NCBI RefSeq assembly: GCF_001310085.1
Contig: NZ_CP012643.1
Span: 2,449,001 to 2,513,000 of the forward strand
Source: Rufibacter tibetensis
Lineage (GTDB): Bacteria > Bacteroidota > Bacteroidia > Cytophagales > Hymenobacteraceae
Direction: 5' to 3'
Length of the DNA: 64,000 nt
The stretch's first letter is position 1. The number at the start of each line of letters is the position of its first letter. A program made the translations under genes and the position numbers. The notes beneath the pieces were generated by a model. The model did no database searches. It was not told the DNA's origin and worked only from the letters and a program-made list of their open reading frames with translations. Positions 1-64,000 of this stretch are shown here, piece by piece.

Positions 1-1
1 C

Positions 2-787
2 AAAGTCAGACAACTGGTAGATACCTATAAACTACATACTATCTGCGAAAGCGGAAACTGCCCGAACATGGGAGAGTGCTGGGGTGCCGGTACTGCCACC
101 TTCATGATTCTGGGCAACGTATGTACCCGCTCCTGTTCTTTCTGCGCTGTGGCCACTGGCCGGCCAAACGAGTATGACTTAGATGAGCCTAGGCGCGTAG
201 CTGAAGCCATTCAACTCATGGGCGTGAAGCATGCGGTGATCACCTCGGTGAACCGTGACGAGCTGAAAGACCGTGGCGCCAGTGTATGGCATGAGACTGT
301 TGTGCAGATCAAGAACCTTTCGCCGGAAACCACCATTGAAACGCTTATCCCAGACGTGAAAGCCAACTGGGAAGCTTTGGATGTGATGATTTCAGCCGGG
401 CAGGAAGTGGTGTCGCACAACATGGAAACTGTTAGAAACCTGTACCGCCAGGTTCGCCCACAGGCCAAGTATGACCGCAGCTTAGAGCAGATTAAGCGTA
501 CAAAGGAGTATGGCAAACGCACCAAGAGTGGCATCATGTTAGGCTTGGGCGAAACCAAGGAGCAGGTGTACGAAGCCATGGATGACCTAGCCGCCAACGG
601 TTTAGATATCCTCACCTTAGGTCAGTACCTGCAGCCTACCAAAATGCACATTGAGGTGGCCGAGTTCATCCACCCAGACTTGTTCGCTCATTACCGTGAA
701 GAAGGCCTGAACCGTGGATTGAAGTATGTAGAATCTGGTCCGCTGGTGCGTTCTTCTTACCACGCAGAACGTCACGTGCACGTGTAG
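2..787 (+). CDS. lipA: Lipoyl synthase, 5' end outside window
   Basis: Radical-SAM enzyme that inserts two sulfur atoms into protein-bound octanoyl groups to make the lipoyl cofactor of 2-oxoacid dehydrogenases and the glycine cleavage H protein. The reading frame is open from base 2, so the start lies upstream. Visible are the auxiliary [4Fe-4S] cysteine motif C-x4-C-x5-C ([12 protein letters not shown], just before the first internal Met at 68), the radical-SAM motif CTRSCSFC and the C-terminal RSSYHAERH signature. About 261 residues are present, which fits a family of roughly 290-330. Users of its product lie nearby: gcvP and odhB. A strong terminator follows directly. Identification is secure. 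Confidence 0.96.
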
Positions 788-793
788 TTTCCA

Positions 794-814
794 AGCTAAT
801 TTTCGTAAAACAGC
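794..814. repeat. Intergenic GCTGTTTT/AAAACAGC palindrome, copy 1
   Basis: Degenerate copy of the short palindrome family found throughout this window. The right arm AAAACAGC is intact and the left arm is degraded. It sits between the lipA stop and the terminator. Confidence 0.4.
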
Positions 815-847
815 AAAAAAGCCCCGCTAGCCAGCGGGGCTTTTTTT
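815..847 (+). terminator. Rho-independent terminator of lipA
   Basis: An 8-bp GC-rich stem (GCCCCGCT / AGCGGGGC, 821-840) with loop AGCC is preceded by six A and followed by seven T, so it can work in both directions. Confidence 0.9.
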
Positions 848-1259
848 ATGGTCATATTTGTACTATTTGTAGTAAAATTATTCGGGTAGTAAGAGGTTGA
901 GGAGAGGTAAATTTGATTTACAAATTGAATAAAAATAATATAATCGTATTTAAACCAGTGGGTGCGGTTTTCCCGCATTAGGGGTGAAATAAAAACTTCT
1001 GCTCCTTTATTTATCTCTACCTTGCAGCGAAATCTACTCATATGCGCTGTAAAAAAGCATTTTCTTAACCTAAAATTCTTGAAAAGACTCAAGCAGTCAG
1101 GCGTGCTATCAGAACAAGTGTTTCTGCTTTACCTGCCCATCTTGCATCTTTCTAACAAGTCAAAACTTTTACTCGGTAGCAAAGTACATGCAGGTGCTTT
1201 ATTCCTATATAGGAATATCTGAGATTATTTTATTATCCCTATTTCCTTTACCACTTCAT
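848..1259. other. 412-bp intergenic region before the T9SS operon
   Basis: AT-rich stretch with no convincing gene. Short open frames here show no family resemblance. The only structure I see is the palindrome at 1200-1217, just upstream of the next start. Confidence 0.5.
1200..1217. promoter_or_regulatory. 18-bp perfect palindrome upstream of ice-binding-like gene
   Basis: TATTCCTATATAGGAATA reads the same on both strands and lies 43-60 bp before the chosen ATG at 1260. It could be an operator or a small 5'-UTR hairpin. No regulator is identified. Confidence 0.35.
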
Positions 1260-3458
1260 ATGAAGAAACTTTTACTTGTATTGGCAGCATTGTTTGCTGT
1301 TTTTTCCTCTTCTAATGCTCAAACCTTAACGCCTCCCTTTTTGGGAGCGGCGCGCGAGTACGCGGTGTTAGGCAGTAGTACCGTTACTAACACCGGGAGC
1401 AGCATTGTGTATGGTGATCTGGGTACCTCGCCCGGTGTTGCGGTGGTTGGTTTTCCCACAGGCAAGGTGCTCGGCGATATCGAACGGAACACGGCTGCGG
1501 CGGCTACCGCTAAAAACGATGTTGTGCGGGTGTACAACGAGCTGGAACAATTCACTTCTACCCGCAATTTAACCGGGCAAACGCTAGGAGAGGGTTTTGC
1601 CCCTGGAACTGCGGCCATAAACGGAACCACTTTAACTAGGGGTATTTACAAATTTGATGGGAATGCACGCATTAGTGGTCGCCTGAAGTTTGACGGCCAG
1701 GGAAACCCCAACTCAGTGTTCATCATCCAGGTGAACGGTGACCTGGTTATTGATCCGGGTTCCGCCATCAATGTTTTCAATGCCAACCCCAACAATATCT
1801 TCTTTCGGGTAACCGGGAATGTGACCATCGGGACCGGAGGGATGTTGGCAACGCCTTCAACTTTAAACGGAAACTTTGTAGTGCAGAATGACGCCATCTT
1901 AAGCCTTGGCTCCACCTTGGTGGGGCGGGTACTTTCCACAAGCGGAGCCGTTACACTCAATAACAATAATATTTCTTTGCCTGAGCCTCTGACCACCGGC
2001 GGCGGTAATGATGGGGATGGAGGAACTGGTGGCGGCGGAACAACACCGGGAAGCGCTAACCTAAGTATCACCAAGTCGGTGAACAACACCACGGTTACTC
2101 TTGGAGAAAATGTGATGTATACTGTCAGAGTCACAAACTCCGGCTCAGTAGACGCTACCAATGTAACTGTGAGCGACAGACTGCCTGAGGGCTTGGCCTT
2201 GGTGCCACCAGCTGAAGCAGACAAAGGAGCCTACAACGCTAACACCGGAATCTGGACCATCGGCACCTTGCCGGCAAATCAAACGGCTACATTACGCATC
2301 ACGGCAAAAACTTTAGCTCTCGGGGAAGTCACCAACATTGCCGTCATCGAGAACAACGGCGGAACTGATGAAGCAACCATCTGCGTGCGTCCGGCCAGAC
2401 CTAATGTAGTAGGACCAAAGGAAGTATGCGTGGGTGGAACTACCACCTTTACCGTTAGCAATGTTTCTGTTGGCGTGACAAGCCTCGCCATTGTGGCACC
2501 AGCTAACAGCGGGCTCACCATTGAGTCACAGTCGTTGACTTCCTTCACTGTAAGAGCAAGTGCTAGCACCTTGCCAGGCACCTATCCTATCTCGGTGATA
2601 GCGGTAACCTCGGGGAACTGTCAGAACAGCCTTGCTTTCCCAATTGAATTGGTGGTGAGAACAGCTCCTGTTACTCCGGTCATTACTGGTCCTGCAACTG
2701 CTTTGTGCGCTGGAACTACCTACCAATACAGCATCAGTCAACCAGAAGCGGGAGTAACCTATACCTGGAGCGTATCTGGCACAGGCTGGGAAGTAATTGG
2801 TGCCGCCACTGGTGCGCAGGTGCAAGTGAAAGCAGGTACTGGCTCAGGAAGAGTAACGGTTGTAGCTTCTAACACTTGTGGTACGGCTACTGCCTCTACT
2901 GCAGATGTGACACCGGGAACCCCGGCCGCTACGCCAGTGATCATGGACAATAGCGGCCCGTGTACTGGTTTAACCTACGCCATCTCAAATCCGGTAGCGG
3001 GTGTGACGTACACCTGGACAGCACCGGCTGGCTTCACGTTTGCCGATAACAGCACAACCGCTACTGGTACTACCGTGACGCTAAAGGCGACTACTGCATA
3101 TGCGGTTGGTACCCTCAAGGTGACTGCCAGCACAGCGGGTTCTGCCTGCGCCAGCGACGAGGCCACTGTAGAAGTAAGAGCAGCTGATGCCGGTTCTGAG
3201 ATTGTGGTTCCAACGGTCTTCAGCCCGAATGGCGATGGTATAAACGACTCCTTCGTGATCCGGAACCTGCTAAACTTCCCTGACAATGATATTGTCATCT
3301 ACAACCGTTGGGGCAATGAAATCTACAAAACAAAAAACTACAAGAATGACTGGCGGGCTACTGGCCTGGAAGAAGCCACTTACTTCTATGTACTGAATGT
3401 GCGGGGCTGTGACGGCAAGAACCAGGTATTCAGAGGACCGGTGCAGGTAGTGCGCTAA
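1260..3458 (+). CDS. Ice-binding-like (DUF3494) protein with DUF11, PKD-like and T9SS type B sorting domain
   Basis: Predicted secreted or surface protein of 733 residues. An upstream in-frame ATG at 1188 exists, but the one at 1260 opens a clean signal peptide (MKKLLLVLAALFAVFSSSNAQ). Roughly residues 25-245 resemble the DUF3494 ice-binding/antifreeze beta-solenoid. A Gly-rich linker near 255-270 follows, then a DUF11 repeat with the ISKSV-type start, then Ig/PKD-like modules. The last 85 residues form a gliding-motility-associated (CHU_C) domain starting VPTVFSPNGDGINDSF, the usual T9SS type B signal. The PorP/SprF gene 35 bp downstream is the typical partner of type B cargo. Ice binding itself is inferred; such domains also occur in adhesins. 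Confidence 0.85.
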   Translation: MKKLLLVLAALFAVFSSSNAQTLTPPFLGAAREYAVLGSSTVTNTGSSIVYGDLGTSPGVAVVGFPTGKVLGDIERNTAAAATAKNDVVRVYNELEQFTSTRNLTGQTLGEGFAPGTAAINGTTLTRGIYKFDGNARISGRLKFDGQGNPNSVFIIQVNGDLVIDPGSAINVFNANPNNIFFRVTGNVTIGTGGMLATPSTLNGNFVVQNDAILSLGSTLVGRVLSTSGAVTLNNNNISLPEPLTTGGGNDGDGGTGGGGTTPGSANLSITKSVNNTTVTLGENVMYTVRVTNSGSVDATNVTVSDRLPEGLALVPPAEADKGAYNANTGIWTIGTLPANQTATLRITAKTLALGEVTNIAVIENNGGTDEATICVRPARPNVVGPKEVCVGGTTTFTVSNVSVGVTSLAIVAPANSGLTIESQSLTSFTVRASASTLPGTYPISVIAVTSGNCQNSLAFPIELVVRTAPVTPVITGPATALCAGTTYQYSISQPEAGVTYTWSVSGTGWEVIGAATGAQVQVKAGTGSGRVTVVASNTCGTATASTADVTPGTPAATPVIMDNSGPCTGLTYAISNPVAGVTYTWTAPAGFTFADNSTTATGTTVTLKATTAYAVGTLKVTASTAGSACASDEATVEVRAADAGSEIVVPTVFSPNGDGINDSFVIRNLLNFPDNDIVIYNRWGNEIYKTKNYKNDWRATGLEEATYFYVLNVRGCDGKNQVFRGPVQVVR

Positions 3459-3493
3459 ACGCAGGTAGTTCAAACATCATATTTCCCTTAGAA

Positions 3494-4447
3494 ATGAAAA
3501 GAATCTTTATCATATTGATCACTGTGCTGGCTGCAGGTAGCAGCTGGGCACAGCACCGGTCACAGTTTTCGCAGTACATCTTCAACCAACTGGTCATTAA
3601 TCCGGCCTATGCAGGCAGCAAGGAAACCCTAACTCTTAACGCTTTCCACCGCACCCAATGGGTAGGTTTACAGGGAGCGCCAAACACCCAAACCTTCAGC
3701 ATTGACGGGCTTACCAACAACAAGCACCTGGGGCTTGGTTTCCATGCCACCCGTGATGAGATTTTTGCCCAAAACCGTAAGAACATTGAGGTAGACGCAG
3801 CGGTCAAACTGCCGGTAAGCGAAACCGGAATCCTTTCCTTCGGGTTAGCGGCTGGCGTTTCCCACTTTGCGGTAGACGGTTCTAAACTGATCACCGGCAA
3901 TGATCAGGAAGATCCGGCGGTAATTAATGCACAAAAGGAAACCACCTGGAGCCCTAGCTTGAAAGCGGGTATCTTCTTCCACACAGAGCGTTTCTACGCT
4001 GGTGTTTCCGTGACCGATTTACTGGGCATTGACAAAGACATCAACTATGACCCCGAGCGGCACTATTTTTTCAACATCGGGTACGTGGCCGACATCAGCC
4101 ACAACATCAAGGTGAAGCCCAGCATCATGCTGAAGGAGAACTTTGATGGACCTACAAACGTGGATTTCAATACCTTCTTCTTGTTTGGCGAGCGCATTTG
4201 GTTAGGTGCCAGCTACCGTACGGCCATGAACATTTTCAAAAATGATTTCGAAGCGAAGGGGCTTTCCTCTAAAGATGCAGTAGTAGCCATGGCTGATTTG
4301 TACGTGACCAAGCGGTTGCGCCTGGGCTATGCCCATGACTTTTCGCTGCACGGCAACATGAATGATTTGAGCACCCATGAAATATCTGTTGGCTACAGTT
4401 TCTTGAAAAAGGAAGCGACCAAAATGGTAACCCCGCGGTATTTCTAA
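3494..4447 (+). CDS. PorP/SprF-family outer-membrane protein
   Basis: 317-residue outer-membrane protein of the type IX secretion PorP/SprF family, with signal peptide ending SSWAQ. The early HRSQFSQYIFNQLVINPAYAGS segment is the family signature (NPAYAG). The rest alternates in the manner of a 14-strand beta-barrel. SprF-like proteins bind the type B C-terminal domain of a co-encoded cargo and hold it at the cell surface. The gene sits between such a cargo and an OmpA-like lipoprotein, so it is most likely the anchor for the DUF3494 protein. Gaps of 35 and 19 bp suggest a single transcript. Confidence 0.92.
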   Translation: MKRIFIILITVLAAGSSWAQHRSQFSQYIFNQLVINPAYAGSKETLTLNAFHRTQWVGLQGAPNTQTFSIDGLTNNKHLGLGFHATRDEIFAQNRKNIEVDAAVKLPVSETGILSFGLAAGVSHFAVDGSKLITGNDQEDPAVINAQKETTWSPSLKAGIFFHTERFYAGVSVTDLLGIDKDINYDPERHYFFNIGYVADISHNIKVKPSIMLKENFDGPTNVDFNTFFLFGERIWLGASYRTAMNIFKNDFEAKGLSSKDAVVAMADLYVTKRLRLGYAHDFSLHGNMNDLSTHEISVGYSFLKKEATKMVTPRYF

Positions 4448-4466
4448 TTTCTAACCAGAAGCTTCT

Positions 4467-6452
4467 ATGCATAACATATACAAATCACTTTTACTTTCCT
4501 TTCTTGCTGGTAGCCTTGCCTTGAGCGGTTGCCAGACTACCCGTAAAGCTGACCGGTTGTACGAGAACTTTGATTACTCGCTGGCCATAGAGGAGTACCA
4601 GGAGGTCTTTGCCCAAAAGGAGCCCACCTTGCAGGGTGCCCAACGCTTAGCTGATGCTTACCGCCTGACGGGTCGCACGAAAGAAGCCGAGGAATGGTAT
4701 GCCAAAGTAGTGGCCATGCCCGAGGCAAATCCTATTAACACGTTTTACTATGCTGAGGCGCTGAGAAGCAACGGCAAGTACTTCGAGGCTAAAACCCAGT
4801 ACCAGAACTACGCCATAAAAGTGCCCGCTGAAGCAGCTTTAGCCAACGCGAAAGCACAAGCATCAGACGCCGCTTTGAAGTTATTGGAAGAGCCCGCTTC
4901 TGCTATTGTGGTAAACGAAACCCAGATAAACTCCGGCAATGCTGACTTCAGCCCCACGGTGTATGAGCAAGGCATTCTGTTTACCTCAGACCGTGGCGGA
5001 AACGTGAGCAGCAACAAAGACGTGGACGCCGGCACTTACGGCTGGACCGGGCGCCCCTACCTGCAAATGTTCTATGCCCAGCGCAACGAAGACAGTACCT
5101 GGCAAATGCCCGCCATTGCGGGCGCTGCCCTTAACTCAGTGTACCATGATGGTCCTGCAGTGATGGACTCTGCCAATACTACCCTCTACTTCACCCGTAC
5201 CCACATGGTGGAGAAAAAGCAGAAAGACCTAAACGTAGACCCCACCAGTTGGGTGAAAAAGTCGCTTTCCAGTGACTACGTGAACCGTTTGGAGATCTTT
5301 TCGGCCCGCCGCGAAGGAGCCAACTGGAATGAAGCAAAACCCTTCGCCTATAATAAGGTGGAGGAATACAGCGTGGGTCACCCGGCCATCTCGCCAGACG
5401 GACAAGTGCTCTACTTCGTGTCTGATAAACCTGGCGGCTACGGCGAGGCAGATATCTACTATTCAGAATTACAAGCAGACGGCACCTGGGGGCAACCTAT
5501 GAACGCCGGCAACATGGTGAATACCGTGGGCAAAGAGATGTTCCCGGGGTTCGACCAGAACGGAAACCTTTATTTCTCGTCAGATACGCACCCTGGCTTT
5601 GGTGGCTTGGATGTCTTCAAGGTGAAAGGAAGCCGTGCTGCCTGGAGCAAGCCTGAAAACCTGCACGCACCTATCAACTCGCCTAAGGATGACTTTGGAA
5701 TGGTGTTCATGCGTGGGGCTGCCAACGCCCAGGTTGGGTATTTGTCTTCTAACCGGGACAGCAACAACGGCACAGATGACATCTATTCTTTCAAACTGTT
5801 GAGCAACGCGGTTCTGTATGTGACCACCCTGGAAAGAGTGCAGGTGAAAGGCAAACGCAGTATCAACCAGCCTCTGGCCGATGTGCGATTGAAACTGACA
5901 CCAAAAGAAACCAATGACTCCGTGGTCGCTTTCTCTGACCGAAACGGTGAATACAAGTTTGGGGTGCTGAAAGGAACGACCTATGACTTAGTGGGCGACA
6001 AATTCGGGTATCTGACCCAATCTGCTCTGGTAGCCATTGACACCGTGAAGTTAGCCGATACCACCCGGGTGACCCTCATCTTTGACAAAAGCCAGAAAGA
6101 ACAGAGCATTGCCATGGACAACATCTACTATGACCTGGACAAATGGAACATCCGGCCAGATGCCGCCCTGGAACTAGACAAGCTGGTGCGCATGCTCAAA
6201 GACAATCCTAGCATTAAGATTGAGTTAGGCTCCCATACAGACAGCCGTGAAGGCCATGGCTATAACCAGATGTTATCTGAGCGCCGGGCGCAGTCGGCGG
6301 TGGAATACCTGGTGAGCCAAGGCATCTCTAGAAATCGACTTACCTGGAAAGGTTACGGTGAAACAGTCCTGATCAACGGCTGCGCCGATGGGGTGGAGTG
6401 TACCGAAGACCAGCACCAACTCAACCGCAGAACCGAATTTAAGATCAAATAG
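4467..6452 (+). CDS. PorE-like lipoprotein: TPR, PD40 propeller, CRD, OmpA
   Basis: 661-residue lipoprotein with signal peptide and lipobox LSGC (Cys22). Domains in order are TPR helices at about 30-130, WD40/PD40-like propeller repeats (for example AISPDGQVLYFVSD and FPGFDQNGNLYFSSD) at about 160-450, a carboxypeptidase-regulatory-like Ig fold near 470-540, and an OmpA peptidoglycan-binding domain at about 550-661 ending in the usual NRRTEFKIK. This matches the layout of T9SS PorE-type proteins, which link outer-membrane components to peptidoglycan. It is third in the operon with the type B cargo and SprF. Assignment to the T9SS comes from architecture and context. Confidence 0.9.
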   Translation: MHNIYKSLLLSFLAGSLALSGCQTTRKADRLYENFDYSLAIEEYQEVFAQKEPTLQGAQRLADAYRLTGRTKEAEEWYAKVVAMPEANPINTFYYAEALRSNGKYFEAKTQYQNYAIKVPAEAALANAKAQASDAALKLLEEPASAIVVNETQINSGNADFSPTVYEQGILFTSDRGGNVSSNKDVDAGTYGWTGRPYLQMFYAQRNEDSTWQMPAIAGAALNSVYHDGPAVMDSANTTLYFTRTHMVEKKQKDLNVDPTSWVKKSLSSDYVNRLEIFSARREGANWNEAKPFAYNKVEEYSVGHPAISPDGQVLYFVSDKPGGYGEADIYYSELQADGTWGQPMNAGNMVNTVGKEMFPGFDQNGNLYFSSDTHPGFGGLDVFKVKGSRAAWSKPENLHAPINSPKDDFGMVFMRGAANAQVGYLSSNRDSNNGTDDIYSFKLLSNAVLYVTTLERVQVKGKRSINQPLADVRLKLTPKETNDSVVAFSDRNGEYKFGVLKGTTYDLVGDKFGYLTQSALVAIDTVKLADTTRVTLIFDKSQKEQSIAMDNIYYDLDKWNIRPDAALELDKLVRMLKDNPSIKIELGSHTDSREGHGYNQMLSERRAQSAVEYLVSQGISRNRLTWKGYGETVLINGCADGVECTEDQHQLNRRTEFKIK

Positions 6453-6472
6453 CGTTTTGCTTGTAAGAATCC

Positions 6473-6534
6473 AAAACAGCCTCAAAACAAAAGAGCCACC
6501 CATGCAGGTGGCTCTTTTGTTTTGAGGCTGTTTT
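6473..6534. terminator. Bidirectional terminator, 28-bp perfect stem
   Basis: 6473-6500 is perfectly complementary to 6507-6534 with loop CATGCA. It lies between the convergent OmpA-like and DUF4136 genes. The base of the stem (AAAACAGCC / GGCTGTTTT) is a copy of the intergenic palindrome family, and the right arm continues as GGCTGTTTTTAGAAAAGC. Confidence 0.88.
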
Positions 6535-6549
6535 TAGAAAAGCAACTAA

Positions 6550-7173
6550 TTAGCGGCGGGCAGTAGCTCTCTCATCAGTTTGAGGAGGGAACTTTGCCAG
6601 AATGCTGGAAACAATCAGCTGAACTTTCTCATCAGTTAAGGACCGCTCCGTAGCGGCGGTTTCGCTGCTACCGCGCCAGATCAACTCATTTGATTTGGCG
6701 TCTACTACGTCCAGAATCAAAGTGCCTTGCTGATAATCCTGCAGGGTGGAGGTGTTAAACATTCGGTTGTAGCCATACGCATAGCGGTAGCCATACCAAT
6801 AACCAAACCCAATAGACGGGATGCTTACAAAGTCAGGGCTTAAACGCTGCTGGTTCTCGATGGTAAAATCATAGGCCAACAACATGTCTGGTTTGTCAGA
6901 AGCGGAAGCCTTCTGGAAGCCGCGGCGCTGCATTTCTGTTTCTACTGCGTTTTTCACACGTTTATCTAAAAACGTGGTGTATCTGCGGTTGGTGGAATCC
7001 TTTGCCACAGGTTGGTCCTGGTACCAGCGCCAGGTTTTGTACGCCTGGAAGTTGGTGCCTTTGTCAAAATCAGTGGCAACGTTGTAGGTAGTGGCGCAAC
7101 CAGTGAAACCTACCACCAGCAGTGCCATCATCATTCCCGTTACCAACTTCGCTATCTTATTGAATGGTTTCAT
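6550..7173 (-). CDS. DUF4136-family lipoprotein
   Basis: Predicted lipoprotein of 207 residues. An in-frame ATG at 7296 would add 41 residues of poor quality; the ATG at 7173 gives a proper signal peptide with lipobox FTGC followed by ATTYNVATDFDKGTNF. The pattern of Tyr-Lys-Thr-Trp-Arg-Trp after the Cys, and the conserved ELIWRGSS segment near the end, match DUF4136. Function unknown; members are envelope proteins with an internal GYWYGYRYAYGY-like aromatic loop, present here. It converges on the OmpA-like gene and is separated from gcvP by a terminator. Confidence 0.85.
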   Translation of the reverse strand: MKPFNKIAKLVTGMMMALLVVGFTGCATTYNVATDFDKGTNFQAYKTWRWYQDQPVAKDSTNRRYTTFLDKRVKNAVETEMQRRGFQKASASDKPDMLLAYDFTIENQQRLSPDFVSIPSIGFGYWYGYRYAYGYNRMFNTSTLQDYQQGTLILDVVDAKSNELIWRGSSETAATERSLTDEKVQLIVSSILAKFPPQTDERATARR

Positions 7174-7410
7174 TGATTTGTACAGTTTTAGTGTGGTTGA
7201 AGAAAGAGAAAGAACGTCGTGTAAAAGGCCTTTTCTGCTTGCAATAATAACATATAAGCAAGAAAGATTGTTTCTAAGGACATCACTTTCGTACAATTGA
7301 AACGCAAAAACTATGCCCAGATTATACCATCTGGTTTATTCTAAAAACCTTTTTTCAACGCTCGTCTACTGCCATTTTCAAGCCTCTTTTGGTGAAACAA
7401 GGTGAAAACA

Positions 7411-7443
7411 AAAACGCCTACGGAAGCTCCGCAGGCGTTTTCT
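7411..7443 (-). terminator. Terminator of gcvP
   Basis: On the minus strand the hairpin ACGCCTGCGGA-GCT-TCCGTAGGCGT is followed by a T run. It starts about 25 bp past the gcvP stop. Confidence 0.85.
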
Positions 7444-7465
7444 TATAAATGAAATTGATGAAAGC

Positions 7466-10384
7466 TTAGATGGCTTTCATCTCTTGTCCTTGCTCATTGT
7501 ACGCTTCAATAGGAGCGCAGCTGCACACCAGGTTACGGTCGCCGTAAGCGCTGTCAATACGGCTTACAGTTGGCCAGAATTTGGCCGTGCGGGTGTAAGG
7601 CACTGGGTAAACGGCTCTTTCACGAGTGTACGGGAACGTCCAGTTTTCTGCCAAAGCTACGTGCGCCGGGTGCGGAGCATTCTTCAACAGGTTGTTTTTC
7701 TGGTCAGCTTTGCCTTCCTCTACTTCCCGGATTTCCTCCCGAATAGAGATCATTGCATCACAGAAACGATCCAGTTCTTCTTTGCTCTCACTCTCGGTAG
7801 GCTCCACCATCAAGGTACCCGCTACCGGGAATGATACCGTAGGCGCGTGGAAACCGTAGTCCATCAAACGCTTCGCGATGTCTTCTACTTCTACACCGGC
7901 CTTCTTGAATGAGCGGCAGTCCAAAATCATCTCGTGGGCGCAACGACCGTTAGAACCTACGTACAGTACTGGGTAGTGCTCTTCCAGACGCGCCTTGATG
8001 TAGTTCGCGTTCAGAATCGCCATTTTAGTAGCCTCGGTCAAGCCTTCGCCGCCCATCATGTTGATGTAGGCGTAAGAGATTGGCAGAATGCTGGCGCTAC
8101 CCCAAGGTGCCGCTGATACCGCATTGATCGCCTCTGGACGTTCCAAGTCTACTACGGCGTGGCCTGGTAAGAAAGGAGCCAGATCCGCTACTACGCCAAT
8201 CGGGCCTACGCCTGGTCCACCACCACCGTGCGGAATACAGAAAGTCTTATGCAGGTTCAGGTGACACACGTCCGCGCCGATGTTCGCCGGGGAAGTCAAG
8301 CCTACCTGGGCGTTCATGTTGGCACCATCCATGTACACGCGGCCACCGTTCTGGTGAATGATCTCGCAGATTTCAATGATGCTTTCCTCGTACACCCCGT
8401 GGGTAGATGGGTAGGTCACCATCAGGCAAGACAGATCATCTTTGTGCTCCTCGGCTTTGGCGCGAAGATCAGCTACGTCAATGTTTCCGCGCTCATCGCA
8501 CTTCACAATCACTACTTTCATACCAGCCATTACCGCCGAGGCAGGGTTAGTGCCGTGCGCAGAAGACGGGATCAAAGAGATGTTACGATGATGATCGCCG
8601 CAGGCTTCGTGGTAGGCTCTGATAACCATTAGACCGGCGTATTCACCTTGCGCACCGGAGTTCGGTTGTAAGCTCATGGCCGCAAAACCAGTCACTTCGC
8701 ATAACCAAGTTTCCAGGTCCTGGAAGATTTGCGCGTAGCCTTGGGCTTGATCTGCAGGGGCAAACGGGTGCATCTGCCCGATCTCTGGCCAGGTCACTGG
8801 AATCATCTCGGCGGTGGCGTTCAATTTCATGGTGCAGGAACCCAACGGAATCATGCCGTGCGCCAAAGAGAAGTCTTTGTTCTCTAAGTACTTCATGTAG
8901 CGCAGGATTTCGCTTTCAGAGTGGTACTTGTTGAACACTTCGGCTTGCAAGTACGGAGAGGTACGGATCAAGGCTTCTGGCCAGGTAATATCAGTTTCTT
9001 CGGGAATGGCATCCAGTTCCAGCGTAGCATCCGGTTTTCCGGCTACTTTCGCGAAAACAGCCAGAATATCCTTCACCTCGTCCAGATCAGTGTTCTGGTT
9101 CAGGGAGATACCAATGTTATTATTGTCCCCGAAATAACGGAAGTTAATCTGCGTGGCTTCGGCTTCCTGACGGATGGCTTGCTGCAACTCAGCACTCTCG
9201 ATGCGCAGGTTCAGCGTATCAAAATAGTTTTCGTTTAGCTGCTCAAAGCCTAAACGCTCCAAGCCTTTCTCCAAAATCTGAGTCAGGCTGTGGATGTTCA
9301 GACCAATGTATTTCAAGCGACGTGGTCCGTGGTACACGGCGTACATGCCGGCCATTACGGCCAATAGTACCTGCGCGGTACAGATGTTGGACGTTGCTTT
9401 CTCGCGGCGGATGTGTTGCTCACGGGTTTGCAAGGCCATGCGGTAGGCTTTCTGCCCGAACGCATCCTGTGACAAGCCAATGATACGGCCCGGGATAGAA
9501 CGCTTGTATTCATCTTTAGTCGCGAAGAAACCAGCGTGTGGTCCACCATACCCCATAGGCACCCCGAAGCGTTGCGAAGAACCAACTACTACGTCGGCCC
9601 CCATCTCGCCCGGTGATTTCAACAAGGTCAAGCTCAGCAGGTCAGCAGCCACGGCCACCGGTACACTTGCTTCGTGAGCTTGCGCGATAAAATCAGTATA
9701 GTCAAACACCTCGCCGTCGGCGGCTGGGTATTGCACCAAAGCCCCGAACAGCGTGTCGTCCTGTAAGTTCAGCTCGCGGTGATCACCTAGTACCAACTCA
9801 ATGCCCAATGGCGTAGCGCGGGAAAGTAATACGTCAATGGTTTGCGGCAATACCTGGTCAGACACAAAGTAGCGGTTCGCGTTTTTACGGGCACCTTTGC
9901 GCAGAGAATACTGCAGGTTCATGGCCTCAGCGGCAGCGGTAGCCTCATCCAACAAAGACGCATTAGCGATGGCCATGCCGGTCAGGTCAATGATCAGGGT
10001 CTGATAATTAATCAACGCCTCTAAACGGCCTTGGGCAATCTCAGCCTGGTAAGGAGTGTAAGCGGTATACCAACCTGGATTCTCCAGAATGTTCCGCTGG
10101 ATAACCGGAGGAAGAATAGTATCATGGTACCCTAACCCGATGTAAGATTTGTACAGTTTGTTCTGCTTCGCAATCTTGGCAAACTTCCGGAGGAAATCAC
10201 GCTCAGTTAACGGAGCAGGAAGGTTCAACGGTCTTTTCAGGCGGATAGCCGGCGGAACCGTTTCATCTATCAGTTGGTCTAGTGACGCTGCCCCAATGGT
10301 CTGCAGCATATCCTGCATCTGCTCTTTTACAGGGCCGTTGTGGCGCTCCTTGAAGATGTCGGCAGGCTTGGTTTTAAAGATCAT
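7466..10384 (-). CDS. gcvP: Glycine dehydrogenase (decarboxylating), P protein
   Basis: PLP-dependent P protein of the glycine cleavage system. It decarboxylates glycine and passes the aminomethyl group to lipoyl-H protein. The 972-residue length is that of the fused homodimeric type, with both halves in one chain. The N-terminal segment [16 protein letters not shown] and the PLP-lysine motif [18 protein letters not shown] (Lys713) are both present. The gene stands alone here; gcvT and gcvH are not in the window. It is divergent from the dehydrogenase-like gene at 10588 with 203 bp between them. It depends on the lipoyl cofactor made by LipA, encoded 6.7 kb away. Confidence 0.97.
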
Positions 10385-10587
10385 TTATCGCTGGAATTAA
10401 GGTAGATAAGTTTCTTTTGTCTGTTAACAAACGTTTGGTGCAAATGATTTAACAAAAGTACAGGTTAAAATTCACTATTTACAGAGGGAGCCCTTAAATT
10501 GCCATACAGGCTGTGGGAGAGTTATGGTTTTTACCTTGTTTTGAAGAAATTGCCTTGAAACATTCGTCGTGCTCTTGATCATCCCCT

Positions 10588-11841
10588 ATGAAAAAGCTGA
10601 AAATTGGTGTGCTGCGTGAAGGAAAAGTACCGGTAGACAAACGGGTGCCCCTTACCCCTAAAAAATGCTCGGAAGTGTTACAGACTTTTCCGCAGGTGCA
10701 GTTAGTGGTCCAGCCCAGCCCCATCCGCTGTTTCTCGGACGAAGAGTACGCTGACCTGGGCATTCCGCTGAAAGAAGACCTGAGCAACTGCGATGTGCTG
10801 TTTGGCGTGAAGGAAGTGCCCTTAAATCAATTGATTCCAAACAAGACGTACTTCTTCTTTTCGCACACTATCAAGAAACAAGCCCATAATCAGAAATTGC
10901 TGCAGGCTATCCTGGAGAAGAACATCACCATGATTGATTATGAGACCATCACCAACGCCCATGGCGAACGGGAAGTGGCCTTCGGAAGATGGGCCGGGAT
11001 TGTAGGAGCGTACAACGGCCTGCTCACATATGGCCGTAAATGGAACCTGTATCACCTGAAGCCCGCGCACCAATGCCAGGACATGGAAGACATGCTGGAG
11101 GAGTTCTTCAAGGTAAAAACTTTGCCCAGCATCAAGATTGCGGTAACCGGTGGCGGAAGGGTGGCGCAAGGCGCCCTGGAGGTGCTGGAGCGGATGGGGA
11201 TTAAGAAAGTAAGCGTCTTTGACTACCTGTACAAAGAGTTCTCTGAGCCGGTGTTTGCGCAACTGCGTTCGTCGCATTACCATGAGCGGCCCGATGTGGA
11301 GGTATGGGATTCGCAGGATTTCTACCACAACCCACATCTGTATAAATCTACCTTTCAGAAATTCTCCAGGGTAACTGATCTGCTCATGGCCTGCGCTTAT
11401 TGGAACCCGGCGGCACCCGTGCTCTTCACCCGGGAAGACATGCAACGCCCGGATTTCAGGATTAACACCATTGCCGACATCACCTGTGACGTGGACGGAT
11501 CTATACCTTGCACCAAACGGGCGGCTACCATTGCCGATCCAGCGTATGACTACAATCCAGCGACAGGGGAGCTAGAAGAGGCGTATTCCTCAGAGAAGAA
11601 CATCACCATTATGGCGGTAGATAACCTGCCCTGTGAATTGCCTCGCAACGCCTCCCGTGATTTTAGCCGGCAGATCATAGATAAGATTTTGCCCCACCTG
11701 TTTAACGGAGATCAGGATGGAGTATTGAAGAATGCCACCATTGCAAAGGATGGAAAGCTTTGTGAGAAGTACAGCTACTTGCAAGACTATGCGTTTCCTG
11801 GTCAGGAATCTACTCCCAAGCAGATAATGAAATCAAACTAG
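10588..11841 (+). CDS. Saccharopine dehydrogenase / alanine dehydrogenase-fold oxidoreductase
   Basis: 417-residue predicted NAD(P)-dependent oxidoreductase. The N-terminus KIGVLREGKVPVDKRVPLTP is the substrate-binding start of the AlaDH/PNT-lysine-forming saccharopine dehydrogenase fold. A Rossmann motif, IAVTGGGRVAQGALEVLERMG, is in mid-protein. The C-terminal half has DITCDVDGSIPCT and a conserved DNLPCELPRNAS segment typical of saccharopine dehydrogenase-like proteins. The true substrate cannot be told from sequence; lysine, saccharopine or another amino acid are possible. It is monocistronic, divergent from gcvP. Confidence 0.7.
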   Translation: MKKLKIGVLREGKVPVDKRVPLTPKKCSEVLQTFPQVQLVVQPSPIRCFSDEEYADLGIPLKEDLSNCDVLFGVKEVPLNQLIPNKTYFFFSHTIKKQAHNQKLLQAILEKNITMIDYETITNAHGEREVAFGRWAGIVGAYNGLLTYGRKWNLYHLKPAHQCQDMEDMLEEFFKVKTLPSIKIAVTGGGRVAQGALEVLERMGIKKVSVFDYLYKEFSEPVFAQLRSSHYHERPDVEVWDSQDFYHNPHLYKSTFQKFSRVTDLLMACAYWNPAAPVLFTREDMQRPDFRINTIADITCDVDGSIPCTKRAATIADPAYDYNPATGELEEAYSSEKNITIMAVDNLPCELPRNASRDFSRQIIDKILPHLFNGDQDGVLKNATIAKDGKLCEKYSYLQDYAFPGQESTPKQIMKSN

Positions 11842-11849
11842 GGGTACTA

Positions 11850-12299
11850 TTAGTTTAAAGAAATACTAGAGGAAAAGCTGTATTTTTCCTCTAGGCAAGA
11901 GGTCTGCGAGATCCACTGTAGAGAAGAAGCAATGTCTTCAAAATACTGCATCTCGAACGGTATGGAAAGAAATTGACAGTAGACCAAGTGGTTTAAGTTT
12001 AGCTGTCCTAGCCCACTAAAGGACTCTAGTATTGCTACCTTTTTAAGTGACGTTCTAAGAAGTAATGGTAAAACTTCGTCTATAAACCAATCCTGGTCCT
12101 GTGGGGGTAGGCTGTGCATTCTTCTAATGTCATAGATGCCCGCTTCTATTTTATTAGAGGTGATAAATTCAACTACTGAAAGAATAGATTGCCTGAATGT
12201 GTTGCTAGATACAAAGCCATTATAGGTTATGTGCACAGAGTAGCGATTCATGCTCACTTGCACGTTTGTATAAGACAAATTTTGGTACGTTAAGTCCAC
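11850..12299 (-). CDS. STAS/SEC14-like small protein
   Basis: 149 residues, with no signal peptide or membrane segment. The pattern of a central strand (GIYDIRRM), a helix with PPQDQDWFIDEVLPLLL, then LKKVAILES, and a final aromatic helix (YFEDIASSLQWI) resembles the short STAS/SpoIIAA-like proteins common in Hymenobacteraceae. That likeness is weak evidence, and no function can be assigned. It converges on the oxidoreductase with only 8 bp between the stops. The region is AT-richer than its neighbours. Confidence 0.6.
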   Translation of the reverse strand: MDLTYQNLSYTNVQVSMNRYSVHITYNGFVSSNTFRQSILSVVEFITSNKIEAGIYDIRRMHSLPPQDQDWFIDEVLPLLLRTSLKKVAILESFSGLGQLNLNHLVYCQFLSIPFEMQYFEDIASSLQWISQTSCLEEKYSFSSSISLN

Positions 12300-12417
12300 T
12301 GAATTGGGTTTGATACTTGTTGTTGAGGTCCGAGGGATACAAATATAGCGCTTTCTTAATGTTGTATATAATTTTGATGTAAAAAAATTGAATAATTTTA
12401 TAAACCCCTGAAACTAA

Positions 12418-12465
12418 AATAAATCCGCTGGGGAGAACTGTAGAGTTCATTCAACGGATTTATTC
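12418..12465 (-). terminator. Hairpin after small lipoprotein gene
   Basis: Inverted arms AATAAATCCG and CGGATTTATT flank a 25-nt loop region just downstream of the lipoprotein stop at 12487. It is a plausible but AT-rich terminator. Confidence 0.5.
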
Positions 12466-12486
12466 CAACTTAATATAAAAGTACTT

Positions 12487-12708
12487 CTACTGATTTTCTA
12501 CCTTATCGGCTACGCCATCTTCTACTGGTTCATCTTGTACTGAGATGGTATCAGTAGGGGCAAGTGCCGAGTCTGCTTCCGCTTCAATCTCATTAGCTGC
12601 TGATTCTGCCGTGTTTTCAACATTTTGAGCAGTTTTTGATTCGCATGAGGCAAACCCGAAAGTCACTGCCAAAGCAGCTGCAGCCAAAACCTTTGATCCT
12701 TTTTTCAT
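12487..12708 (-). CDS. Small acidic lipoprotein
   Basis: 73 residues: signal peptide MKKGSKVLAAAALAVTFGFA, lipobox FASC, then an acidic, Ala/Glu-rich, low-complexity tail that looks disordered. The layout matches three small lipoproteins at 49640-50559, which suggests one family, though the tails do not align well. No function is known. Confidence 0.7.
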   Translation of the reverse strand: MKKGSKVLAAAALAVTFGFASCESKTAQNVENTAESAANEIEAEADSALAPTDTISVQDEPVEDGVADKVENQ

Positions 12709-13206
12709 AGTCTTCTTGTTATAGTTACGTTAGTGACTTTATACGGCAAATACACAGTTTAGATTGATGACTATGAATAAGCCACATCCGCGCCTCTAAT
12801 AAGTTGACTACTCCATGCTATTTTGGAATGTAACTATTTATATACAATTCGTCTTGAGATTTGAATGACCACCATTAAGCTTATGAATAAGCAAATTAGG
12901 TGTGAACTAAAGCTTCTTTATTGCTCTAGTTTTGAGAGAATCAAGGCTATTTGAAGTGGAAAGAAGAGAGTAATAAATGGGTATTAATACGGCTTTTTAA
13001 TGTTAAATAATTGTTAATAAAGGAGCAGAATTAATGATGATGTATGTGCAAAGGTCTGATTTATAGATATATGCTGGTGTTCGTATATCTTTATATTGTT
13101 GCATTTAATTTATTTAATATTGTAAAAATACCTGTCCAAAATATAATTGAAGTCGTTTATAAAGTGGGTAAAGGATTTTAATTAAACTAAAAATTAAATC
13201 AAGCCA
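12709..13206. other. 498-bp AT-rich intergenic region
   Basis: Divergent gap between the small lipoprotein and the manganese catalase. It must hold both promoters. I find no gene, RNA or repeat in it. A near-consensus -7 box, TATCTTTA, lies at 13086-13093. Confidence 0.4.
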
Positions 13207-14082
13207 ATGTTCTATCACGATCGCAGATTACAGTACAAAGTAAGGGTTGACAAACCCAATCCAGCATTTGCCAAAATGCTGCAACAAGCCATAGGGGGTA
13301 TTGAAGGGGAAATTAGAGTGTGTTTGCAGTACCTGTTCCAGGCATGGGGCAATAGGGGCCCAGTGAAATACAAGAATATGCTCCTTGAAACCGGAACCGA
13401 AGAGATTGGGCATATTGAGATGCTAGCCACCGCGGTGGCGCTAAACCTGGAGGGTGCTACTACTTCTCTGAAAGACCAGATTGTAGGAGCAAACCCGGTA
13501 GTAGGGGCTGTTATGGGCGGTATGGATCCCCGGCACTTCCTTTCTACCGGTCTAGCAGCCATGGCGGCAGACAGCAACGGCGTGCCCTTTAACGGATCCT
13601 GGGTGGTAGCTACCGGAAATATAGCTGCAGATATGATTGCCAACGTGAATGCTGAGTCCAGCGGACGGGTGCTGGCTACCCGTTTATGGGAGGCTACAGA
13701 TGACCCAGGCATGAAAGACATGCTTTCGTTTTTGATTGCCCGTGACACCATGCACCAGAACCAGTGGTTAGCGGTGATTGAAGAATTAGGTGGTTTAAAA
13801 CAACAGTTCCCAATACCTAACAGCTTCCCGCAAAATGAGGAAGTGCAAGGCTTCAATTATTCGTTTGTCACCACCAATATCTACAAAGACCAGGAAGCAT
13901 TTGGCCGCTGGGCTGAAGGACCGTCTATGGACGGTAAAGGTACCTTCCAGATGGTGCCAGGTGAGCCGCTAGGCGATATTCCAATTTTACCGCCCCCTGC
14001 CCCTGAAGGGCACGCGCAGACAGAGCAGATGACAGGTGCTGCCGGTGGCGGAATAGTAGATAAAATCAAAGATGCTCTTTGA
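13207..14082 (+). CDS. Manganese catalase
   Basis: Non-haem dimanganese catalase that splits hydrogen peroxide to water and oxygen. The five expected metal ligands are visible at Glu35, Glu66, His69, Glu150 and His183, within GEIRVCLQY, TEEIGHIEM, NAESSGRVLATRLWE and DTMHQNQW. Length is 291 residues, normal for the family, with a Gly/Pro-rich C-terminal tail. The gene is monocistronic, with a long AT-rich leader and a strong terminator. No haem catalase is in the window. Confidence in the activity is high because all ligands are kept. Confidence 0.95.
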   Translation: MFYHDRRLQYKVRVDKPNPAFAKMLQQAIGGIEGEIRVCLQYLFQAWGNRGPVKYKNMLLETGTEEIGHIEMLATAVALNLEGATTSLKDQIVGANPVVGAVMGGMDPRHFLSTGLAAMAADSNGVPFNGSWVVATGNIAADMIANVNAESSGRVLATRLWEATDDPGMKDMLSFLIARDTMHQNQWLAVIEELGGLKQQFPIPNSFPQNEEVQGFNYSFVTTNIYKDQEAFGRWAEGPSMDGKGTFQMVPGEPLGDIPILPPPAPEGHAQTEQMTGAAGGGIVDKIKDAL

Positions 14083-14105
14083 GCTTGACGTAGTGTAGGT
14101 TGATG

Positions 14106-14145
14106 AAAAAGCCTTCCTTCAGTTACAGAAGGAAGGCTTTTTTTA
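14106..14145 (+). terminator. Terminator of manganese catalase
   Basis: 10-bp stem GCCTTCCTTC / GAAGGAAGGC (14111-14137), with loop AGTTACA, A run before and seven T after. It overlaps the last codons of the convergent gene. Confidence 0.9.
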
Positions 14146-14529
14146 TGCGGGCTGTAACTGCTCTTTCCGGTACAAACCGTCCAGCTTTTGCTTGCCTTGC
14201 TTGATGGCAAAAAACGGGGCATCATCAGAGACGCTCCAGTAAATGTCTGTGATCTCAGCTACCGGACCAGATGGCTGGTTGGCGGGCCGCACCCATTCGC
14301 CAAAGGTGAAGGGCAGCCATGAAATGGAAGAGAACAGATCTGGCCTTACCTTAAACTCCTCGTCTGAGTAGCGCAGCATTAGCCAACCGTTTATTTCTCC
14401 AATCTTTTCAAATACTTTGTTGTGGGGTTCTAATGACTCAAACTCCTTTCGGTTGGCCGGGTGGATGTGGGCGTAGCCATATCCCGGAAACCAGGAGTAT
14501 AAACCAAACTCAAGGCTTTTCTTAGGCAT
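14143..14529 (-). CDS. Conserved hypothetical protein
   Basis: 128 residues, soluble, rich in aromatic residues (FGLYSWFPGYGYAHIHP at the start, then a WLPFTFGEWVRP segment). It resembles a family of small uncharacterised Cytophagales proteins, but I cannot name a function. It lies 35 bp downstream of the RNase D-like gene on the same strand, so the two are probably co-transcribed. The stop overlaps the manganese catalase terminator. Confidence 0.65.
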   Translation of the reverse strand: MPKKSLEFGLYSWFPGYGYAHIHPANRKEFESLEPHNKVFEKIGEINGWLMLRYSDEEFKVRPDLFSSISWLPFTFGEWVRPANQPSGPVAEITDIYWSVSDDAPFFAIKQGKQKLDGLYRKEQLQPA

Positions 14530-14564
14530 AATTCCTTTCTCTTATTCTGTACAGACTGGCTCCC

Positions 14565-15713
14565 TCACAGGGTGATTTCCAGTTCCTGGGCCATGGCCTG
14601 TACAATCTCTCTCGCGTAATTTTTAGAAATAACCAGTTCGCCGGTCTGGCTGTAATGGGTAATAATGCTTTGGTCCAGCAGCATAGGCGTGGCGTAGGCG
14701 CCGTAGCGTTCAATCAAAGCGCGTTGCACCGTGCAAAGCAACTCCCGCCGGGCTTCGGTCTCTGGAGTCTTCAGCCGGGGCGGGAACGGGTTAGGAGGCA
14801 TCCGGTTAGGCACCTGGCGTTTCTTGGCTTCTTTCAGAGAACCGTTGATAATCCGTTGCAGCTGCTCTGCGTATCTTTCCTGCTGTACCCGACCGTTGAT
14901 GCCCTTGGTATGGTACAGCCATTCATTGATGCTTTGCTCCGGATTGCTCAGCAAAGCCATGAGCGCATTGGTGTTGATGACCTGTCCGGCCGGAATGTTC
15001 CACTTCTGTGCCAGATTGTCCCTGAAGTCATAGATGGGCTTCAGTATAAACTGCTGCAAAAGGGTAAGACGCTGCGGAAATTTAATCTTAAGGTGCGGTT
15101 CTTCCAGCTCTGTGTAGGTGATGGACTCCAGCAATTGGTCTTCCTCGTCCAACCAGGCCATACGGCCTAGGTCCTGCACTTTGGAGACCATGGTGTTTTT
15201 GAGCTCATGCAGGTACAGCACGTCCTGGGCGGCGTATTCCAGTTGCCGTTTAGACAAAGGCCGCTGGTTCCAGTTACTCATTTGCTGTGATTTGTCCAGG
15301 TGCAGGCCCAGTTCCTCTTCCAGAAGGGTGCCCAAGGCGGCCTTCGCGTAGTTCAGAATCTTGGCCGCCACTGCGGTGTCTACCAGCGTGCGTACCTGGC
15401 AGCCCAGCATGCTAAGCAGCATGAGGTCATTATTGGCGTGATGGAAAATCTTGACAACGGAAGGGTTCTCCAGAACATCCCAAAGGCCCTGAAGGTCAGT
15501 TAACGGAAAAGGGTCAATGATAAAGCAGGTATGCCCGTCAGAAATCTGAATCAGGCACAGTGTGAATCCATAGGTATAATGATGCTGGTCAAATTCCAGG
15601 TCTAAAGCTAGTTCGGGCCTCTGGCTTAAATGAGCGACAGCCTCTTGCAATGCTTCATCGGTTTGTACCACATGAACAGGCTTCCCCTCCAGAGTAAATG
15701 CAGGTTCCTTCAT
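14565..15713 (-). CDS. rnd: RNase D-family 3'-5' exonuclease
   Basis: 382-residue DEDD-type 3'-5' exonuclease. The first acidic pair is LDLEFD (Asp38, Glu40), the second motif is HHANNDLMLL, and the third is YAAQDVLYLHEL with the Tyr-x3-Asp spacing of the DEDDy subgroup. An HRDC-like region (about 215-290) follows. RNase D trims 3' ends of tRNA precursors and other small RNAs. The C-terminal hundred residues contain a basic, proline-rich stretch (KKRQVPNRMPPNPFPPRLK). The upstream gap carries a copy of the intergenic palindrome. Confidence 0.88.
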   Translation of the reverse strand: MKEPAFTLEGKPVHVVQTDEALQEAVAHLSQRPELALDLEFDQHHYTYGFTLCLIQISDGHTCFIIDPFPLTDLQGLWDVLENPSVVKIFHHANNDLMLLSMLGCQVRTLVDTAVAAKILNYAKAALGTLLEEELGLHLDKSQQMSNWNQRPLSKRQLEYAAQDVLYLHELKNTMVSKVQDLGRMAWLDEEDQLLESITYTELEEPHLKIKFPQRLTLLQQFILKPIYDFRDNLAQKWNIPAGQVINTNALMALLSNPEQSINEWLYHTKGINGRVQQERYAEQLQRIINGSLKEAKKRQVPNRMPPNPFPPRLKTPETEARRELLCTVQRALIERYGAYATPMLLDQSIITHYSQTGELVISKNYAREIVQAMAQELEITL

Positions 15714-15786
15714 AATTTTTCAAATGTACCCAAAAAACAGGATAGTTGCTTGACGGGTAACGTTGGCGTGGCGTTGCCGCTTTTTA

Positions 15787-15807
15787 CGTGTTTTCGCCAA
15801 AACAGCG
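15787..15807. repeat. Intergenic palindrome family, copy near rnd
   Basis: CGTGTTTTCGCCAAAACAGC with one more G: arms GTTTT and AAAAC around a 4-nt centre. It lies 74 bp upstream of the rnd start. Confidence 0.45.
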
Positions 15808-15851
15808 CAAAATTGTCAACATTTGATCATACAATTGACTAACGAAAAGAA

Positions 15852-15914
15852 AAAGTGTAGCGTACCCGGAAAGAACCTTTAAGTAGGGCCTTTCTGCGGG
15901 GTACGCTACACTTT
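15852..15914 (-). terminator. Terminator-like hairpin after SIMPL gene
   Basis: 16-bp perfect arms (15852-15867 and 15899-15914), with a smaller inner pairing AGAAAGGCC / GGTTCTTT in between. On the minus strand it is followed by a T-rich stretch. It sits 51 bp past the SIMPL stop. Confidence 0.7.
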
Positions 15915-15964
15915 GAAAACTAGGAGCTTGAACCACCTTACGGGCAAGCTCTACACCTTTGTTT

Positions 15965-16681
15965 CTACTCTAAAAGGAAGCTCACGTCTACGGCAGCTGT
16001 GACGGTAATCTCGCCCAAGGCAAGGGTAGGGCCACCGCCAGCATCCATAGCAGATTCTCCCCGCAGAGCTATTTTTCCGTACATGACGGGTCTGGGGCCG
16101 CTGTTGCCGCTTTCATTTATCTGGTAAGGGCGCCCTACCTTAGAACCTAATTCAGAGGCCAGCATCATGGCTTTCTGCCTGGCGTCTTGTACTGCTTTCC
16201 TGCGGGCTTCCTCCTGGTGTTTTTTCAGTTGGGTGGTTTCATAAGTGATACCATCTACGCGGTTAGCACCCGCTTTGTAAAGACCAGCCATGAGCGCGTC
16301 AAACCGATCCAGCTTTTGCAGGGTAACGGAGATGGTTCTGCTGGCCTGAAAAGACTGTGGGGTTGTTTGGCCGTATTCCTGGCCGGAGTAGATAGGGAAA
16401 ATAGACAAGTTCTCTGTCTGCACATGCTTGTCATCTATTCCGTTCTTCTTCAGGTAATTAATCAAAGCGGCTGTGCGCTGGTCTGCTACCTTTCGGGTTT
16501 CCTCCAGGGTCTTCTCCCTTATCTCTACGCCTACCCTAAAGGTGAGTTGATCGGGTTGTACTTTCACTTCACCCAAGCCGGAGGTGCTAACCAGAGGAGG
16601 TAGTTGGCCTTGCTGAGCGAAGGCCGGGGCCGCGAAAAAAAGGAACGCGGAGGCAAAAACGAGGGATAGGGCTTTTTTCAT
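15965..16681 (-). CDS. SIMPL-domain (DUF541) exported protein
   Basis: 238 residues with signal peptide MKKALSLVFASAFLFFAAPAFA. A longer frame from 16840 adds 53 residues of unlikely sequence, so the ATG at 16681 is chosen. The start STSGLGEVKVQPDQLTFRVGVE and the ending GEITVTAAVDVSFLLE are typical of SIMPL (DUF541) proteins. Members are periplasmic or envelope proteins linked in some bacteria to stress tolerance or oligomeric channels. The role here is unknown. Single gene, flanked by a hairpin downstream. Confidence 0.88.
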   Translation of the reverse strand: MKKALSLVFASAFLFFAAPAFAQQGQLPPLVSTSGLGEVKVQPDQLTFRVGVEIREKTLEETRKVADQRTAALINYLKKNGIDDKHVQTENLSIFPIYSGQEYGQTTPQSFQASRTISVTLQKLDRFDALMAGLYKAGANRVDGITYETTQLKKHQEEARRKAVQDARQKAMMLASELGSKVGRPYQINESGNSGPRPVMYGKIALRGESAMDAGGGPTLALGEITVTAAVDVSFLLE

Positions 16682-16792
16682 AGGATAGGGTTTATAGCAT
16701 ACAATTTTACAAGTACCATGCCGAAGTATCAAACCATACTGGTTTAACGTGCGCCACCGAGGCAGGAGTGTGTTCAAAGCCGCAGCCGTGTG

Positions 16793-16800
16793 TATCTTTG
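16793..16800 (+). promoter_or_regulatory. -7 box (TATCTTTG) of Cys-pair gene
   Basis: Exact match to the Bacteroidota TAnnTTTG -7 consensus. Transcription would start near 16806, which rules out the ATG at 16790 and supports the one at 16829. Confidence 0.65.
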
Positions 16801-16828
16801 CACTTGTATCTGGCTTATTTACTTCTTT

Positions 16829-17833
16829 ATGCAGCAGCACCTAACCATCTTTGATCCGTTTGAGGGAATGCGTTTTGGGAATCATATCTGTTTTCTCTGC
16901 GGCACTCGCGTGACAGCAGACCAGCAGACCCCCGTGTTTCCGGCCTGGCTCATGGAGAAGTATTCTCTTGGGCATGAGCCGCTGCGGTTGCTGGACCAGA
17001 GCGTGGTCACGTACCAGGACCTGAAGATTCCTTGCTGTGCGCAATGCCAAACCCAATACTTAGGGCCCTTAGAAGAAAAAGTGCAGGAGGCCGTAAGCAA
17101 GGGTGTGCCAGGCCTAAGGGCGATAGATGAAAAACTGCTGTTCCAGTGGATGGGCAAGATGTTCTACGGTACCCTCATTACGGAGCTGATCAAAGAGCAG
17201 AACCCTCTGGTGCGCCCAGAGTATGCGGTAAGCGAGCAGCCCAAAATGTTGCTGAAGTTTCAGTCCTTCTTCAGGGTGTTGCAATCTCTGCGGGTGCCCA
17301 TGGTGTTCCCAGATTTTATCCCGGCTTCTATTTTTGTTATTGACGTAGACGCCTCCGCAGAGCCCAGCCAGTTTGAGTTTAGAGATGAACTGTCTACCAT
17401 GATGTTCAGCCTTAGGTTAGACAATGCCCTGATTGTTTGCTGCCTCCTGGACAATGGTATGATCAAAGACTCCATGCGGCGCGTGTGGCAGGTGGTGGAG
17501 CCGAGGCAATTACAGCCCATTCAGGCCGCAGAGTTAAGTGCCCGTATTTTCTACGCCGGTTACCTGCTCAACGTGATTCCTGATTACCTCGTTCGGCCAG
17601 TGAAACCACAAGATGAGCACTTAGTCATGGACACACTCATTGATGATGTGACCAACGTAATCTTCAACCCATGGCAGCACAGTTCCTATGCCAAGCTCCT
17701 GGCAACTATGTGGGCCAAGTGGGGCATCACCCAGGAAGACATTCTTCGGGATCCGCAGGAGCCCTTAAGCATGCTCTTCTCTCCGGAAGGAGAATTCATT
17801 GAATTCCCTACCATACCGGGGCAAGCAAAATAA
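16829..17833 (+). CDS. Conserved hypothetical protein with two CxxC pairs
   Basis: 334 residues from the ATG at 16829, chosen because a promoter box lies between this and the earlier ATG. Near the N-terminus are two Cys pairs, CFLCG and CCAQCQ, about 60 residues apart, which probably bind one zinc, as in HNH-like or other treble-clef folds. The HNH catalytic residues are not evident. The remainder is helical, with no signal peptide. I do not recognise the family by name. It ends in a very strong terminator and is monocistronic. Confidence 0.7.
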   Translation: MQQHLTIFDPFEGMRFGNHICFLCGTRVTADQQTPVFPAWLMEKYSLGHEPLRLLDQSVVTYQDLKIPCCAQCQTQYLGPLEEKVQEAVSKGVPGLRAIDEKLLFQWMGKMFYGTLITELIKEQNPLVRPEYAVSEQPKMLLKFQSFFRVLQSLRVPMVFPDFIPASIFVIDVDASAEPSQFEFRDELSTMMFSLRLDNALIVCCLLDNGMIKDSMRRVWQVVEPRQLQPIQAAELSARIFYAGYLLNVIPDYLVRPVKPQDEHLVMDTLIDDVTNVIFNPWQHSSYAKLLATMWAKWGITQEDILRDPQEPLSMLFSPEGEFIEFPTIPGQAK

Positions 17834-17878
17834 ATTACCGAGGGACTTAGGTCATTACATCTAATCCTAATTTTAGAA

Positions 17879-17924
17879 GCGCCGCTTTGGGCCTGGTTTC
17901 GTAAAACCAGGCCCAAAGCGGCGC
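17879..17924. terminator. Terminator with 21-bp perfect stem
   Basis: 17879-17899 pairs fully with 17904-17924 around loop CGTA, followed by TTTTG. The stem tip (GGGCCTGGTTT / AAACCAGGCCC) is a copy of the intergenic palindrome family. Confidence 0.9.
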
Positions 17925-18085
17925 TTTTGTTACCGGCTATTACTAGAAAATGGGTTCAGGTTTAAAGGAATCTTTATAAGCAAATCTTGCTGTTTTGATA
18001 GTCCTGTTTTGCCATAAATCCCTCAGTATAAACCTCTCTTGAAAAGCTTCGTACGCTAGAAAGCAGCTTTGCTGTATTGATCTAA

Positions 18086-18101
18086 ACAAAATAAAACTAT
18101 G
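18086..18101 (+). promoter_or_regulatory. Shared 16-nt leader ACAAAATAAAACTATG
   Basis: This exact 16-mer, ending in the start codon, also precedes the small lipoprotein genes at 50111 and 50359. The leader is A-rich and may act as a translation enhancer. Confidence 0.5.
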
Positions 18102-18290
18102 GCTGAAATAAACATTGAACCTAAAAAGCGATCTGGCTGGGGCTGGATTGTGGTGCTGCTGATACTGCTTCTGGTGGGTTATCTTCTGTATAGATATGTC
18201 TTTGAGGCACAGGGAGGCAATGCTGAGACAACCGGGGCTCCTACATCAGGAATGATTATGCCCGTGACTCCCGTTTTCCTGTCTAATTAA
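18099..18290 (+). CDS. Small single-pass membrane protein
   Basis: 63 residues: a charged N-terminus (EPKKRSGW), one membrane helix from about 13 to 32 (GWGWIVVLLILLLVGYLLYR), and a short polar tail. It lies 23 bp before the PRC-barrel gene and is probably co-transcribed. It shares its 16-nt leader with two small lipoprotein genes. No function is known; a membrane stress peptide is one possibility. Confidence 0.7.
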   Translation: MAEINIEPKKRSGWGWIVVLLILLLVGYLLYRYVFEAQGGNAETTGAPTSGMIMPVTPVFLSN

Positions 18291-18313
18291 CCAAGTACCT
18301 AAAAGCAATAACC

Positions 18314-19099
18314 ATGGCAAACAACACAAACGACGGGCTGGCAAGACTAGCCCCTTTACATGATTTAAAGGATTTTAAGGTTGCCAATAACAACATGGAT
18401 GTGAGGGGCTGGGAGGTAATTGGCTCAGACGGAAAACGCATTGGCAAAGTAGACGATCTCATTGTAGACCGTGAACTGATGAAAGTGCGCTACCTTGACA
18501 TAGACGTAGACAAAGAACATGTGCTGGTAGACACAGACCCGCGCCACATTCTTATCCCTATCGGCGCGGCCCAGCTAGATGATGACAGTGACCAGGTGTT
18601 TGTAGGTCTGGACCAGATGGCGCTGGCCCGCTTCCCGTTCTATAAAGGCGGGGCAGTAGACTCTGACTATGAATACCGGGTAATGCACGCCATCACTAGC
18701 CCTACTGATACGTACAAGCAACAGTCTCAAGCCAGCACCCAGCAGGAGGTGTCTACTCCTAACGCAGAGTTTTACGGCCGTGAGCACTTCAACGAGGACC
18801 GATTTTACGGAAACCGGCACCAGCGCAACCAGCCCTTGTCTCATGATCAGGGGAACTTCCAAAATACAGGGTCACATGCAAACATGAACACAGACCCTGA
18901 CTATAACTCTGATTCTCGTGGTTACAACTCAAACCAGGGCATGGGCTCTAATATGGGGTCCAATATGGGTTCTACTATGAGTGGAGGACCAGTGCAGGAT
19001 GATATTGCCACAATTGAACGCCTGCGCGCCATGCTGGAGGAAGGAACCATCACTCAGGAAGAATTTACTGCTTTGAAACGGAAAGCCATTGGCTTGTAA
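18314..19099 (+). CDS. PRC-barrel protein with C-terminal SHOCT motif
   Basis: 261 residues. A PRC-barrel domain covers about residues 25-120 (VRGWEVIGSDGKRIGKVDDLIVD is the classic start). A low-complexity linker rich in Asn, Gly, Ser and Met follows (SNMGSNMGS repeats). The last 33 residues, from DDIATIERLRAMLEEGTITQ onward, form a SHOCT oligomerisation motif. Similar photosynthetic-reaction-centre-like PRC proteins in non-phototrophs bind RNA or sense stress. It follows a small membrane protein in a likely two-gene operon. Confidence 0.85.
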   Translation: MANNTNDGLARLAPLHDLKDFKVANNNMDVRGWEVIGSDGKRIGKVDDLIVDRELMKVRYLDIDVDKEHVLVDTDPRHILIPIGAAQLDDDSDQVFVGLDQMALARFPFYKGGAVDSDYEYRVMHAITSPTDTYKQQSQASTQQEVSTPNAEFYGREHFNEDRFYGNRHQRNQPLSHDQGNFQNTGSHANMNTDPDYNSDSRGYNSNQGMGSNMGSNMGSTMSGGPVQDDIATIERLRAMLEEGTITQEEFTALKRKAIGL

Positions 19100-19110
19100 G
19101 AAGCATTTGT

Positions 19111-19142
19111 TTTAGGGCTGTTTACAGAAAAACGGACCTAAA
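19111..19142. repeat. Intergenic palindrome family, copy after PRC-barrel gene
   Basis: TTTAGGGCTGTTTACAG / AAAAACGGACCTAAA: imperfect inverted arms around ACAG, directly after the stop codon and before the terminator. Confidence 0.6.
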
Positions 19143-19153
19143 AAAGATTCTGA

Positions 19154-19210
19154 ATTCTATGAAACAAAGAGCGCCCACTAATACAGCGGGCGCTCTTTGT
19201 TTCATAGAAT
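19154..19210. terminator. Bidirectional terminator, 23-bp perfect stem
   Basis: 19154-19176 pairs fully with 19188-19210. It lies between the convergent PRC-barrel and MBL-fold genes and serves both. Confidence 0.9.
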
Positions 19211-19219
19211 AGATAAAGC

Positions 19220-20314
19220 TCACGGATAGTTATTGGTGATGCTTATGTCTGGGTTATTGGTAGTAGAAGCAGGATCATGCTCCTCTGGCGGCGTGAAGTG
19301 GCTCGGCCTTCTGGCATACCCTGGCCAGGTTCTTTTAATCTTGGAGTTGGTGCCACTTCTTTTCTTTTGTTTGGTAAGGGCATAGGTAGCCAAACCAGCC
19401 AGTGCTACCAACCCAGCGGTGGCCAACACCTTAGGAACGGTATTGTTCACGGTAGGCGGCAACTGTACCACCCCGCTTTCATCAGTGATGGCGGGTTCAG
19501 GCACGTAGCGTCCTTTGTTTGGGATAGCTAATTGATCAAATAAACGAGCCAGTTCATCTAACCCTTGTCTAAGTTCCAAGCCCCGCATAGGCAGACCGTG
19601 TCCGCTTGCCGCAACGGCAGGGTTCAAGTCTGCTAACTTTCTAACTGAGGAACGGGCAGAATCCCAATCTGGCGTGAAATACGCCGGAGGACCGCATACT
19701 TCCTGTTTCTGGGTAAGCACCGCCAAGGCAGATTCTGGTTTGCGGGTCACAAAGGCATCGCCAACCAGAAGCACCCGGTCATGCTCCCTGAAGTAGGAAA
19801 CGTGCCCCGGTGAATGCCCAGGTGTTTCCATCCATTTCCACTCAGGTAGGAAGGGAACAGAACCATCGGTAGGTAGTGTCTCTAATCTGCCTTTAAAGTA
19901 AATAGGCTTCTTAGGATACATGAACGACAGGTACGCCATACCACCTCCGCCAACGCTGGAGTCTGGTGGTGGGTAACTGGACAAACCGGTTAGGTAAGGC
20001 AGCTCCAGCGGGTGCGCATACACCGGCACCTGCCAGATATCAGCCAGGGTTTGCAGAGCGCCTACGTGGTCAAAGTGGCCGTGCGTGAGCAGAATGGCCT
20101 TGGGCGGATTGCCCTTGCCAAACTTGTCTTCGGCGGCTTTTCTGATCCTATCGGCGGAGCCATACAGGCCTGCGTCTATCAACACCCAGGATTTGTCTGG
20201 GTTCTCCACGTAGTACAGGTTCACAAAGACAATTTCCATGCCCATGATCCCCGGTGCTACGGTGAAGGTGGAGTGCTGTTTTTGCCGAAGGGCGTCTGAT
20301 AAATGATCTTGCAT
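19220..20314 (-). CDS. Metallo-beta-lactamase-fold hydrolase with C-terminal membrane helix
   Basis: 364 residues. The zinc motif THGHFDH (His78, His80, Asp82, His83) and the later residues in TPGHSPGHVSYF, VGDAF and SGHG are all present, so the hydrolase site looks intact. After the enzyme domain (about 1-275) comes one hydrophobic helix (about 293-315, VLATAGLVALAGLATYAL) and a basic, Pro/Asn-rich tail. No signal peptide is visible, so the enzyme could be tail-anchored with the domain in the cytoplasm. The substrate is unknown. A small hydrophilic protein gene lies 22 bp upstream in the same operon. Confidence 0.88.
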   Translation of the reverse strand: MQDHLSDALRQKQHSTFTVAPGIMGMEIVFVNLYYVENPDKSWVLIDAGLYGSADRIRKAAEDKFGKGNPPKAILLTHGHFDHVGALQTLADIWQVPVYAHPLELPYLTGLSSYPPPDSSVGGGGMAYLSFMYPKKPIYFKGRLETLPTDGSVPFLPEWKWMETPGHSPGHVSYFREHDRVLLVGDAFVTRKPESALAVLTQKQEVCGPPAYFTPDWDSARSSVRKLADLNPAVAASGHGLPMRGLELRQGLDELARLFDQLAIPNKGRYVPEPAITDESGVVQLPPTVNNTVPKVLATAGLVALAGLATYALTKQKKRSGTNSKIKRTWPGYARRPSHFTPPEEHDPASTTNNPDISITNNYP

Positions 20315-20336
20315 ATACCTATCTGACCAGGTGAGA

Positions 20337-20582
20337 TTAGCTATCCAGACGTCCGAACACGCTTAATTCATCACCGGTATCATGCCGGGAGTTGTCATCA
20401 CCGTCAGTTGATTTTCCACCTTGTCCGCCCTGGCTGTTGCCCGGCTGCTGACCACCTTGCTGGAAGCTGGCATTGCCTTTAGCCTCAGCACCAGGTTCTT
20501 CTGTGGTGTTTTTAAGATCATCTGCAGATTCTTTTCCGTTTGGCAATTTCTCGTCTTCGTTATACTTATTGTCGTTTTCCAT
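20337..20582 (-). CDS. Small disordered hydrophilic protein
   Basis: 81 residues, almost all charged, Gly, Gln, Asn or Ser (FQQGGQQPGNSQGGQGG in the middle). It has no hydrophobic core, so it is probably disordered. It is first in the operon with the MBL-fold hydrolase. Such proteins in soil bacteria are sometimes stress or desiccation related, but nothing here proves that. Confidence 0.6.
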   Translation of the reverse strand: MENDNKYNEDEKLPNGKESADDLKNTTEEPGAEAKGNASFQQGGQQPGNSQGGQGGKSTDGDDNSRHDTGDELSVFGRLDS

Positions 20583-20841
20583 GGTGTAGTATAGTTTAGG
20601 GTGTAAAAACAGGTAAAATCCGGATAAACCGGCTTGTGTTTGTACGAGCAGATAAAAAAGAGGGTGTCTTTCAGGTTACAAAATCTGGAGCCAGGAGTTG
20701 GAAAAGTCAGAATCGGTGCGTAAACTAGTCATAACATTATGCCGAGGTACATGTTATCTGGACGAAGGAGGTTAAAAGACCAGCAACGAATAGAGTCCTG
20801 TGCCGCCGGAATTTTTCTCACCTGTTTATAGTTAATAAGAC

Positions 20842-21102
20842 ATGGTAAACTTGATCTATCCCCCTAACTATATGGCGGTATACGCTAAGTGCATTGACGC
20901 CACTCTTCCTAGTTTTGAGCCCGAAGAATGGGTAAAGGAAGGACATGTATATGTAGTAAAACATTTCACAGAACCGCTTAACCAAGAGGAGGGTATGGCT
21001 GTGACCATTATTGATGAAGAGGGGGAAGAGATTCATCCTTCGCCTTCACACTGGAGCTTCTCCTCAAACAGATTTGAGTTGTTCTCTATTTTCCTGAACT
21101 AA
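20842..21102 (+). CDS. Conserved hypothetical protein
   Basis: 86 residues, soluble and acidic, with motifs EGHVYVVKHFTEPLN and HPSPSHWSFSSNRFELF. The even mix of strands and helices and the terminator just downstream favour this frame over the overlapping one on the other strand. I believe similar proteins occur in Hymenobacteraceae, but the role is unknown. Confidence 0.6.
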   Translation: MVNLIYPPNYMAVYAKCIDATLPSFEPEEWVKEGHVYVVKHFTEPLNQEEGMAVTIIDEEGEEIHPSPSHWSFSSNRFELFSIFLN

Positions 21103-21108
21103 GCTTCC

Positions 21109-21132
21109 AAGGCTCTTTTCCTAAAAGGGCTC
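21109..21132. repeat. Intergenic palindrome family, copy at 21.1 kb
   Basis: AAGGCTCTTTTCCTAAAAGG followed by GCTC: arms GGCTCTTTT and AAAAGGGCTC. It lies between the stop at 21102 and the terminator. Confidence 0.55.
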
Positions 21133-21177
21133 AAAAACGGAAAGGGCTGACCCGGCAGGTCAGCCCTTTCTGTTTTT
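21133..21177. terminator. Bidirectional terminator
   Basis: 20-bp stem with one wobble pair (21133-21152 / 21158-21177) ending in five T. It lies between convergent genes. Confidence 0.88.
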
Positions 21178-21194
21178 ACAGGCAGCAGGGTACG

Positions 21195-24100
21195 TTAGAA
21201 CTGGAACCCGGCCCTTACCAAGAACTGGCTTTGCTCCTCAGAGGCAGCCATGCCCAAAGAGATCACAATCTGATTCAGCGGAGAAAGCCAAACACCACCA
21301 CCGTAGCCGGTGTGCCATTTGTTTGAATCATCATTGTCCATCCATACCCGGCCTACGTCATGAAACCCGAATACCCCCAAAGAGGCAGGGAACAGATAGG
21401 TGGTAAAGCTGAACAGGCGCAAACGAGCCTCTGTGTTGTTGTAAAAGCTGCTTTGGCCGCTAAAGCGGTTTCTGCGGTAGCCGCGCAACATGGTAGGGCC
21501 GTCCAGGAACTGCGCCTGGAAAAATTCAAAGCCATCGCCGAAGGTATGCCCGCCACCAAACCGTGTGGCCAGAGTCAATTTCAATGGAATACGAAGTGTC
21601 TTGTAGATGGCAAACTGAGAATGCACCCGCGCCACATCTGAAGACGTCTGGTTTACGCCTTTCAATAGATCTGCGGCTACTTGCCAGTACACCCCTTTGG
21701 CCGGTAAGGCTGCCAGGTCACGGGAATCTAACACATATTCAAATCTGGCACCGGCGTAAGCTTTGGGTAAATCATAGCCAATAAACTGGTCAGAGCCCTC
21801 CAGCTGGTCTGGCAGGAAGCGGCCCGGGGTTTGCTCTACGTTTACGCTCTGGTAGGCAGGCCCCATGAATATGGTTTCGTACTTGCCTAGTCTTCGGCCG
21901 AGTAACACATTGCCGTAGAGCTGCGCAGAACGGAAACGATAGTAGTCTATGTCAATATCTGGGTTGTACGGCGTTTCATTGCCTAGCCCAAAGAAGTTCT
22001 CTGAATAGCCCGGGCTTTTGAAGTTTACGTTCACCTTTACGTCCAGTCCCATTCTCAACTTTGGAAAATGAGCGGCATAATCAACTAGGAAAGACTGCGT
22101 ATTGAAGGCATAGCTGCCCACCAAACGCTGCATCATGCCATAGGGCTGCTTTTGGAAACCTTGTGTTTTCAGCAAAACACCACCACCCAACAGTAAACCA
22201 TCGTCACGGTTATACTCCACAGAGGCTAGTGGCCCCAGGTAATTGTAAGTAAAGCTCCGGCGGTCATACACGGGCGTGTTGCGCAGGCGGGTAAGGTTTC
22301 TGGATTCAGGCCCTAATTGAAGCTGCGCTCCGCTAGGGTTGTCATAGACATAGGTAAACCTGCGAAGTCCTACCACGCTGGAGCTGTCTGTGATTTTGTC
22401 CTGCCCTTCGCCACCAATGACTCTCACGCGTATGCCCTCTGCCGATTGTCCGCGTACGGTAATGTCGTCAGCGCCTCCCAGGCCATATACCCGTATCTCT
22501 CGGGTTTCATTCGGGATAAAGCGGCGTCTGTACAGTGGGTTTTTAGAGTCCTCGTCTCCTTTTTTGTACATGGTCACCAACGTAGAACCGCCCGGCTCGC
22601 GCAGTACTTCCACCCGTTCGTCCTGGTCGGTGCCTACTACGTCTACCTTGTGGGCCAGGAACTCATAATAGTCTTCGGCATCGCGTTTGATGTAGGCCCG
22701 GCGGGCTTTCAAGGTGTTGGCCAGGCGTGCTCCTGAAACCTGTTGGATTTCTTGCGGCAACTGCCGAACGGCTTTTTCAATGGCTTCATCGGTGAGTCCA
22801 GCCCGAACGGAATCGGCCATGGCTACCCAGTCTTCCCGCTCCAGTTCAGTGAGGAAATACCGGTCAAAGTAACGGTTGTTGAAATTAAAGCCTTTGATGT
22901 CGCGCAGGCTTTCATCAAACCCCTGTACTTTAGGCAGAATCCAGCGCCGGCTGGCAATGTTCGGAATTACGCCCTGGTTCACGAAGAAGGCCTGATCTCG
23001 GTCTCTGGGGATAGGTTTATAGAGTTTGCCTTTGCCGTCTTTCTTGAACTCGGCCCAACGCCACTGGTCATCATGACGGTCCCAGTCAGCAACGAAGAAA
23101 TCCAGGAGGCGGGACCGGAGCACGCTTAGTTGGTCTACCTCATCATTCTGGTCTTCACGTGTATTCTCCAGCACTTTGTCTGTGCCCACCACATTTTTTG
23201 AATTCCCGAAGCTGGCCATGTCAGACATGTCTTCATCAGGCCGTTCCTCAAACATACCTATGGTATTGGCGAAGCCTTTCAGGTATCTTCCAAAGCGAGG
23301 ATCGTCTGGAATGACAAAGTATTTGGGGTTGGTGTGGTAGACGCCCACAGCACCTGCCAGGGCAGGAACAACCAAAGCCCCGTACGGGTGCGAGGCTGAA
23401 ATCTGGTCTTTCACCACATCAGCGGCCAGGGTCTGGCGCAGGATTCTGGGCAGGGCGGCATCTGGGTATTTCTCTACAGAACGCAGCACATATTGGCGGC
23501 CGGTGCTGTCTTCCAGGCGCAAAGAAACGGTTTGGAAGCCTCCTCCGCGTTGCACCACTTTCAGGCCTCCGTTTTGGGTGCCAATATCAAAAACTGGCAA
23601 AGAAACAGGCGTTTGCCATTCCGGTCGGTAGTTTTCACCTAAAAGCCATTCTCTAAAGCCGCTGCCTTTGTAAACCTGGCTGGCGGGCAACGAAGCTTTT
23701 TGCCCGGCAAAGTTCAGGTTCAGCTTTTTCGTTTGGGCTTCTATCTGCTTCTGGGTAGGCTTGCGCGAAATAAGTGCCCGGTGGGCTACCTGGCCTTGGG
23801 CGCTTTGCACATCGGCGGCGGTCCAGATTTCCAACCAGGTTTCTCCGTTAGGGTAGTAGAGTACTTTGGCAAAGCCTGCTGAGGCCTGGGAGAAATGAGA
23901 CACCGGCTCTTTGCCTAGTTTAAGCCTGCCTTTTCCTAAACCAGCGCCCACGTAATGGATGCTGTCCTGGCTGCTGTGCGACAGAGCGGCGGAATTACCT
24001 TCTACGTGCAAAACACCTGCATGCTGGGCATACATTTGCGCTAACTGGCGGTGCATGAGCCGGTGCTCCAGGTTTTTCATTTCAGGGGAAATGCTCAGAG

Positions 24101-24755
24101 CTACCAACAGGTTTTTCTCCTCGTTGTTGCGCAAAACGTCATCCAAGGCCGCCAGTGTTGCGGTGCCACCCGTAGTGGGGCAGCCCCGTTGGTCTTCCTC
24201 GTCCTCTATCCGGCGGTCAGGCAAGAGCCATTGGGTGTCCAGCAGAAGCAGGTGCACGTCATCTGTCAGGGAAACTTCAGAAGGGCCGGGGCAGTGATTT
24301 TCAGGCAGGAACAGTTTTTCGTTCTGCAGGTATTGGGCTATGTAGCGCTCCTGGTTTCTGACTTCCTGTACCAGTTGGCCGTTCGCGTCATGCTCGCCGG
24401 GCATGAGAATAATCTTGCCGTTGTAGCCCTGTAAGTAGTTAAGTTGGGTTTGCAGCCTTGCCTCTTGTTCTTTGCGGTTAGGGGCAGAGATATTGGGTAA
24501 TCTGGCGGGCTGAAAGGGATTGCCTAAAAACACCACGGCGCTCTTCTCGCCGGCCTGTTTCAATTGTTCCTGTAATAATGGTAAAGGGGCGGCAGGATTT
24601 TGGCCAGGAGACCATCTGCCGGTTAGCACCACGGTGTAAGAAGGAGTGGCAGACGGAAGGGCAGGCAGTTGCGCCCAAGAAATTACCGGGGTACAAATCC
24701 AAAAGCAAAGTTGAAGTAGCATTACCCTGGAGGGTAAAATTTCTCTCATGTTCAT
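21195..24755 (-). CDS. Exported fusion: degenerate metallophosphoesterase, kinase-like domain, outer-membrane beta-barrel
   Basis: 1186 residues from the ATG at 24755; an earlier in-frame ATG at 24857 gives a poorer N-terminus. A signal peptide ends near ISWAQ. Residues 40-300 follow the calcineurin-like phosphoesterase pattern, but key residues are lost (FLGNP for GDN, PGEHD for GNHD, and no GHEH). Residues 395-800 form an unnamed domain with GGGFQTVS, VLRSVEK, DWDRHDDQWRW (557-567) and KPIPRDRDQA (580-589). These look like the glycine loop, Lys strand, catalytic loop and metal motif of HipA/PI3K-type kinases. The last 350 residues are a barrel related to bacterial surface antigen (D15/BamA), ending FQF. 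A paralogue of the middle domain is at 27258. Confidence 0.75.
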   Translation of the reverse strand: MNMREILPSRVMLLQLCFWICTPVISWAQLPALPSATPSYTVVLTGRWSPGQNPAAPLPLLQEQLKQAGEKSAVVFLGNPFQPARLPNISAPNRKEQEARLQTQLNYLQGYNGKIILMPGEHDANGQLVQEVRNQERYIAQYLQNEKLFLPENHCPGPSEVSLTDDVHLLLLDTQWLLPDRRIEDEEDQRGCPTTGGTATLAALDDVLRNNEEKNLLVALSISPEMKNLEHRLMHRQLAQMYAQHAGVLHVEGNSAALSHSSQDSIHYVGAGLGKGRLKLGKEPVSHFSQASAGFAKVLYYPNGETWLEIWTAADVQSAQGQVAHRALISRKPTQKQIEAQTKKLNLNFAGQKASLPASQVYKGSGFREWLLGENYRPEWQTPVSLPVFDIGTQNGGLKVVQRGGGFQTVSLRLEDSTGRQYVLRSVEKYPDAALPRILRQTLAADVVKDQISASHPYGALVVPALAGAVGVYHTNPKYFVIPDDPRFGRYLKGFANTIGMFEERPDEDMSDMASFGNSKNVVGTDKVLENTREDQNDEVDQLSVLRSRLLDFFVADWDRHDDQWRWAEFKKDGKGKLYKPIPRDRDQAFFVNQGVIPNIASRRWILPKVQGFDESLRDIKGFNFNNRYFDRYFLTELEREDWVAMADSVRAGLTDEAIEKAVRQLPQEIQQVSGARLANTLKARRAYIKRDAEDYYEFLAHKVDVVGTDQDERVEVLREPGGSTLVTMYKKGDEDSKNPLYRRRFIPNETREIRVYGLGGADDITVRGQSAEGIRVRVIGGEGQDKITDSSSVVGLRRFTYVYDNPSGAQLQLGPESRNLTRLRNTPVYDRRSFTYNYLGPLASVEYNRDDGLLLGGGVLLKTQGFQKQPYGMMQRLVGSYAFNTQSFLVDYAAHFPKLRMGLDVKVNVNFKSPGYSENFFGLGNETPYNPDIDIDYYRFRSAQLYGNVLLGRRLGKYETIFMGPAYQSVNVEQTPGRFLPDQLEGSDQFIGYDLPKAYAGARFEYVLDSRDLAALPAKGVYWQVAADLLKGVNQTSSDVARVHSQFAIYKTLRIPLKLTLATRFGGGHTFGDGFEFFQAQFLDGPTMLRGYRRNRFSGQSSFYNNTEARLRLFSFTTYLFPASLGVFGFHDVGRVWMDNDDSNKWHTGYGGGVWLSPLNQIVISLGMAASEEQSQFLVRAGFQF

Positions 24756-24990
24756 TTTGTTAGTTGCTGGAAGTTCTGTTGCTCCAGGCTTCTTTTGGGA
24801 AAAGAAGGGCCGAAACAGGTAGAACCCTTTGTAAAATCTGGAGAAATCCAGACACATTTGCGCTGTTTACGCAGTTTAGGAAAGTTTGGATTAAAGCGGT
24901 GCTTGTTTCCTGTAGAAAGGCTGCGTTTCAGAAAAACTTAAAGAAATACGGCGGTAAAATGAATGAGCAGCCACTCCGGTTTGTTTTACC

Positions 24991-25560
24991 ATGAGAGAAC
25001 CGTTTTATATGCCCACTGTAGAAAAAGACCTAAAAAAAGCCATTCAGGCTTTGCCCGTCACCCGCAAAGATAGGTTGTTATTCCAGTTACTAGCTACCCA
25101 GCCTGTCTTACAAGATCAGTTAAAGTTTGAGCTGCTGGAAGGCCCCGAAGGTTTGGAGTTGAGAAGAGAAGTCCTACGGGATCAAGTCCAGACCATTGCC
25201 CAGGGTTTCTATTACAATGCCACAGAACTGTTGATCTGCCTTCGGCAGTTATGCCCACCATTAAGTTACCACACCAAAGTAACCGGTGATGTATATGGGG
25301 AGGTGCATTTGCTTTTGGTGCTCCTGAAGGAAGTGTTGCTGCACCAGCAGGAATTGTTGAAAGAACTGAACGGAGGTACTGAAGCATTAGGTCTCTTCCT
25401 GGCTAAACGTGCCGAAGAGGTATTGCAGAAACTTCAGAAGCTGCATGAAGACCTGCATGTTGAATTCTATGATCAGGTAAACGAAGCCCTTCCCAAACTG
25501 CATGCCTCTGCGGCAGGATATTCAGCCAGAAAGTTAGGGATTCCTGTTAGGTGGGAGTAG
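24991..25560 (+). CDS. Conserved hypothetical helical protein
   Basis: 189 residues, almost wholly helical. The N-terminal MPTVEKDLKKAIQALPVTRKDRLL is followed by long leucine-rich helices suited to a helical bundle. It has no signal peptide or membrane span. The ATG at 25009 (MPTVEK) is an alternative start six codons in. I do not recognise the family. It is divergent from the kinase-like fusion gene, with 235 bp between them. Confidence 0.65.
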   Translation: MREPFYMPTVEKDLKKAIQALPVTRKDRLLFQLLATQPVLQDQLKFELLEGPEGLELRREVLRDQVQTIAQGFYYNATELLICLRQLCPPLSYHTKVTGDVYGEVHLLLVLLKEVLLHQQELLKELNGGTEALGLFLAKRAEEVLQKLQKLHEDLHVEFYDQVNEALPKLHASAAGYSARKLGIPVRWE

Positions 25561-25584
25561 GTAAGAATTGCTCCTGAATGGTTA

Positions 25585-25610
25585 GGTGGCTGTTTTAGAG
25601 AAAAGGCTTG
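25585..25610. repeat. Intergenic palindrome family, copy at 25.6 kb
   Basis: GGTGGCTGTTTTAGAG / AAAAGGCTTG: an imperfect copy 25 bp after the stop at 25560. Confidence 0.5.
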
Positions 25611-25659
25611 AAAAGGAGTTGATAAAGTAACGCGGGGCCGTGCAGCAGTAAAGACGTTT

Positions 25660-26142
25660 TTACGCCGCCTCCAACCAATAGCTTTCAGGTGCCCCCGCGT
25701 GTAATGCTTTAACCGTAAAGAGGCATCCCTCCAGATCTTCCTGCAACTGACATGCCCATATCACCAGAACCTGCCAGCCGGCTGACCGCAATTTTTCACG
25801 ATGTTGCGCGTCCCGCTCCTGGTTCCGGTTGAATTTAGCGGACCAGAAAGGCGTGTTGGTTTTCGGCATGACCGGAAGGCAATGCGGACAACGGTGCCAG
25901 AAGCAACCGTGTATGAAAATAGCCAGCTTTCTACCGGGGTAGCAGACGTCGGGCTTGCCCGGAAGTTGTTTCCAGTGCAATCGGTACCCACGCAGTCCGC
26001 CATGCCAAAGAGCCTGACGCAGGAGTAGTTCTGGTTGGGTATGCTTGCTTTTGTTTCCGCGCATGTACCTGCTCACGCGTTCCTGAGCGGTGAGTGGGGC
26101 AGTATCTTTGGAGGTTGAGTATTTTTTCTTCTTATGGGACAT
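25660..26142 (-). CDS. vsr: Very short patch repair endonuclease (Vsr)
   Basis: 160 residues from the ATG at 26142 (MSHKKKKYS); a frame from 26169 would add nine weak residues. Vsr nicks DNA 5' to T:G mismatches that arise when 5-methylcytosine deaminates. The family signature is complete: VSRYMRGNKSKHTQPELLLR, LPGKPDVCYPGRKLAIFIHG, CFWHRCPHC, then NRNQERD and GWQVLVIWACQL. The usual partner, a C5 cytosine methyltransferase, is not in the window, so this copy is an orphan here. Confidence 0.93.
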   Translation of the reverse strand: MSHKKKKYSTSKDTAPLTAQERVSRYMRGNKSKHTQPELLLRQALWHGGLRGYRLHWKQLPGKPDVCYPGRKLAIFIHGCFWHRCPHCLPVMPKTNTPFWSAKFNRNQERDAQHREKLRSAGWQVLVIWACQLQEDLEGCLFTVKALHAGAPESYWLEAA

Positions 26143-26350
26143 GCAGCAGCGTGTGTAAAGAAAACACAATTACCGCTTTGAGAGTGCCGTTTAGACCGGT
26201 TTTCTTTGAATCGGAAGAGGAGGTGGGCTAGTCTTGAGGTTGCTAGGGATGCTGTTCTAAGCCTGTTCTTGTAACAACGGCGGTAAAGCGACTCGGGGAA
26301 ATAGGAAGTAGCTTTGCTAATAAGCCGTAATTTCATCAGGTTACTAAAAA

Positions 26351-26386
26351 ACAAAAGCCCTGCTTAGGTAAAAGCGAGGCTTTTGT
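26351..26386 (-). terminator. Terminator of small membrane protein gene
   Basis: Arms ACAAAAGCCCTGCTT and AAGCGAGGCTTTTGT with a two-base mismatch, just past the stop at 26405 on the minus strand. Confidence 0.75.
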
Positions 26387-26404
26387 CATAAGAAGGTTTT
26401 CTAA

Positions 26405-26674
26405 TTAATGGTGAACTTCTTCTGCATGGTCAAACTGTTGGCTGCTGCCATAAGAAACCAGCACAATAGCACCAATGGCCACTGCTGCTACAGACAATAC
26501 TAATTGTACAGGAGACATTTTCTGTCTAACCTTTAACAACATTCTGCCGGCATCTGAAAGTAATTCTGGCAATACGTCATGGTTGCCTTGGTATACACTT
26601 ACAATAGACTCTACCGTTCTGGCGAAATCTTTGGGCTGTACCACTTGAGGGGAGGTATTTGGTGTTTGTTCCAT
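26405..26674 (-). CDS. Small membrane protein
   Basis: 89 residues. A helical N-terminal part (about 15-52) is followed by one membrane helix (about 55-75, VQLVLSVAAVAIGAIVLVSY) and a short charged tail. No lipobox or known domain. Single gene between two terminators. Function unknown. Confidence 0.65.
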   Translation of the reverse strand: MEQTPNTSPQVVQPKDFARTVESIVSVYQGNHDVLPELLSDAGRMLLKVRQKMSPVQLVLSVAAVAIGAIVLVSYGSSQQFDHAEEVHH

Positions 26675-26711
26675 AGTTGTGTGATGTCTGGATTAAAATC
26701 GGGTTACAAAT

Positions 26712-26750
26712 AAAATCCCGGCCTTGCAGTAGAAGCAGGACCGGGATTTT
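26712..26750 (-). terminator. Terminator of the 26.8 kb gene
   Basis: 10-bp stem AAAATCCCGG / CCGGGATTTT followed by T run on the minus strand. Confidence 0.85.
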
Positions 26751-26790
26751 TATACGCAAATAACTACGCAGGGGTCAAACTTTTTTCAAG

Positions 26791-27063
26791 TTATCCTACT
26801 CTGCCGCCTGCGCTGCGTACCGCCTCGTCTATTTTCTGAATGATTTTGTCTGGGCTGAACATCATACTGGCTGGGAAGGCAACCTGTACATTGTTGATTT
26901 GCAGGGTCTGTGAAGCTTCTTCATAGGCATAGTCTGCGGTTACGCCTTGCTTAGATACGCGGCCGTTGGTGCCAGCCAGGTCAATGCCAGCAGCGTTTAA
27001 TTTTCCCTTCAGGTTGTTGTAAGCTTCTGGAGTAATGCCAGAGTAAGTAGCACTGTTTGCCAT
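26791..27063 (-). CDS. Small conserved hypothetical protein
   Basis: 90 residues from the ATG at 27063 (MANSATYSGITPEAYN); an upstream frame from 27117 adds a poor hydrophobic stretch and is rejected. Soluble, with helix-strand alternation, and resembling small cytosolic proteins of unknown role. It has its own terminator and no clear operon partner. Confidence 0.6.
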   Translation of the reverse strand: MANSATYSGITPEAYNNLKGKLNAAGIDLAGTNGRVSKQGVTADYAYEEASQTLQINNVQVAFPASMMFSPDKIIQKIDEAVRSAGGRVG

Positions 27064-27257
27064 GAGTGTAGAATTAAGAATGTAGTTGAAAAAGATTAAC
27101 GCAAGGGCTAACGGCAAGGTTAAGCCATGCTCATTGAGGTTAAAGATATATGTTTTCCGGCGGTTTTCCGTAAAGAGAATCTAAAAGGAAGGCACCAATC
27201 TGTCTGAACCTTTCGCGCCATTTTGGGGTAAAGCTGAACTCTAGTTAAAATGCGTTC

Positions 27258-28871
27258 ATGAAGAAAAGGATTTTACTGGCACTGGTGGGGGCACTGTTCC
27301 TGTATGGACTGGTGAAGATCTTTTTCCCCGGCAAAGCTACAGACCAGAGTACTTCTTCGCCTACCTTCATTGGTGACTCCAGCCTTTTGAAAGATCCGCA
27401 AGACAGCGTTTTGGTGAGTGCCGGCAGCCATTATCAGATTAGCAAGTTGGGCGAGTTCTTCCTGGGCGGGCATTACCGTGACGTGTGGGCCGTACCCGTG
27501 AAAGCCAAAGTCTTTGACATGGACAAAGCACAGGGCGGGCTATCTATTGAGAAACTTGGCGGCGGCATGCAAACCACCAGCCTTACCCTTGTTGACTCTT
27601 CTGGCCGCCGTTTTGCCTTGCGGTCTTTAGACAAAGACCCTATAAGCGTGTTGCCTCCCTTCTGGCGTAAAACTTTCGTGGGCTCCTTTGTGCGGGATCA
27701 GATTTCAGCTACCAATCCGTATGCGGCTCTGGTGGTAGCTCCCCTGGCCGAAGCTGCCGGTGTCTTTCATCCCTCCCCTGAGTTGGTGTTTGTCTTGCCG
27801 GCAGACCAAGACTTTAAGGAATACTCTAATCTTTTCGGGAGCAAGCTTTTCCTGATGGAGGAGAAATTCACCACCAAGACTTCCTTAACCAAGAAATTTG
27901 GGGCTGCCACTGATCTGGTTTCTTCTGAAGAAATGCTGAAGCGCCGCTTTCAGTCTAGCCGCCACCGCATAGACCAATGGGCCTTCGCGAGGGCGCGTCT
28001 GCTGGACCTTCTGATCAGTGATTGGGACCGTCATGAAGGGCAATGGGATTGGGCCGTGTACGCGCAGGAAAATGAGTATTGGTACAAACCGGTTCCCAAA
28101 GACCGGGACCAGGCGCTCTGCCTTTATGATGACGGACTCATCCCTTGGTTGGCTACCCGTAAATTCGCGGCCCGAAAATTTGAGTCCTTTCACCCTTCGT
28201 TTAAAGATGTGTTCGGGTTGACCATTAATGCCGCTTTCCTGGATGCCCGGGCTTTGTCTGAGGTGTCTTTGGTAGACTTTAGGCGTTTTGCGCGTGAGAT
28301 GCAATTTGATTTGTCTGACTCAGTGTTGCGAGCGGCTGTAAAGCGAATGCCTCCGCCGGTGTATAAATTAATAGGAGAAGAAACATTTCAGAAGTTAAGG
28401 AGCCGCCGACGCTTGCTGGTGCAGACCGCAGAAGATTATTATAAAATACTAGCCAAGGAAGTTGCCGTAGTGGGTTCAGATGAACCAGAACGGTTTGTGG
28501 TGCAGCGGCTCTCGCAAGGCAGGACAGTGGTAGAAGTCTACAAGCTTAAGAAGGGAAACGTCAATGGAGAAAAGGTGTACAGCCGCACTTTCTTTGCAGT
28601 GGAAACCGAAAACATAAACCTGTACGGCTTAAAAGGTGACGATATCTTTGAAGTAAGGGGCACTGCCTCTAAAGGGAGCTTTGTGCGCATTTATGGGGGA
28701 GTAGGCAAAGACCAGGTAAGTGATAAGTCCTCTTTGGAAGGTTGGCGAAAGAAAACGGTGGTCATAGACGATGCCCAGGGTGTGCAGGTGCAAGCCGGGT
28801 CAGGCACTGAAACCAAGCTTTCTGAAACAATCCAGCAAGTGCCTTCTTTTGTACGGGTACGACAGCGTTAG
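27258..28871 (+). CDS. Membrane-anchored kinase-like domain protein, paralogue of the 21-24 kb fusion
   Basis: 537 residues. An N-terminal hydrophobic helix (about 4-24) anchors or exports it. The rest aligns by eye with residues 385-810 of the protein at 21195-24755: GGGMQTTSLTLVDSSG (101-116), LRSLDK (121-126), an EEKF hinge-like segment (201-204), DWDRHEGQWDW (255-265) and KPVPKDRDQA (277-286). It has neither phosphoesterase nor barrel. The DRHxxQ and DRDQA pair resembles the catalytic loop and metal-binding motif of HipA/PI3K/Fam20-like kinases, but this is inference. Its 3' end overlaps the convergent FrnE-like reading frame by 72 bp. Confidence 0.7.
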   Translation: MKKRILLALVGALFLYGLVKIFFPGKATDQSTSSPTFIGDSSLLKDPQDSVLVSAGSHYQISKLGEFFLGGHYRDVWAVPVKAKVFDMDKAQGGLSIEKLGGGMQTTSLTLVDSSGRRFALRSLDKDPISVLPPFWRKTFVGSFVRDQISATNPYAALVVAPLAEAAGVFHPSPELVFVLPADQDFKEYSNLFGSKLFLMEEKFTTKTSLTKKFGAATDLVSSEEMLKRRFQSSRHRIDQWAFARARLLDLLISDWDRHEGQWDWAVYAQENEYWYKPVPKDRDQALCLYDDGLIPWLATRKFAARKFESFHPSFKDVFGLTINAAFLDARALSEVSLVDFRRFAREMQFDLSDSVLRAAVKRMPPPVYKLIGEETFQKLRSRRRLLVQTAEDYYKILAKEVAVVGSDEPERFVVQRLSQGRTVVEVYKLKKGNVNGEKVYSRTFFAVETENINLYGLKGDDIFEVRGTASKGSFVRIYGGVGKDQVSDKSSLEGWRKKTVVIDDAQGVQVQAGSGTETKLSETIQQVPSFVRVRQR

Positions 28872-29525
28872 AAAGTGCTTTTCTGTTTCTGTGGTATTTT
28901 CCTGTAAATACCCTTTAAACGTACTATAGGCTTCTTCTAGTGTTTTTAGGACCCGTACCAAATCTTCAGCGCGTAGCATGCCCCTAATGGTATGTTCTCC
29001 TATCACCATAGTAGGGACAGCCGTTATTTTCTTTTCTTCAAACGCATGCTTAAGCGCAGCTTCATGTGCTGTTTTGTACTTCCGTGACACGAGTGCTTCT
29101 CTAAAAGCGTCTGCCTCTAGGCCCACCTCTGTTGCCAACTTTGTTAACACTTCCACGTCTCCAATGTCCTGGCTTTCCTGAAAGAAGGCAGTAAACATGC
29201 GGTGCGTATAGGCATTCCCTTTACCCTGTTCTTTCGCGAACTGATAGCCTTCAAAAGCCAGATGCGTGTACGGCTGAGGGGAGACGGTAGGCAATTGAAT
29301 TTTCACACCCATCTGTTCGGCTATGGGGTACACTGACTGCTGCCAGGTGGTTTGAAGGTAACTCTCTTCTGGCCTGAGGGTGGGGGTGGGTTCAGGTCTT
29401 AACTCAAAGGGCATCTACTCCACCTCTATCTCTTTCCCTAATATCCTCTGGGCTTTTAATATCTCTTCTTCTGCCAGAAAGCAGTAGGGGCACACGTAAT
29501 CTGAATAGACAGTTATAGTAGGCAT
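28800..29525 (-). pseudogene. FrnE/DsbA-family oxidoreductase broken by an in-frame TAG
   Basis: The frame from the ATG at 29525 reads MPTITVYSDYVCPYCFLAEE, with the CPYC active site, through 36 codons to GKEIEVE, then a TAG at 29415-29417. It continues in the same frame as MPFELRPEPTPTLRPEES and on for 203 more residues. FrnE proteins usually have an aromatic residue, often Trp, at the stop position, so a TGG-to-TAG change is likely. The downstream part alone (from 29414) lacks the active site. The C-terminal 40 residues are unlike the family and overlap the convergent gene. It may be a recent pseudogene or a sequence error. Confidence 0.8.
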
Positions 29526-29724
29526 ACTTCAGGTGTTTATTTTTCTTTTACTCTCCCTAATACCTGAAAGATGCTCATTAACCAGAAAACATTTTAGGCC
29601 TAACTATCTTAGGGCTTCAATTTTCATTGGACTTGAAAAAAATTAAAGATGATTTGGGGCTAGTGACAATATAAGAATGAGGTTTAGGCAAGCGTTAAAA
29701 ATTGAATATTGGCTGGAAATGAAG

Positions 29725-29752
29725 AAAACTGAGTAATATATTACTCAGTTTT
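29725..29752. promoter_or_regulatory. 28-bp perfect palindrome upstream of odhA
   Basis: AAAACTGAGTAATA and its exact reverse complement abut with no spacer. It could be an operator or an AT-rich terminator hairpin. It lies about 10 bp before the putative -33 box. Confidence 0.5.
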
Positions 29753-29760
29753 GATAAAGG

Positions 29761-29791
29761 TTTGTCTCTTATCTATTTATCTATAATTTCG
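29761..29791 (+). promoter_or_regulatory. Putative promoter of odhA
   Basis: TTTG at 29761-29764, 19 bp, then TAATTTCG at 29784-29791: the Bacteroidota -33 and -7 boxes with one mismatch in the latter. Confidence 0.35.
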
Positions 29792-29971
29792 CCAAAAGCT
29801 AAATTTTTATCGTATTCCCTACATGACTTTGATGAAAGTAAGCAGTTATTCTAAAGAGCCACTACTAATTTGATAATGGGAATTGAATATTTGCTTATGC
29901 GAATTTCAGGGTATAAGTATTGGATATGATTTCATAATTTGCAGATCAATAGGTAAGTACTAGTAATTTTT

Positions 29972-32734
29972 ATGGATAGATACTCATATATAGCCAACGC
30001 GCACGGAGCCTATATTGATGAACTGTACAAGCAGTATCAACAAGACCCCGCCTCAGTGGACTTTGGCTGGCAGAAATTTTTTGAAGGATTTGATTTTTCT
30101 CAAACATATCCAAATGGAAATGGTCAAGCAGCAACTACTGCCGCGCCAACCACAGGTGCAGCCGCTGGTAACGTACCTGCAGGTGAAATAGAGAAAGAAA
30201 TCCAGGTGCGTAATTTAATTTACGCTTACCGTTCACGTGGTCACTTGCGCTCTAACACGAACCCGGTTCGTCCGCGCAAAGACCGGAAAGCCTTGTTAGA
30301 CCTGAAGGACTTCGGTCTGTCTGAGGCTGATTTAGATACTAAATTCCAGAGCGGATCTGAGCTGGGCTTAGGTGCCGCTACGTTGCGTGATATTCTGGCT
30401 ACCCTTAAGAAAGTATTTGAAGGAACCATCGGTTTCGAGTTCATGTACATCCGGGACCCAGAGGTTTTAGCTTGGTTTAAAGAAAAAGCTGAGAAAGAGT
30501 CAGTTGCTTTCAACCCTTCGGTAGAATATAAAAAACGCATCCTGTCTAAGTTGAATGAGGCAGTGGTGTTTGAAAACTTCCTGCACACCAAATTCTTAGG
30601 TCAGAAGCGTTTCTCTCTGGAAGGTGGCGAAACCACTATTCCGGCGTTAGATGCCATCATAGACAAAGGCTCTGAACTGGGCGTGGAGGAAGTGGTAATT
30701 GGGATGGCGCACCGCGGCCGTTTGAACGTGCTGGCTAATATCATGGGCAAAACCTATGAGCAGATCTTCTCTGAATTTGAGGGAACTGCCGTGCCGGATT
30801 TAACCATGGGTGATGGTGACGTGAAATACCACATGGGCTTCTCCAGCGAAGTAAACACCCCGTCTGGCGGAAAAGTGAACTTGAAGCTGGCGCCTAACCC
30901 TTCGCACTTAGAAGCGGTGAACCCAGTGGTAGAAGGTTTCGTGCGTGCCAAGCTGGACTCCATGTATGGCCGTGACACCAACAAGATTCTTCCTATCCTC
31001 ATCCACGGCGATGCGGCTGTGGCCGGACAAGGTATTGGTTACGAGGTAACCCAGATGGCAAAGTTGGAAGGTTACAGCACTGGTGGTACCATCCACTTCG
31101 TGATCAACAACCAGGTTGGTTTCACTACTGACTTTGAAGACGCCCGTTCTTCTATCTACAGCACTGACCTAGCCAAGATCATTGACGCTCCGGTATTACA
31201 CGTAAACGGGGACGATCCGGAAGCGGTGGTGTTTGCCGTACGTTTAGCAACTGAGTACCGTCAGCGTTTCCACAATGATATCTTTATTGACATGGTGTGC
31301 TACCGCCGCCATGGTCACAATGAGGCAGATGAGCCTAAATTCACGCAGCCACAGTTGTACAACCTTATCTCTAAGCATGACAACCCAAGAGAGGTATACA
31401 ACAAGGATTTGATCCGTCGTGGTGAGCTGGACGCGAAAGTAGCTGAAGAGATGGACAAAGAGTTCCGTCAGATGCTGCAGGACCGTCTGGACATGGTGAA
31501 GCAAAAGCCATTGCCTTACAACTACCAGGTGCTGGAGAAAGAATGGCAAGAGCTTCGTCGTTCTAAACCAGAAGACTTCAACCAATCACCAGAAACTGGT
31601 ATCTCTGCCGAGGCGATTGAGAAAGTAGGCAAGGCGTTGACTACGTTGCCTGAAAACTTCAAGCCACTGAAGCAAATTGAGAAACTGACCAAAGAGCGCC
31701 AGGACATGTTCTTCGGAAGCCGTTCTTTGAACTGGGCATCGGCTGAATTGTTGGCCTATGGGTCACTTTTATTAGAGAATAAGATTGTGCGTATGAGTGG
31801 GCAGGACGTGCAGCGGGGTACTTTCTCGCACCGTCATGCGGTGTTGCATGATGCTAATACCAGCGCTGCTTACACTAACCTGAACCACATTCAGGAAGGT
31901 CAGCAGAAACTGCAGATCTATAACTCTTTATTATCTGAGTATGGCGTACTGGGCTTTGAGTTCGGGTATGCCATGGCGAACCCGAATGCCTTGGTGCTTT
32001 GGGAAGCGCAGTTCGGTGATTTCGCCAACGGCTCTCAGGTAATGATTGACCAGTTCATCTCATCTACTGAATCTAAGTGGCAGCGGATGAACGGCGTGGT
32101 CATGTTGTTGCCACACGGCTATGAAGGCCAGGGGCCGGAGCACTCTAATGCTCGTCCTGAGCGCTTCCTGCAGTTGGCTGCGGAGTACAACATGTACGTG
32201 ACCCAGTGTACTACACCGGCAAACTTCTTCCACATGCTGCGTCGCCAGTTGGCTACGCCGTTCCGGAAACCTTGTATTCACATGTCGCCTAAGTCTATGC
32301 TGCGTCACCAGAACGTGATGTCGCCGCTGGAGGATTTCATGCAAGGTTCTTTCCAGGAAGTGATTGGCGATACCTTTGCCGAGGCAAAAGCTGTAACCAA
32401 AGTGTTGCTGTGTACTGGTAAAGTGTACTATGACTTGTTAGAGGAACAGCAGAAAACTAACCGCAAAGATGTAGCCATCATCCGGATGGAGCAGCTGCAT
32501 CCGTTCCCGCAAGTACAGTTAGAACGTGAGTTGAGCAAATATCCTAATGCACAAATCTTCTGGGTACAGGAAGAACCGTACAACATGGGTGCCTGGACGT
32601 ACATTCTAAGCGTAATGCGCAAAGGCATTGATGACGTGGTTTCCCGTAAGCCAAGTTCATCGCCTGCTACTGGTTACAACAAAATTCACCAGAAAGAGCA
32701 GCGTGCCGTAGTTGAAAAAGCATTCAGCATCTAA
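29972..32734 (+). CDS. odhA: 2-oxoglutarate dehydrogenase E1 component
   Basis: Thiamine-diphosphate-dependent E1 of the 2-oxoglutarate dehydrogenase complex (also called sucA). It decarboxylates 2-oxoglutarate and transfers succinyl to the lipoyl arms of OdhB. Its 920 residues include the N-terminal tail motif (IDELYKQYQQDP...VDFGWQKFFEGF) that docks to E2, the GMAHRGRLNVLANIMGK motif, and the GDDPEAV segment of the cofactor site. Length is typical. It is first in a cluster with odhB and lpdA. A hairpin in the 86-bp gap to odhB may reduce read-through. Confidence 0.97.
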   Translation: MDRYSYIANAHGAYIDELYKQYQQDPASVDFGWQKFFEGFDFSQTYPNGNGQAATTAAPTTGAAAGNVPAGEIEKEIQVRNLIYAYRSRGHLRSNTNPVRPRKDRKALLDLKDFGLSEADLDTKFQSGSELGLGAATLRDILATLKKVFEGTIGFEFMYIRDPEVLAWFKEKAEKESVAFNPSVEYKKRILSKLNEAVVFENFLHTKFLGQKRFSLEGGETTIPALDAIIDKGSELGVEEVVIGMAHRGRLNVLANIMGKTYEQIFSEFEGTAVPDLTMGDGDVKYHMGFSSEVNTPSGGKVNLKLAPNPSHLEAVNPVVEGFVRAKLDSMYGRDTNKILPILIHGDAAVAGQGIGYEVTQMAKLEGYSTGGTIHFVINNQVGFTTDFEDARSSIYSTDLAKIIDAPVLHVNGDDPEAVVFAVRLATEYRQRFHNDIFIDMVCYRRHGHNEADEPKFTQPQLYNLISKHDNPREVYNKDLIRRGELDAKVAEEMDKEFRQMLQDRLDMVKQKPLPYNYQVLEKEWQELRRSKPEDFNQSPETGISAEAIEKVGKALTTLPENFKPLKQIEKLTKERQDMFFGSRSLNWASAELLAYGSLLLENKIVRMSGQDVQRGTFSHRHAVLHDANTSAAYTNLNHIQEGQQKLQIYNSLLSEYGVLGFEFGYAMANPNALVLWEAQFGDFANGSQVMIDQFISSTESKWQRMNGVVMLLPHGYEGQGPEHSNARPERFLQLAAEYNMYVTQCTTPANFFHMLRRQLATPFRKPCIHMSPKSMLRHQNVMSPLEDFMQGSFQEVIGDTFAEAKAVTKVLLCTGKVYYDLLEEQQKTNRKDVAIIRMEQLHPFPQVQLERELSKYPNAQIFWVQEEPYNMGAWTYILSVMRKGIDDVVSRKPSSSPATGYNKIHQKEQRAVVEKAFSI

Positions 32735-32748
32735 CATAAGACAAAGAG

Positions 32749-32788
32749 CTGCTTAGGGCTTGTTTTACAGAAAACAGGCCCTAAGCAG
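32749..32788. terminator. Hairpin between odhA and odhB (palindrome family copy)
   Basis: 18-bp arms with one wobble pair (CTGCTTAGGGCTTGTTTT / AAAACAGGCCCTAAGCAG) around ACAG. No T run follows, so it may be an attenuator or an RNA processing and stability hairpin. It is the best-formed copy of the intergenic palindrome family. Confidence 0.7.
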
Positions 32789-32820
32789 ACTTATGTATCA
32801 TCTTAAGCCAAAAGAAAAAT

Positions 32821-34452
32821 ATGAGCTTAGAAGTAAAAGTACCGGTGGTTGGGGAATCCATCACAGAAGTAACCATTGCGAAATGGTTGAAACAAGACGG
32901 CGATCAGGTTGCCATGGATGAGGTCATCTGCGAACTGGAATCTGATAAAGCAACGTTTGAGTTACCCGCCGAAGCTGCCGGTATTCTAAGAATCAAAGCC
33001 CAGGAAGGCGATACCCTTGCCATTGGTGAAGTAATCTGTACAATTGATGGTGCTGCCCAGGGAACTTCAGCCCCTCAGCCAACAACCGCTGCCAGCCAGC
33101 ACGGCATTACAGAGGCTAAGTCTGTGACTGATCCGCAGAGCACCGTGGCTGCAGAGCATACCCCAAGCCAAGGCATTCCTAACCAGCCGCAAGGTGGTGG
33201 AGCCGGCCAAACGTTGGATGTGAAAATCCCGACGGTAGGAGAGTCTATCTCTGAGGTAACTATTTCTAAGTGGCTGAAAGCCGATGGTGACCAGGTTTCA
33301 ATGGACGAGGTTCTTTGCGAACTGGAGTCTGACAAAGCTACGTTTGAACTGCCTGCCGAAGCAGCTGGTGTGCTTAGGATTGTAGCCCAGGAAGGCGACA
33401 CCGTAGAAATTGGTGCTACCATCTGCCGTATTGAAGTAGGTGCTGGTTCTGGTGTTTCTACAGCTCCGGCTCCTCAGTTAAATGCTCAGGGTGCGCAACC
33501 AACACAAGCTGCTTCTGCTGCCTCAACAGGTGCTACTACGTATGCCAGCGGTACGCCGTCTCCGGCTGCAGGTAAAATCCTTTCTGAGAGAGGCATCAGC
33601 GCGGGTGATGTAAACGGTACCGGCAGAGATGGACGCATTACCAAAGAAGATGCCCAAAACGCCCAGGCTCGTCCGGCTGCTCCGGCACCGCAGCCAGCTG
33701 CCGCCCCAGCCTCCAAAGAAGCTGCTGCTCCGGCTCCGGCTGCTCCAGGTTCCCGCAACAGCCGTCGTGAGAAAATGACCAGCTTGCGTAAAACCGTAGC
33801 ACGTCGTTTAGTAGCGGTGAAAAATGAAACGGCCATGTTGACTACCTTCAATGAGGTAGACATGAAGCCGATCATGGACATCAGAGCCAAATACAAAGAC
33901 AAGTTCAAAGAAAAGCACGAGGTAGGTTTAGGCTTCATGTCGTTCTTCGTGAAGGCTTGTACAGTGGCTTTGCAAGAGTGGCCTGCGGTTAACGCCCAGA
34001 TTGACGGAACCGAGATCGTGTACAATGATTTCTGCGACGTATCTATTGCGGTGTCAGCTCCTAAAGGTTTGGTGGTGCCGGTGATCCGCAACGCTGAAGG
34101 TTTGAGCTTAGATGGTATTGAGAAAGAAGTAGTGCGTCTTGCCAAGCGTGCCCGCGAGAGTAAGTTGGGTATTGACGAGATGACCGGTGGTACCTTTACC
34201 ATCACCAATGGTGGTGTGTTCGGTTCCATGATGTCAACCCCAATCATCAACGCGCCGCAATCTGCTATTCTGGGTATGCACAACATTGTGAGCCGTCCAG
34301 TGGCTATCAACAACCAGGTGGAGATCAGACCAATGATGTACCTGGCTCTTTCCTATGACCACCGCATCATTGACGGCCGTGAGTCAGTAAGCTTCCTGGT
34401 GCGCGTGAAAGAATTGCTGGAAGATCCAATGAGATTGCTTCTGGGAGTCTAA
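32821..34452 (+). CDS. odhB: 2-oxoglutarate dehydrogenase E2 (dihydrolipoyl succinyltransferase), two lipoyl domains
   Basis: 543-residue E2 core (also called sucB). Residues 1-77 and 131-206 are two near-identical lipoyl domains, each with [17 protein letters not shown]; lipoylated Lys43 and Lys172 are expected. An Ala/Pro-rich linker leads to the E3-binding domain (about 246-282, [20 protein letters not shown]). A second linker leads to the catalytic domain with HRIIDG (514-519). Most OdhB proteins carry one lipoyl domain, so this one is unusual. It lies between odhA and lpdA; the four-helix-bundle gene is inserted just downstream. Confidence 0.97.
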
Positions 34453-34463
34453 CAACTCAATTA

Positions 34464-34490
34464 TGAATTAGAAATTAGAAATTAGAAATT
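34464..34490. repeat. Left inverted arm of four-helix cassette: TGAATT plus three AGAAATT
   Basis: Three tandem AGAAATT heptamers that end exactly one base before the GTG start of the next gene. The reverse complement is found at 34852-34882. Confidence 0.85.
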
Positions 34491-34853
34491 GTGGGGGAGG
34501 AGAAAGAGAATATCATTGTTGACAAGAGCTATGCTTTTGCGCTTCGGGTGATTAAACTTTACAAGTACCTGACCCTGGAGCAGAGAGAGTTTGTGCTGGC
34601 GAAGCAGCTTCTTAGGAGTGGTACTTCCATTGGTGCAAATGTAGAGGAAGCCATAGCCGCAAGTTCTAAAGCTGATTTCGTTCATAAATTAAATATTGCC
34701 GCAAAAGAGGCACGGGAAACTTCGTACTGGCTGCGCTTGCTGAAAGACAGCCAGTACATTCCTGAAAATGCGTTTGATTCCATACATGAAGATTGCCTGG
34801 AGATAAGAAAGATCATCAGCAAGATCCTCATAACCATGAAGTCAAACTCATAA
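34491..34853 (+). CDS. Four-helix-bundle protein (S23/IVP-like)
   Basis: 120 residues with a GTG start directly after the left repeat arm. The signature SYAFALRVIKLYKYL, then LAKQLLRSGTSIGANVEEA, KEARETSYWLRLL and the final CLEIRKIISKIL match the four-helix-bundle family first seen as open frames in 23S rRNA intervening sequences (S23/IVP) and related to diversity-generating retroelement Avd proteins. Function of the free-standing members is unknown. It interrupts the odhB-lpdA pair, and inverted heptamer repeats bracket it: the stop codon overlaps the right arm, so gene and repeats move or evolve as one unit. Confidence 0.9.
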   Translation: MGEEKENIIVDKSYAFALRVIKLYKYLTLEQREFVLAKQLLRSGTSIGANVEEAIAASSKADFVHKLNIAAKEARETSYWLRLLKDSQYIPENAFDSIHEDCLEIRKIISKILITMKSNS

Positions 34854-34882
34854 TTTCTAATTTCTAATTTCTAATTAATTCA
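34852..34882. repeat. Right inverted arm of four-helix cassette
   Basis: Three AATTTCT heptamers followed by AATTAATTCA, the reverse complement of the left arm apart from an AATT insertion. It overlaps the stop of the four-helix gene and ends on the A of the lpdA start codon, so it also supplies the lpdA leader. Confidence 0.85.
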
Positions 34883-36285
34883 TGAAATACGATGTAACGG
34901 TAATCGGTTCAGGTCCTGGAGGCTACGTGGCAGCTATCCGTTGTGCGCAGTTGGGTTTGAAAACCGCCATTATTGAGAAATATTCAGTGTTGGGTGGTAC
35001 TTGCCTGAACGTGGGCTGTATTCCATCTAAAGCGTTGCTGGATTCATCTGAGCACTTCCATAATGCCGCGCACACGTTCAAGACGCACGGCATTGAGTTG
35101 GAGAACCTGCGGGTGAACCTGGAGCAGATGATTGCCCGCAAAAGTGACGTGATCAAATCTAACAATGATGGTATTGCTTACCTCATGAAGAAGAACAAGG
35201 TAGACGTGTATAACGGCCTTGGTTCCTTCGTGAACAAAAACACCATCAAGATTACAGGCCAAGATGGCGCTGAGCAGCAGATTGATACGGACAAGGCCAT
35301 CATCGCGACTGGTTCTAAGCCCATCAACCTGCCATTCTTACCAGTTGATAAAAACCGCATCATCACTTCTACTGAGGCCTTGACCTTGAAAGAAGTGCCT
35401 AAGCACATGATTGTGATTGGCGGAGGCGTAATTGGTCTGGAGTTGGGTTCTGTTTACGCCCGTTTAGGCGCGAAAGTAACTGTGGTGGAATACACCGATG
35501 CTATCATCCCTACCATGGACCGTTCCCTTGGGAAAGAACTACAGCGTGTGTTGAAAAAGACACTTGGCTTTGAGTTCTTCTTCGGGCACAAAGTAACAGG
35601 TGCAGAAGTACAGGGTGAAGGCGTAGTCGTAACCGCTGAGTCTCCTAAAGGCCAAACGGTAACGTTTGAAGGCGATTATTGTTTAGTATCTGTAGGTCGT
35701 AAACCATTCACCGAAGGCTTAGGTTTAGAGAACGCAGGAGTGCAGCTCGGTGAGCGCGGCATTATTGCCGTTGATGATCATCTGCAAACTAACGTGCCCG
35801 GCATCTACGCCATTGGCGACGTAGTACGTGGTGCCATGTTGGCCCATAAAGCTGAGGAAGAAGGCGTATTGGTAGCCGAGATCATGGCGGGGCAGAAACC
35901 ACATATCAATTACAACCTGATCCCAGGGGTAGTATACACTTGGCCAGAAGCAGCAGGCGTAGGTTTTACAGAGGAGCAACTGAAAGCAAATGGAGTTGCG
36001 TACAAAGCTGGTTCATTCCCGTTCAAAGCTTCAGGCCGTGCCAAAGCGTCTATGGACACAGATGGTTTCGTGAAGGTATTAGCCGACGCGAAAACAGATG
36101 AAATCCTTGGTGTGCACATGATAGGGCCACGCGCCGCTGACATGATTGCTGAAGCCGTAGTAGCCATGGAGTTCCGGGCTTCCGCGGAGGACATCGCCCG
36201 TATGAGCCATGCCCACCCAACGTATACTGAGGCCATGAAAGAAGCTTGTTTAGCTGCCACAGAGAACAGAGCGATTCATATTTAA
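34882..36285 (+). CDS. lpdA: Dihydrolipoyl dehydrogenase (E3)
   Basis: 467-residue flavoprotein disulfide oxidoreductase that reoxidises dihydrolipoyl groups of OdhB and other lipoyl proteins, giving NADH. The FAD motif GSGPGGYVAAI, redox-active disulfide GGTCLNVGCIPSK (Cys41, Cys46), NAD motif IGGGVIGLELGS, and catalytic HAHPTYTE (His445, Glu450) are all intact. It is third of the odh cluster, separated from odhB by the four-helix cassette, whose right arm forms its leader. A 64-bp palindrome follows the stop. Confidence 0.97.
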   Translation: MKYDVTVIGSGPGGYVAAIRCAQLGLKTAIIEKYSVLGGTCLNVGCIPSKALLDSSEHFHNAAHTFKTHGIELENLRVNLEQMIARKSDVIKSNNDGIAYLMKKNKVDVYNGLGSFVNKNTIKITGQDGAEQQIDTDKAIIATGSKPINLPFLPVDKNRIITSTEALTLKEVPKHMIVIGGGVIGLELGSVYARLGAKVTVVEYTDAIIPTMDRSLGKELQRVLKKTLGFEFFFGHKVTGAEVQGEGVVVTAESPKGQTVTFEGDYCLVSVGRKPFTEGLGLENAGVQLGERGIIAVDDHLQTNVPGIYAIGDVVRGAMLAHKAEEEGVLVAEIMAGQKPHINYNLIPGVVYTWPEAAGVGFTEEQLKANGVAYKAGSFPFKASGRAKASMDTDGFVKVLADAKTDEILGVHMIGPRAADMIAEAVVAMEFRASAEDIARMSHAHPTYTEAMKEACLAATENRAIHI

Positions 36286-36296
36286 CATTTATTCGC

Positions 36297-36360
36297 CAAG
36301 TATTTACAGACAGAAGCCCAGCTATTGTACAATAGCTGGGCTTCTGTCTGTAAATACTTG
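36297..36360. repeat. 64-bp perfect palindrome downstream of lpdA
   Basis: 36297-36328 and 36329-36360 are exact reverse complements with no spacer. The core is CCCAGCTATTGTACAATAGC. It probably works as a transcript-end hairpin, but no T run follows on either side. Confidence 0.9.
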
Positions 36361-36414
36361 TAGTAACATGATAAAATTGATAGGAGATAAAGTATGTGGG
36401 TTGTAAGGTGTAGA

Positions 36415-36422
36415 TAAATTTG
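36415..36422 (+). promoter_or_regulatory. -7 box (TAAATTTG) of large T9SS gene
   Basis: Exact TAnnTTTG match, 31 bp before the chosen ATG at 36454. Confidence 0.5.
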
Positions 36423-36453
36423 TAATTTCTGCCTTTGAAGTAAAATGCCTTGC

Positions 36454-39400
36454 ATGAAACATTTTCTACTGTTAGCCCTTTTCTTTGTCTTCTATTTTTT
36501 TCCTCTTTTTACAAAAGCACAGCTAAAAGAGAATATTATATCTTTTGGTGGAAAGTACGATGATCGTATTGCCAAAGTCCTTCATGATAAGGACGAAAAC
36601 AGGTATGTATTGGGTACTATCGGTATACCAAGTTCAGGAAGTACGAACGAATACCAAGGTCAAGAAATTGATTTTGGAAGTCTGAAGAGGAAAATAATTA
36701 ATGGTTTTGTTGCCAAGTTTAGTAAAGATAATAGACTGCTATGGGTGCGAGAATGTCCAAAAGACCTGACAGGTTCTTATGACGACTTTACCATTGATGT
36801 TAACGGGTCAGTGTTTGTGACCGGTTCTGTGCATTATGGGCAATTTGTCTTAGAAAAGCTTGATACAGACGGTAATTTGCTATGGGAAAAGAAATACAAA
36901 TCTAAAACACTTTTTAGGGATTTCACTGGGCAAAGTGTAGCCACAGATAGCCACGGAAACGCTTACGTGGTGGGTTCGTTTGATGGAGCTAATATGGACC
37001 ATTTAACGTTTGATTTTAATGGCACCAGCGAAAATAAATACACAGACTTTCTAGCCAAGTTCAGCCCAGATGGAACAGTAGTGTGGGTTAAGACATCCTT
37101 GGAAACCAACATGCTTTATGGTCAGGTGTTCGTGGATAATCAAGACAATGTCATCACCGCCGGAGGATTTAAGAACACGGTAACCATTGGTCAAAACACT
37201 TTTACAAACAGGACTCCTGCAGATGATTACGGCCCTGTATATGATAGGTTATTGGTGAAAAGGAGCCCTGAGGGAGAGGTGCTCTGGGCCAGGAGTTATC
37301 CTGTTAGGATCAATGGAGGAGCTAATGTGGCGCTAGCTGCTGACAATTCTTTCTATCTTTTTGCAGTAAATAATACTAATTCTGACAGTAAGGAAGTAAC
37401 CATAGATGGTGTTACTTATAATAATTCGCTAGGAAATGTTTTACTGAAATTAGATGCCAATGGAACGGCCGAGTGGGCAGTGCCTTTTTGGTTGCCTCGC
37501 TATCCTGTTTCTTTATTACCAGTAAAAGATGGGCTGTATTTTGCCGGAAGTTTGAACTCAGAGCTTGTTTTCAAAGACAGAGTAATTAAAGGGAAGTCAC
37601 TTTGGTACTCAGATATCTTCCTGATGCATTTGAGTTCAGCAGGTGACATTTTAGGAGTAAATACATTTGGAGGTCCCAATACGGAACTGCATCCGAAGCT
37701 CTCTTATATACCCCATAGCAAGACTTTTGTGCTAGCTGGTGCATTCTACAACCAACTTCCAATTAATGACAAATTTCTAGTGAGCAAAGGGCAGGGGGAT
37801 ATCTTCATAGGGGAGTTGGTAGACACTTTGCAAGGAGACCAGGCCTCCAAAATCAGCGGTAAATTGTATGTAGATCAGAATGCCAACTGTGTACTTGACG
37901 TCTCAGAGAAGGGTCTTGCAAATAAACTGATCAAAATTGAGCCGGGCTCTTTATACAGTATGTCTGATGCAAACGGAAACTATTCTTTTAAGGTCCCATT
38001 GGGAGCCACCCACATAACGCCCTTAGTTTCTCCTGCTTACAAGGCACAAGTCGTAAAATCATGTTTGGAGAGCACTCAGATCACAACAGACAGCTTGACG
38101 CATGACGTCAAAAACGTGAATTTCGGATACACTTTCAAAGAATGCACTTCAATATCCGTTGACATTGCCGCTGACCGCAGGCGCCGCTGCATGCAGAGTT
38201 CTACCACGGTCACTTATATAAATGACGGAGTAGCTGATGTGCACAACGTCAAAATCAAGGTCATTTATCCCGAGTATGTAGTCCCTATCAGCAGTTCCCT
38301 GCCTTGGGTAGCCAGACAGGATTCAGCGTTGATTTTTGACATTGGGACCCTGAAAGCTGGCGAACGCCATAGCTTTGTGATTTCAGATTCTACCGTGTGT
38401 GGCATTGAATCTATCAGAGGTCTAAGTCAATGCGTAAAGGCAATGATCACCCCAAAAAACTCTTGTTCGGAACCTGGCCAGGAGTGGAATCAGGCAAGTG
38501 TAGCCCTAGCGGCTACTTTCCTGAAGCAAGCGAAGATGGCCGCGTTTACCATTACCAATGCAGGCACCCAAGACATGGCTGATAGTACGGCTTACCGGGT
38601 GTTCGCCAACGCTGCCTTGGTAAAGCACGGGAAAGTGAAGCTGGAGCGCGGGGCTTCTGCCCGTCTGGAAGTACCGGCCCAAACCATGACTTATCGGTTG
38701 GAGGCAGACCAGGTGCCGCATCATCCGGGGCAAAGCCGGCCAGCAGTCAGTATTCAACCGTCTACCATTCCGGTAGATTTGCCGATGAATGCCATGCCAA
38801 CCCCTATTGATGATTTCTTTCAGGATGATGCTGACGCGGAGGTAGACGTATCCTGCATGGTAATTGTAGACAGTTATGACCCCAATGACAAACAAGTAAG
38901 TCCGCAGGGTATTACCTCCCGCCACTATATCAAGGCAGAAGATGAACTCGAGTATTTGGTGCGTTTTCAGAATACCGGCACAGATGTGGCCTACAATGTG
39001 GTAGTCAAAGACACGATCAGCGAGCACCTGGATATTTCTTCTCTTCGGATTGGCTCCGCATCTCATCCTTTCACTTACACCGTTACAGGAAAAGGAAGGC
39101 CGGTGCTTACCTACACCTTCAAGAACATCAATCTGCCAGACCATAAAACCAATGAGCCCGGAAGCCACGGATACATCAAGTTCTCAATTGCTCAAAAAGC
39201 AGATAACCCAAAAGGAACTGTGATCAGGAATACGGCTCACAACTATTTCGATTTCAACAGCCCAATTGCCACCAACGAGGTGGTGAACATAATTGGCGAT
39301 ACGATTCTGATTTCACCAGTGCCGGTGGTGGTGTACGACTGCGGAAAAGAGAACCCAACGGTTGCCCAAGCCGGTAATCCTATATCTCTATGTGAAGAAA

Positions 39401-40293
39401 GCCAGACAATACTGCAGGCAAATGCGCCTGACAAAGGCAATGGCTTTTGGAAACTGATCAGTGGCCGAGCCACCATTGTTGATCCTGCTAACCCTACCTC
39501 GGCGGTTCAGAACATTGGTTACGGCGAAACCTTTTTGGAGTGGACTATTGCGTTATGTGAAAAGGTCTCCAGGAGCCAGGTGAAAATTACCCGAAACCAG
39601 ATTCCAGACGCACCACAGGTTGCAGCCCTGCCCTTGCAGTGTGAAGGTGATTCCCTGCAGCCTTTGGTGGCTACCGGAAGCAATATAGTCTGGTATCAGG
39701 ATGCTGGTAAGCAGCTAAGGCTATTTGCCGGGAACTCGTTCACTACGTCTGTTTCAGCTACCACTACTTTCTATGCTACTCAAACCGTAAACGGCTGCGA
39801 AAGTCCGGCACAGGCAGTTGAAGTGAAAATACATCCAAAACAAGTGCTTGTGACAGTAACCGGAGATACCTTGATCGCGCCTTCCGCAGATACTTACCAA
39901 TGGTTCTTCCAAGAAAAAGTCATGAATGGAGAAACAAACCAGCGCTTATTGGTTAAGAACAGTGGTCAGTACAAAGTAAAGACCCTTACTTCTGGTTGCG
40001 AGTCAACAAGTGAGAACCTGGAACATGATATCCACTTGCTGGCATCTGCTCTTACCTTGAACCCTAACCCAGTGCAGGAAGAGTTAGTGGTTAAGTTTGC
40101 AGCCAATGCTACAGGTGAAGTGAAAGTTCTTGTAAGGGATCAGTTAGGAAGGCAGGTCGCTCGTTATGCTTTTAAGAAGGAACATACTATTATGGAGCAG
40201 CAGTTGCCAGTTAACGCCATGGTCCCGGGCATGTATTTTTTAGAAGTTCAATTGGGCAAGGAAGTCTATAGAGTGAAGTTTGTAAAGTTATAG
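36454..40293 (+). CDS. Large secreted protein with T9SS type A sorting domain (DUF7619)
   Basis: 1279 residues from the ATG at 36454 (an ATG at 36445 is three codons earlier). The signal peptide ends at about TKAQ. The first 450 residues carry SBBP/propeller-like repeats (for example WVRECPKDLTGSYDDFTIDV and WEKKYKSKTLF). A SdrD-B-like module (SGKLYVDQNANCVLDVSEKG) comes next. It is followed by a DUF7619-like region starting near VDSYDPNDKQVSPQG, which includes a conserved DUF11-type fold, and Ig-like modules. The last 75 residues form a type A T9SS signal (LTLNPNPVQEELVVKF...GMYFLEVQLGK). It is probably a surface or released protein. The real substrate or partner is unknown. Single gene. Confidence 0.85.
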   Translation: MKHFLLLALFFVFYFFPLFTKAQLKENIISFGGKYDDRIAKVLHDKDENRYVLGTIGIPSSGSTNEYQGQEIDFGSLKRKIINGFVAKFSKDNRLLWVRECPKDLTGSYDDFTIDVNGSVFVTGSVHYGQFVLEKLDTDGNLLWEKKYKSKTLFRDFTGQSVATDSHGNAYVVGSFDGANMDHLTFDFNGTSENKYTDFLAKFSPDGTVVWVKTSLETNMLYGQVFVDNQDNVITAGGFKNTVTIGQNTFTNRTPADDYGPVYDRLLVKRSPEGEVLWARSYPVRINGGANVALAADNSFYLFAVNNTNSDSKEVTIDGVTYNNSLGNVLLKLDANGTAEWAVPFWLPRYPVSLLPVKDGLYFAGSLNSELVFKDRVIKGKSLWYSDIFLMHLSSAGDILGVNTFGGPNTELHPKLSYIPHSKTFVLAGAFYNQLPINDKFLVSKGQGDIFIGELVDTLQGDQASKISGKLYVDQNANCVLDVSEKGLANKLIKIEPGSLYSMSDANGNYSFKVPLGATHITPLVSPAYKAQVVKSCLESTQITTDSLTHDVKNVNFGYTFKECTSISVDIAADRRRRCMQSSTTVTYINDGVADVHNVKIKVIYPEYVVPISSSLPWVARQDSALIFDIGTLKAGERHSFVISDSTVCGIESIRGLSQCVKAMITPKNSCSEPGQEWNQASVALAATFLKQAKMAAFTITNAGTQDMADSTAYRVFANAALVKHGKVKLERGASARLEVPAQTMTYRLEADQVPHHPGQSRPAVSIQPSTIPVDLPMNAMPTPIDDFFQDDADAEVDVSCMVIVDSYDPNDKQVSPQGITSRHYIKAEDELEYLVRFQNTGTDVAYNVVVKDTISEHLDISSLRIGSASHPFTYTVTGKGRPVLTYTFKNINLPDHKTNEPGSHGYIKFSIAQKADNPKGTVIRNTAHNYFDFNSPIATNEVVNIIGDTILISPVPVVVYDCGKENPTVAQAGNPISLCEESQTILQANAPDKGNGFWKLISGRATIVDPANPTSAVQNIGYGETFLEWTIALCEKVSRSQVKITRNQIPDAPQVAALPLQCEGDSLQPLVATGSNIVWYQDAGKQLRLFAGNSFTTSVSATTTFYATQTVNGCESPAQAVEVKIHPKQVLVTVTGDTLIAPSADTYQWFFQEKVMNGETNQRLLVKNSGQYKVKTLTSGCESTSENLEHDIHLLASALTLNPNPVQEELVVKFAANATGEVKVLVRDQLGRQVARYAFKKEHTIMEQQLPVNAMVPGMYFLEVQLGKEVYRVKFVKL

Positions 40294-40372
40294 GGGCAGG
40301 AGAGAACATTGCACATTGAAATACCTAGTCCACCTCAAACTAAACTGTCTTCAACTATAACACATATAAAAG

Positions 40373-40405
40373 GAGAGGGCTCTCCTTCATTGGGAGAGCC
40401 CTCTC
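40373..40405. terminator. Bidirectional terminator
   Basis: 13-bp stem GAGAGGGCTCTCC / GGAGAGCCCTCTC between convergent genes. Confidence 0.8.
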
Positions 40406-40415
40406 TTATTAGTTT

Positions 40416-40440
40416 AAGCTCCTTTTATGTAAAACAGCTT
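40416..40440. repeat. Intergenic palindrome family, copy at 40.4 kb
   Basis: AAGCTCCTTTTATG / TAAAACAGCTT: imperfect arms next to the OMPP1 stop. Confidence 0.55.
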
Positions 40441-40450
40441 TAGAACAGGG

Positions 40451-41938
40451 TTAGAAATTCCAACCTACCGTAGCAATGAAGTTAGTATTTTTGATGCTGT
40501 TCTTTACCGTTGGGGTTAACACCTCATAGAACTCAGAATTAGGGTCATCAAACTCAGTGTTCACAAAAGGAGTGTAGACGCTATTATATTTGCTGTACAC
40601 CAAGGCTCCGTCAATAAAGAAGTTAGCTTGTCTGATGCCAATTCCAGCGGTGTAATAAGACCGGGCCTGGTTTACGTCACTATTTTTAAACGGATCACCA
40701 TATAGAGCGTAACCAGCTCTTACCCTGAAAACATCAAACCTGCCTTCAGCTCCAATACGGTAGTTCAGGGCTTTGTCATACACGTTCTGGATGGACTGGT
40801 TCTCACTCTGGAAAGAGTCATCAGAACTTAAACGGGCGCTGGTATAATCCACATACTCAACATCGGCAGTGATGAACCCATTTTTACCTAAGAAAACTGC
40901 CGCGCCACCTGTTGCCCTGAATGGTGTGCTTAAGCTGTATTCATATTCACCGGGATCTGTACCAAAAGACTGATTCAAAGAAGCACCGTCTTCAGGAGCT
41001 CTGTTGAAATTTACATTCAAATTAGTGCTGAACTGATCGGTTAAGGTGTACCAGGTTGGGGTTTGCACAGAAACACCAAAGCGCAGCATATCACTTGGTT
41101 TGAAAATAGCACCAACCCGTAAGCTTAAGCCTGTGCCTTCTGTCGTTAACTCATCCCGAAGGGTAAGGTCTGTGATATCACTAGCCGGACCTGTTTCAGT
41201 GTAGATTCTGCTCTGCTTGAACCTAAGCGTAGTTAGACCTACTGAAGCACCTAAGAACAACTTATCGCGGTAGCTAGCCCCAAAGGCGAAGTCCCATTGG
41301 TTCTGCGCCCCAGTTGACTCAATGTTCTCCTGAAGGGTGCTAGGATCTACCAAGTTTGGGGAGGTGTAGTAGCCATTGTCTTCTACATCATCTATAAGGT
41401 ACGTTTCAAAGGCTAGTTCCTGCAGAGAGTTGGGGGTTAAGCCGAAAGCATTGGCACGTTGAGCGGCGTACTCCCCAAACTTCATAGTTTCAACTCCACT
41501 ACTACCGCGGTAAAAGCTGCGTTGGTTGAAGTTGTTCTGCCTTGTATACCCAATTCCAAAAGAATTAGAGCGCCAGTCGCCTTCTTCATCATCGGCTTTG
41601 CGGGTGGTGAACACTGCTGAAAAACCTGGTATGTGTAGGTTGTTGCGGCTGTTAGAGGTTTCTGAACCAAAAACGGAGCTGCCTACCTCATTCACGTTAA
41701 CTCCGGCGGAGACGGTGATTTCGTTACGTCTGAAAAGTCCCAGACCAGCTGGGTTACTAGAGAAAGAACCTGCATCGCCGCCAAGGGCTACGTTTGCCCC
41801 GCCAATACCCATGGTGCGGGCGGTCCCGCCAAATTCTGTTCTGGAATAACGGAGAGCATCTACCTCATTTTGGGCAAAGCTCTTTCCGGCACTGCCTAGC
41901 ATTGCCAGGCAGGCCAAAAGAAAGCTGTATCGCTTCAT
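40451..41938 (-). CDS. OMPP1/FadL/TodX-family outer-membrane transporter
   Basis: 495-residue beta-barrel with signal peptide MKRYSFLLACLAMLGSAGKSFA. The N-terminal plug region GGTARTMGIGGANVALGGDAGSFSSNPAGLGLF, with the NPAGL motif, is the hallmark of FadL-type transporters for hydrophobic compounds such as long-chain fatty acids. The protein ends in an aromatic residue (VGWNF), as barrels do. It is 24 bp downstream of a lipoprotein gene, forming a likely operon. An acyl-CoA ligase and beta-oxidation genes 15-20 kb away fit a fatty-acid uptake role, though the substrate is not proven. Confidence 0.9.
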   Translation of the reverse strand: MKRYSFLLACLAMLGSAGKSFAQNEVDALRYSRTEFGGTARTMGIGGANVALGGDAGSFSSNPAGLGLFRRNEITVSAGVNVNEVGSSVFGSETSNSRNNLHIPGFSAVFTTRKADDEEGDWRSNSFGIGYTRQNNFNQRSFYRGSSGVETMKFGEYAAQRANAFGLTPNSLQELAFETYLIDDVEDNGYYTSPNLVDPSTLQENIESTGAQNQWDFAFGASYRDKLFLGASVGLTTLRFKQSRIYTETGPASDITDLTLRDELTTEGTGLSLRVGAIFKPSDMLRFGVSVQTPTWYTLTDQFSTNLNVNFNRAPEDGASLNQSFGTDPGEYEYSLSTPFRATGGAAVFLGKNGFITADVEYVDYTSARLSSDDSFQSENQSIQNVYDKALNYRIGAEGRFDVFRVRAGYALYGDPFKNSDVNQARSYYTAGIGIRQANFFIDGALVYSKYNSVYTPFVNTEFDDPNSEFYEVLTPTVKNSIKNTNFIATVGWNF

Positions 41939-41962
41939 GTAGTTTTTTGATAAGGGGATAGT

Positions 41963-43048
41963 TTAGTTTCTGCCTCTGCGGCCACCACCAGAACTGCTAC
42001 CGCCACCGCTGCTGCCAGAAGAGGACGAAGAAGAACGGGTTGGCTCATAAGACGGGCTTGGTTCATAAGAGCGGGAACGGGACTCTGATGTTCTGCTAGG
42101 AGCAGGCGTATATTCTGACCGTTGACGTCTTACTGGTTGGCTGCTTTCTATACTGCCGGTGCGCATTCTTCTTTCCTGTGCCGGGGCACCAATCTCTTGG
42201 TTTCCAGAAGGCGTACCTACTTGTCTGCGGCGTGGCTGAATAGTGCCATCTCCATTTGGTTGGGCAGTGGCTGACCTGGAAGAACGGGTTCTGTAGCCTG
42301 GCTCCAACGCAGTAGCGTTGCTTGACCTGTTAGAACCAGGGGCGGCAATGCTGCCACGTCCGTCACGGGAAATATTAGGATTGCGTCCTGTGTTGCTGCT
42401 TCTGTCATTACGACGGCCATAGGCCACGTTATTGGCAATTACGCGACCACCATAAATGTTGTCATAGTAACCTCCGCCATAACCTCCACCACCAAATCTG
42501 TAAGGATTGTAGCCATAGCCAAATCCGTTACCGTAACCCCAGGGGTTGTAGTAACGACCAAAGCCTAAGCCAATGCCAATAGACATGCCTGGTCTTGGCC
42601 AGAAAGGATCATACATGGCCATGCTTGCCATGCCTGGTCCGTAGAACGGATCATACCATGGGTCCATCCAGGGGTCCATCATGATGGCTCTGGAATAGTA
42701 GCGGCCCGGAGAATAAAAAGGAGATGCGTAAGCGTAGAACGGATTCCCGAACGGCGCATCATAGTAAGAGTACTGGTAAGGTGTACTGCTGTTCCGGCGA
42801 TTTCTTGCATAAGATTCCGGATCGCTTACGCGGTCAGTGATGTCCCTAGAGGCATCATCAGTGCCGGAAAACTCTGCATCGCCTATTTCCTGCTCCTCTA
42901 GTGGGGGCTCTACATACGTAACTTTATCTGTAGAAGAGAAATACACATCATCTGTCTCACTGGTCTGTAAGTTGGAAGATGTGCTACACCCAGCGGCCAG
43001 AAAACCCAGCAGCGGCAGTATAAGCAGCTTTTTCGTTGTATATTTCAT
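41963..43048 (-). CDS. Low-complexity lipoprotein, Gly/Tyr- and Arg/Ser-rich
   Basis: 361 residues with lipobox LAAGCS. After an acidic region (about 30-85) the protein has a Gly/Tyr/Pro/Met-rich part (SIGIGLGFGRYYNPWGYGNG at about 155-174) and a C-terminal Arg/Ser-rich tail ending in a Ser/Gly run. It is most likely disordered and outer-membrane anchored. It is first in the operon with the OMPP1/FadL transporter, so it may be an accessory of it. No named family. Confidence 0.75.
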   Translation of the reverse strand: MKYTTKKLLILPLLGFLAAGCSTSSNLQTSETDDVYFSSTDKVTYVEPPLEEQEIGDAEFSGTDDASRDITDRVSDPESYARNRRNSSTPYQYSYYDAPFGNPFYAYASPFYSPGRYYSRAIMMDPWMDPWYDPFYGPGMASMAMYDPFWPRPGMSIGIGLGFGRYYNPWGYGNGFGYGYNPYRFGGGGYGGGYYDNIYGGRVIANNVAYGRRNDRSSNTGRNPNISRDGRGSIAAPGSNRSSNATALEPGYRTRSSRSATAQPNGDGTIQPRRRQVGTPSGNQEIGAPAQERRMRTGSIESSQPVRRQRSEYTPAPSRTSESRSRSYEPSPSYEPTRSSSSSSGSSGGGSSSGGGRRGRN

Positions 43049-43251
43049 GAGAGTATAGTAGTTGGTTATGGATGCTAGATCAATTCACGAAGCCCAGTCA
43101 CACGAGTATCCGGTTCGCCAACGTTTCTATTCAGATATATTAACGTATTTTTGAGCCGAAAAGGTGTAGAATCGCGCAATAAAATAAGCAAATTCTATGC
43201 CGCGTTATTAGAGATTCGCTATATATTTCTTCTTTATCAAAGATACAAAAA

Positions 43252-44730
43252 ATGAGCAAAGGGTTGCCTAAACGAAGTGAGGATTATTCTCTCTGGTATA
43301 ATGAGTTAGTAAAAAGGGCCGGGCTGGCCGAGAACTCGGCGGTGCGCGGTTGTATGGTGATAAAACCATACGGATACGCCATCTGGGAAAAGATGCAACG
43401 GGTGTTAGATGACATGTTCAAAGCTACAGGACATTCTAACGCATATTTTCCCCTATTCGTGCCTAAAAGTTTGTTTGAGGCCGAAGAACAAAATGCCGAG
43501 GGCTTTGCGAAAGAATGTGCCGTAGTAACGCATTACCGTCTGCAAACTGACCCTGACAAGCCGGGTAAATTACGCGTGGACCCCAATGCCAAGCTGGAGG
43601 AAGAATTGATTGTGCGCCCTACCTCAGAGGCCATTATCTGGAGCACCTACAAAGGCTGGATTCAAAGCTACCGTGACTTGCCTTTGCTCATCAACCAATG
43701 GGCAAACGTAGTGCGCTGGGAAATGCGTACGCGCCTGTTCCTGCGGACCGCTGAGTTCCTGTGGCAGGAAGGGCACACCGCCCACGCCACCGCGCAGGAA
43801 GCCATTGCCGAAACTGAGCAGATGCTCCACGTCTACGCTGACTTTGCTGAGAACTTCCTGGCCCTGCCCGTAGTACGCGGAAAGAAAACTCCCAATGAGC
43901 GTTTTGCCGGAGCTTTAGACACCTATTGCATTGAAGGTTTGATGCAAGACGGCAAAGCCCTGCAAGCCGGAACCTCGCACTTCTTAGGTCAGAACTTCGC
44001 ACAAGCATTTGATGTGAAATTTGCCACCAAAGAAGGCGGGCTGGAACACGTATGGGGAACCTCATGGGGCGTAAGTACCCGTTTAATGGGTGCCTTAGTG
44101 ATGGCGCACTCTGATGACGAAGGCTTGGTGTTGCCTCCAAAATTAGCCCCTATCCAAGTGGTGATTGTGCCTATTTACAAAGGCGAAGAGCAACTGGCGC
44201 AAATCTCTGAAAAGGTGTTAGGTCTGAAAAAACAGCTGGAAGCCAAAGGCATCTCCGTGAAGTTTGATGATCGTGATACCGAACGCCCAGGCTTCAAGTT
44301 TGCCGAATGGGAGCTCAAAGGTGTGCCGGTTCGCATTGCCATTGGGGGTCGTGATTTGGAGAACGGCACCGCTGAAGTAGCCCGCCGCGATACCAAAGAG
44401 AAGAGCTCGCAGCAGTTTGATGAGTTAGTAAACCTGATTCCTGCGTTGCTGGACGAGATCCAGGCAAACATCTTCCAGAGAGCCTTAGACTTCAGAGAAG
44501 CCAATACCACCAAAGTTGATTCTTATGATGAGTTCAAGCGCATTCTAGACGAGAAACCAGGTTTTGTGTTAGCGCATTGGGATGGTACACCAGAAACTGA
44601 AGAGCGCATTAAAGAAGAAACCAAAGCGACCATCCGTTGCATCGCTTTAGACTCTCCGGAGGAAGATGGCGTGGACATGGTAACGGGTCAGCCTTCTAAG
44701 CGCCGGGTGTACTTTGCCAGAGCTTACTAA
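43252..44730 (+). CDS. proS: Prolyl-tRNA synthetase, archaeal/eukaryal-type (ProS type 3)
   Basis: 492 residues. It charges tRNA-Pro. It belongs to the shorter class without the bacterial editing insert. The start [20 protein letters not shown], motif 2 ([20 protein letters not shown]), the [10 protein letters not shown] segment, and a C-terminal zinc-region ending FARAY are as expected for type 3. Divergent from the OMPP1 operon; a terminator follows. Confidence 0.96.
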
Positions 44731-44774
44731 TCTATATCAGGTCAAGAGCCTGGCTGCTTAGTAAATTAAAAAAG

Positions 44775-44807
44775 AAACGAGAGTCGCTGTAGAAGTGGCT
44801 CTCGTTT
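44775..44807 (+). terminator. Terminator of proS
   Basis: 14-bp stem with two wobble pairs around loop GTAGA, followed by ATTTTTG. Confidence 0.85.
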
Positions 44808-44880
44808 ATTTTTGACCCTGTTTTCTAAAAAGTACCGTTAAAACAGTCTGCCAGCACAAGGGGCAATGCACACACTTTCG

Positions 44881-44888
44881 TACTTTTG
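44881..44888 (+). promoter_or_regulatory. -7 box (TACTTTTG) of LOG gene
   Basis: Exact TAnnTTTG match 26 bp before the ATG at 44915. Confidence 0.6.
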
Positions 44889-44914
44889 AAACATAAACGC
44901 TTAACCTACCTCAT

Positions 44915-45496
44915 ATGAAAAGCATCGCCATTTTTTGCGGAGCCAGCAGCGGCCACAATCCAGTGTACCGTGAAGCTGCCCAAGCCTTAGGAACCATGTT
45001 CGCGGAGAAAGGAATAAGGCTGGTGTACGGCGGCGGGAAAGTAGGCCTAATGGGCGTCATTGCCGATGCGGTCCTGGCCGGCGGCGGTAAAGTGGTGGGT
45101 GTGATCCCGAAGAGTTTAGTGGACATGGAGGTAGCCCACGCCGGTCTCACCGAGTTGCACGTGGTGCAAACCATGCATGAGCGCAAAGCCCTGATGGCCG
45201 CGGAGTCTGATGCCTTTGTAGCCATGCCGGGTGGCTTTGGGACCTTTGATGAGTTCTGCGAGATTGTCACCTGGAACCAGCTTAAGATCATACAGAAGCC
45301 AGCGGCTCTCTATAACGTGAACGGCTATTTCAATCCATTCCTGCAGATGATGGATCACAGCGTGAGCGAAGGTTTTGTGAAGGCTGAGCAGCGCGACAAC
45401 ATCATCGTCGCTGATCAGGGCGAAGAGTTGCTTAACCTAATTATAAATCACTCACCCGTTATCACCGAGAAGTGGGTAGACTTTAAAAGGATCTAA
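44915..45496 (+). CDS. LOG-family protein (cytokinin riboside 5'-monophosphate phosphoribohydrolase-like)
   Basis: 193 residues with the nucleotide motif SIAIFCGASSG, the substrate motif LVYGGGKVGLMG and the family signature MPGGFGTFDEF (PGGxGTxxE). LOG proteins hydrolyse the N-glycosidic bond of nucleoside monophosphates; in bacteria they may act on AMP or on cytokinin-like nucleotides. Length is normal. Single gene with its own promoter box and a 28-bp terminator. Confidence 0.93.
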   Translation: MKSIAIFCGASSGHNPVYREAAQALGTMFAEKGIRLVYGGGKVGLMGVIADAVLAGGGKVVGVIPKSLVDMEVAHAGLTELHVVQTMHERKALMAAESDAFVAMPGGFGTFDEFCEIVTWNQLKIIQKPAALYNVNGYFNPFLQMMDHSVSEGFVKAEQRDNIIVADQGEELLNLIINHSPVITEKWVDFKRI

Positions 45497-45522
45497 TGTA
45501 AATGCTACGTGTTTCTGGAGGT

Positions 45523-45558
45523 GGCTTGTTTTAACTGCATTTATGTAAAACCAGTCTC
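45523..45558. repeat. Intergenic palindrome family, copy at 45.5 kb
   Basis: GGCTTGTTTTAACTGC / ATTTATGTAAAACCAGTCTC: a longer, less regular copy between the LOG stop and its terminator. Confidence 0.45.
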
Positions 45559-45580
45559 AAAATAGAATTTGTAGGCCCGA

Positions 45581-45640
45581 CAAAACCCATAAAAGAAGAA
45601 GCCCCGGCACACGCCGGGGCTTCTTCTTTTATGGGTTTTG
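45581..45640. terminator. Bidirectional terminator, 28-bp perfect stem
   Basis: 45581-45608 pairs fully with 45613-45640 around loop ACAC. It lies between the convergent LOG and hemH genes. Confidence 0.93.
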
Positions 45641-45663
45641 TTATTGTGCTACGTGATGCTAAT

Positions 45664-46692
45664 CTAAGCTTCCTGCACCATCTGTGTCACGGCATCTATC
45701 CATAAAGGATGCGTGTTCAGGCTTTCTACCAATTGCCAGTGCTCACCGCCCGCAGCCTCAAATTCTTCCTTGAATTCCTTGCCTACTTCAATGGTAGTCT
45801 CAAGGCAATCGGCCACAAACGCCGGACTGAACGCCAAGACACTTTTTACGCCAGCCGCAGCCAAGTCTTTCAAGATAAAATCGGTGTAGGGTTGTAACCA
45901 AGGATCTTTGCCCAAGCGCGACTGGAACGACACGGTGTATTTATCCTCAGGTATGTTCAACGCTTTAGCCAATTGCCGTGAGGTCTCAAAGCATTGGGCT
46001 CGGTAGCAATAGCGGTTGCGGCTGTGGTACGTGTTGCAGCAAGCACCTAGCTGGCAATATCCTTTGGTACTCGCTTTCAGAATCTGTCGCTCCGGCAAAC
46101 CATGGTAACTGAATACCACGTGGTCATACTCGCGTTTGGCCATGTGGGCACGCGCAATTTCGGCGAAGGTGCCAATGAAGCCCGGGTGATTGCAGAACGT
46201 GCTGATGAACTTGAGATCAGGAATCACTTCCCACTTGCTCACAATCTCCATCACCTTTTCCTGCACAGAGCCCGTACTAGCCGAGGCATACTGCGGAAAC
46301 AAAGGCAACACCACAATGCGGTCCACCACTTTCTCCTGCAATTCCTTCAAAGCGTTCTCAATGCTGGGGCTCTGGTACCGCATGCCAAAGGCCACGTGGT
46401 AATCTTTTCCAAGCCTCTCCTGCACCAACCGCTGCAAGTCCAGGCCGTGAAACAGCAGGGGAGAGCCACGCTCGGTCCACAACTGGGCATAGATCTTCGC
46501 TGATTTAGGTGCCCGGAACGGTGCAATAACCCCATTCACCAGCATGTATCTGGAAGGTGCGGCAATGTCCAGCACCCGTTTGTCTAATAAAAATTCGCGC
46601 AGGTATTTGCGCACGTGCGGTACGCTGGGAGAGTCCGGCGTGCCGAGGTTCACTAATAATACTCCTGTTTTGCCAGTGGCTCCACTTTTCAT
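45664..46692 (-). CDS. hemH: Ferrochelatase
   Basis: 342 residues. It inserts ferrous iron into protoporphyrin IX (or coproporphyrin III, which sequence cannot settle) at the end of haem synthesis. The start TGVLLVNLGTPDSP, the catalytic VVFSYHGLPERQ (His) and a late Glu-rich ETTIEVGKEFKEEFEAAGGE are all present. A Cys-rich insert CQLGACCNTYHSRNRYCYRA followed by QC is also present: five to six cysteines that could bind an iron-sulfur cluster. The gene is monocistronic with an exact -7 box upstream. Confidence 0.96.
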   Translation of the reverse strand: MKSGATGKTGVLLVNLGTPDSPSVPHVRKYLREFLLDKRVLDIAAPSRYMLVNGVIAPFRAPKSAKIYAQLWTERGSPLLFHGLDLQRLVQERLGKDYHVAFGMRYQSPSIENALKELQEKVVDRIVVLPLFPQYASASTGSVQEKVMEIVSKWEVIPDLKFISTFCNHPGFIGTFAEIARAHMAKREYDHVVFSYHGLPERQILKASTKGYCQLGACCNTYHSRNRYCYRAQCFETSRQLAKALNIPEDKYTVSFQSRLGKDPWLQPYTDFILKDLAAAGVKSVLAFSPAFVADCLETTIEVGKEFKEEFEAAGGEHWQLVESLNTHPLWIDAVTQMVQEA

Positions 46693-46710
46693 ACGCTTTC
46701 AATTGAGCTG

Positions 46711-46718
46711 CAAAGATA
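46711..46718 (-). promoter_or_regulatory. -7 box (TATCTTTG) of hemH
   Basis: Exact TAnnTTTG match on the minus strand, 19 bp before the start codon. Confidence 0.65.
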
Positions 46719-46812
46719 CGGATTTGAGAAGCAGTTGACACGAGCCAAATAGATGATCTCCATCATTTTCCTATAGATAATACCAATGAGGTATAGAGAA
46801 AGGTGCTTCGGT

Positions 46813-46844
46813 TTCAGGCTTGTTTTCTTCAAAACGGCCTTGAA
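46813..46844. repeat. Intergenic palindrome family, copy at 46.8 kb
   Basis: TTCAGGCTTGTTTT / AAAACGGCCTTGAA around CTTC: a good copy standing alone, away from any terminator. Confidence 0.65.
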
Positions 46845-46912
46845 CCTACTAAGTGCGAATGGAGGGTAAATGTTTCAAATTCTTGATTGCTTCCCTTAAA
46901 ACTAAGACGCAA

Positions 46913-46951
46913 ACATGTGCTGGTGCGAGCCTCCGGTTCGTGTCCACATGT
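46913..46951. repeat. REP-like hairpin, copy 1
   Basis: Outer stem ACATGTG / CACATGT and inner stem CGAGCC / GGTTCG. Shares GCTGGTGCGAGCC with the copies at 46995 and 63694. Confidence 0.55.
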
Positions 46952-46994
46952 ATTCCTGATTGATAAACTTGCCTTGGGAAAAGTTAATATGCTT

Positions 46995-47023
46995 GCTGGC
47001 ACGAGCCTCTGGCTCGTGCCAGC
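46995..47023. repeat. REP-like hairpin, copy 2
   Basis: Perfect 13-bp stem GCTGGCACGAGCC / GGCTCGTGCCAGC with loop TCT. Confidence 0.75.
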
Positions 47024-47044
47024 GTTAGATTTGAATGTCATTTT

Positions 47045-47069
47045 GGAGCTGTTTTCCTGAGAATGAGCC
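47045..47069. repeat. Intergenic palindrome family, copy at 47.05 kb
   Basis: GGAGCTGTTTTCCTGAGAAT followed by GAGCC: a degraded copy. Confidence 0.4.
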
Positions 47070-47145
47070 ATAAACGTAACTCCAGAGGCATCGTAAGCAG
47101 AAGGGTAGTCTTTGAACTCCTGATTCAGAACTCATTAAAAAGCGT

Positions 47146-47153
47146 TACCTTTG
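47146..47153 (+). promoter_or_regulatory. -7 box (TACCTTTG) of era
   Basis: Exact TAnnTTTG match 28 bp before the chosen start at 47182. Confidence 0.65.
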
Positions 47154-47168
47154 CAAATTGTTTAAAAT

Positions 47169-47175
47169 GGAGGTG
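47169..47175 (+). promoter_or_regulatory. Shine-Dalgarno GGAGGTG deciding the era start
   Basis: An unusually strong ribosome site for this phylum, six bases before the ATG at 47182. It lies inside the longer frame from 47158, which argues for the shorter protein. Confidence 0.6.
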
Positions 47176-47181
47176 AATAAA

Positions 47182-48072
47182 ATGGCAGAGAAGCCGCACA
47201 AGGCAGGGTTTGTAAGTATCATCGGGAAGCCTAACGTAGGCAAGTCTACCTTGATGAACGTGATGGTAGGCGAAAAACTGTCCATTATCACCTCAAAAGC
47301 CCAGACCACCCGTCACCGCATCATGGGGATTCTCAACTCAGAGGATTTCCAGATTGTGTACTCAGATACACCCGGCATCATTCAACCACAGTACGAGCTG
47401 CATGAGTCCATGATGCGTTTCGTGCATGCTTCTTTGGAAGATGCTGATGTCATCTTGTTTGTAACTGACATTTACGAGAAGCACGACGAGAGCGAAGTGG
47501 TAGAGCGTCTGCGCAAAGCCAAAGCCCCCATTCTGCTGCTCATCAACAAAATTGACCAGGCTACGCAGGAAGAGGTAGTTGCCAAAATAGAGTACTGGAA
47601 AGAGCAGCTTCCGGCGCAGGAATACATGGCCATTTCAGCGCTGCACAGCCAGGGTACCCCTGGCGTGTTCCAGAAGATTCTGGATTTGTTGCCCGAGCAC
47701 CCGGCATATTATCCCAAAGATGAACTAACCGACAAGCCTGAGCGTTTCTTTGCGGCTGAGATGATCCGCGAAAAGATTTTCCTGAATTACAAAAAAGAGA
47801 TTCCTTACAGCTGTGAAGTAGTCATTGAAGAGTTCAAGGAAGACGAAACCATCATCAGGATGCGCGCCGAAATCAGTGTAGAGCGCAAAAGCCAGAAAGG
47901 CATTGTGATCGGTGACAAAGGCGCGGCACTCAAGAAAGTTGGTACCCAGGCCCGCATTGACATGGAGGAGTTCTTCCAGAAGAAAGTGTTCCTGGATCTG
48001 TACGTGCGCGTGAACGAGAACTGGCGCGCCGACAAACGTCTTCTGGACCGTTTCGGCTATAACAGCATTTAA
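47182..48072 (+). CDS. era: GTPase Era
   Basis: 296 residues from the ATG at 47182 (MAEKPHKAGFVSIIG), supported by promoter and ribosome-site positions. Era is an essential GTPase that binds the 16S rRNA 3' end and helps mature the 30S subunit. G1 (GKPNVGKS), G3 (DTPG) and G4 (NKID) motifs are present, and the C-terminal KH domain carries GDKGAALKKVG. The stop overlaps an inverted repeat that fills the gap to der, another ribosome-assembly GTPase. Confidence 0.96.
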   Translation: MAEKPHKAGFVSIIGKPNVGKSTLMNVMVGEKLSIITSKAQTTRHRIMGILNSEDFQIVYSDTPGIIQPQYELHESMMRFVHASLEDADVILFVTDIYEKHDESEVVERLRKAKAPILLLINKIDQATQEEVVAKIEYWKEQLPAQEYMAISALHSQGTPGVFQKILDLLPEHPAYYPKDELTDKPERFFAAEMIREKIFLNYKKEIPYSCEVVIEEFKEDETIIRMRAEISVERKSQKGIVIGDKGAALKKVGTQARIDMEEFFQKKVFLDLYVRVNENWRADKRLLDRFGYNSI

Positions 48073-48157
48073 CTAGATGCTAGTAGTTAGATACTAGATG
48101 TTAGACGAAAGAATTTATGTAAGTCTAGCATCTACAATCCAACTACTAACATCTAAC
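48072..48157. repeat. Degenerate 35-bp inverted repeat between era and der
   Basis: 48072-48106 and the reverse complement of 48123-48157 agree at 28 of 35 positions (both contain AGATGYTAGTAGTT and TAGATGYTAGAC). The 16-bp spacer is GAAAGAATTTATGTAA. The left arm begins on the last base of the era stop codon. Confidence 0.75.
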
Positions 48158-48203
48158 AAAATTCCCTAGCGGCGCCACGAAGGCGATACCGCAGGTTTAA
48201 CCC

Positions 48204-48243
48204 GCGTTTTGGGAGCGATTCCCGAAAAGGAGCCTCAAAACGC
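48204..48243. repeat. Intergenic palindrome family, extended copy before der
   Basis: Outer arms GCGTTTTGGGAGC and GAGCCTCAAAACGC around GATTCCCGAAAAG. It ends 14 bp before the der start. Confidence 0.55.
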
Positions 48244-48257
48244 ACATTCCAATTGAT

Positions 48258-49571
48258 ATGGCACAAAATACAATCGCCATTGTAGGACGCCCCAACGTGG
48301 GCAAATCAACCCTGTTCAACCGTTTAGTAGGACACCGCAAAGCCATCATGGACAATGAGAGCGGCGTTACGCGTGACCGCCACTACGGCCACGGCAACTG
48401 GACAGGCAAGTACTTTACCGTTATTGACACCGGCGGATACGTGCGCGGGTCAGATGACATTTTTGAAGAAGAGATCAGAAAGCAGGTGGAGTTGGCCATC
48501 AAAGAAGCCGATGTGATCCTGTTTATGGTAGACGTGGATGCCGGAATTACTGGTTTGGACCAGGAGTTTGCCGATGTATTGCGTCGCACTGACAAGCCGG
48601 TGTACATTGTCGCGAACAAAGCCGATACGCATACCCGCGGTCACCTGGCCGGCGAGTTTTACGCCTTAGGTTTTGAAGGAGAGATTTTTCCTATTTCCAG
48701 CCAAAACGGCTCCGGCACGGGAGAGTTGTTAGATGAGGTGGTAAAGCACTTCCCGGAAGAAGGGATTGAAAACCCAGAGGCTGGTATTCCGCGCATTGCG
48801 GTGGTAGGTAGACCTAATGTGGGTAAATCATCGTTTGTGAACTTGCTTTTGGGCGAGGAGCGCAACATCGTAACCGATATTGCCGGCACCACCCGTGATT
48901 CTATTCACTCGCACTATAACGCGTTTGGCAAGGAGTTTATCATTGTAGACACCGCCGGGCTCCGGAAGAAAAGCAAAGTACACGAAGACATTGAGTTTTA
49001 CTCAGTGCTGCGGTCTGTGCGTGCGCTGGAGGAAAGTGATGTGGTCATTGTAATGCTGGATGCTACCCGCGGAATTGAAGCCCAGGACATGAACATCATC
49101 GGCCTCGCCGATAAAAACCGTAAAGGTCTGGTGATTCTGGTGAATAAGTGGGACCTGGTAGAAAAAGAAACCAATACTATGCGCGACATGGAGAATGCCA
49201 TCCGGGAGAAGATTGCGCCTATTGCGTATCCGCCTATCGTGTTTATCTCGGTGCTTACGAAGCAACGCGTACACAAAGCCATTGAGACGGCCATTCAGGT
49301 GCACGAAAACCGCTCCATGAAGATTCCAACCTCTAAGCTGAACGATTCCATGCTGAAGGAGATTGAGCGCTACCCGCCGCCGTCTATCAAAGGCAAATTC
49401 GTGAAGATTAAGTATGTGACGCAGTTGCCTACCAATACGCCTACGTTCGCGTTTTTCTGCAACCTGCCGCAGTATATCAAAGAGTCTTACACCCGTTATC
49501 TGGAGAACCGCTTGCGCGAACATTTTGGTTTTGAAGGCGTGCCCATTAACTTAGTGTTCAGAAAGAAATAA
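48258..49571 (+). CDS. der: GTPase Der (EngA)
   Basis: 437 residues with two G domains in tandem: first [12 protein letters not shown] near residue 10, second [12 protein letters not shown] near residue 185. A C-terminal KH-like domain follows (about 355-437). Der is needed for late 50S ribosome assembly. Both P loops, both NKxD motifs (NKAD, NKWD) and both DTxG motifs (DTGG, DTAG) are intact. It lies 185 bp behind era; the two repeats between them may mark an old insertion. Confidence 0.97.
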
Positions 49572-49639
49572 GAAGCCAGGTCTTTTGTTTCTTTCTTCGC
49601 GACTTTATCCCCACATAACCCTAACTTTTAGTAACGCTT

Positions 49640-49846
49640 ATGAGAACCGTTTTCCCAGTAGTGGCAGCAGCAGTAATGTTGGTTTTTTCTGCCTGTGAGG
49701 CAAACCAATCGCAGGAAACTTCCTCTGCTACTACCTTAGAAGAGGCTGCTAATGCAACAGATATTGCTGAAACAACTGCCGCTCCTATTGATACCGCCGC
49801 TTACAAAACGGATTCCCTTTCTGCTGATACTACTGGAACAAACTAA
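49640..49846 (+). CDS. Small lipoprotein
   Basis: 68 residues: signal peptide, lipobox FSAC, then a Thr/Ala/Glu/Asp-rich tail that is likely disordered. It is the first of three such genes in under 1 kb. Function unknown. Confidence 0.65.
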   Translation: MRTVFPVVAAAVMLVFSACEANQSQETSSATTLEEAANATDIAETTAAPIDTAAYKTDSLSADTTGTN

Positions 49847-50097
49847 GCGAGAGCTTATAAGAACCAGAGGTTTTTATTTTTTATGACAAGGCGTGGGTTG
49901 GCCCTGATGTACTTCAGGAACGGCCTGCGCCTTAGTCGTTTAAAAAGAATGTGATTGCATTGTGCCTATATCTTTCCCTGAAAATATATCCATTCTTCCA
50001 TACATGCGTACACTACCCAAAAGAAACGTAACTCCTTCTTTTGCGGCCCCACAACAGGTGTAGGTGAAAGAAAGAGAAAGATAGATTTCCCGTTCAG

Positions 50098-50113
50098 ACA
50101 AAATAAAACTATG
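50098..50113 (+). promoter_or_regulatory. Shared 16-nt leader ACAAAATAAAACTATG
   Basis: Second of the three identical leaders, ending in the ATG at 50111. Confidence 0.5.
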
Positions 50114-50305
50114 AAAAAGATACTGTTTCTATTTGCGCTACTTAGTGGTTCTTTAAGCTTCTATGCATGTGATTCTAAAAAAGAAAATCACATGGAAGAC
50201 CAGGCTGAGAAGGTAGAACTGCACGCTGAAATGGCTGGTGATTCTACTTTGGCAGAGCAGGCCAGAGAAGCCAAAGACAGCATTGACGAAGTTGACCCAA
50301 AATAG
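50111..50305 (+). CDS. Small acidic lipoprotein
   Basis: 64 residues: signal peptide MKKILFLFALLSGSLSFYA, Cys20, then a charged tail (KKENHMEDQAEKVELHAEMA). It shares a 16-nt leader with the gene at 50359 and one at 18099. Function unknown. Confidence 0.7.
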   Translation: MKKILFLFALLSGSLSFYACDSKKENHMEDQAEKVELHAEMAGDSTLAEQAREAKDSIDEVDPK

Positions 50306-50307
50306 GA

Positions 50308-50330
50308 GCTTCCTTAGCCTTTTAGGAAGC
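50308..50330 (+). terminator. Weak hairpin between the two lipoprotein genes
   Basis: GCTTCCT / AGGAAGC around TAGCCTTTT. A short stem, so probably only partial termination. Confidence 0.4.
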
Positions 50331-50345
50331 GAATGCTTTTCACGT

Positions 50346-50361
50346 ACAAAATAAAACTATG
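50346..50361 (+). promoter_or_regulatory. Shared 16-nt leader ACAAAATAAAACTATG
   Basis: Third identical leader, ending in the ATG at 50359. Confidence 0.5.
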
Positions 50362-50559
50362 AAAAAGACACTCTTTGTAATGATCTTGGCTGCAGGAATG
50401 ATGACCTTTGGTTCCTGCAACAATGCATCTGAAAACCGTGGCGAGGAAGCTACTGAAGAAGTAGAAGACGCCGGAGAAGAAGCAGGTGATGAAATTGAGG
50501 AAGGTGCCGAAGAAGTGGAAGAGGAAGTAGAAGAAACCGGCAACAGGTCAAATAATTAA
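50359..50559 (+). CDS. Small, very acidic lipoprotein
   Basis: 66 residues: signal peptide MKKTLFVMILAAGMMTFGS, lipobox Cys20, then a tail made almost only of Glu, Ala, Gly and Val with Asp (about 20 acidic residues in 45). Such polyacidic tails could bind cations. It resembles the lipoprotein at 12487 in design. A strong hairpin follows. Confidence 0.7.
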   Translation: MKKTLFVMILAAGMMTFGSCNNASENRGEEATEEVEDAGEEAGDEIEEGAEEVEEEVEETGNRSNN

Positions 50560-50572
50560 CGAATCTGTTTTT

Positions 50573-50620
50573 ACCCAAAAGAAGAGGGCACCTTTGTAAA
50601 GGTGCCCTCTTCTTTTGGGT
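50573..50620. terminator. Bidirectional terminator, 23-bp perfect stem
   Basis: 50573-50595 pairs fully with 50598-50620. It lies between convergent genes and ends TTTTGGGTTTG. Confidence 0.9.
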
Positions 50621-50624
50621 TTGT

Positions 50625-51191
50625 TTACGCTAACCGTTTCTGGATAAGGCTGTTCACCACCATAAAAAGCTGCGGAGGTGAAAGAGTGCGCCACGGAATC
50701 TTGTCCAAGCCCCCACCAAAGTTGATGTAGTAATCCAGGTGGTACTGCTGCATCTCCTGCACCACAAAATCCTGGAACCCGATGCCTGCAATCCAGCCTT
50801 CTTCCACATCGTCAAACCACTCCTCATAATAGGCATCGTCTGAGCCGTGGAAATTGAAAACGTTCTCGCCAATGAGAATATAGTGCTTAATGCCCTCGCC
50901 AACCATCAAGTCTAAGATGTTGCGCTTCAAAGACATGATGTCGTTGTTCAGCGTATCATTCCACTCGCCTATGAATTCAATGATGGCATAGTTGTCGTGG
51001 TAATCTACGTACAGAATCTTAATGAAGAGGGTCTCAGAATCAATGTCGTCCCATTGCGGGTGTATGTAGTACCCGTAAATGGTATTGATGTACTCCAGTT
51101 CATTGTTTTCAGCCCCGTAAAGCGGCGATCGTTCATCTTCTGAAGCCGAGTAGGCTTCTATCCAATTGTAAAAGGGCTCAATAGTATGCAT
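50625..51191 (-). CDS. Conserved hypothetical protein
   Basis: 188 residues from the ATG at 51191 (MHTIEPFYNWIEAYSASEDERSP); a frame from 51257 adds 22 weak residues. Soluble and acidic, with the segments GYYIHPQWDDIDSETLFIKI and HYILIGENVFNFHGSDD. It is a familiar Cytophagales type of uncharacterised protein, and I cannot give a function. Single gene. Confidence 0.7.
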   Translation of the reverse strand: MHTIEPFYNWIEAYSASEDERSPLYGAENNELEYINTIYGYYIHPQWDDIDSETLFIKILYVDYHDNYAIIEFIGEWNDTLNNDIMSLKRNILDLMVGEGIKHYILIGENVFNFHGSDDAYYEEWFDDVEEGWIAGIGFQDFVVQEMQQYHLDYYINFGGGLDKIPWRTLSPPQLFMVVNSLIQKRLA

Positions 51192-51349
51192 GGCAATAAA
51201 GAGTGATTGCAGAATTGCATAACGGAGAAACAGCGGCGAAGGATGGCAGAAGGGCATAAAAAAGATTTGCTGTTAACCAGCGAATCTTGTAGGGTTGTTT
51301 ATATAGCCTTTTTATAAAGTCAGGCAGAAAACAAGAACAGTGAACTAAA

Positions 51350-51832
51350 CTATCTGACTGAGACTTTCCCGAACTTTAATTTAGCCTCAACTTCATGTAC
51401 GGTTCTGTAGGGCCCTGAAATGCTTAGGGTATGGTTAACGCTATTAATGGTGATTGATTCTGAAGGGAACAGACGGCGCAGCAATCGTTTACCTGCTTTC
51501 TGGGAGATCAGCGTGATGGATTGTGTATTGGAACTTTGGATTTTATACCAAGCCTTGGCCAGGTAATCCATCACCCAGTCGTTCAGTTCTAGGAGGTTAT
51601 CAACGTCATTAATGGTCAGGTTATACTGCCTAGTACCAATGGCAAGACCAGTAGCAATGCCTAGTGGATAAAAGGCCAATGAAATTTTCCAGATTAAGTC
51701 TTCATGGGTAAAGAAATTGCCTGTAGTTACTGCAAAGGCAAAGACTAGCATTAAGAAGGGAATGGAGGCCAGGCACACGTATCTTAAAAAGATATGTATG
51801 CTTGGCCTAAAAAAGCAAGTATCTAATTTCAT
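51350..51832 (-). CDS. Two-helix membrane protein, YcxB-like
   Basis: 160 residues. Two membrane helices (about 17-35 and 48-65) are followed by a strand-rich cytoplasmic domain from about 70. The pattern resembles YcxB-like or PH-like bacterial membrane proteins. That likeness is loose, and the function is unknown. It lies 36 bp upstream of murQ's stop on the same strand but is read away from it; the spacing gives no clear operon. Confidence 0.55.
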   Translation of the reverse strand: MKLDTCFFRPSIHIFLRYVCLASIPFLMLVFAFAVTTGNFFTHEDLIWKISLAFYPLGIATGLAIGTRQYNLTINDVDNLLELNDWVMDYLAKAWYKIQSSNTQSITLISQKAGKRLLRRLFPSESITINSVNHTLSISGPYRTVHEVEAKLKFGKVSVR

Positions 51833-51868
51833 GACCTGAAATTTAAGCTGCTTCTGATCTATGATAAA

Positions 51869-52675
51869 TTAGTGGCTCCCGATAGAAGTGATAGCTGACC
51901 GAACGCTGCCGTGTAAGTCCAGCAATTCTTTGGCTTTCTCTTCAGAGATGTTCAGTTCTTCCATGATCATACGTACGCCCCGGTCTACCAGTTTATGGTT
52001 CGTGAGTTGCATGTCTACCATTTTGTTTCCTTTCACTCGGCCCAATTGGATCATGGTGGAAGTAGTGAGCATGTTCAAGGCCAGCTTCTGCCCGGTACCG
52101 GCTTTCATGCGGGTGCTGCCGGTTAAGAACTCAGGTCCGGTCACTACCTCTACCGGGAATTTAGCCACAGCCGCTACTTTGCTGTCTGCGTTGCACACAA
52201 TGCAGCCGGTGGTAATGCCGCGCTCATTGCAGGCCTGCAAACCGCCAATCACATACGGCGTTCTGCCCGATGCCGCTATGCCTACTACCACGTCTTTCTC
52301 GTTCACGCCGTAAGCGTCCAGGTCTCTGATGGCTTGCTGGTCATCGTCCTCGGCAAACTCTACCGCTTTTCTGATGGCCGTGTCACCGCCCGCCATAATA
52401 CCAATGACCATGTCAAACGGAACCCCAAACGTAGGAGGGCACTCAGAGGCATCTACCACGCCCAAGCGGCCGCTGGTACCTGCCCCAATATAGAACAGGC
52501 GACCGCCTTCTTTCATTTTGGCCACCGTGGCTTCCACAAGTCGCTCTAACTGCGGAATAGCTTTCTCTACGGCCAAAGGCACCGTTTTATCTTCTTTGTT
52601 GATGTTGGTCAGTAACTCAAGCACGCTCATGTGCTCAAGGTGGTTGTAGTGAGAGGGAGTTTCTGTAGTGCTCAT
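51869..52675 (-). CDS. murQ: N-acetylmuramic acid 6-phosphate etherase
   Basis: 268 residues. It cleaves the lactyl ether of MurNAc-6-phosphate to GlcNAc-6-phosphate and lactate in cell-wall recycling. The SIS-fold motif GRLFYIGAGTSGRLGVVDAS, ECPPTFG and the conserved MKAGTGQKLALNMLTT are all present. Its start overlaps the stop of the kinase gene by an ATGA, so the two are translationally coupled: kinase first, then etherase. Confidence 0.96.
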   Translation of the reverse strand: MSTTETPSHYNHLEHMSVLELLTNINKEDKTVPLAVEKAIPQLERLVEATVAKMKEGGRLFYIGAGTSGRLGVVDASECPPTFGVPFDMVIGIMAGGDTAIRKAVEFAEDDDQQAIRDLDAYGVNEKDVVVGIAASGRTPYVIGGLQACNERGITTGCIVCNADSKVAAVAKFPVEVVTGPEFLTGSTRMKAGTGQKLALNMLTTSTMIQLGRVKGNKMVDMQLTNHKLVDRGVRMIMEELNISEEKAKELLDLHGSVRSAITSIGSH

Positions 52676-53523
52676 ACCGTTATGTTCTGTTGGTGATACA
52701 GGCTCAAACCTGCAATAGGACTCTCTAATATCTGACCTACGTTAATGCTGTATTTCTGGGCTACTGTTTTCAGGATGTCTCCAAAGTAGAAAGCGATAGA
52801 GCCTACAAAGTGGGTTTTTTTCTGTTGGTAGTCTGGGTATTTAATGACCGTTTTTTCAAAAAAGTCAGCAAAACAGCGGCAAATCAACTCGTAAATGAAT
52901 GGGTGTTTCTGATGGTCAAAAAGAAACTTGGCATACGTGGCAATGTACCGGTTAGGGTACGGCTTACGGTATACGTGGTCTACTATCTCATCACGGGTTG
53001 TGTTATACCGGGCCATGAACGCCTCGTGCACGTCTGCCGGAAGTTCCTGGTTCAGGAACGCCTGAACCAGAAGTTTGCCCATGTACCCGCCACTACCTTC
53101 ATCACCTAAAATGAACCCCAGGTTAGGCACGTTCTGCACAATCTTTTCGCCGTCATATAGACAGGAGTTAGAACCAGTGCCCAGAATACAGGCGATGCCT
53201 TCTTCGTGGCCGCACAAGGCGCGGGCCGCCGCTTCCAGATCATGGTGCACGTGCACGGTTGCCTCAGGAAAGTTGCTGGAGATTGCTGAGGCTACCAGGG
53301 CCTGTTTGTCTGGGGCACTGCAACCAGCCCCGTAAAAATGAATTTCCTTGGGAGCATACCCGGTCAATTGCGGAAGCAGGCTTTCGCGAATTGTCTCGGC
53401 AATCTGAGGGCCATCCTGGTAGTACGGATTGAATCCTATGGTATGGGCTTGCGCGACTACGCCCTCGGTGTCTATGATACGCCAGGCGGTTTTCGTAGAA
53501 CCACTGTCAGCAATGAGAATCAT
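52672..53523 (-). CDS. N-acetylglucosamine kinase-like protein (BadF/BadG family)
   Basis: 283-residue ASKHA-fold sugar kinase. The phosphate-1 motif ILIADSGSTKTAWR, the adenosine-side motif GIACILGTGSNSCLYDG and GFILGDEGSGGYMGK are typical of the eukaryote-like GlcNAc kinases and of MurNAc/GlcNAc kinases such as MurK. It precedes and overlaps murQ. The pair probably phosphorylates amino sugars released from peptidoglycan and then removes the lactyl group. Which sugar it prefers cannot be told. Confidence 0.9.
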   Translation of the reverse strand: MILIADSGSTKTAWRIIDTEGVVAQAHTIGFNPYYQDGPQIAETIRESLLPQLTGYAPKEIHFYGAGCSAPDKQALVASAISSNFPEATVHVHHDLEAAARALCGHEEGIACILGTGSNSCLYDGEKIVQNVPNLGFILGDEGSGGYMGKLLVQAFLNQELPADVHEAFMARYNTTRDEIVDHVYRKPYPNRYIATYAKFLFDHQKHPFIYELICRCFADFFEKTVIKYPDYQQKKTHFVGSIAFYFGDILKTVAQKYSINVGQILESPIAGLSLYHQQNITV

Positions 53524-53576
53524 ATGGGTAGTTGAAAAACCTGTGTCAAATCTCTGAAAAACTGGTCAAAGAAGAG

Positions 53577-53807
53577 CTATTTTTTTAGAATTCCTATAAC
53601 GGAAAACTTATCGAAGACATACTCTGTATGCGGGGCATCGGCTAGCTCTTCGGTTAAATCCTGCCCGGCCCAATGCTCATAATGATTGCCGCGCCGCCAC
53701 AGCCTTGATTTGGTCACGTCATAGATCTCGCCTTTGTACGCCACCCAAATTTCATCTCGGTCCTGTCCGTTCCTGAGAGCCAACTGCGCGCGGGTGTATT
53801 CTTGCAT
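53577..53807 (-). CDS. Cytochrome b5-like haem-binding domain protein
   Basis: 76 residues, a single domain without signal peptide. The core VAYKGEIYDVTKSRLWRRG followed by NHYEHWAGQDLT and a later APHTEYVFDKF fits short bacterial cytochrome b5-like proteins. The normal HPGG haem loop is replaced by RRGNHYEH, so the haem ligands are probably His47 or nearby and the His of APH. Single gene. The partner reductase is unknown. Confidence 0.8.
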   Translation of the reverse strand: MQEYTRAQLALRNGQDRDEIWVAYKGEIYDVTKSRLWRRGNHYEHWAGQDLTEELADAPHTEYVFDKFSVIGILKK

Positions 53808-53858
53808 GATTTGCTGAGTAGGTTTGATGCTAGTTGAGTTGGTGCAGAGGTTTTGGGT

Positions 53859-55007
53859 TCAGAACCTGCCTTGAATTAATATCCAGCGGTTGGGTACTTC
53901 GCCGTCTGCGGCAGTGAGGTAGTCTTGGTAACTGCAGGGGACAATCAAAGGTGGTTTCTGGCCGGAGAGGTCGTCTACCTGCATCCACCACTTTTCGGTC
54001 TGGCGGTTTTTGTAGAAAAGCATCTTGTTAGGATTGTCATGGAAACCCACTGAAAACTTCAGGAATTGGTTGCTATGGAAGTCTAGGTTGTTCTGCCGCT
54101 GGTAAAAGCCTTCAATGGTGTACCAGACCATGGTGGCCAAGGTAGTGGCCGTTAGGTTGCGGTGGTCAAATTCAGGGCGGTAGCCGTACAACCCGAAAGA
54201 GCTTAACTGGTTATTCTGGCCAGCGTACCAGCACAGTTGGCAAGCCTCTTCGCCGGTAAGCCCGAAAGGATTAGCCTGTTCCTGACCGGGAGCATCCTGG
54301 AACCGAATGGCAGAAACATCAAAACTGATCAGGTTAGCTTGCCGGATGATGGGTTCCATTTCCTGCATCTGCTGGCGTACTTGCCCTACCCTGAACAGTT
54401 CAAAATGCAGCTTCTCCAAAGCCGCAAGGGTTGAATTATCAGTGAGATAGGTTTGGTGGGCCAAATGGCTGAACCCGGAAAGGTAGTTGGGGTCATGCAG
54501 CAGAATGCGGTGCAGGTGGTTTTGGTCAGGGGTAGTTCCTTCCACATCGGCCATGTCCAACTGGCTATCCACCATGACTAGGTGAACCGTCTCAGACAGG
54601 TGTTCGTATCCAAGAAACTGCCCGTAAGTTAAGTCGTGTGATCCCCCTAATAGGATAGGGAATTTGCCCGCGTCTACCAATATTTCTATGACTTCTTTCA
54701 GGCGCAGGTACGTGTCTTCCAGAGAGATGCCCGGCAGCAGATTGCCTAAATCCATGACTAGCCAGGGGCCTGTGCCTTTTAGAAGGCGGTATAGTTCCTG
54801 GCGTATTTTGTTGGGACCCTGGTAGGTAAGGTCCGTTGCGCCTGTGGTGCCACGGTATTCCGGTAACCCAATGAGCACCACTTCGGCAGAGCGCCAATCT
54901 GGAAAAGAGTGAACAAAAGGGGCAAGGTAGCCTCCCACTGATTTAGGGTTTTCTGGGTACCCGAATTGATCTTCTGGAAGGGGCTCAAAGAAAATGGAAA
55001 GGTTCAT
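53859..55007 (-). CDS. Arginase/formimidoylglutamase-fold protein with altered metal site
   Basis: 382 residues with the ureohydrolase (arginase) fold: IGLPEYRGTTGA, GGSHDLTYGQ (121-130), VDSQLD (146-151) and ISFDVSAIRFQDAPG (227-241). In active enzymes these motifs supply about six manganese ligands: the GGDHS His, the DAHxD Asp-His-Asp set and the SxDxD pair. Here the His of DAHxD is Gln and the second Asp of SxDxD is Ser. It may use another metal, act differently, or be inactive. Bacteroidota members are often annotated as formimidoylglutamase; no other histidine genes are nearby. Confidence 0.75.
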   Translation of the reverse strand: MNLSIFFEPLPEDQFGYPENPKSVGGYLAPFVHSFPDWRSAEVVLIGLPEYRGTTGATDLTYQGPNKIRQELYRLLKGTGPWLVMDLGNLLPGISLEDTYLRLKEVIEILVDAGKFPILLGGSHDLTYGQFLGYEHLSETVHLVMVDSQLDMADVEGTTPDQNHLHRILLHDPNYLSGFSHLAHQTYLTDNSTLAALEKLHFELFRVGQVRQQMQEMEPIIRQANLISFDVSAIRFQDAPGQEQANPFGLTGEEACQLCWYAGQNNQLSSFGLYGYRPEFDHRNLTATTLATMVWYTIEGFYQRQNNLDFHSNQFLKFSVGFHDNPNKMLFYKNRQTEKWWMQVDDLSGQKPPLIVPCSYQDYLTAADGEVPNRWILIQGRF

Positions 55008-55027
55008 GCAGGGCGTGTGGCAAAAAT

Positions 55028-55035
55028 CAAATTTA
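55028..55035 (-). promoter_or_regulatory. -7 box (TAAATTTG) of arginase-fold gene
   Basis: Exact TAnnTTTG match on the minus strand, 21 bp before the start codon. Confidence 0.6.
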
Positions 55036-55162
55036 GGTATTTATAAGCCATTAGAAAGAAGCATTTTTAACAAAATGGCGAAAGAGACGCAGGCCTGTTT
55101 TGTTTTTTTTAATGGTATTTTGCATTATATTAACCGAACAAACAACTTAGAGAGAAGAATTT

Positions 55163-56929
55163 ATGAAAGTAACCCGGGTTTTTGATTTATTAACCAACCA
55201 GTTACAGCAGTTTCCGCAACCAGACTGCCTGGCCGCAAAAATCAATGGAGAATGGGTGAAGTACAGTACTCAGCAAGTGCTGGATACAGCCAACAGGTTG
55301 AGCCTTGCGCTGATCAAGTCTGGGATCAGGAAAGACGACAAAGTGGCGCTTATCTCCATGAACCGCCCGGAGTGGACTTTTTCTGACTATGGCATTCAGC
55401 AAACCGGTGCCGTAAGCGTGCCGTTGTACCCTACCATTACGGTGGAAGATTACCGGTACATCCTGAAAGATTCTGAGGCCAAACTGATTCTGGTCTCTAC
55501 GGAGGACCTGTACAACAAAGTAAAAGAAGCCGTTGCTGATCTTCCGGGAGTGCAGGAGATCTATACCTTTGACCGCGTACCCGGCGCCAAGCACTGGTCT
55601 GAGCTGCTGCAACTAGCCGATGGCGAAGACCCGGCTACTCTGGAACCCTACAAAGCAGACGTTACTCCTAATGACCTGCTTTCCATTATTTATACCTCTG
55701 GTACTACCGGCGCTCCTAAAGGGGTAATGCTCTCGCACAACAACCTGGTGAGCAACTTCACCAATGTGAAGCCGTTTGTGCCGGTGAACCAGGAGCACCG
55801 GGCCTTGAGCTTCTTGCCGCTTTGCCATATCTATGAGCGCATGGTGTCTTGCATCTACTTCTCAGTGGGGGTGTCTATCTATTTTGCTGAGAGTATTGAA
55901 AAAGTGGGCGATAATCTCAGGGAAGTAGGACCGCACATCTTTGTGACCGTGCCGCGCCTGCTGGAAAAAGTGTATGACAAAATTGTGGCTAAGGGGGGAG
56001 AGTTGACCGGCGTGAAAAAAGGGTTGTTCTTCTGGGCGTTAGCGCTTGGCCAGAAATACGACACCCGCACCTCGCCGGGCTTCCTGTATGACACACAGTT
56101 GAAACTGGCCCGTAAGCTTATCTTCTCTAAATGGCAGGATGCGTTAGGCGGAAACGTAAAAGTGATTGTGTCTGGTGGAGCAGCCTTGCAACCACGGTTG
56201 GCCCGCGTGTTCTGGGGAGCTAACATCCGGATCATGGAAGGTTACGGTCTAACTGAAACGTCACCGGTAATTGCCGTGAACCGCTATGAGCCGGAGAACA
56301 ACGTCATCGGCACCGTTGGTCCCGCTATCAACAACGTGGAAATCAAGATAGCCCAAGACGGTGAAATCCTTACCCGTTCTGAGAGCGTGATGGTGGGCTA
56401 CTACAAACGCCCTGACCTGACCGCCGAAGTAATTGACCCAGACGGCTGGTTCCATACCGGAGACATTGGCGAACTGGTAGAAGGCAAGTTCCTCAAAATT
56501 ACTGACCGCAAGAAAGAGATGTTCAAAACCTCTGGCGGTAAGTACATAGCGCCTCAGTTAATTGAAAATAAACTGAAAGAGTCTTTGGTGGTGGAGCAGG
56601 TGATGGTGGTAGGCGAAGGCGAAAAATTCCCTTCTGCCTTGATTGTCCCAGCCTATGAAGGATTAAAAGAGTGGTGCCGTATCCGCAATGTTCCTTACTC
56701 TACCGATGAGGAAATGATCAAGAAGCCTGAGGTGATAGCTAAATTCCAGAAGGAAGTAGACCGCATGAACGAGCATTTGGCGCAATACGAGCGAATCAAA
56801 AAGTTTGTGCTGCTGCCTAAACTCTGGAGCGTTGAAACCGGGGAAATGACCCCTAAACTCAGCATCAAGCGTAAGGTCATCACCACCAACTATCGTGAGT
56901 TAATTGACAGCTTATATCGCACTGCTTAA
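55163..56929 (+). CDS. Long-chain acyl-CoA ligase (AMP-forming)
   Basis: 588 residues. It activates fatty acids to acyl-CoA through an acyl-AMP intermediate. The P-loop YTSGTTGAPKG (177-187), the YGLTETSP motif, the GWFHTGDIGE hinge motif and a C-terminal catalytic Lys region (MTPKLSIKRK) are all present. The length and sequence fit FadD/FadD15-type ligases of Bacteroidota. It lies just before the MarR/beta-oxidation cluster, has its own terminator, and probably supplies that pathway. Confidence 0.93.
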   Translation: MKVTRVFDLLTNQLQQFPQPDCLAAKINGEWVKYSTQQVLDTANRLSLALIKSGIRKDDKVALISMNRPEWTFSDYGIQQTGAVSVPLYPTITVEDYRYILKDSEAKLILVSTEDLYNKVKEAVADLPGVQEIYTFDRVPGAKHWSELLQLADGEDPATLEPYKADVTPNDLLSIIYTSGTTGAPKGVMLSHNNLVSNFTNVKPFVPVNQEHRALSFLPLCHIYERMVSCIYFSVGVSIYFAESIEKVGDNLREVGPHIFVTVPRLLEKVYDKIVAKGGELTGVKKGLFFWALALGQKYDTRTSPGFLYDTQLKLARKLIFSKWQDALGGNVKVIVSGGAALQPRLARVFWGANIRIMEGYGLTETSPVIAVNRYEPENNVIGTVGPAINNVEIKIAQDGEILTRSESVMVGYYKRPDLTAEVIDPDGWFHTGDIGELVEGKFLKITDRKKEMFKTSGGKYIAPQLIENKLKESLVVEQVMVVGEGEKFPSALIVPAYEGLKEWCRIRNVPYSTDEEMIKKPEVIAKFQKEVDRMNEHLAQYERIKKFVLLPKLWSVETGEMTPKLSIKRKVITTNYRELIDSLYRTA

Positions 56930-56934
56930 GGCAC

Positions 56935-56987
56935 GTGTAAAACAGAAGGGGGAGACGCAGATATGTGTCTCCCCTTCTGTTTTACAC
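56935..56987 (+). terminator. Terminator of acyl-CoA ligase gene
   Basis: 21-bp stem with one bulged G (GTGTAAAACAGAAGGG... / ...CCCCTTCTGTTTTACAC). It holds a TAAAACAG core shared with the palindrome family. Confidence 0.85.
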
Positions 56988-56995
56988 TAGGCTGG

Positions 56996-57029
56996 TTTAG
57001 GTCCTGTTTTTAAGAAAAGAGCCTTTAAA
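56996..57029. repeat. Intergenic palindrome family, copy at 57.0 kb
   Basis: TTTAGGTCCTGTTTTTAAGA / AAAGAGCCTTTAAA: a recognisable copy right after the ligase terminator. Confidence 0.6.
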
Positions 57030-57166
57030 TAGTAAAGTTATAATAAACTATAAATGGAGGATGATTAGCATTGTGATAATCAACTGACCATAAATGTGCT
57101 CGCAATAAGCAGTATTTGTGATAGAAGGGTTCTTTGTTAAGGAATTATAAAATTATTTGTTTATAG

Positions 57167-57178
57167 TATGCAAGCATA
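57167..57178. promoter_or_regulatory. Possible MarR operator TATGC-AA-GCATA
   Basis: Short inverted repeat centred about 18 bp upstream of the -7 box of the MarR gene, where binding would block RNA polymerase. Confidence 0.4.
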
Positions 57179-57189
57179 ACATTTTTTTC

Positions 57190-57197
57190 TAAATTTG
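57190..57197 (+). promoter_or_regulatory. -7 box (TAAATTTG) of MarR gene
   Basis: Exact TAnnTTTG match 20 bp before the ATG at 57218. Confidence 0.65.
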
Positions 57198-57217
57198 GTA
57201 AGAGACATATACACCAC

Positions 57218-57652
57218 ATGAAAGCAAACGAGACGGTTGACTATAATATCAAAGTATGTTGGCACGCCATCGCACGCATGTACAACACCCAGGCGGTGAA
57301 GAATGACATTACCACGTCTATCGGGTTTGTGCTGCTGAACATTGACCCTGAGAAAGGCACGCCTGCCACCAAGATTGCGCCGCTTTTAGGATTAGAGGCC
57401 AGAAGCCTTACCCGCATCCTGAAAAGCATGGAAGAAAAAGGCCTTATCTACAAAGTAGCCGATGAGCAGGATAAACGCTCCGTCAGGATTTTACTCACAG
57501 AACTCGGTCTGGAAAAGCGGGAGGTGAGTAGGGTCACGGTTCGGCAGTTCAACCAGAAGGTGCGTGACCTGATCCCCGAAAGCCAACTGCAGGTATTCTT
57601 CCAGGTGGTGGGGCAGATCAATGATATCATTGAGTCAAAGAAAGTGTTTTGA
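57218..57652 (+). CDS. MarR-family transcriptional regulator
   Basis: 144 residues. A winged-helix domain is clear: TSIGFVLLNIDPEKGTPATK, then the recognition helix region LEARSLTRILKSMEEKGLI, and the wing DEQDKRSVRILLTELG. It is first in line with the beta-oxidation genes, so it most likely controls them and itself in response to acyl-CoA or fatty acid. A short inverted repeat overlaps its promoter. Confidence 0.92.
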   Translation: MKANETVDYNIKVCWHAIARMYNTQAVKNDITTSIGFVLLNIDPEKGTPATKIAPLLGLEARSLTRILKSMEEKGLIYKVADEQDKRSVRILLTELGLEKREVSRVTVRQFNQKVRDLIPESQLQVFFQVVGQINDIIESKKVF

Positions 57653-57690
57653 TGCCTTGAGTACCGGAGCAGCTGGCCCAATCGGTTTCT

Positions 57691-57713
57691 AGGCAATTTT
57701 TCTAAAACAGCCT
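57691..57713. repeat. Intergenic palindrome family, copy at 57.7 kb
   Basis: AGGCAATTTTTCT / AAAACAGCCT: a good copy in the 123-bp gap between marR and the next gene. Confidence 0.6.
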
Positions 57714-57775
57714 GCAAACTGAACCTGAAAAGGAAATTCGTGCTACGCACATCTTGATACTAAAACAGAGTAACT

Positions 57776-60178
57776 ATGAAGAGAATCATTAAAAAGGTGG
57801 CGGTGTTAGGCTCGGGCATTATGGGCTCGCGCATTGCCTGCCACTTTGCTAACATTGGCGTGCAGGTGCTGTTATTAGACATGGTGCCGCGTGAGTTGCT
57901 GCACGAGGAAGAAGCCAAAGGCCTTACCTTGGAGAATAAACTGGTGCGCAACCGCATAGTGAATACCGCGCTGCAAACGGCCATTAATTCTAACCCAGCC
58001 CCCCTTTACCGTAAAACTGATGCCCGGCTCATTCAGACCGGGAACTTTGATGATGACCTACCCTCCATTGCTACCTGCGACTGGACCATTGAGGTAGTGG
58101 TAGAAAACCTGAAAATAAAGCAAAGTGTGTTTAGCCAAGTGGAGCAGTTCCGGAAGCCGGGCACTTTAATCACCTCCAACACATCAGGTATTCCCATCCA
58201 CTTAATGCTGGAGGGCCGTTCCGATGATTTCAGAAAACACTTTTGCGGAACTCACTTCTTCAACCCTCCACGTTATTTGAAGCTGCTGGAGATCATCCCC
58301 ACAGAGGAGACTGATCCGGAAGTCATCAACTTCCTCTTAAACTACGGCGACCTGTACCTGGGCAAAACTACAGTGCTAGCCAAAGACACCCCCGCGTTCA
58401 TCGCGAACCGGGTAGGCATTTATGGCATCATGCAGGTGCTGCACGTCATGGAGAAACTGGGCCTGAACGTGGACGAGGTAGACCGCTTAACAGGCCCGGT
58501 AGTAGGTCGGCCTAAATCTGCCACCTTCCGGACTTCAGATGTGGTGGGTCTAGATACACTGGCCAAAGTAGCACAAGGCTTATACCACACCGTTGAAACG
58601 GATGAAAAGCGTGACCTGTTCCAACTGCCTGCCTACATTCAGCAGATGTTGGAAAGAAACTGGCTGGGTGATAAAACGCGGCAAGGCTTCTACAAGAAAA
58701 CCAAGACTCCTGAAGGGGCCACCGAGATCCTGACGCTGGACCTGAATACCATGGAATACGGACCTAAGCAGAAAGTTAGGTTCCAGAGCATGGAAACGCT
58801 CAAGCCTATTGAAGACCTGCGCAAGCGCCTCAAAGCGTTTAGCCAAGCCCAAGACAAAGCCGGCGATTTCTTTAGAGAGACTTCGTACGGCCTATTTCAA
58901 TATGTTACCAACCGCATTCCTGAAATCTCCGACGAACTTTACCGCATTGATGATGCCATGCGTGCTGGATTCGGTTGGGAAATCGGGCCATTTGAAACTT
59001 GGGATGCCCTTGGGGTACGAGAAACCGTTTCAGCCATGGAAGCCGCCGGTTACAAACCAGCCGAATGGATTTACGAGATGCTGGAAACGGGCCATGAAAC
59101 CTTCTATCGCAGCCAGAACCACCAGCGCCAGTACTATGACCTGCTCACCAAAGATTACCGCCAGATTCCGGGGACCGAACATTTCGTGCTGCTGGATGTA
59201 CTGCGCGGCACCAACGTTGTCTGGAAAAATGCCGGTTGCTCCATAATTGACTTAGGCGACGGTATCCTGAACGTGGAGTTTCACTCCAAAATGAACGCCA
59301 TGGGCAGTGAGATCATCCAAGGGCTGAACAAAGGCATTGATCTAGCCGAGCAGAGCTTCAGAGGCGTGGTAGTGGGCAATGAGGCCGCTAACTTTTCTGC
59401 CGGAGCGAACCTAGGCTTGGTGTTCATGTACGCCCTGGACCAAGACTACGATGAGCTCAACCTCATGATCAAGCAGTTCCAGAACACCATGATGCGTATG
59501 CGTTACTCGGCCATTCCGGTAGTGGCGGCGCCGCACGGCTTGACACTAGGTGGTGGTTGTGAGCTGTGCCTACATGCCGACAGAGTACAGGCAGCCGCCG
59601 AGTCTTACATTGGCTTGGTAGAATTTGGTGTAGGCTTGATCCCGGGCGGTGGCGGAACAAAAGAAATGACCTTGCGCACCTCAGCCGCCTACGAAGAAGG
59701 TGATACCGAATACAACTCGCTCCGGAACGTGTTCATGACCATTGGTACGGCTAAAGTCTCCACCTCAGCCGCCGAAGCGTACGACCTTGGCTTTATGCGC
59801 CACGGCGACGGCATCACCCTCAACACCAACCGTCAGCTCGCCGAAGCCAAAGCCGAAACCATTCTCCTCGCAGAAGCCGGGTACACTAGACCTACGCCAA
59901 AGACCAACATCAAGGTGCAAGGCCGCGGTGGTTTAGGGATGTTCATCACAGGTGCCCACGCCATGCACGCGGCCGGCTTCATCTCAGAACATGACCGTAA
60001 AATTTCTGAGAAGCTGGCTTACGTGATGTGCGGCGGAGACCTGTCCATGCCGTCTGAGGTATCAGAGCAATACCTGTTGGATCTAGAGCGCGAAGCCTTC
60101 CTGAGTCTATGCGGTGAGCGCAAGACCTTGGAACGCATCAAGAGCATCTTGACCACCGGTAAGCCCCTGCGGAATTAG
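57776..60178 (+). CDS. Bifunctional 3-hydroxyacyl-CoA dehydrogenase / enoyl-CoA hydratase
   Basis: 800 residues, cytoplasmic, central to beta-oxidation. The NAD-binding motif VAVLGSGIMGSRIA is at the N-terminus, with the dehydrogenase halves through about 480 (catalytic HFFNPPR segment). The crotonase domain is C-terminal (about 490-800) with FSAGANLGL and the oxyanion region GLTLGGGCELCL, then ESYIGLVEFGVGLIPGGGGT. This order is the reverse of FadB/FadJ. It is second in the cluster after marR, and thiolase and acyl-CoA dehydrogenase follow. Confidence 0.93.
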   Translation: MKRIIKKVAVLGSGIMGSRIACHFANIGVQVLLLDMVPRELLHEEEAKGLTLENKLVRNRIVNTALQTAINSNPAPLYRKTDARLIQTGNFDDDLPSIATCDWTIEVVVENLKIKQSVFSQVEQFRKPGTLITSNTSGIPIHLMLEGRSDDFRKHFCGTHFFNPPRYLKLLEIIPTEETDPEVINFLLNYGDLYLGKTTVLAKDTPAFIANRVGIYGIMQVLHVMEKLGLNVDEVDRLTGPVVGRPKSATFRTSDVVGLDTLAKVAQGLYHTVETDEKRDLFQLPAYIQQMLERNWLGDKTRQGFYKKTKTPEGATEILTLDLNTMEYGPKQKVRFQSMETLKPIEDLRKRLKAFSQAQDKAGDFFRETSYGLFQYVTNRIPEISDELYRIDDAMRAGFGWEIGPFETWDALGVRETVSAMEAAGYKPAEWIYEMLETGHETFYRSQNHQRQYYDLLTKDYRQIPGTEHFVLLDVLRGTNVVWKNAGCSIIDLGDGILNVEFHSKMNAMGSEIIQGLNKGIDLAEQSFRGVVVGNEAANFSAGANLGLVFMYALDQDYDELNLMIKQFQNTMMRMRYSAIPVVAAPHGLTLGGGCELCLHADRVQAAAESYIGLVEFGVGLIPGGGGTKEMTLRTSAAYEEGDTEYNSLRNVFMTIGTAKVSTSAAEAYDLGFMRHGDGITLNTNRQLAEAKAETILLAEAGYTRPTPKTNIKVQGRGGLGMFITGAHAMHAAGFISEHDRKISEKLAYVMCGGDLSMPSEVSEQYLLDLEREAFLSLCGERKTLERIKSILTTGKPLRN

Positions 60179-60202
60179 GGAAGGGGAACCGCCTCTTCTT
60201 GA

Positions 60203-60235
60203 TTTGTCATCCTGAAAGGACCTTGTGGGCGAACT
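60203..60235. repeat. Left 33-bp terminal inverted repeat of GIY-YIG cassette
   Basis: Begins TTTGTCATCCTGAAAGGACC. Matches the reverse complement of 60539-60571 at 31 of 33 positions. It contains a small internal hairpin, TCCT-GAA-AGGA. Confidence 0.92.
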
Positions 60236-60250
60236 AGACAAGCAGAAGCT

Positions 60251-60534
60251 ATGAAAGACCATAACTACTTTGTCTACGTCATCTGTAATCCCGGCAAAAC
60301 TGTTCTTTATACAGGAGTGACAAATGATCTGGAAGTGCGGTTGCAGCAGCACAAAGACAACCGGGGAAAGCCGGAAAGTATTGCTGCTACAAGTTGTTGT
60401 ATTATGAACGTTATATAAATGTGGAGCAGGCTATAGACAGAGAAAAGGAAATTAAGCTGATGGGACGGGAAGCAAAAGAAACGTTGATAAAATCAATGAA
60501 CCCGAAGATGAGTTTTCTGTACATAGCCAGCTAA
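60251..60534 (+). pseudogene. GIY-YIG endonuclease, frameshifted
   Basis: From the ATG at 60251 the frame reads MKDHNYFVYVICNPGKTVLY then TGVTNDLEVRLQQHKDNRGKPES. This has the VYV and YTG halves of the GIY-YIG motif and the conserved Arg and His. After about residue 46 the frame is lost and ends at ATAA. A different frame from about 60385 continues with YKLLYYERYINVEQAIDREK and ends TLIKSMNPKMSFLYIAS, the family's C-terminal half with its catalytic Glu. A short deletion near 60375-60390, perhaps between TGCT repeats, would explain it. This is a UvrC/URI-type single-domain protein, now probably inactive. Confidence 0.85.
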
Positions 60535-60538
60535 TTGC

Positions 60539-60571
60539 AGTTCGCCCACAAGGTTCTTTCAGGATGGCAAA
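60539..60571. repeat. Right 33-bp terminal inverted repeat of GIY-YIG cassette
   Basis: Begins AGTTCGCCCACAAGGTTCTT, five bases after the nuclease stop. See the left repeat for the match. Confidence 0.92.
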
Positions 60572-60612
60572 GTGGGAGATTTTATTAAAACACCTCAAAA
60601 ACAGAAAAGAAA

Positions 60613-61791
60613 ATGCAAACTGCCTATATAGTTGCCGGATTCAGAACCGCCGTGGGAAAAGCGCCCCGCGGAGTATTTCGGTTTACCCGGCCCGATGATT
60701 TAGCCGCCGATGTGATCAAACATCTGCTGGCCTCGGTGCCGCAATTAGACCCCGCCCGAGTTGACGACCTTCTGGTAGGAAACGCAGTGCCCGAGGCGGA
60801 GCAAGGCCTGCAGATGGGACGCATGATTTCTCTCTTGTCCTTGCCCATCAACGTGCCCGGCGCCATCATGAACCGTTACTGCGGCTCAGGGATAGAGACC
60901 ATCGCTACCGCATCTTTCAAGATACAGTCTGGCATGGCCGATTGTATCATTGCCGGAGGCGCGGAGTCCATGAGTTTGGTGCCTGTGGTGGGCTGGAAAA
61001 CCTCCCCTAACTACAAAATCGCGAAAGAGCACCCAGAGTATTACCTGAGCATGGGTTTGACTGCCGAAGCAGTGGCGCATGATTTCAAAGTAAGCCGTGA
61101 AGACCAGGATGCCTTTGCCTATGCTTCGCACCAGAAAGCCATCCGGGCCATTGAGGAAGGCCGGTTCAGAGACCAGATTGTGCCTATCAACGTGGAAGAG
61201 ACTTTCCTGGATGAGAACGGTAAAAAGAAAACCCGCTCCTACGTGGTAGACACGGATGAAGGTCCGCGTGCTGATACGTCTTTGGAGAAACTGGCCAAAC
61301 TTCGGCCGGTGTTTGCTGCCAACGGAAGTGTAACTGCCGGTAACTCTTCCCAAACTTCAGACGGAGCAGCCTTCGTGATTGTGATGAGTGAGCGCATGGT
61401 GAAAGAGCTGAACATTGAGCCGATTGCTCGTCTGGTGTCTTACGCTGCCGAGGGAGTGGATCCGCGCATCATGGGTATGGGGCCAGTAAAAGCTATTCCG
61501 CGCGCGTTGAAAAATGCCGGCATGAATCTGCAGGACATCGACATCATTGAAATGAACGAAGCATTCGCGTCACAGTCCATTGCGGTGATGCGAGAACTGG
61601 GCATTGATCCAGACAAACTGAACCCGAACGGAGGCGCCATCGCCTTAGGTCACCCACTAGGCTGTACCGGGGCCAAATTGAGCGTGCAGCTCTTCAGTGA
61701 TTTGCGTCGCGAAAACAAGAAATACGGCATGGTGACGGCCTGCGTAGGCGGTGGACAGGGTGTGGCAGGGATTTACGAATTTTTAAAATAA
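60613..61791 (+). CDS. Acetyl-CoA C-acyltransferase (thiolase)
   Basis: 392 residues. It performs the last, thiolytic step of beta-oxidation, releasing acetyl-CoA. Active-site Cys90 lies in NRYCGSGIETI. GHPLGCTGAK carries the catalytic His and CVGGGQGVAG the second Cys, all intact. Length is standard. It follows the dehydrogenase/hydratase gene across the GIY-YIG cassette and is 15 bp before the acyl-CoA dehydrogenase gene. Confidence 0.96.
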   Translation: MQTAYIVAGFRTAVGKAPRGVFRFTRPDDLAADVIKHLLASVPQLDPARVDDLLVGNAVPEAEQGLQMGRMISLLSLPINVPGAIMNRYCGSGIETIATASFKIQSGMADCIIAGGAESMSLVPVVGWKTSPNYKIAKEHPEYYLSMGLTAEAVAHDFKVSREDQDAFAYASHQKAIRAIEEGRFRDQIVPINVEETFLDENGKKKTRSYVVDTDEGPRADTSLEKLAKLRPVFAANGSVTAGNSSQTSDGAAFVIVMSERMVKELNIEPIARLVSYAAEGVDPRIMGMGPVKAIPRALKNAGMNLQDIDIIEMNEAFASQSIAVMRELGIDPDKLNPNGGAIALGHPLGCTGAKLSVQLFSDLRRENKKYGMVTACVGGGQGVAGIYEFLK

Positions 61792-61806
61792 ACAGCATCT
61801 AAATAT

Positions 61807-63594
61807 ATGGAAACTGTAAGCAGAACATTAAGGGGCGGGGAGTTCATTATCAAGGAGACCAACGCCCAGGACGTTTTCATTCCGGAGGATTTCTCTGAGG
61901 AACAGCGCATGATGGCTGAAACAGCCCAGCAGTTTGTGCAGGCAGAGGTGCAGCCACTGGTAGAGCGCATGGACAACCACGAGGAAGGCTTATTAGAAGA
62001 CCTGATGAAAAAAGCGGGGGATTTGGGCTTGTTCGGGGTGGCTATTCCAGAAGAATATGGCGGGCTGAACATGGACTTCAACTCGTCTTTACTTGTAACC
62101 GAATCTGTTGGGCCTGGACACTCGTTCCCCGTAGCTTTTGCAGCCCATACGGGAATTGGAACCTTGCCTATTCTGTACTTCGGTACTGAGGAGCAAAAAG
62201 CTAAATACATCCCTAAACTAACTACCGGCGAGTGGACCTCATCATACTGTTTAACAGAGCCAGGTTCCGGGTCTGATGCGTTGGCCGCCAAAACCAAAGC
62301 TATTCTAGACGTAGAGGGCGATAACTATATCCTGAACGGCCAGAAAATGTGGATCACCAATGCTGGCTTCGCCGATGTATTCATTGTGTTTGCGCAGGTA
62401 GACGGTGACAAGTTCACCGGTTTCATTGTAGATAAAGGCGCCGAAGGATTAAGCCTGGGCAATGAAGAGCACAAAATGGGCATTAAAGGATCTTCCACCC
62501 GCCAGGTGTTCTTCACTGATTGCAAAGTGCCGAAGGAAAACGTGCTGGGTGAGATTGGTAAAGGCCATTTGATTGCCTTCAACATCCTTAACATCGGTCG
62601 GATTAAACTGGCTGCGGCTTGTCTGGGAGCTTGTAAGAGCGTAGCCGATCTATCCGTGAAATATGCCAATGAACGCATCCAGTTCAAAATCCCGATCTCC
62701 AAATTCGGAGCGATCCGGCATAAATTGGCCGAGCAAGCCATCCGCATTTTTGCGGTAGAATCAGCACTGTACCGTTGCGGTCACGACATCCACAACAAAG
62801 AGCAGGAACTGCTGGCCGCTGGGAAAAGCTACAACGAAGCTGTATTGGAAGCCGCCCGCGAGTTTGCCGTGGAGGCTGCCATCCTAAAAGTGGACAGCTC
62901 TGAGGTGCTGGACTACGTGGTGGACGAAGGCGTGCAGATCTACGGCGGGTATGGCTTCTCCGCTGATTACCCCATGGACCGTGCCTACCGCGATGCCCGC
63001 ATCAACCGCATCTTTGAAGGGACCAACGAGATTAACCGCATGCTCATCGTGGACATGGTCTTGAAGAAAGCCATGAAAGGCGAACTGGATTTGATGGGCC
63101 CTGCCGCCGCTGTGCAGCAGGAATTAATGGAAATCCCTGATTTCGGGGATGAAGACACCAGCCTGTTTGCTTACGAGAAGAAAGCTGTTGGCAAATTCAA
63201 GAAAGCCGTGTTGCTGACTGCCGGAACCGCCGTGCAGAAGTTCATGATGACCCTGGACAAAGAGCAGGAAATCTTGATGTACATCGCTGACATGGCCATC
63301 CAAACCTACATTGCGGAGTCTACTTTGCTGCGGGTTGAGAAACTGGTAAGCCGCAACGGCGAAGAAGCCACTTCCCGTCAACTGGATATGATGCGCGTGG
63401 TGATCAATGATGCCGCTGACCGTATCAACAAAGCTGGGAAGGAAGCTAACGCGGCCATGACCGAGCCGGGTGACGAGCAGAAACTACTGCTGATTGGCTT
63501 GAAACGCTTTACCAAACTGGAGCCGTTCAACACCAAAGAAGCGCGTCGTCGGGTTGCTGCGGAGCTGATCAAAGCAAACGAGTACGTGTATTAA
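61807..63594 (+). CDS. Acyl-CoA dehydrogenase
   Basis: 595 residues, the longer type with a C-terminal extension beyond the standard 380. It is the FAD enzyme of the first beta-oxidation step. Motifs include GVAIPEEYGGLNMDF, YCLTEPGSGSDA, the MWITNAGFADVFIVFAQV strand, and the C-terminal QIYGGYGFSADYPMDRAYRD and GTNEINRMLI of the catalytic domain. The extra 170-residue helical tail resembles that of VLCAD/ACAD9-like enzymes, suggesting long-chain substrates. Last gene of the cluster, followed by a terminator. Confidence 0.95.
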   Translation: METVSRTLRGGEFIIKETNAQDVFIPEDFSEEQRMMAETAQQFVQAEVQPLVERMDNHEEGLLEDLMKKAGDLGLFGVAIPEEYGGLNMDFNSSLLVTESVGPGHSFPVAFAAHTGIGTLPILYFGTEEQKAKYIPKLTTGEWTSSYCLTEPGSGSDALAAKTKAILDVEGDNYILNGQKMWITNAGFADVFIVFAQVDGDKFTGFIVDKGAEGLSLGNEEHKMGIKGSSTRQVFFTDCKVPKENVLGEIGKGHLIAFNILNIGRIKLAAACLGACKSVADLSVKYANERIQFKIPISKFGAIRHKLAEQAIRIFAVESALYRCGHDIHNKEQELLAAGKSYNEAVLEAAREFAVEAAILKVDSSEVLDYVVDEGVQIYGGYGFSADYPMDRAYRDARINRIFEGTNEINRMLIVDMVLKKAMKGELDLMGPAAAVQQELMEIPDFGDEDTSLFAYEKKAVGKFKKAVLLTAGTAVQKFMMTLDKEQEILMYIADMAIQTYIAESTLLRVEKLVSRNGEEATSRQLDMMRVVINDAADRINKAGKEANAAMTEPGDEQKLLLIGLKRFTKLEPFNTKEARRRVAAELIKANEYVY

Positions 63595-63629
63595 TTACGT
63601 TATTAACACCTTTTTGCCAAAACGCCTCC

Positions 63630-63670
63630 AAAACAGAAAGCTCCGCCAAAGTAGCGGGGCTTTCTGTTTT
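63630..63670 (+). terminator. Terminator of beta-oxidation cluster
   Basis: 17-bp stem with one wobble (AAAACAGAAAGCTCCGC / GCGGGGCTTTCTGTTTT), followed by TC. Confidence 0.85.
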
Positions 63671-63693
63671 TCTAGGGTATGCTTACAGTTTTC

Positions 63694-63722
63694 GCTGGCG
63701 CGAGCTTGCAGCTCGTGTCTGG
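63694..63722. repeat. REP-like hairpin, copy 3
   Basis: GCTGGCGCGAGCTTGCAGCT followed by CGTGTCTGG: the same design and similar bases as the copies at 46913 and 46995, but less regular. Confidence 0.5.
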
Positions 63723-63961
63723 ACGCATGTCTGATGATCTACCTAAATGCGTCTATTTTTCCTTTCCTTAATCAGTAGTCTTGCATGGGTTTTACCTCTG
63801 TAACCCTCTTCTTCCTACAGGTTTCTACCAATTCTGAAAAGGCTAAAGGTTAGGATAGATTTATTAAAATTTTTAATGAAATAATGTTTCTTTTTAAATA
63901 AGCTCTCTATACCTTAGGTGTATCACCTTTCTATTAGTAGGCTCACCTTAAACTAGTTACT

Positions 63962-64000
63962 ATGATAAAACATCTATTCATTTTAATCTTGGTCATGGGC
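63962..64000 (+). CDS. Partial gene, start of signal-peptide-like protein
   Basis: The last 39 bases read MIKHLFILILVMG, a hydrophobic run that looks like the first part of a signal peptide. The rest is outside the window, so the product cannot be named. Confidence 0.4.
   Translation, partial: MIKHLFILILVMG

Follow-up and report, generated by a model that had tools for sequence, protein, structure and literature searches.

The question raised by this locus of Rufibacter tibetensis is whether a short nuclease gene enclosed by inverted repeats is a mobile unit, and which enzyme would move it. The stretch of DNA analysed, called the window here, is 64,000 nucleotides long, and the features of the locus are collected in Table 1. 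The arms are 33 nt long and 31/33 (94%) complementary at a spacing of 303 nt, and they were the sole inverted repeat reported by the tool within 59800-61000. Between them only GIY-YIG pieces are enclosed and no transposase was found. When an intact relative was aligned to the window nuclease by tblastn, it fell into 2 pieces in 2 frames; the gene is therefore broken and the window copy is a relic. The initial annotation had described a compact unit without a transposase, with arms alike at 31 of 33 positions around a frameshifted nuclease frame, placed between co-directional genes, and this description was borne out. The first 96 residues of the thiolase had a match in 16/16 genus genomes, and after this gene follows a third co-directional ORF (61807-63594, 595 aa), which we take to be an acyl-CoA dehydrogenase. 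The left arm can form a short and imperfect hairpin, ATCCT-GAA-AGGAC, in which 4 stem positions pair; the folding of a single 33-nt arm was no better than that of shuffles (z 0.28).

Table 1. The nuclease cassette and its neighbours, in positions of the window
Feature	Positions	Strand	Remarks
Upstream neighbour, fused 3-hydroxyacyl-CoA dehydrogenase / enoyl-CoA hydratase	57776..60178	+	
Left TGTC-tagged REP, A-type	60203..60235	+	tag TGTC 60205-60208, tail CTTGTGGGCGAACT
Short leader from left REP to start codon	60228..60250	+	
GIY-YIG frame, first part of nuclease gene	60251..60418	+	PF01541, E 1.4e-8
C-terminal part of nuclease gene, different frame	60394..60534	+	stop 4 nt before right arm
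Right TGTC-type REP, inverted	60539..60571	-	tag is TGCC
Downstream neighbour, thiolase	60613..61791	+	

The distribution of the arms was determined by searching genomes. When 471 bases of the locus were searched at the DNA level against the own genome, 58 matches were obtained, namely the unit itself and 57 arm-region pieces, and a repeat private to the window site was therefore rejected. A 26-nt arm pattern, allowing <=2 mismatches, was present in 42 copies in the own genome and in 17-125 copies per genome across 16 genus genomes. The family's 21 further genomes had 0-33 copies each, and the 22 genomes from the order's remaining families had none. As a control the pattern was read backwards, which gave 0 copies in every genome counted; since the own genome contains the pattern 42 times and its reverse 0 times, a chance inverted repeat was rejected.

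The arrangement of the copies was analysed in the regions around the own-genome matches at <=6 mismatches, with the window's two arms excluded. The 59 copies formed 23 inverted pairs and 13 singles. In 22/23 pairs the start spacing was 61-65 and the span 87-91 nt, and the remaining pair has 78. The TGTC tags of the pairs face outward, and on reading, the inner ends resemble those of the nuclease cassette. The stem changes in a paired manner, with ATCCT/AGGAT in 16 copies and ATCTT/AAGAT in 16, and all five stem positions pair in 36/59 copies. Folding of 3 REPINs as single-stranded DNA gave z values of -4.2, -5.8 and -4.8. Only 3/59 REPs lie inside mechanically called ORFs of at least 100 aa. 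The repeats of this genome are thus inverted doublets of fixed spacing, dispersed and mostly extragenic, as REPINs are. At one place (L083 668-757, own genome C1 1030167) a TGTC REPIN appeared nested in the kind of inverted repeat that frames some Y1_Tnp genes.

In the genus, 16 nuclease cassettes were examined. Each has the layout REP, short leader, start codon, gene, stop, few bases and inverted REP; the leader of the window resembles those of the 16 cassettes, and the REPINs resemble it in part. Twelve cassettes are open and 4 are broken (the window, G009, G014 and one of the two in G011). The gap between the dehydrogenase and the thiolase contains a nuclease cassette in 8/16 genus genomes, that is in our genome and 7/15 others. 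In the other 8 it is 87-149 bp long without a nuclease, and reading of these gaps revealed no trace of a REP. Four further cassettes follow the thiolase (G007, G011, G012, G015) and four are located elsewhere (G001, G006, G007, G014). The initial annotation had advised looking for the repeat with and without the nuclease, for intact nuclease copies and for framed copies at non-orthologous sites, and all of these were found. Its idea of a recent arrival was rejected, since the same gap is occupied in other members of the genus as well. It had also named the case that would speak against mobility, the unit being at the same site in all relatives with no copies elsewhere; half of the genomes lack the cassette in this gap, and other sites exist.

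Two types of nuclease were distinguished. The A-type is accompanied by the REP tail CTTGTGGGC in 8/9 cassettes, one G011 cassette being mixed, and the B-type by a CTCGGTGGC-like REP tail in 7/7 cassettes. G001, G007 and G012 each contain one nuclease of either type, every one with its own REP tail. The dehydrogenase/thiolase gap is occupied by the A-type in some species and by the B-type in others.

Traces of movement were looked for by comparing sites. The genus offered no usable exact empty sites, as the matched stretches share only 71-87% identity and the gaps diverge further, and no clean target-site duplication was found in the genus comparison, where relatives are strongly diverged between genes. 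One REPIN site is occupied in several species of the genus and almost cleanly missing in G003 (38 vs 129 bp), which may be a loss. In Sinorhizobium meliloti Ak57 a full cassette lies beside a deleted one that consists of the 3' gene end between inverted REPs (L122 2668-2829). The equivalent gap of Sinorhizobium sp. K101 lacks a nuclease and contains degenerate REPs; in that strain the nuclease is found at another place, beside CCTC-type repeats. The Ak57/K101 and G003 cases fit a unit that is gained and lost as a whole. No excision product, movement or cleavage was seen in the genome comparisons.

The gap after the thiolase (window 61792-61806) has a small gene in seven congeners (L062, L063, L066, L067, L069, L070, L074). 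It lies between inverted repeats of another sequence with an ungapped score of 11-21, and the one that was scanned is PF05635, 23S_rRNA_IVP. This unit is perhaps a second type of cassette.

The nuclease protein was characterised from its intact relatives. Its first 55 residues had a match in 35/59 genomes searched, our own included, with 1-5 nuclease matches per genome. The intact proteins of the genus consist of 98 aa in a single domain, and the residues Y9, Y20, G22, R30, H34, E69 and N88 are invariant in 20 aligned intact proteins. An intact relative scored 55.8 bits with PF01541, which places the protein in the GIY-YIG superfamily, the window copy being frame-broken. The AlphaFold model had a pLDDT of 92.6; the closest solved fold was UPF0213 BH0048, followed by Slx1-Slx4, and the solved structures matched were 1zg2 and 1ywl, with 1zg2 as the best fold. 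In sequence and predicted fold the nuclease is closest to UPF0213. The dN/dS ratio was 0.026-0.058 in 8/12 within-clade pairs, with dS saturated in the other 4 and high in all, which indicates purifying selection on the nuclease.

With the prokaryotic Slx1-like GIY-YIG proteins and UPF0213 (Dunin-Horkawicz et al. 2006, PMC1564403) the nuclease shares the single-domain architecture of about 98 aa. The description in the available part of that paper does not mention framing by repeats, which is present here, and its Slx1 cluster is without the C-terminal Asn. In our proteins an Asn near the C-terminus, a candidate for the equivalent residue, is invariant in both alignments (A1 20/20, A2 13/13). 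This Asn may set the group apart from the Slx1-like proteins as defined in 2006.

Whether nuclease genes are framed beyond the genus was determined with a fixed threshold, namely inverted repeats with a score of at least 18 that lie within 300 bp of the ORF on each side. In the related genomes 30 loci were found, of which 2 were left out because they were cut by contig ends. Framing was observed at 21/28 loci including the window's own (20/27 others), and at 0/9 control ORFs. For the wider survey, one-genome-per-species contigs were scanned with one alphaproteobacterial protein, and of 578 confirmed matches the best 80 were taken. Five of the 80 loci were dropped for incomplete flanks. Among the remaining 75, 56 nuclease genes were framed, compared with 7/494 other ORFs of the same loci (Fisher p 7e-53), a statistic that like all others here ignores kinship, with Bradyrhizobium over-represented among the loci. 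Of the framed control ORFs 5/7 came from REP-bearing contigs of two genomes (L188, L190), and the small control ORFs of these loci were framed in 0/72 cases. The 19/75 nuclease genes unframed at this score are scattered on the nuclease tree (19 changes vs 19.4 when shuffled), which is compatible with sporadic decay. The framed loci among the best 80 of 578 were labelled Pseudomonadota, Myxococcota, Nitrospirota, Armatimonadota, Thermodesulfobacteriota, Bacteroidota and candidate phyla, where single assignments are possibly wrong because many of the loci are MAGs. The nuclease tree (L135-L214) mixes phyla with few forks resolved, which suggests transfer between distant bacteria.

The framing arms were then compared with known repeats. 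At 63 loci with a score of at least 16, 47 had the tag at the outer end, 10 had it reversed, and in 6 it was unrecognised. A (C/T/G)GTC tag with an immediate stem of at least 5 bp was present in 77/126 arms, compared with a mean of 9.8 and a maximum of 19 for shuffled arms, a control that is slightly lenient since real arms could pick among tags. The 77 fitting arms had an 8-9 bp stem in 70 cases, a loop of 4-5 in 65 and a GGTC tag in 5, and they comprised 25 distinct stems. Judged by sequence, the arms of the wider survey are the CGTC REP in the available part of Di Nocera et al. 2013 (PMC3733652), with the same (C/T)GTC tag, AT-starting stem, inverted dimers and dispersal, and with the 8-9 bp stems and 4-5 nt loops found in most of the fitting arms. 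In the Alphaproteobacteria the repeats framing the nuclease are classical CGTC REPs on this comparison. The taxa named there include S. meliloti, A. lipoferum, N. aromaticivorans and Neisseriae, in which framed nucleases were found here. The window REP has a stem of about 5 bp, a loop of 3 nt and the tail CTTGTGGGC, outside the 8-9 bp stem, 4-5 loop and CCA-like tail of that superfamily as far as the available text describes it. The shorter stem, the loop and the deviating tail make the window repeat a divergent TGTC REP.

Among plasmids, 32 records contained a match, and 12 loci were hand-picked from them. At 8/12 loci the gene was flanked by strong inverted (C/T)GTC REPs. The arms matched at 31/31 in N. 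aromaticivorans, 31/31 in Sphingobium and 33/33 in Rhizobium CIAT894, and the other strongly framed loci were from A. lipoferum, S. meliloti, Shinella, Neorhizobium and N. gonorrhoeae. Two of them deviate, N. gonorrhoeae and A. lipoferum (where the nuclease gene lies between sufB and sufC), in that the gene is located between whole REPINs or inward tags and not within one REPIN. The Spirosoma locus had a weak frame (15/17), and no bracketing pair was found at the Planktothrix, R. tumorigenes and Photobacterium loci, though similar repeats are nearby. Taken together, our results show that CGTC/TGTC REPINs and a subfamily of GIY-YIG nucleases are strongly and broadly associated.

The pairing of REP type and nuclease type was analysed by correlating their distances. 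The nuclease distance correlated with the REP distance (Mantel r 0.405, p 1e-4, n=58 loci at a score of at least 18), and a GC correction changed nothing. Since the linkage of gene and frame alone could yield this correlation, unlinked REP copies were examined. At 14/55 loci the cognate REP type occurred more than 1 kb from the gene, compared with a permuted mean of 2.3 (maximum 8) and 0/55 for shuffled arms; part of the covariation is common descent, because gene and frame are linked. REP types were also counted in 16 hand-picked whole genomes. Ectorhizobium carried 55 copies of the CTCGGG-type REP, and each of the 15 remaining genomes carried 0-3. The CCCGC type was abundant in Sphingomonas IC081 (37 copies), Rhodanobacter (16), a betaproteobacterium (21), Lysobacter (52) and Desulfosarcina (60), all five of which carry a nuclease frame of the CCCGC type. 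The other 11 genomes had 0-16 copies, namely 16 in Kaistia, which has a variant frame, and 0-7 in the remaining ten. By reading, the pair spacing is nearly fixed; it is 44-50 in Ectorhizobium, and in Sphingomonas IC081 it is 102-114. The latter genome also has another REP pair with the 352-nt spacing of its nuclease cassette (G060:C1 2288051-2288429), perhaps a second cassette copy.

Within the genus, exact copies of the A-pattern had a median of 26 in the 9 genomes where a nuclease of either type is intact vs 9 in the 7 without (p 0.023; p 0.034 when the cassettes' own arms were removed), and the exact share of the REP copies was also higher (p 0.016). An intact A-type nuclease alone had no effect on the exact A-pattern copies (median 20 vs 19, p 0.40), and copies at <=2 mismatches did not differ with nuclease intactness in the genus genomes (p 0.27). 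The B-pattern counts gave a borderline result (p 0.057), and G009, where no B nuclease was found, contains 43 copies of the B-pattern. REPs, 17-69 per genome, are also present in four genus genomes that gave no nuclease match. The excess of exact copies with an intact nuclease is suggestive only. Taken together, REP subtype tracks nuclease subtype in these sequence comparisons.

Since the arms are one pair of a dispersed REP family, a REPIN with a dedicated enzyme fits the data better than a lone transposon. Based on the cognate pattern and the analogy to RAYT, it is probable that CGTC/TGTC REPINs are spread by a dedicated enzyme of their own, the small Slx1-like GIY-YIG nuclease. The initial annotation had named the nuclease as a possible mobilising enzyme, and the results support this possibility. 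The unit would be a "nuclease REPtron", an Slx1-like GIY-YIG gene inside a REPIN between inverted (C/T)GTC-tagged hairpin repeats, and the empty REPINs of near-fixed length (87-91 nt here) would be its non-autonomous relatives. The framed gene is PF01541 and not an HUH tyrosine transposase, and lies outside the strict RAYT/REPtron definition. We infer that both REPs would fold into hairpins on single-stranded or extruded DNA, where the nuclease would bind the tagged hairpin of its own subtype and nick beside it. The freed or broken end might then be repaired by copying, which would occasionally place a REPIN or a cassette at a new intergenic site. No DNA-joining activity is known for GIY-YIG nucleases, and insertion would therefore require the help of the host.

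Other enzymes or other roles of the nuclease were weighed against this proposal. If HUH (Y1_Tnp) enzymes of the RAYT kind moved the TGTC REPs, the nuclease would be a passenger. Y1_Tnp matches indeed occur in 15/16 genus genomes (45 in total), but of the 30 loci examined (L276-L305) 15 are framed, at a score of at least 18, by several repeat types of their own with a sequence other than the TGTC REP, and a TGTC REP(IN) lies within 300 bp of 1/30. G007 has no Y1_Tnp match, yet it has 63 TGTC REPs with the top exact share (28/63). The idea that a RAYT moves the TGTC REPs was therefore rejected as very improbable; since the HUH genes, where framed, have other repeats, two REP-enzyme systems with separate repeats appear to coexist in the genus. 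In a homing process the nuclease would cut a bare REP or REPIN and recombination would copy the cassette in, so that the gene alone moves and only into existing REPs. GIY-YIG homing enzymes exist, according to the available part of PMC1564403, the cassette resembles a REPIN with a gene inside, and K101 has degenerate REPs where Ak57 has the cassette. We consider homing improbable, because the unoccupied gaps of the genus are devoid of REPs by reading and the spread of the REPINs themselves would be left unexplained. The homing endonucleases are also a nuclease superfamily tied to selfish DNA, but the 98 aa of our protein leave no space for an extra DNA-binding domain, and here dispersed hairpins frame the gene.

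A function for the host is the least improbable of these explanations, and still an unlikely one. A domesticated repair enzyme would trim REP cruciforms, and the REPs would spread otherwise and frame the gene as terminators or mRNA stabilisers. The Slx1-like fold, the UPF0213 relatives and the strong purifying selection are in agreement with this, as are the annotation of E. coli YhbQ as a DNA damage response nuclease and the persistence of REPs in nuclease-free genomes. However, the other small ORFs of the surveyed loci are unframed, REP subtype follows nuclease subtype even with two subtypes per genome, the nuclease gene is often absent or broken, and yhbQ, a very distant relative, is unframed (score 8).

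The REPINs with a GIY-YIG nuclease resemble the REPIN-RAYT system, as far as it is described in the available part of Bertels and Rainey 2011 (PMC3116915), in the inverted REP doublets of fixed spacing, the many non-autonomous copies, the few enzyme genes per genome and the match of enzyme subtype to REP subtype. They differ in the enzyme, which is a GIY-YIG nuclease instead of an IS200/IS605-type HUH tyrosine transposase, in the tag, which is (C/T)GTC instead of GTAG, and in the gene being usually inside the doublet. A published link between a GIY-YIG protein and REP repeats was not found among the matches listed (titles and abstract openings; CC-licensed PMC, no bioRxiv). We lean slightly towards the wider view that enzymes mobilising REPINs evolved a second time, independently, as the single-domain GIY-YIG nucleases of many phyla. 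These would cut tagged hairpins and use host repair, a mobility without transposase, recombinase or reverse transcriptase.

In the available part of Di Nocera et al. 2013 (PMC3733652), CGTC REPs are described without associated transposase genes, CGTC REPtrons may have vanished early and the way in which these REPs spread is left open; in contrast, here the REPs frame a GIY-YIG gene. Our data suggest that CGTC REPtrons exist in some of the bacteria named there and that their enzyme belongs to a different superfamily. How the REPs spread can thereby be tested using a protein of 98 residues and a hairpin of 30 nt. The finding could assign a role to the large unassigned group of "GIY-YIG nuclease family" proteins, in which 7997/7999 scored candidates were relatives at E <= 1e-8, the framing being known for the surveyed loci. 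If true, these units would be a convergent counterpart of the RAYT-REPIN systems.
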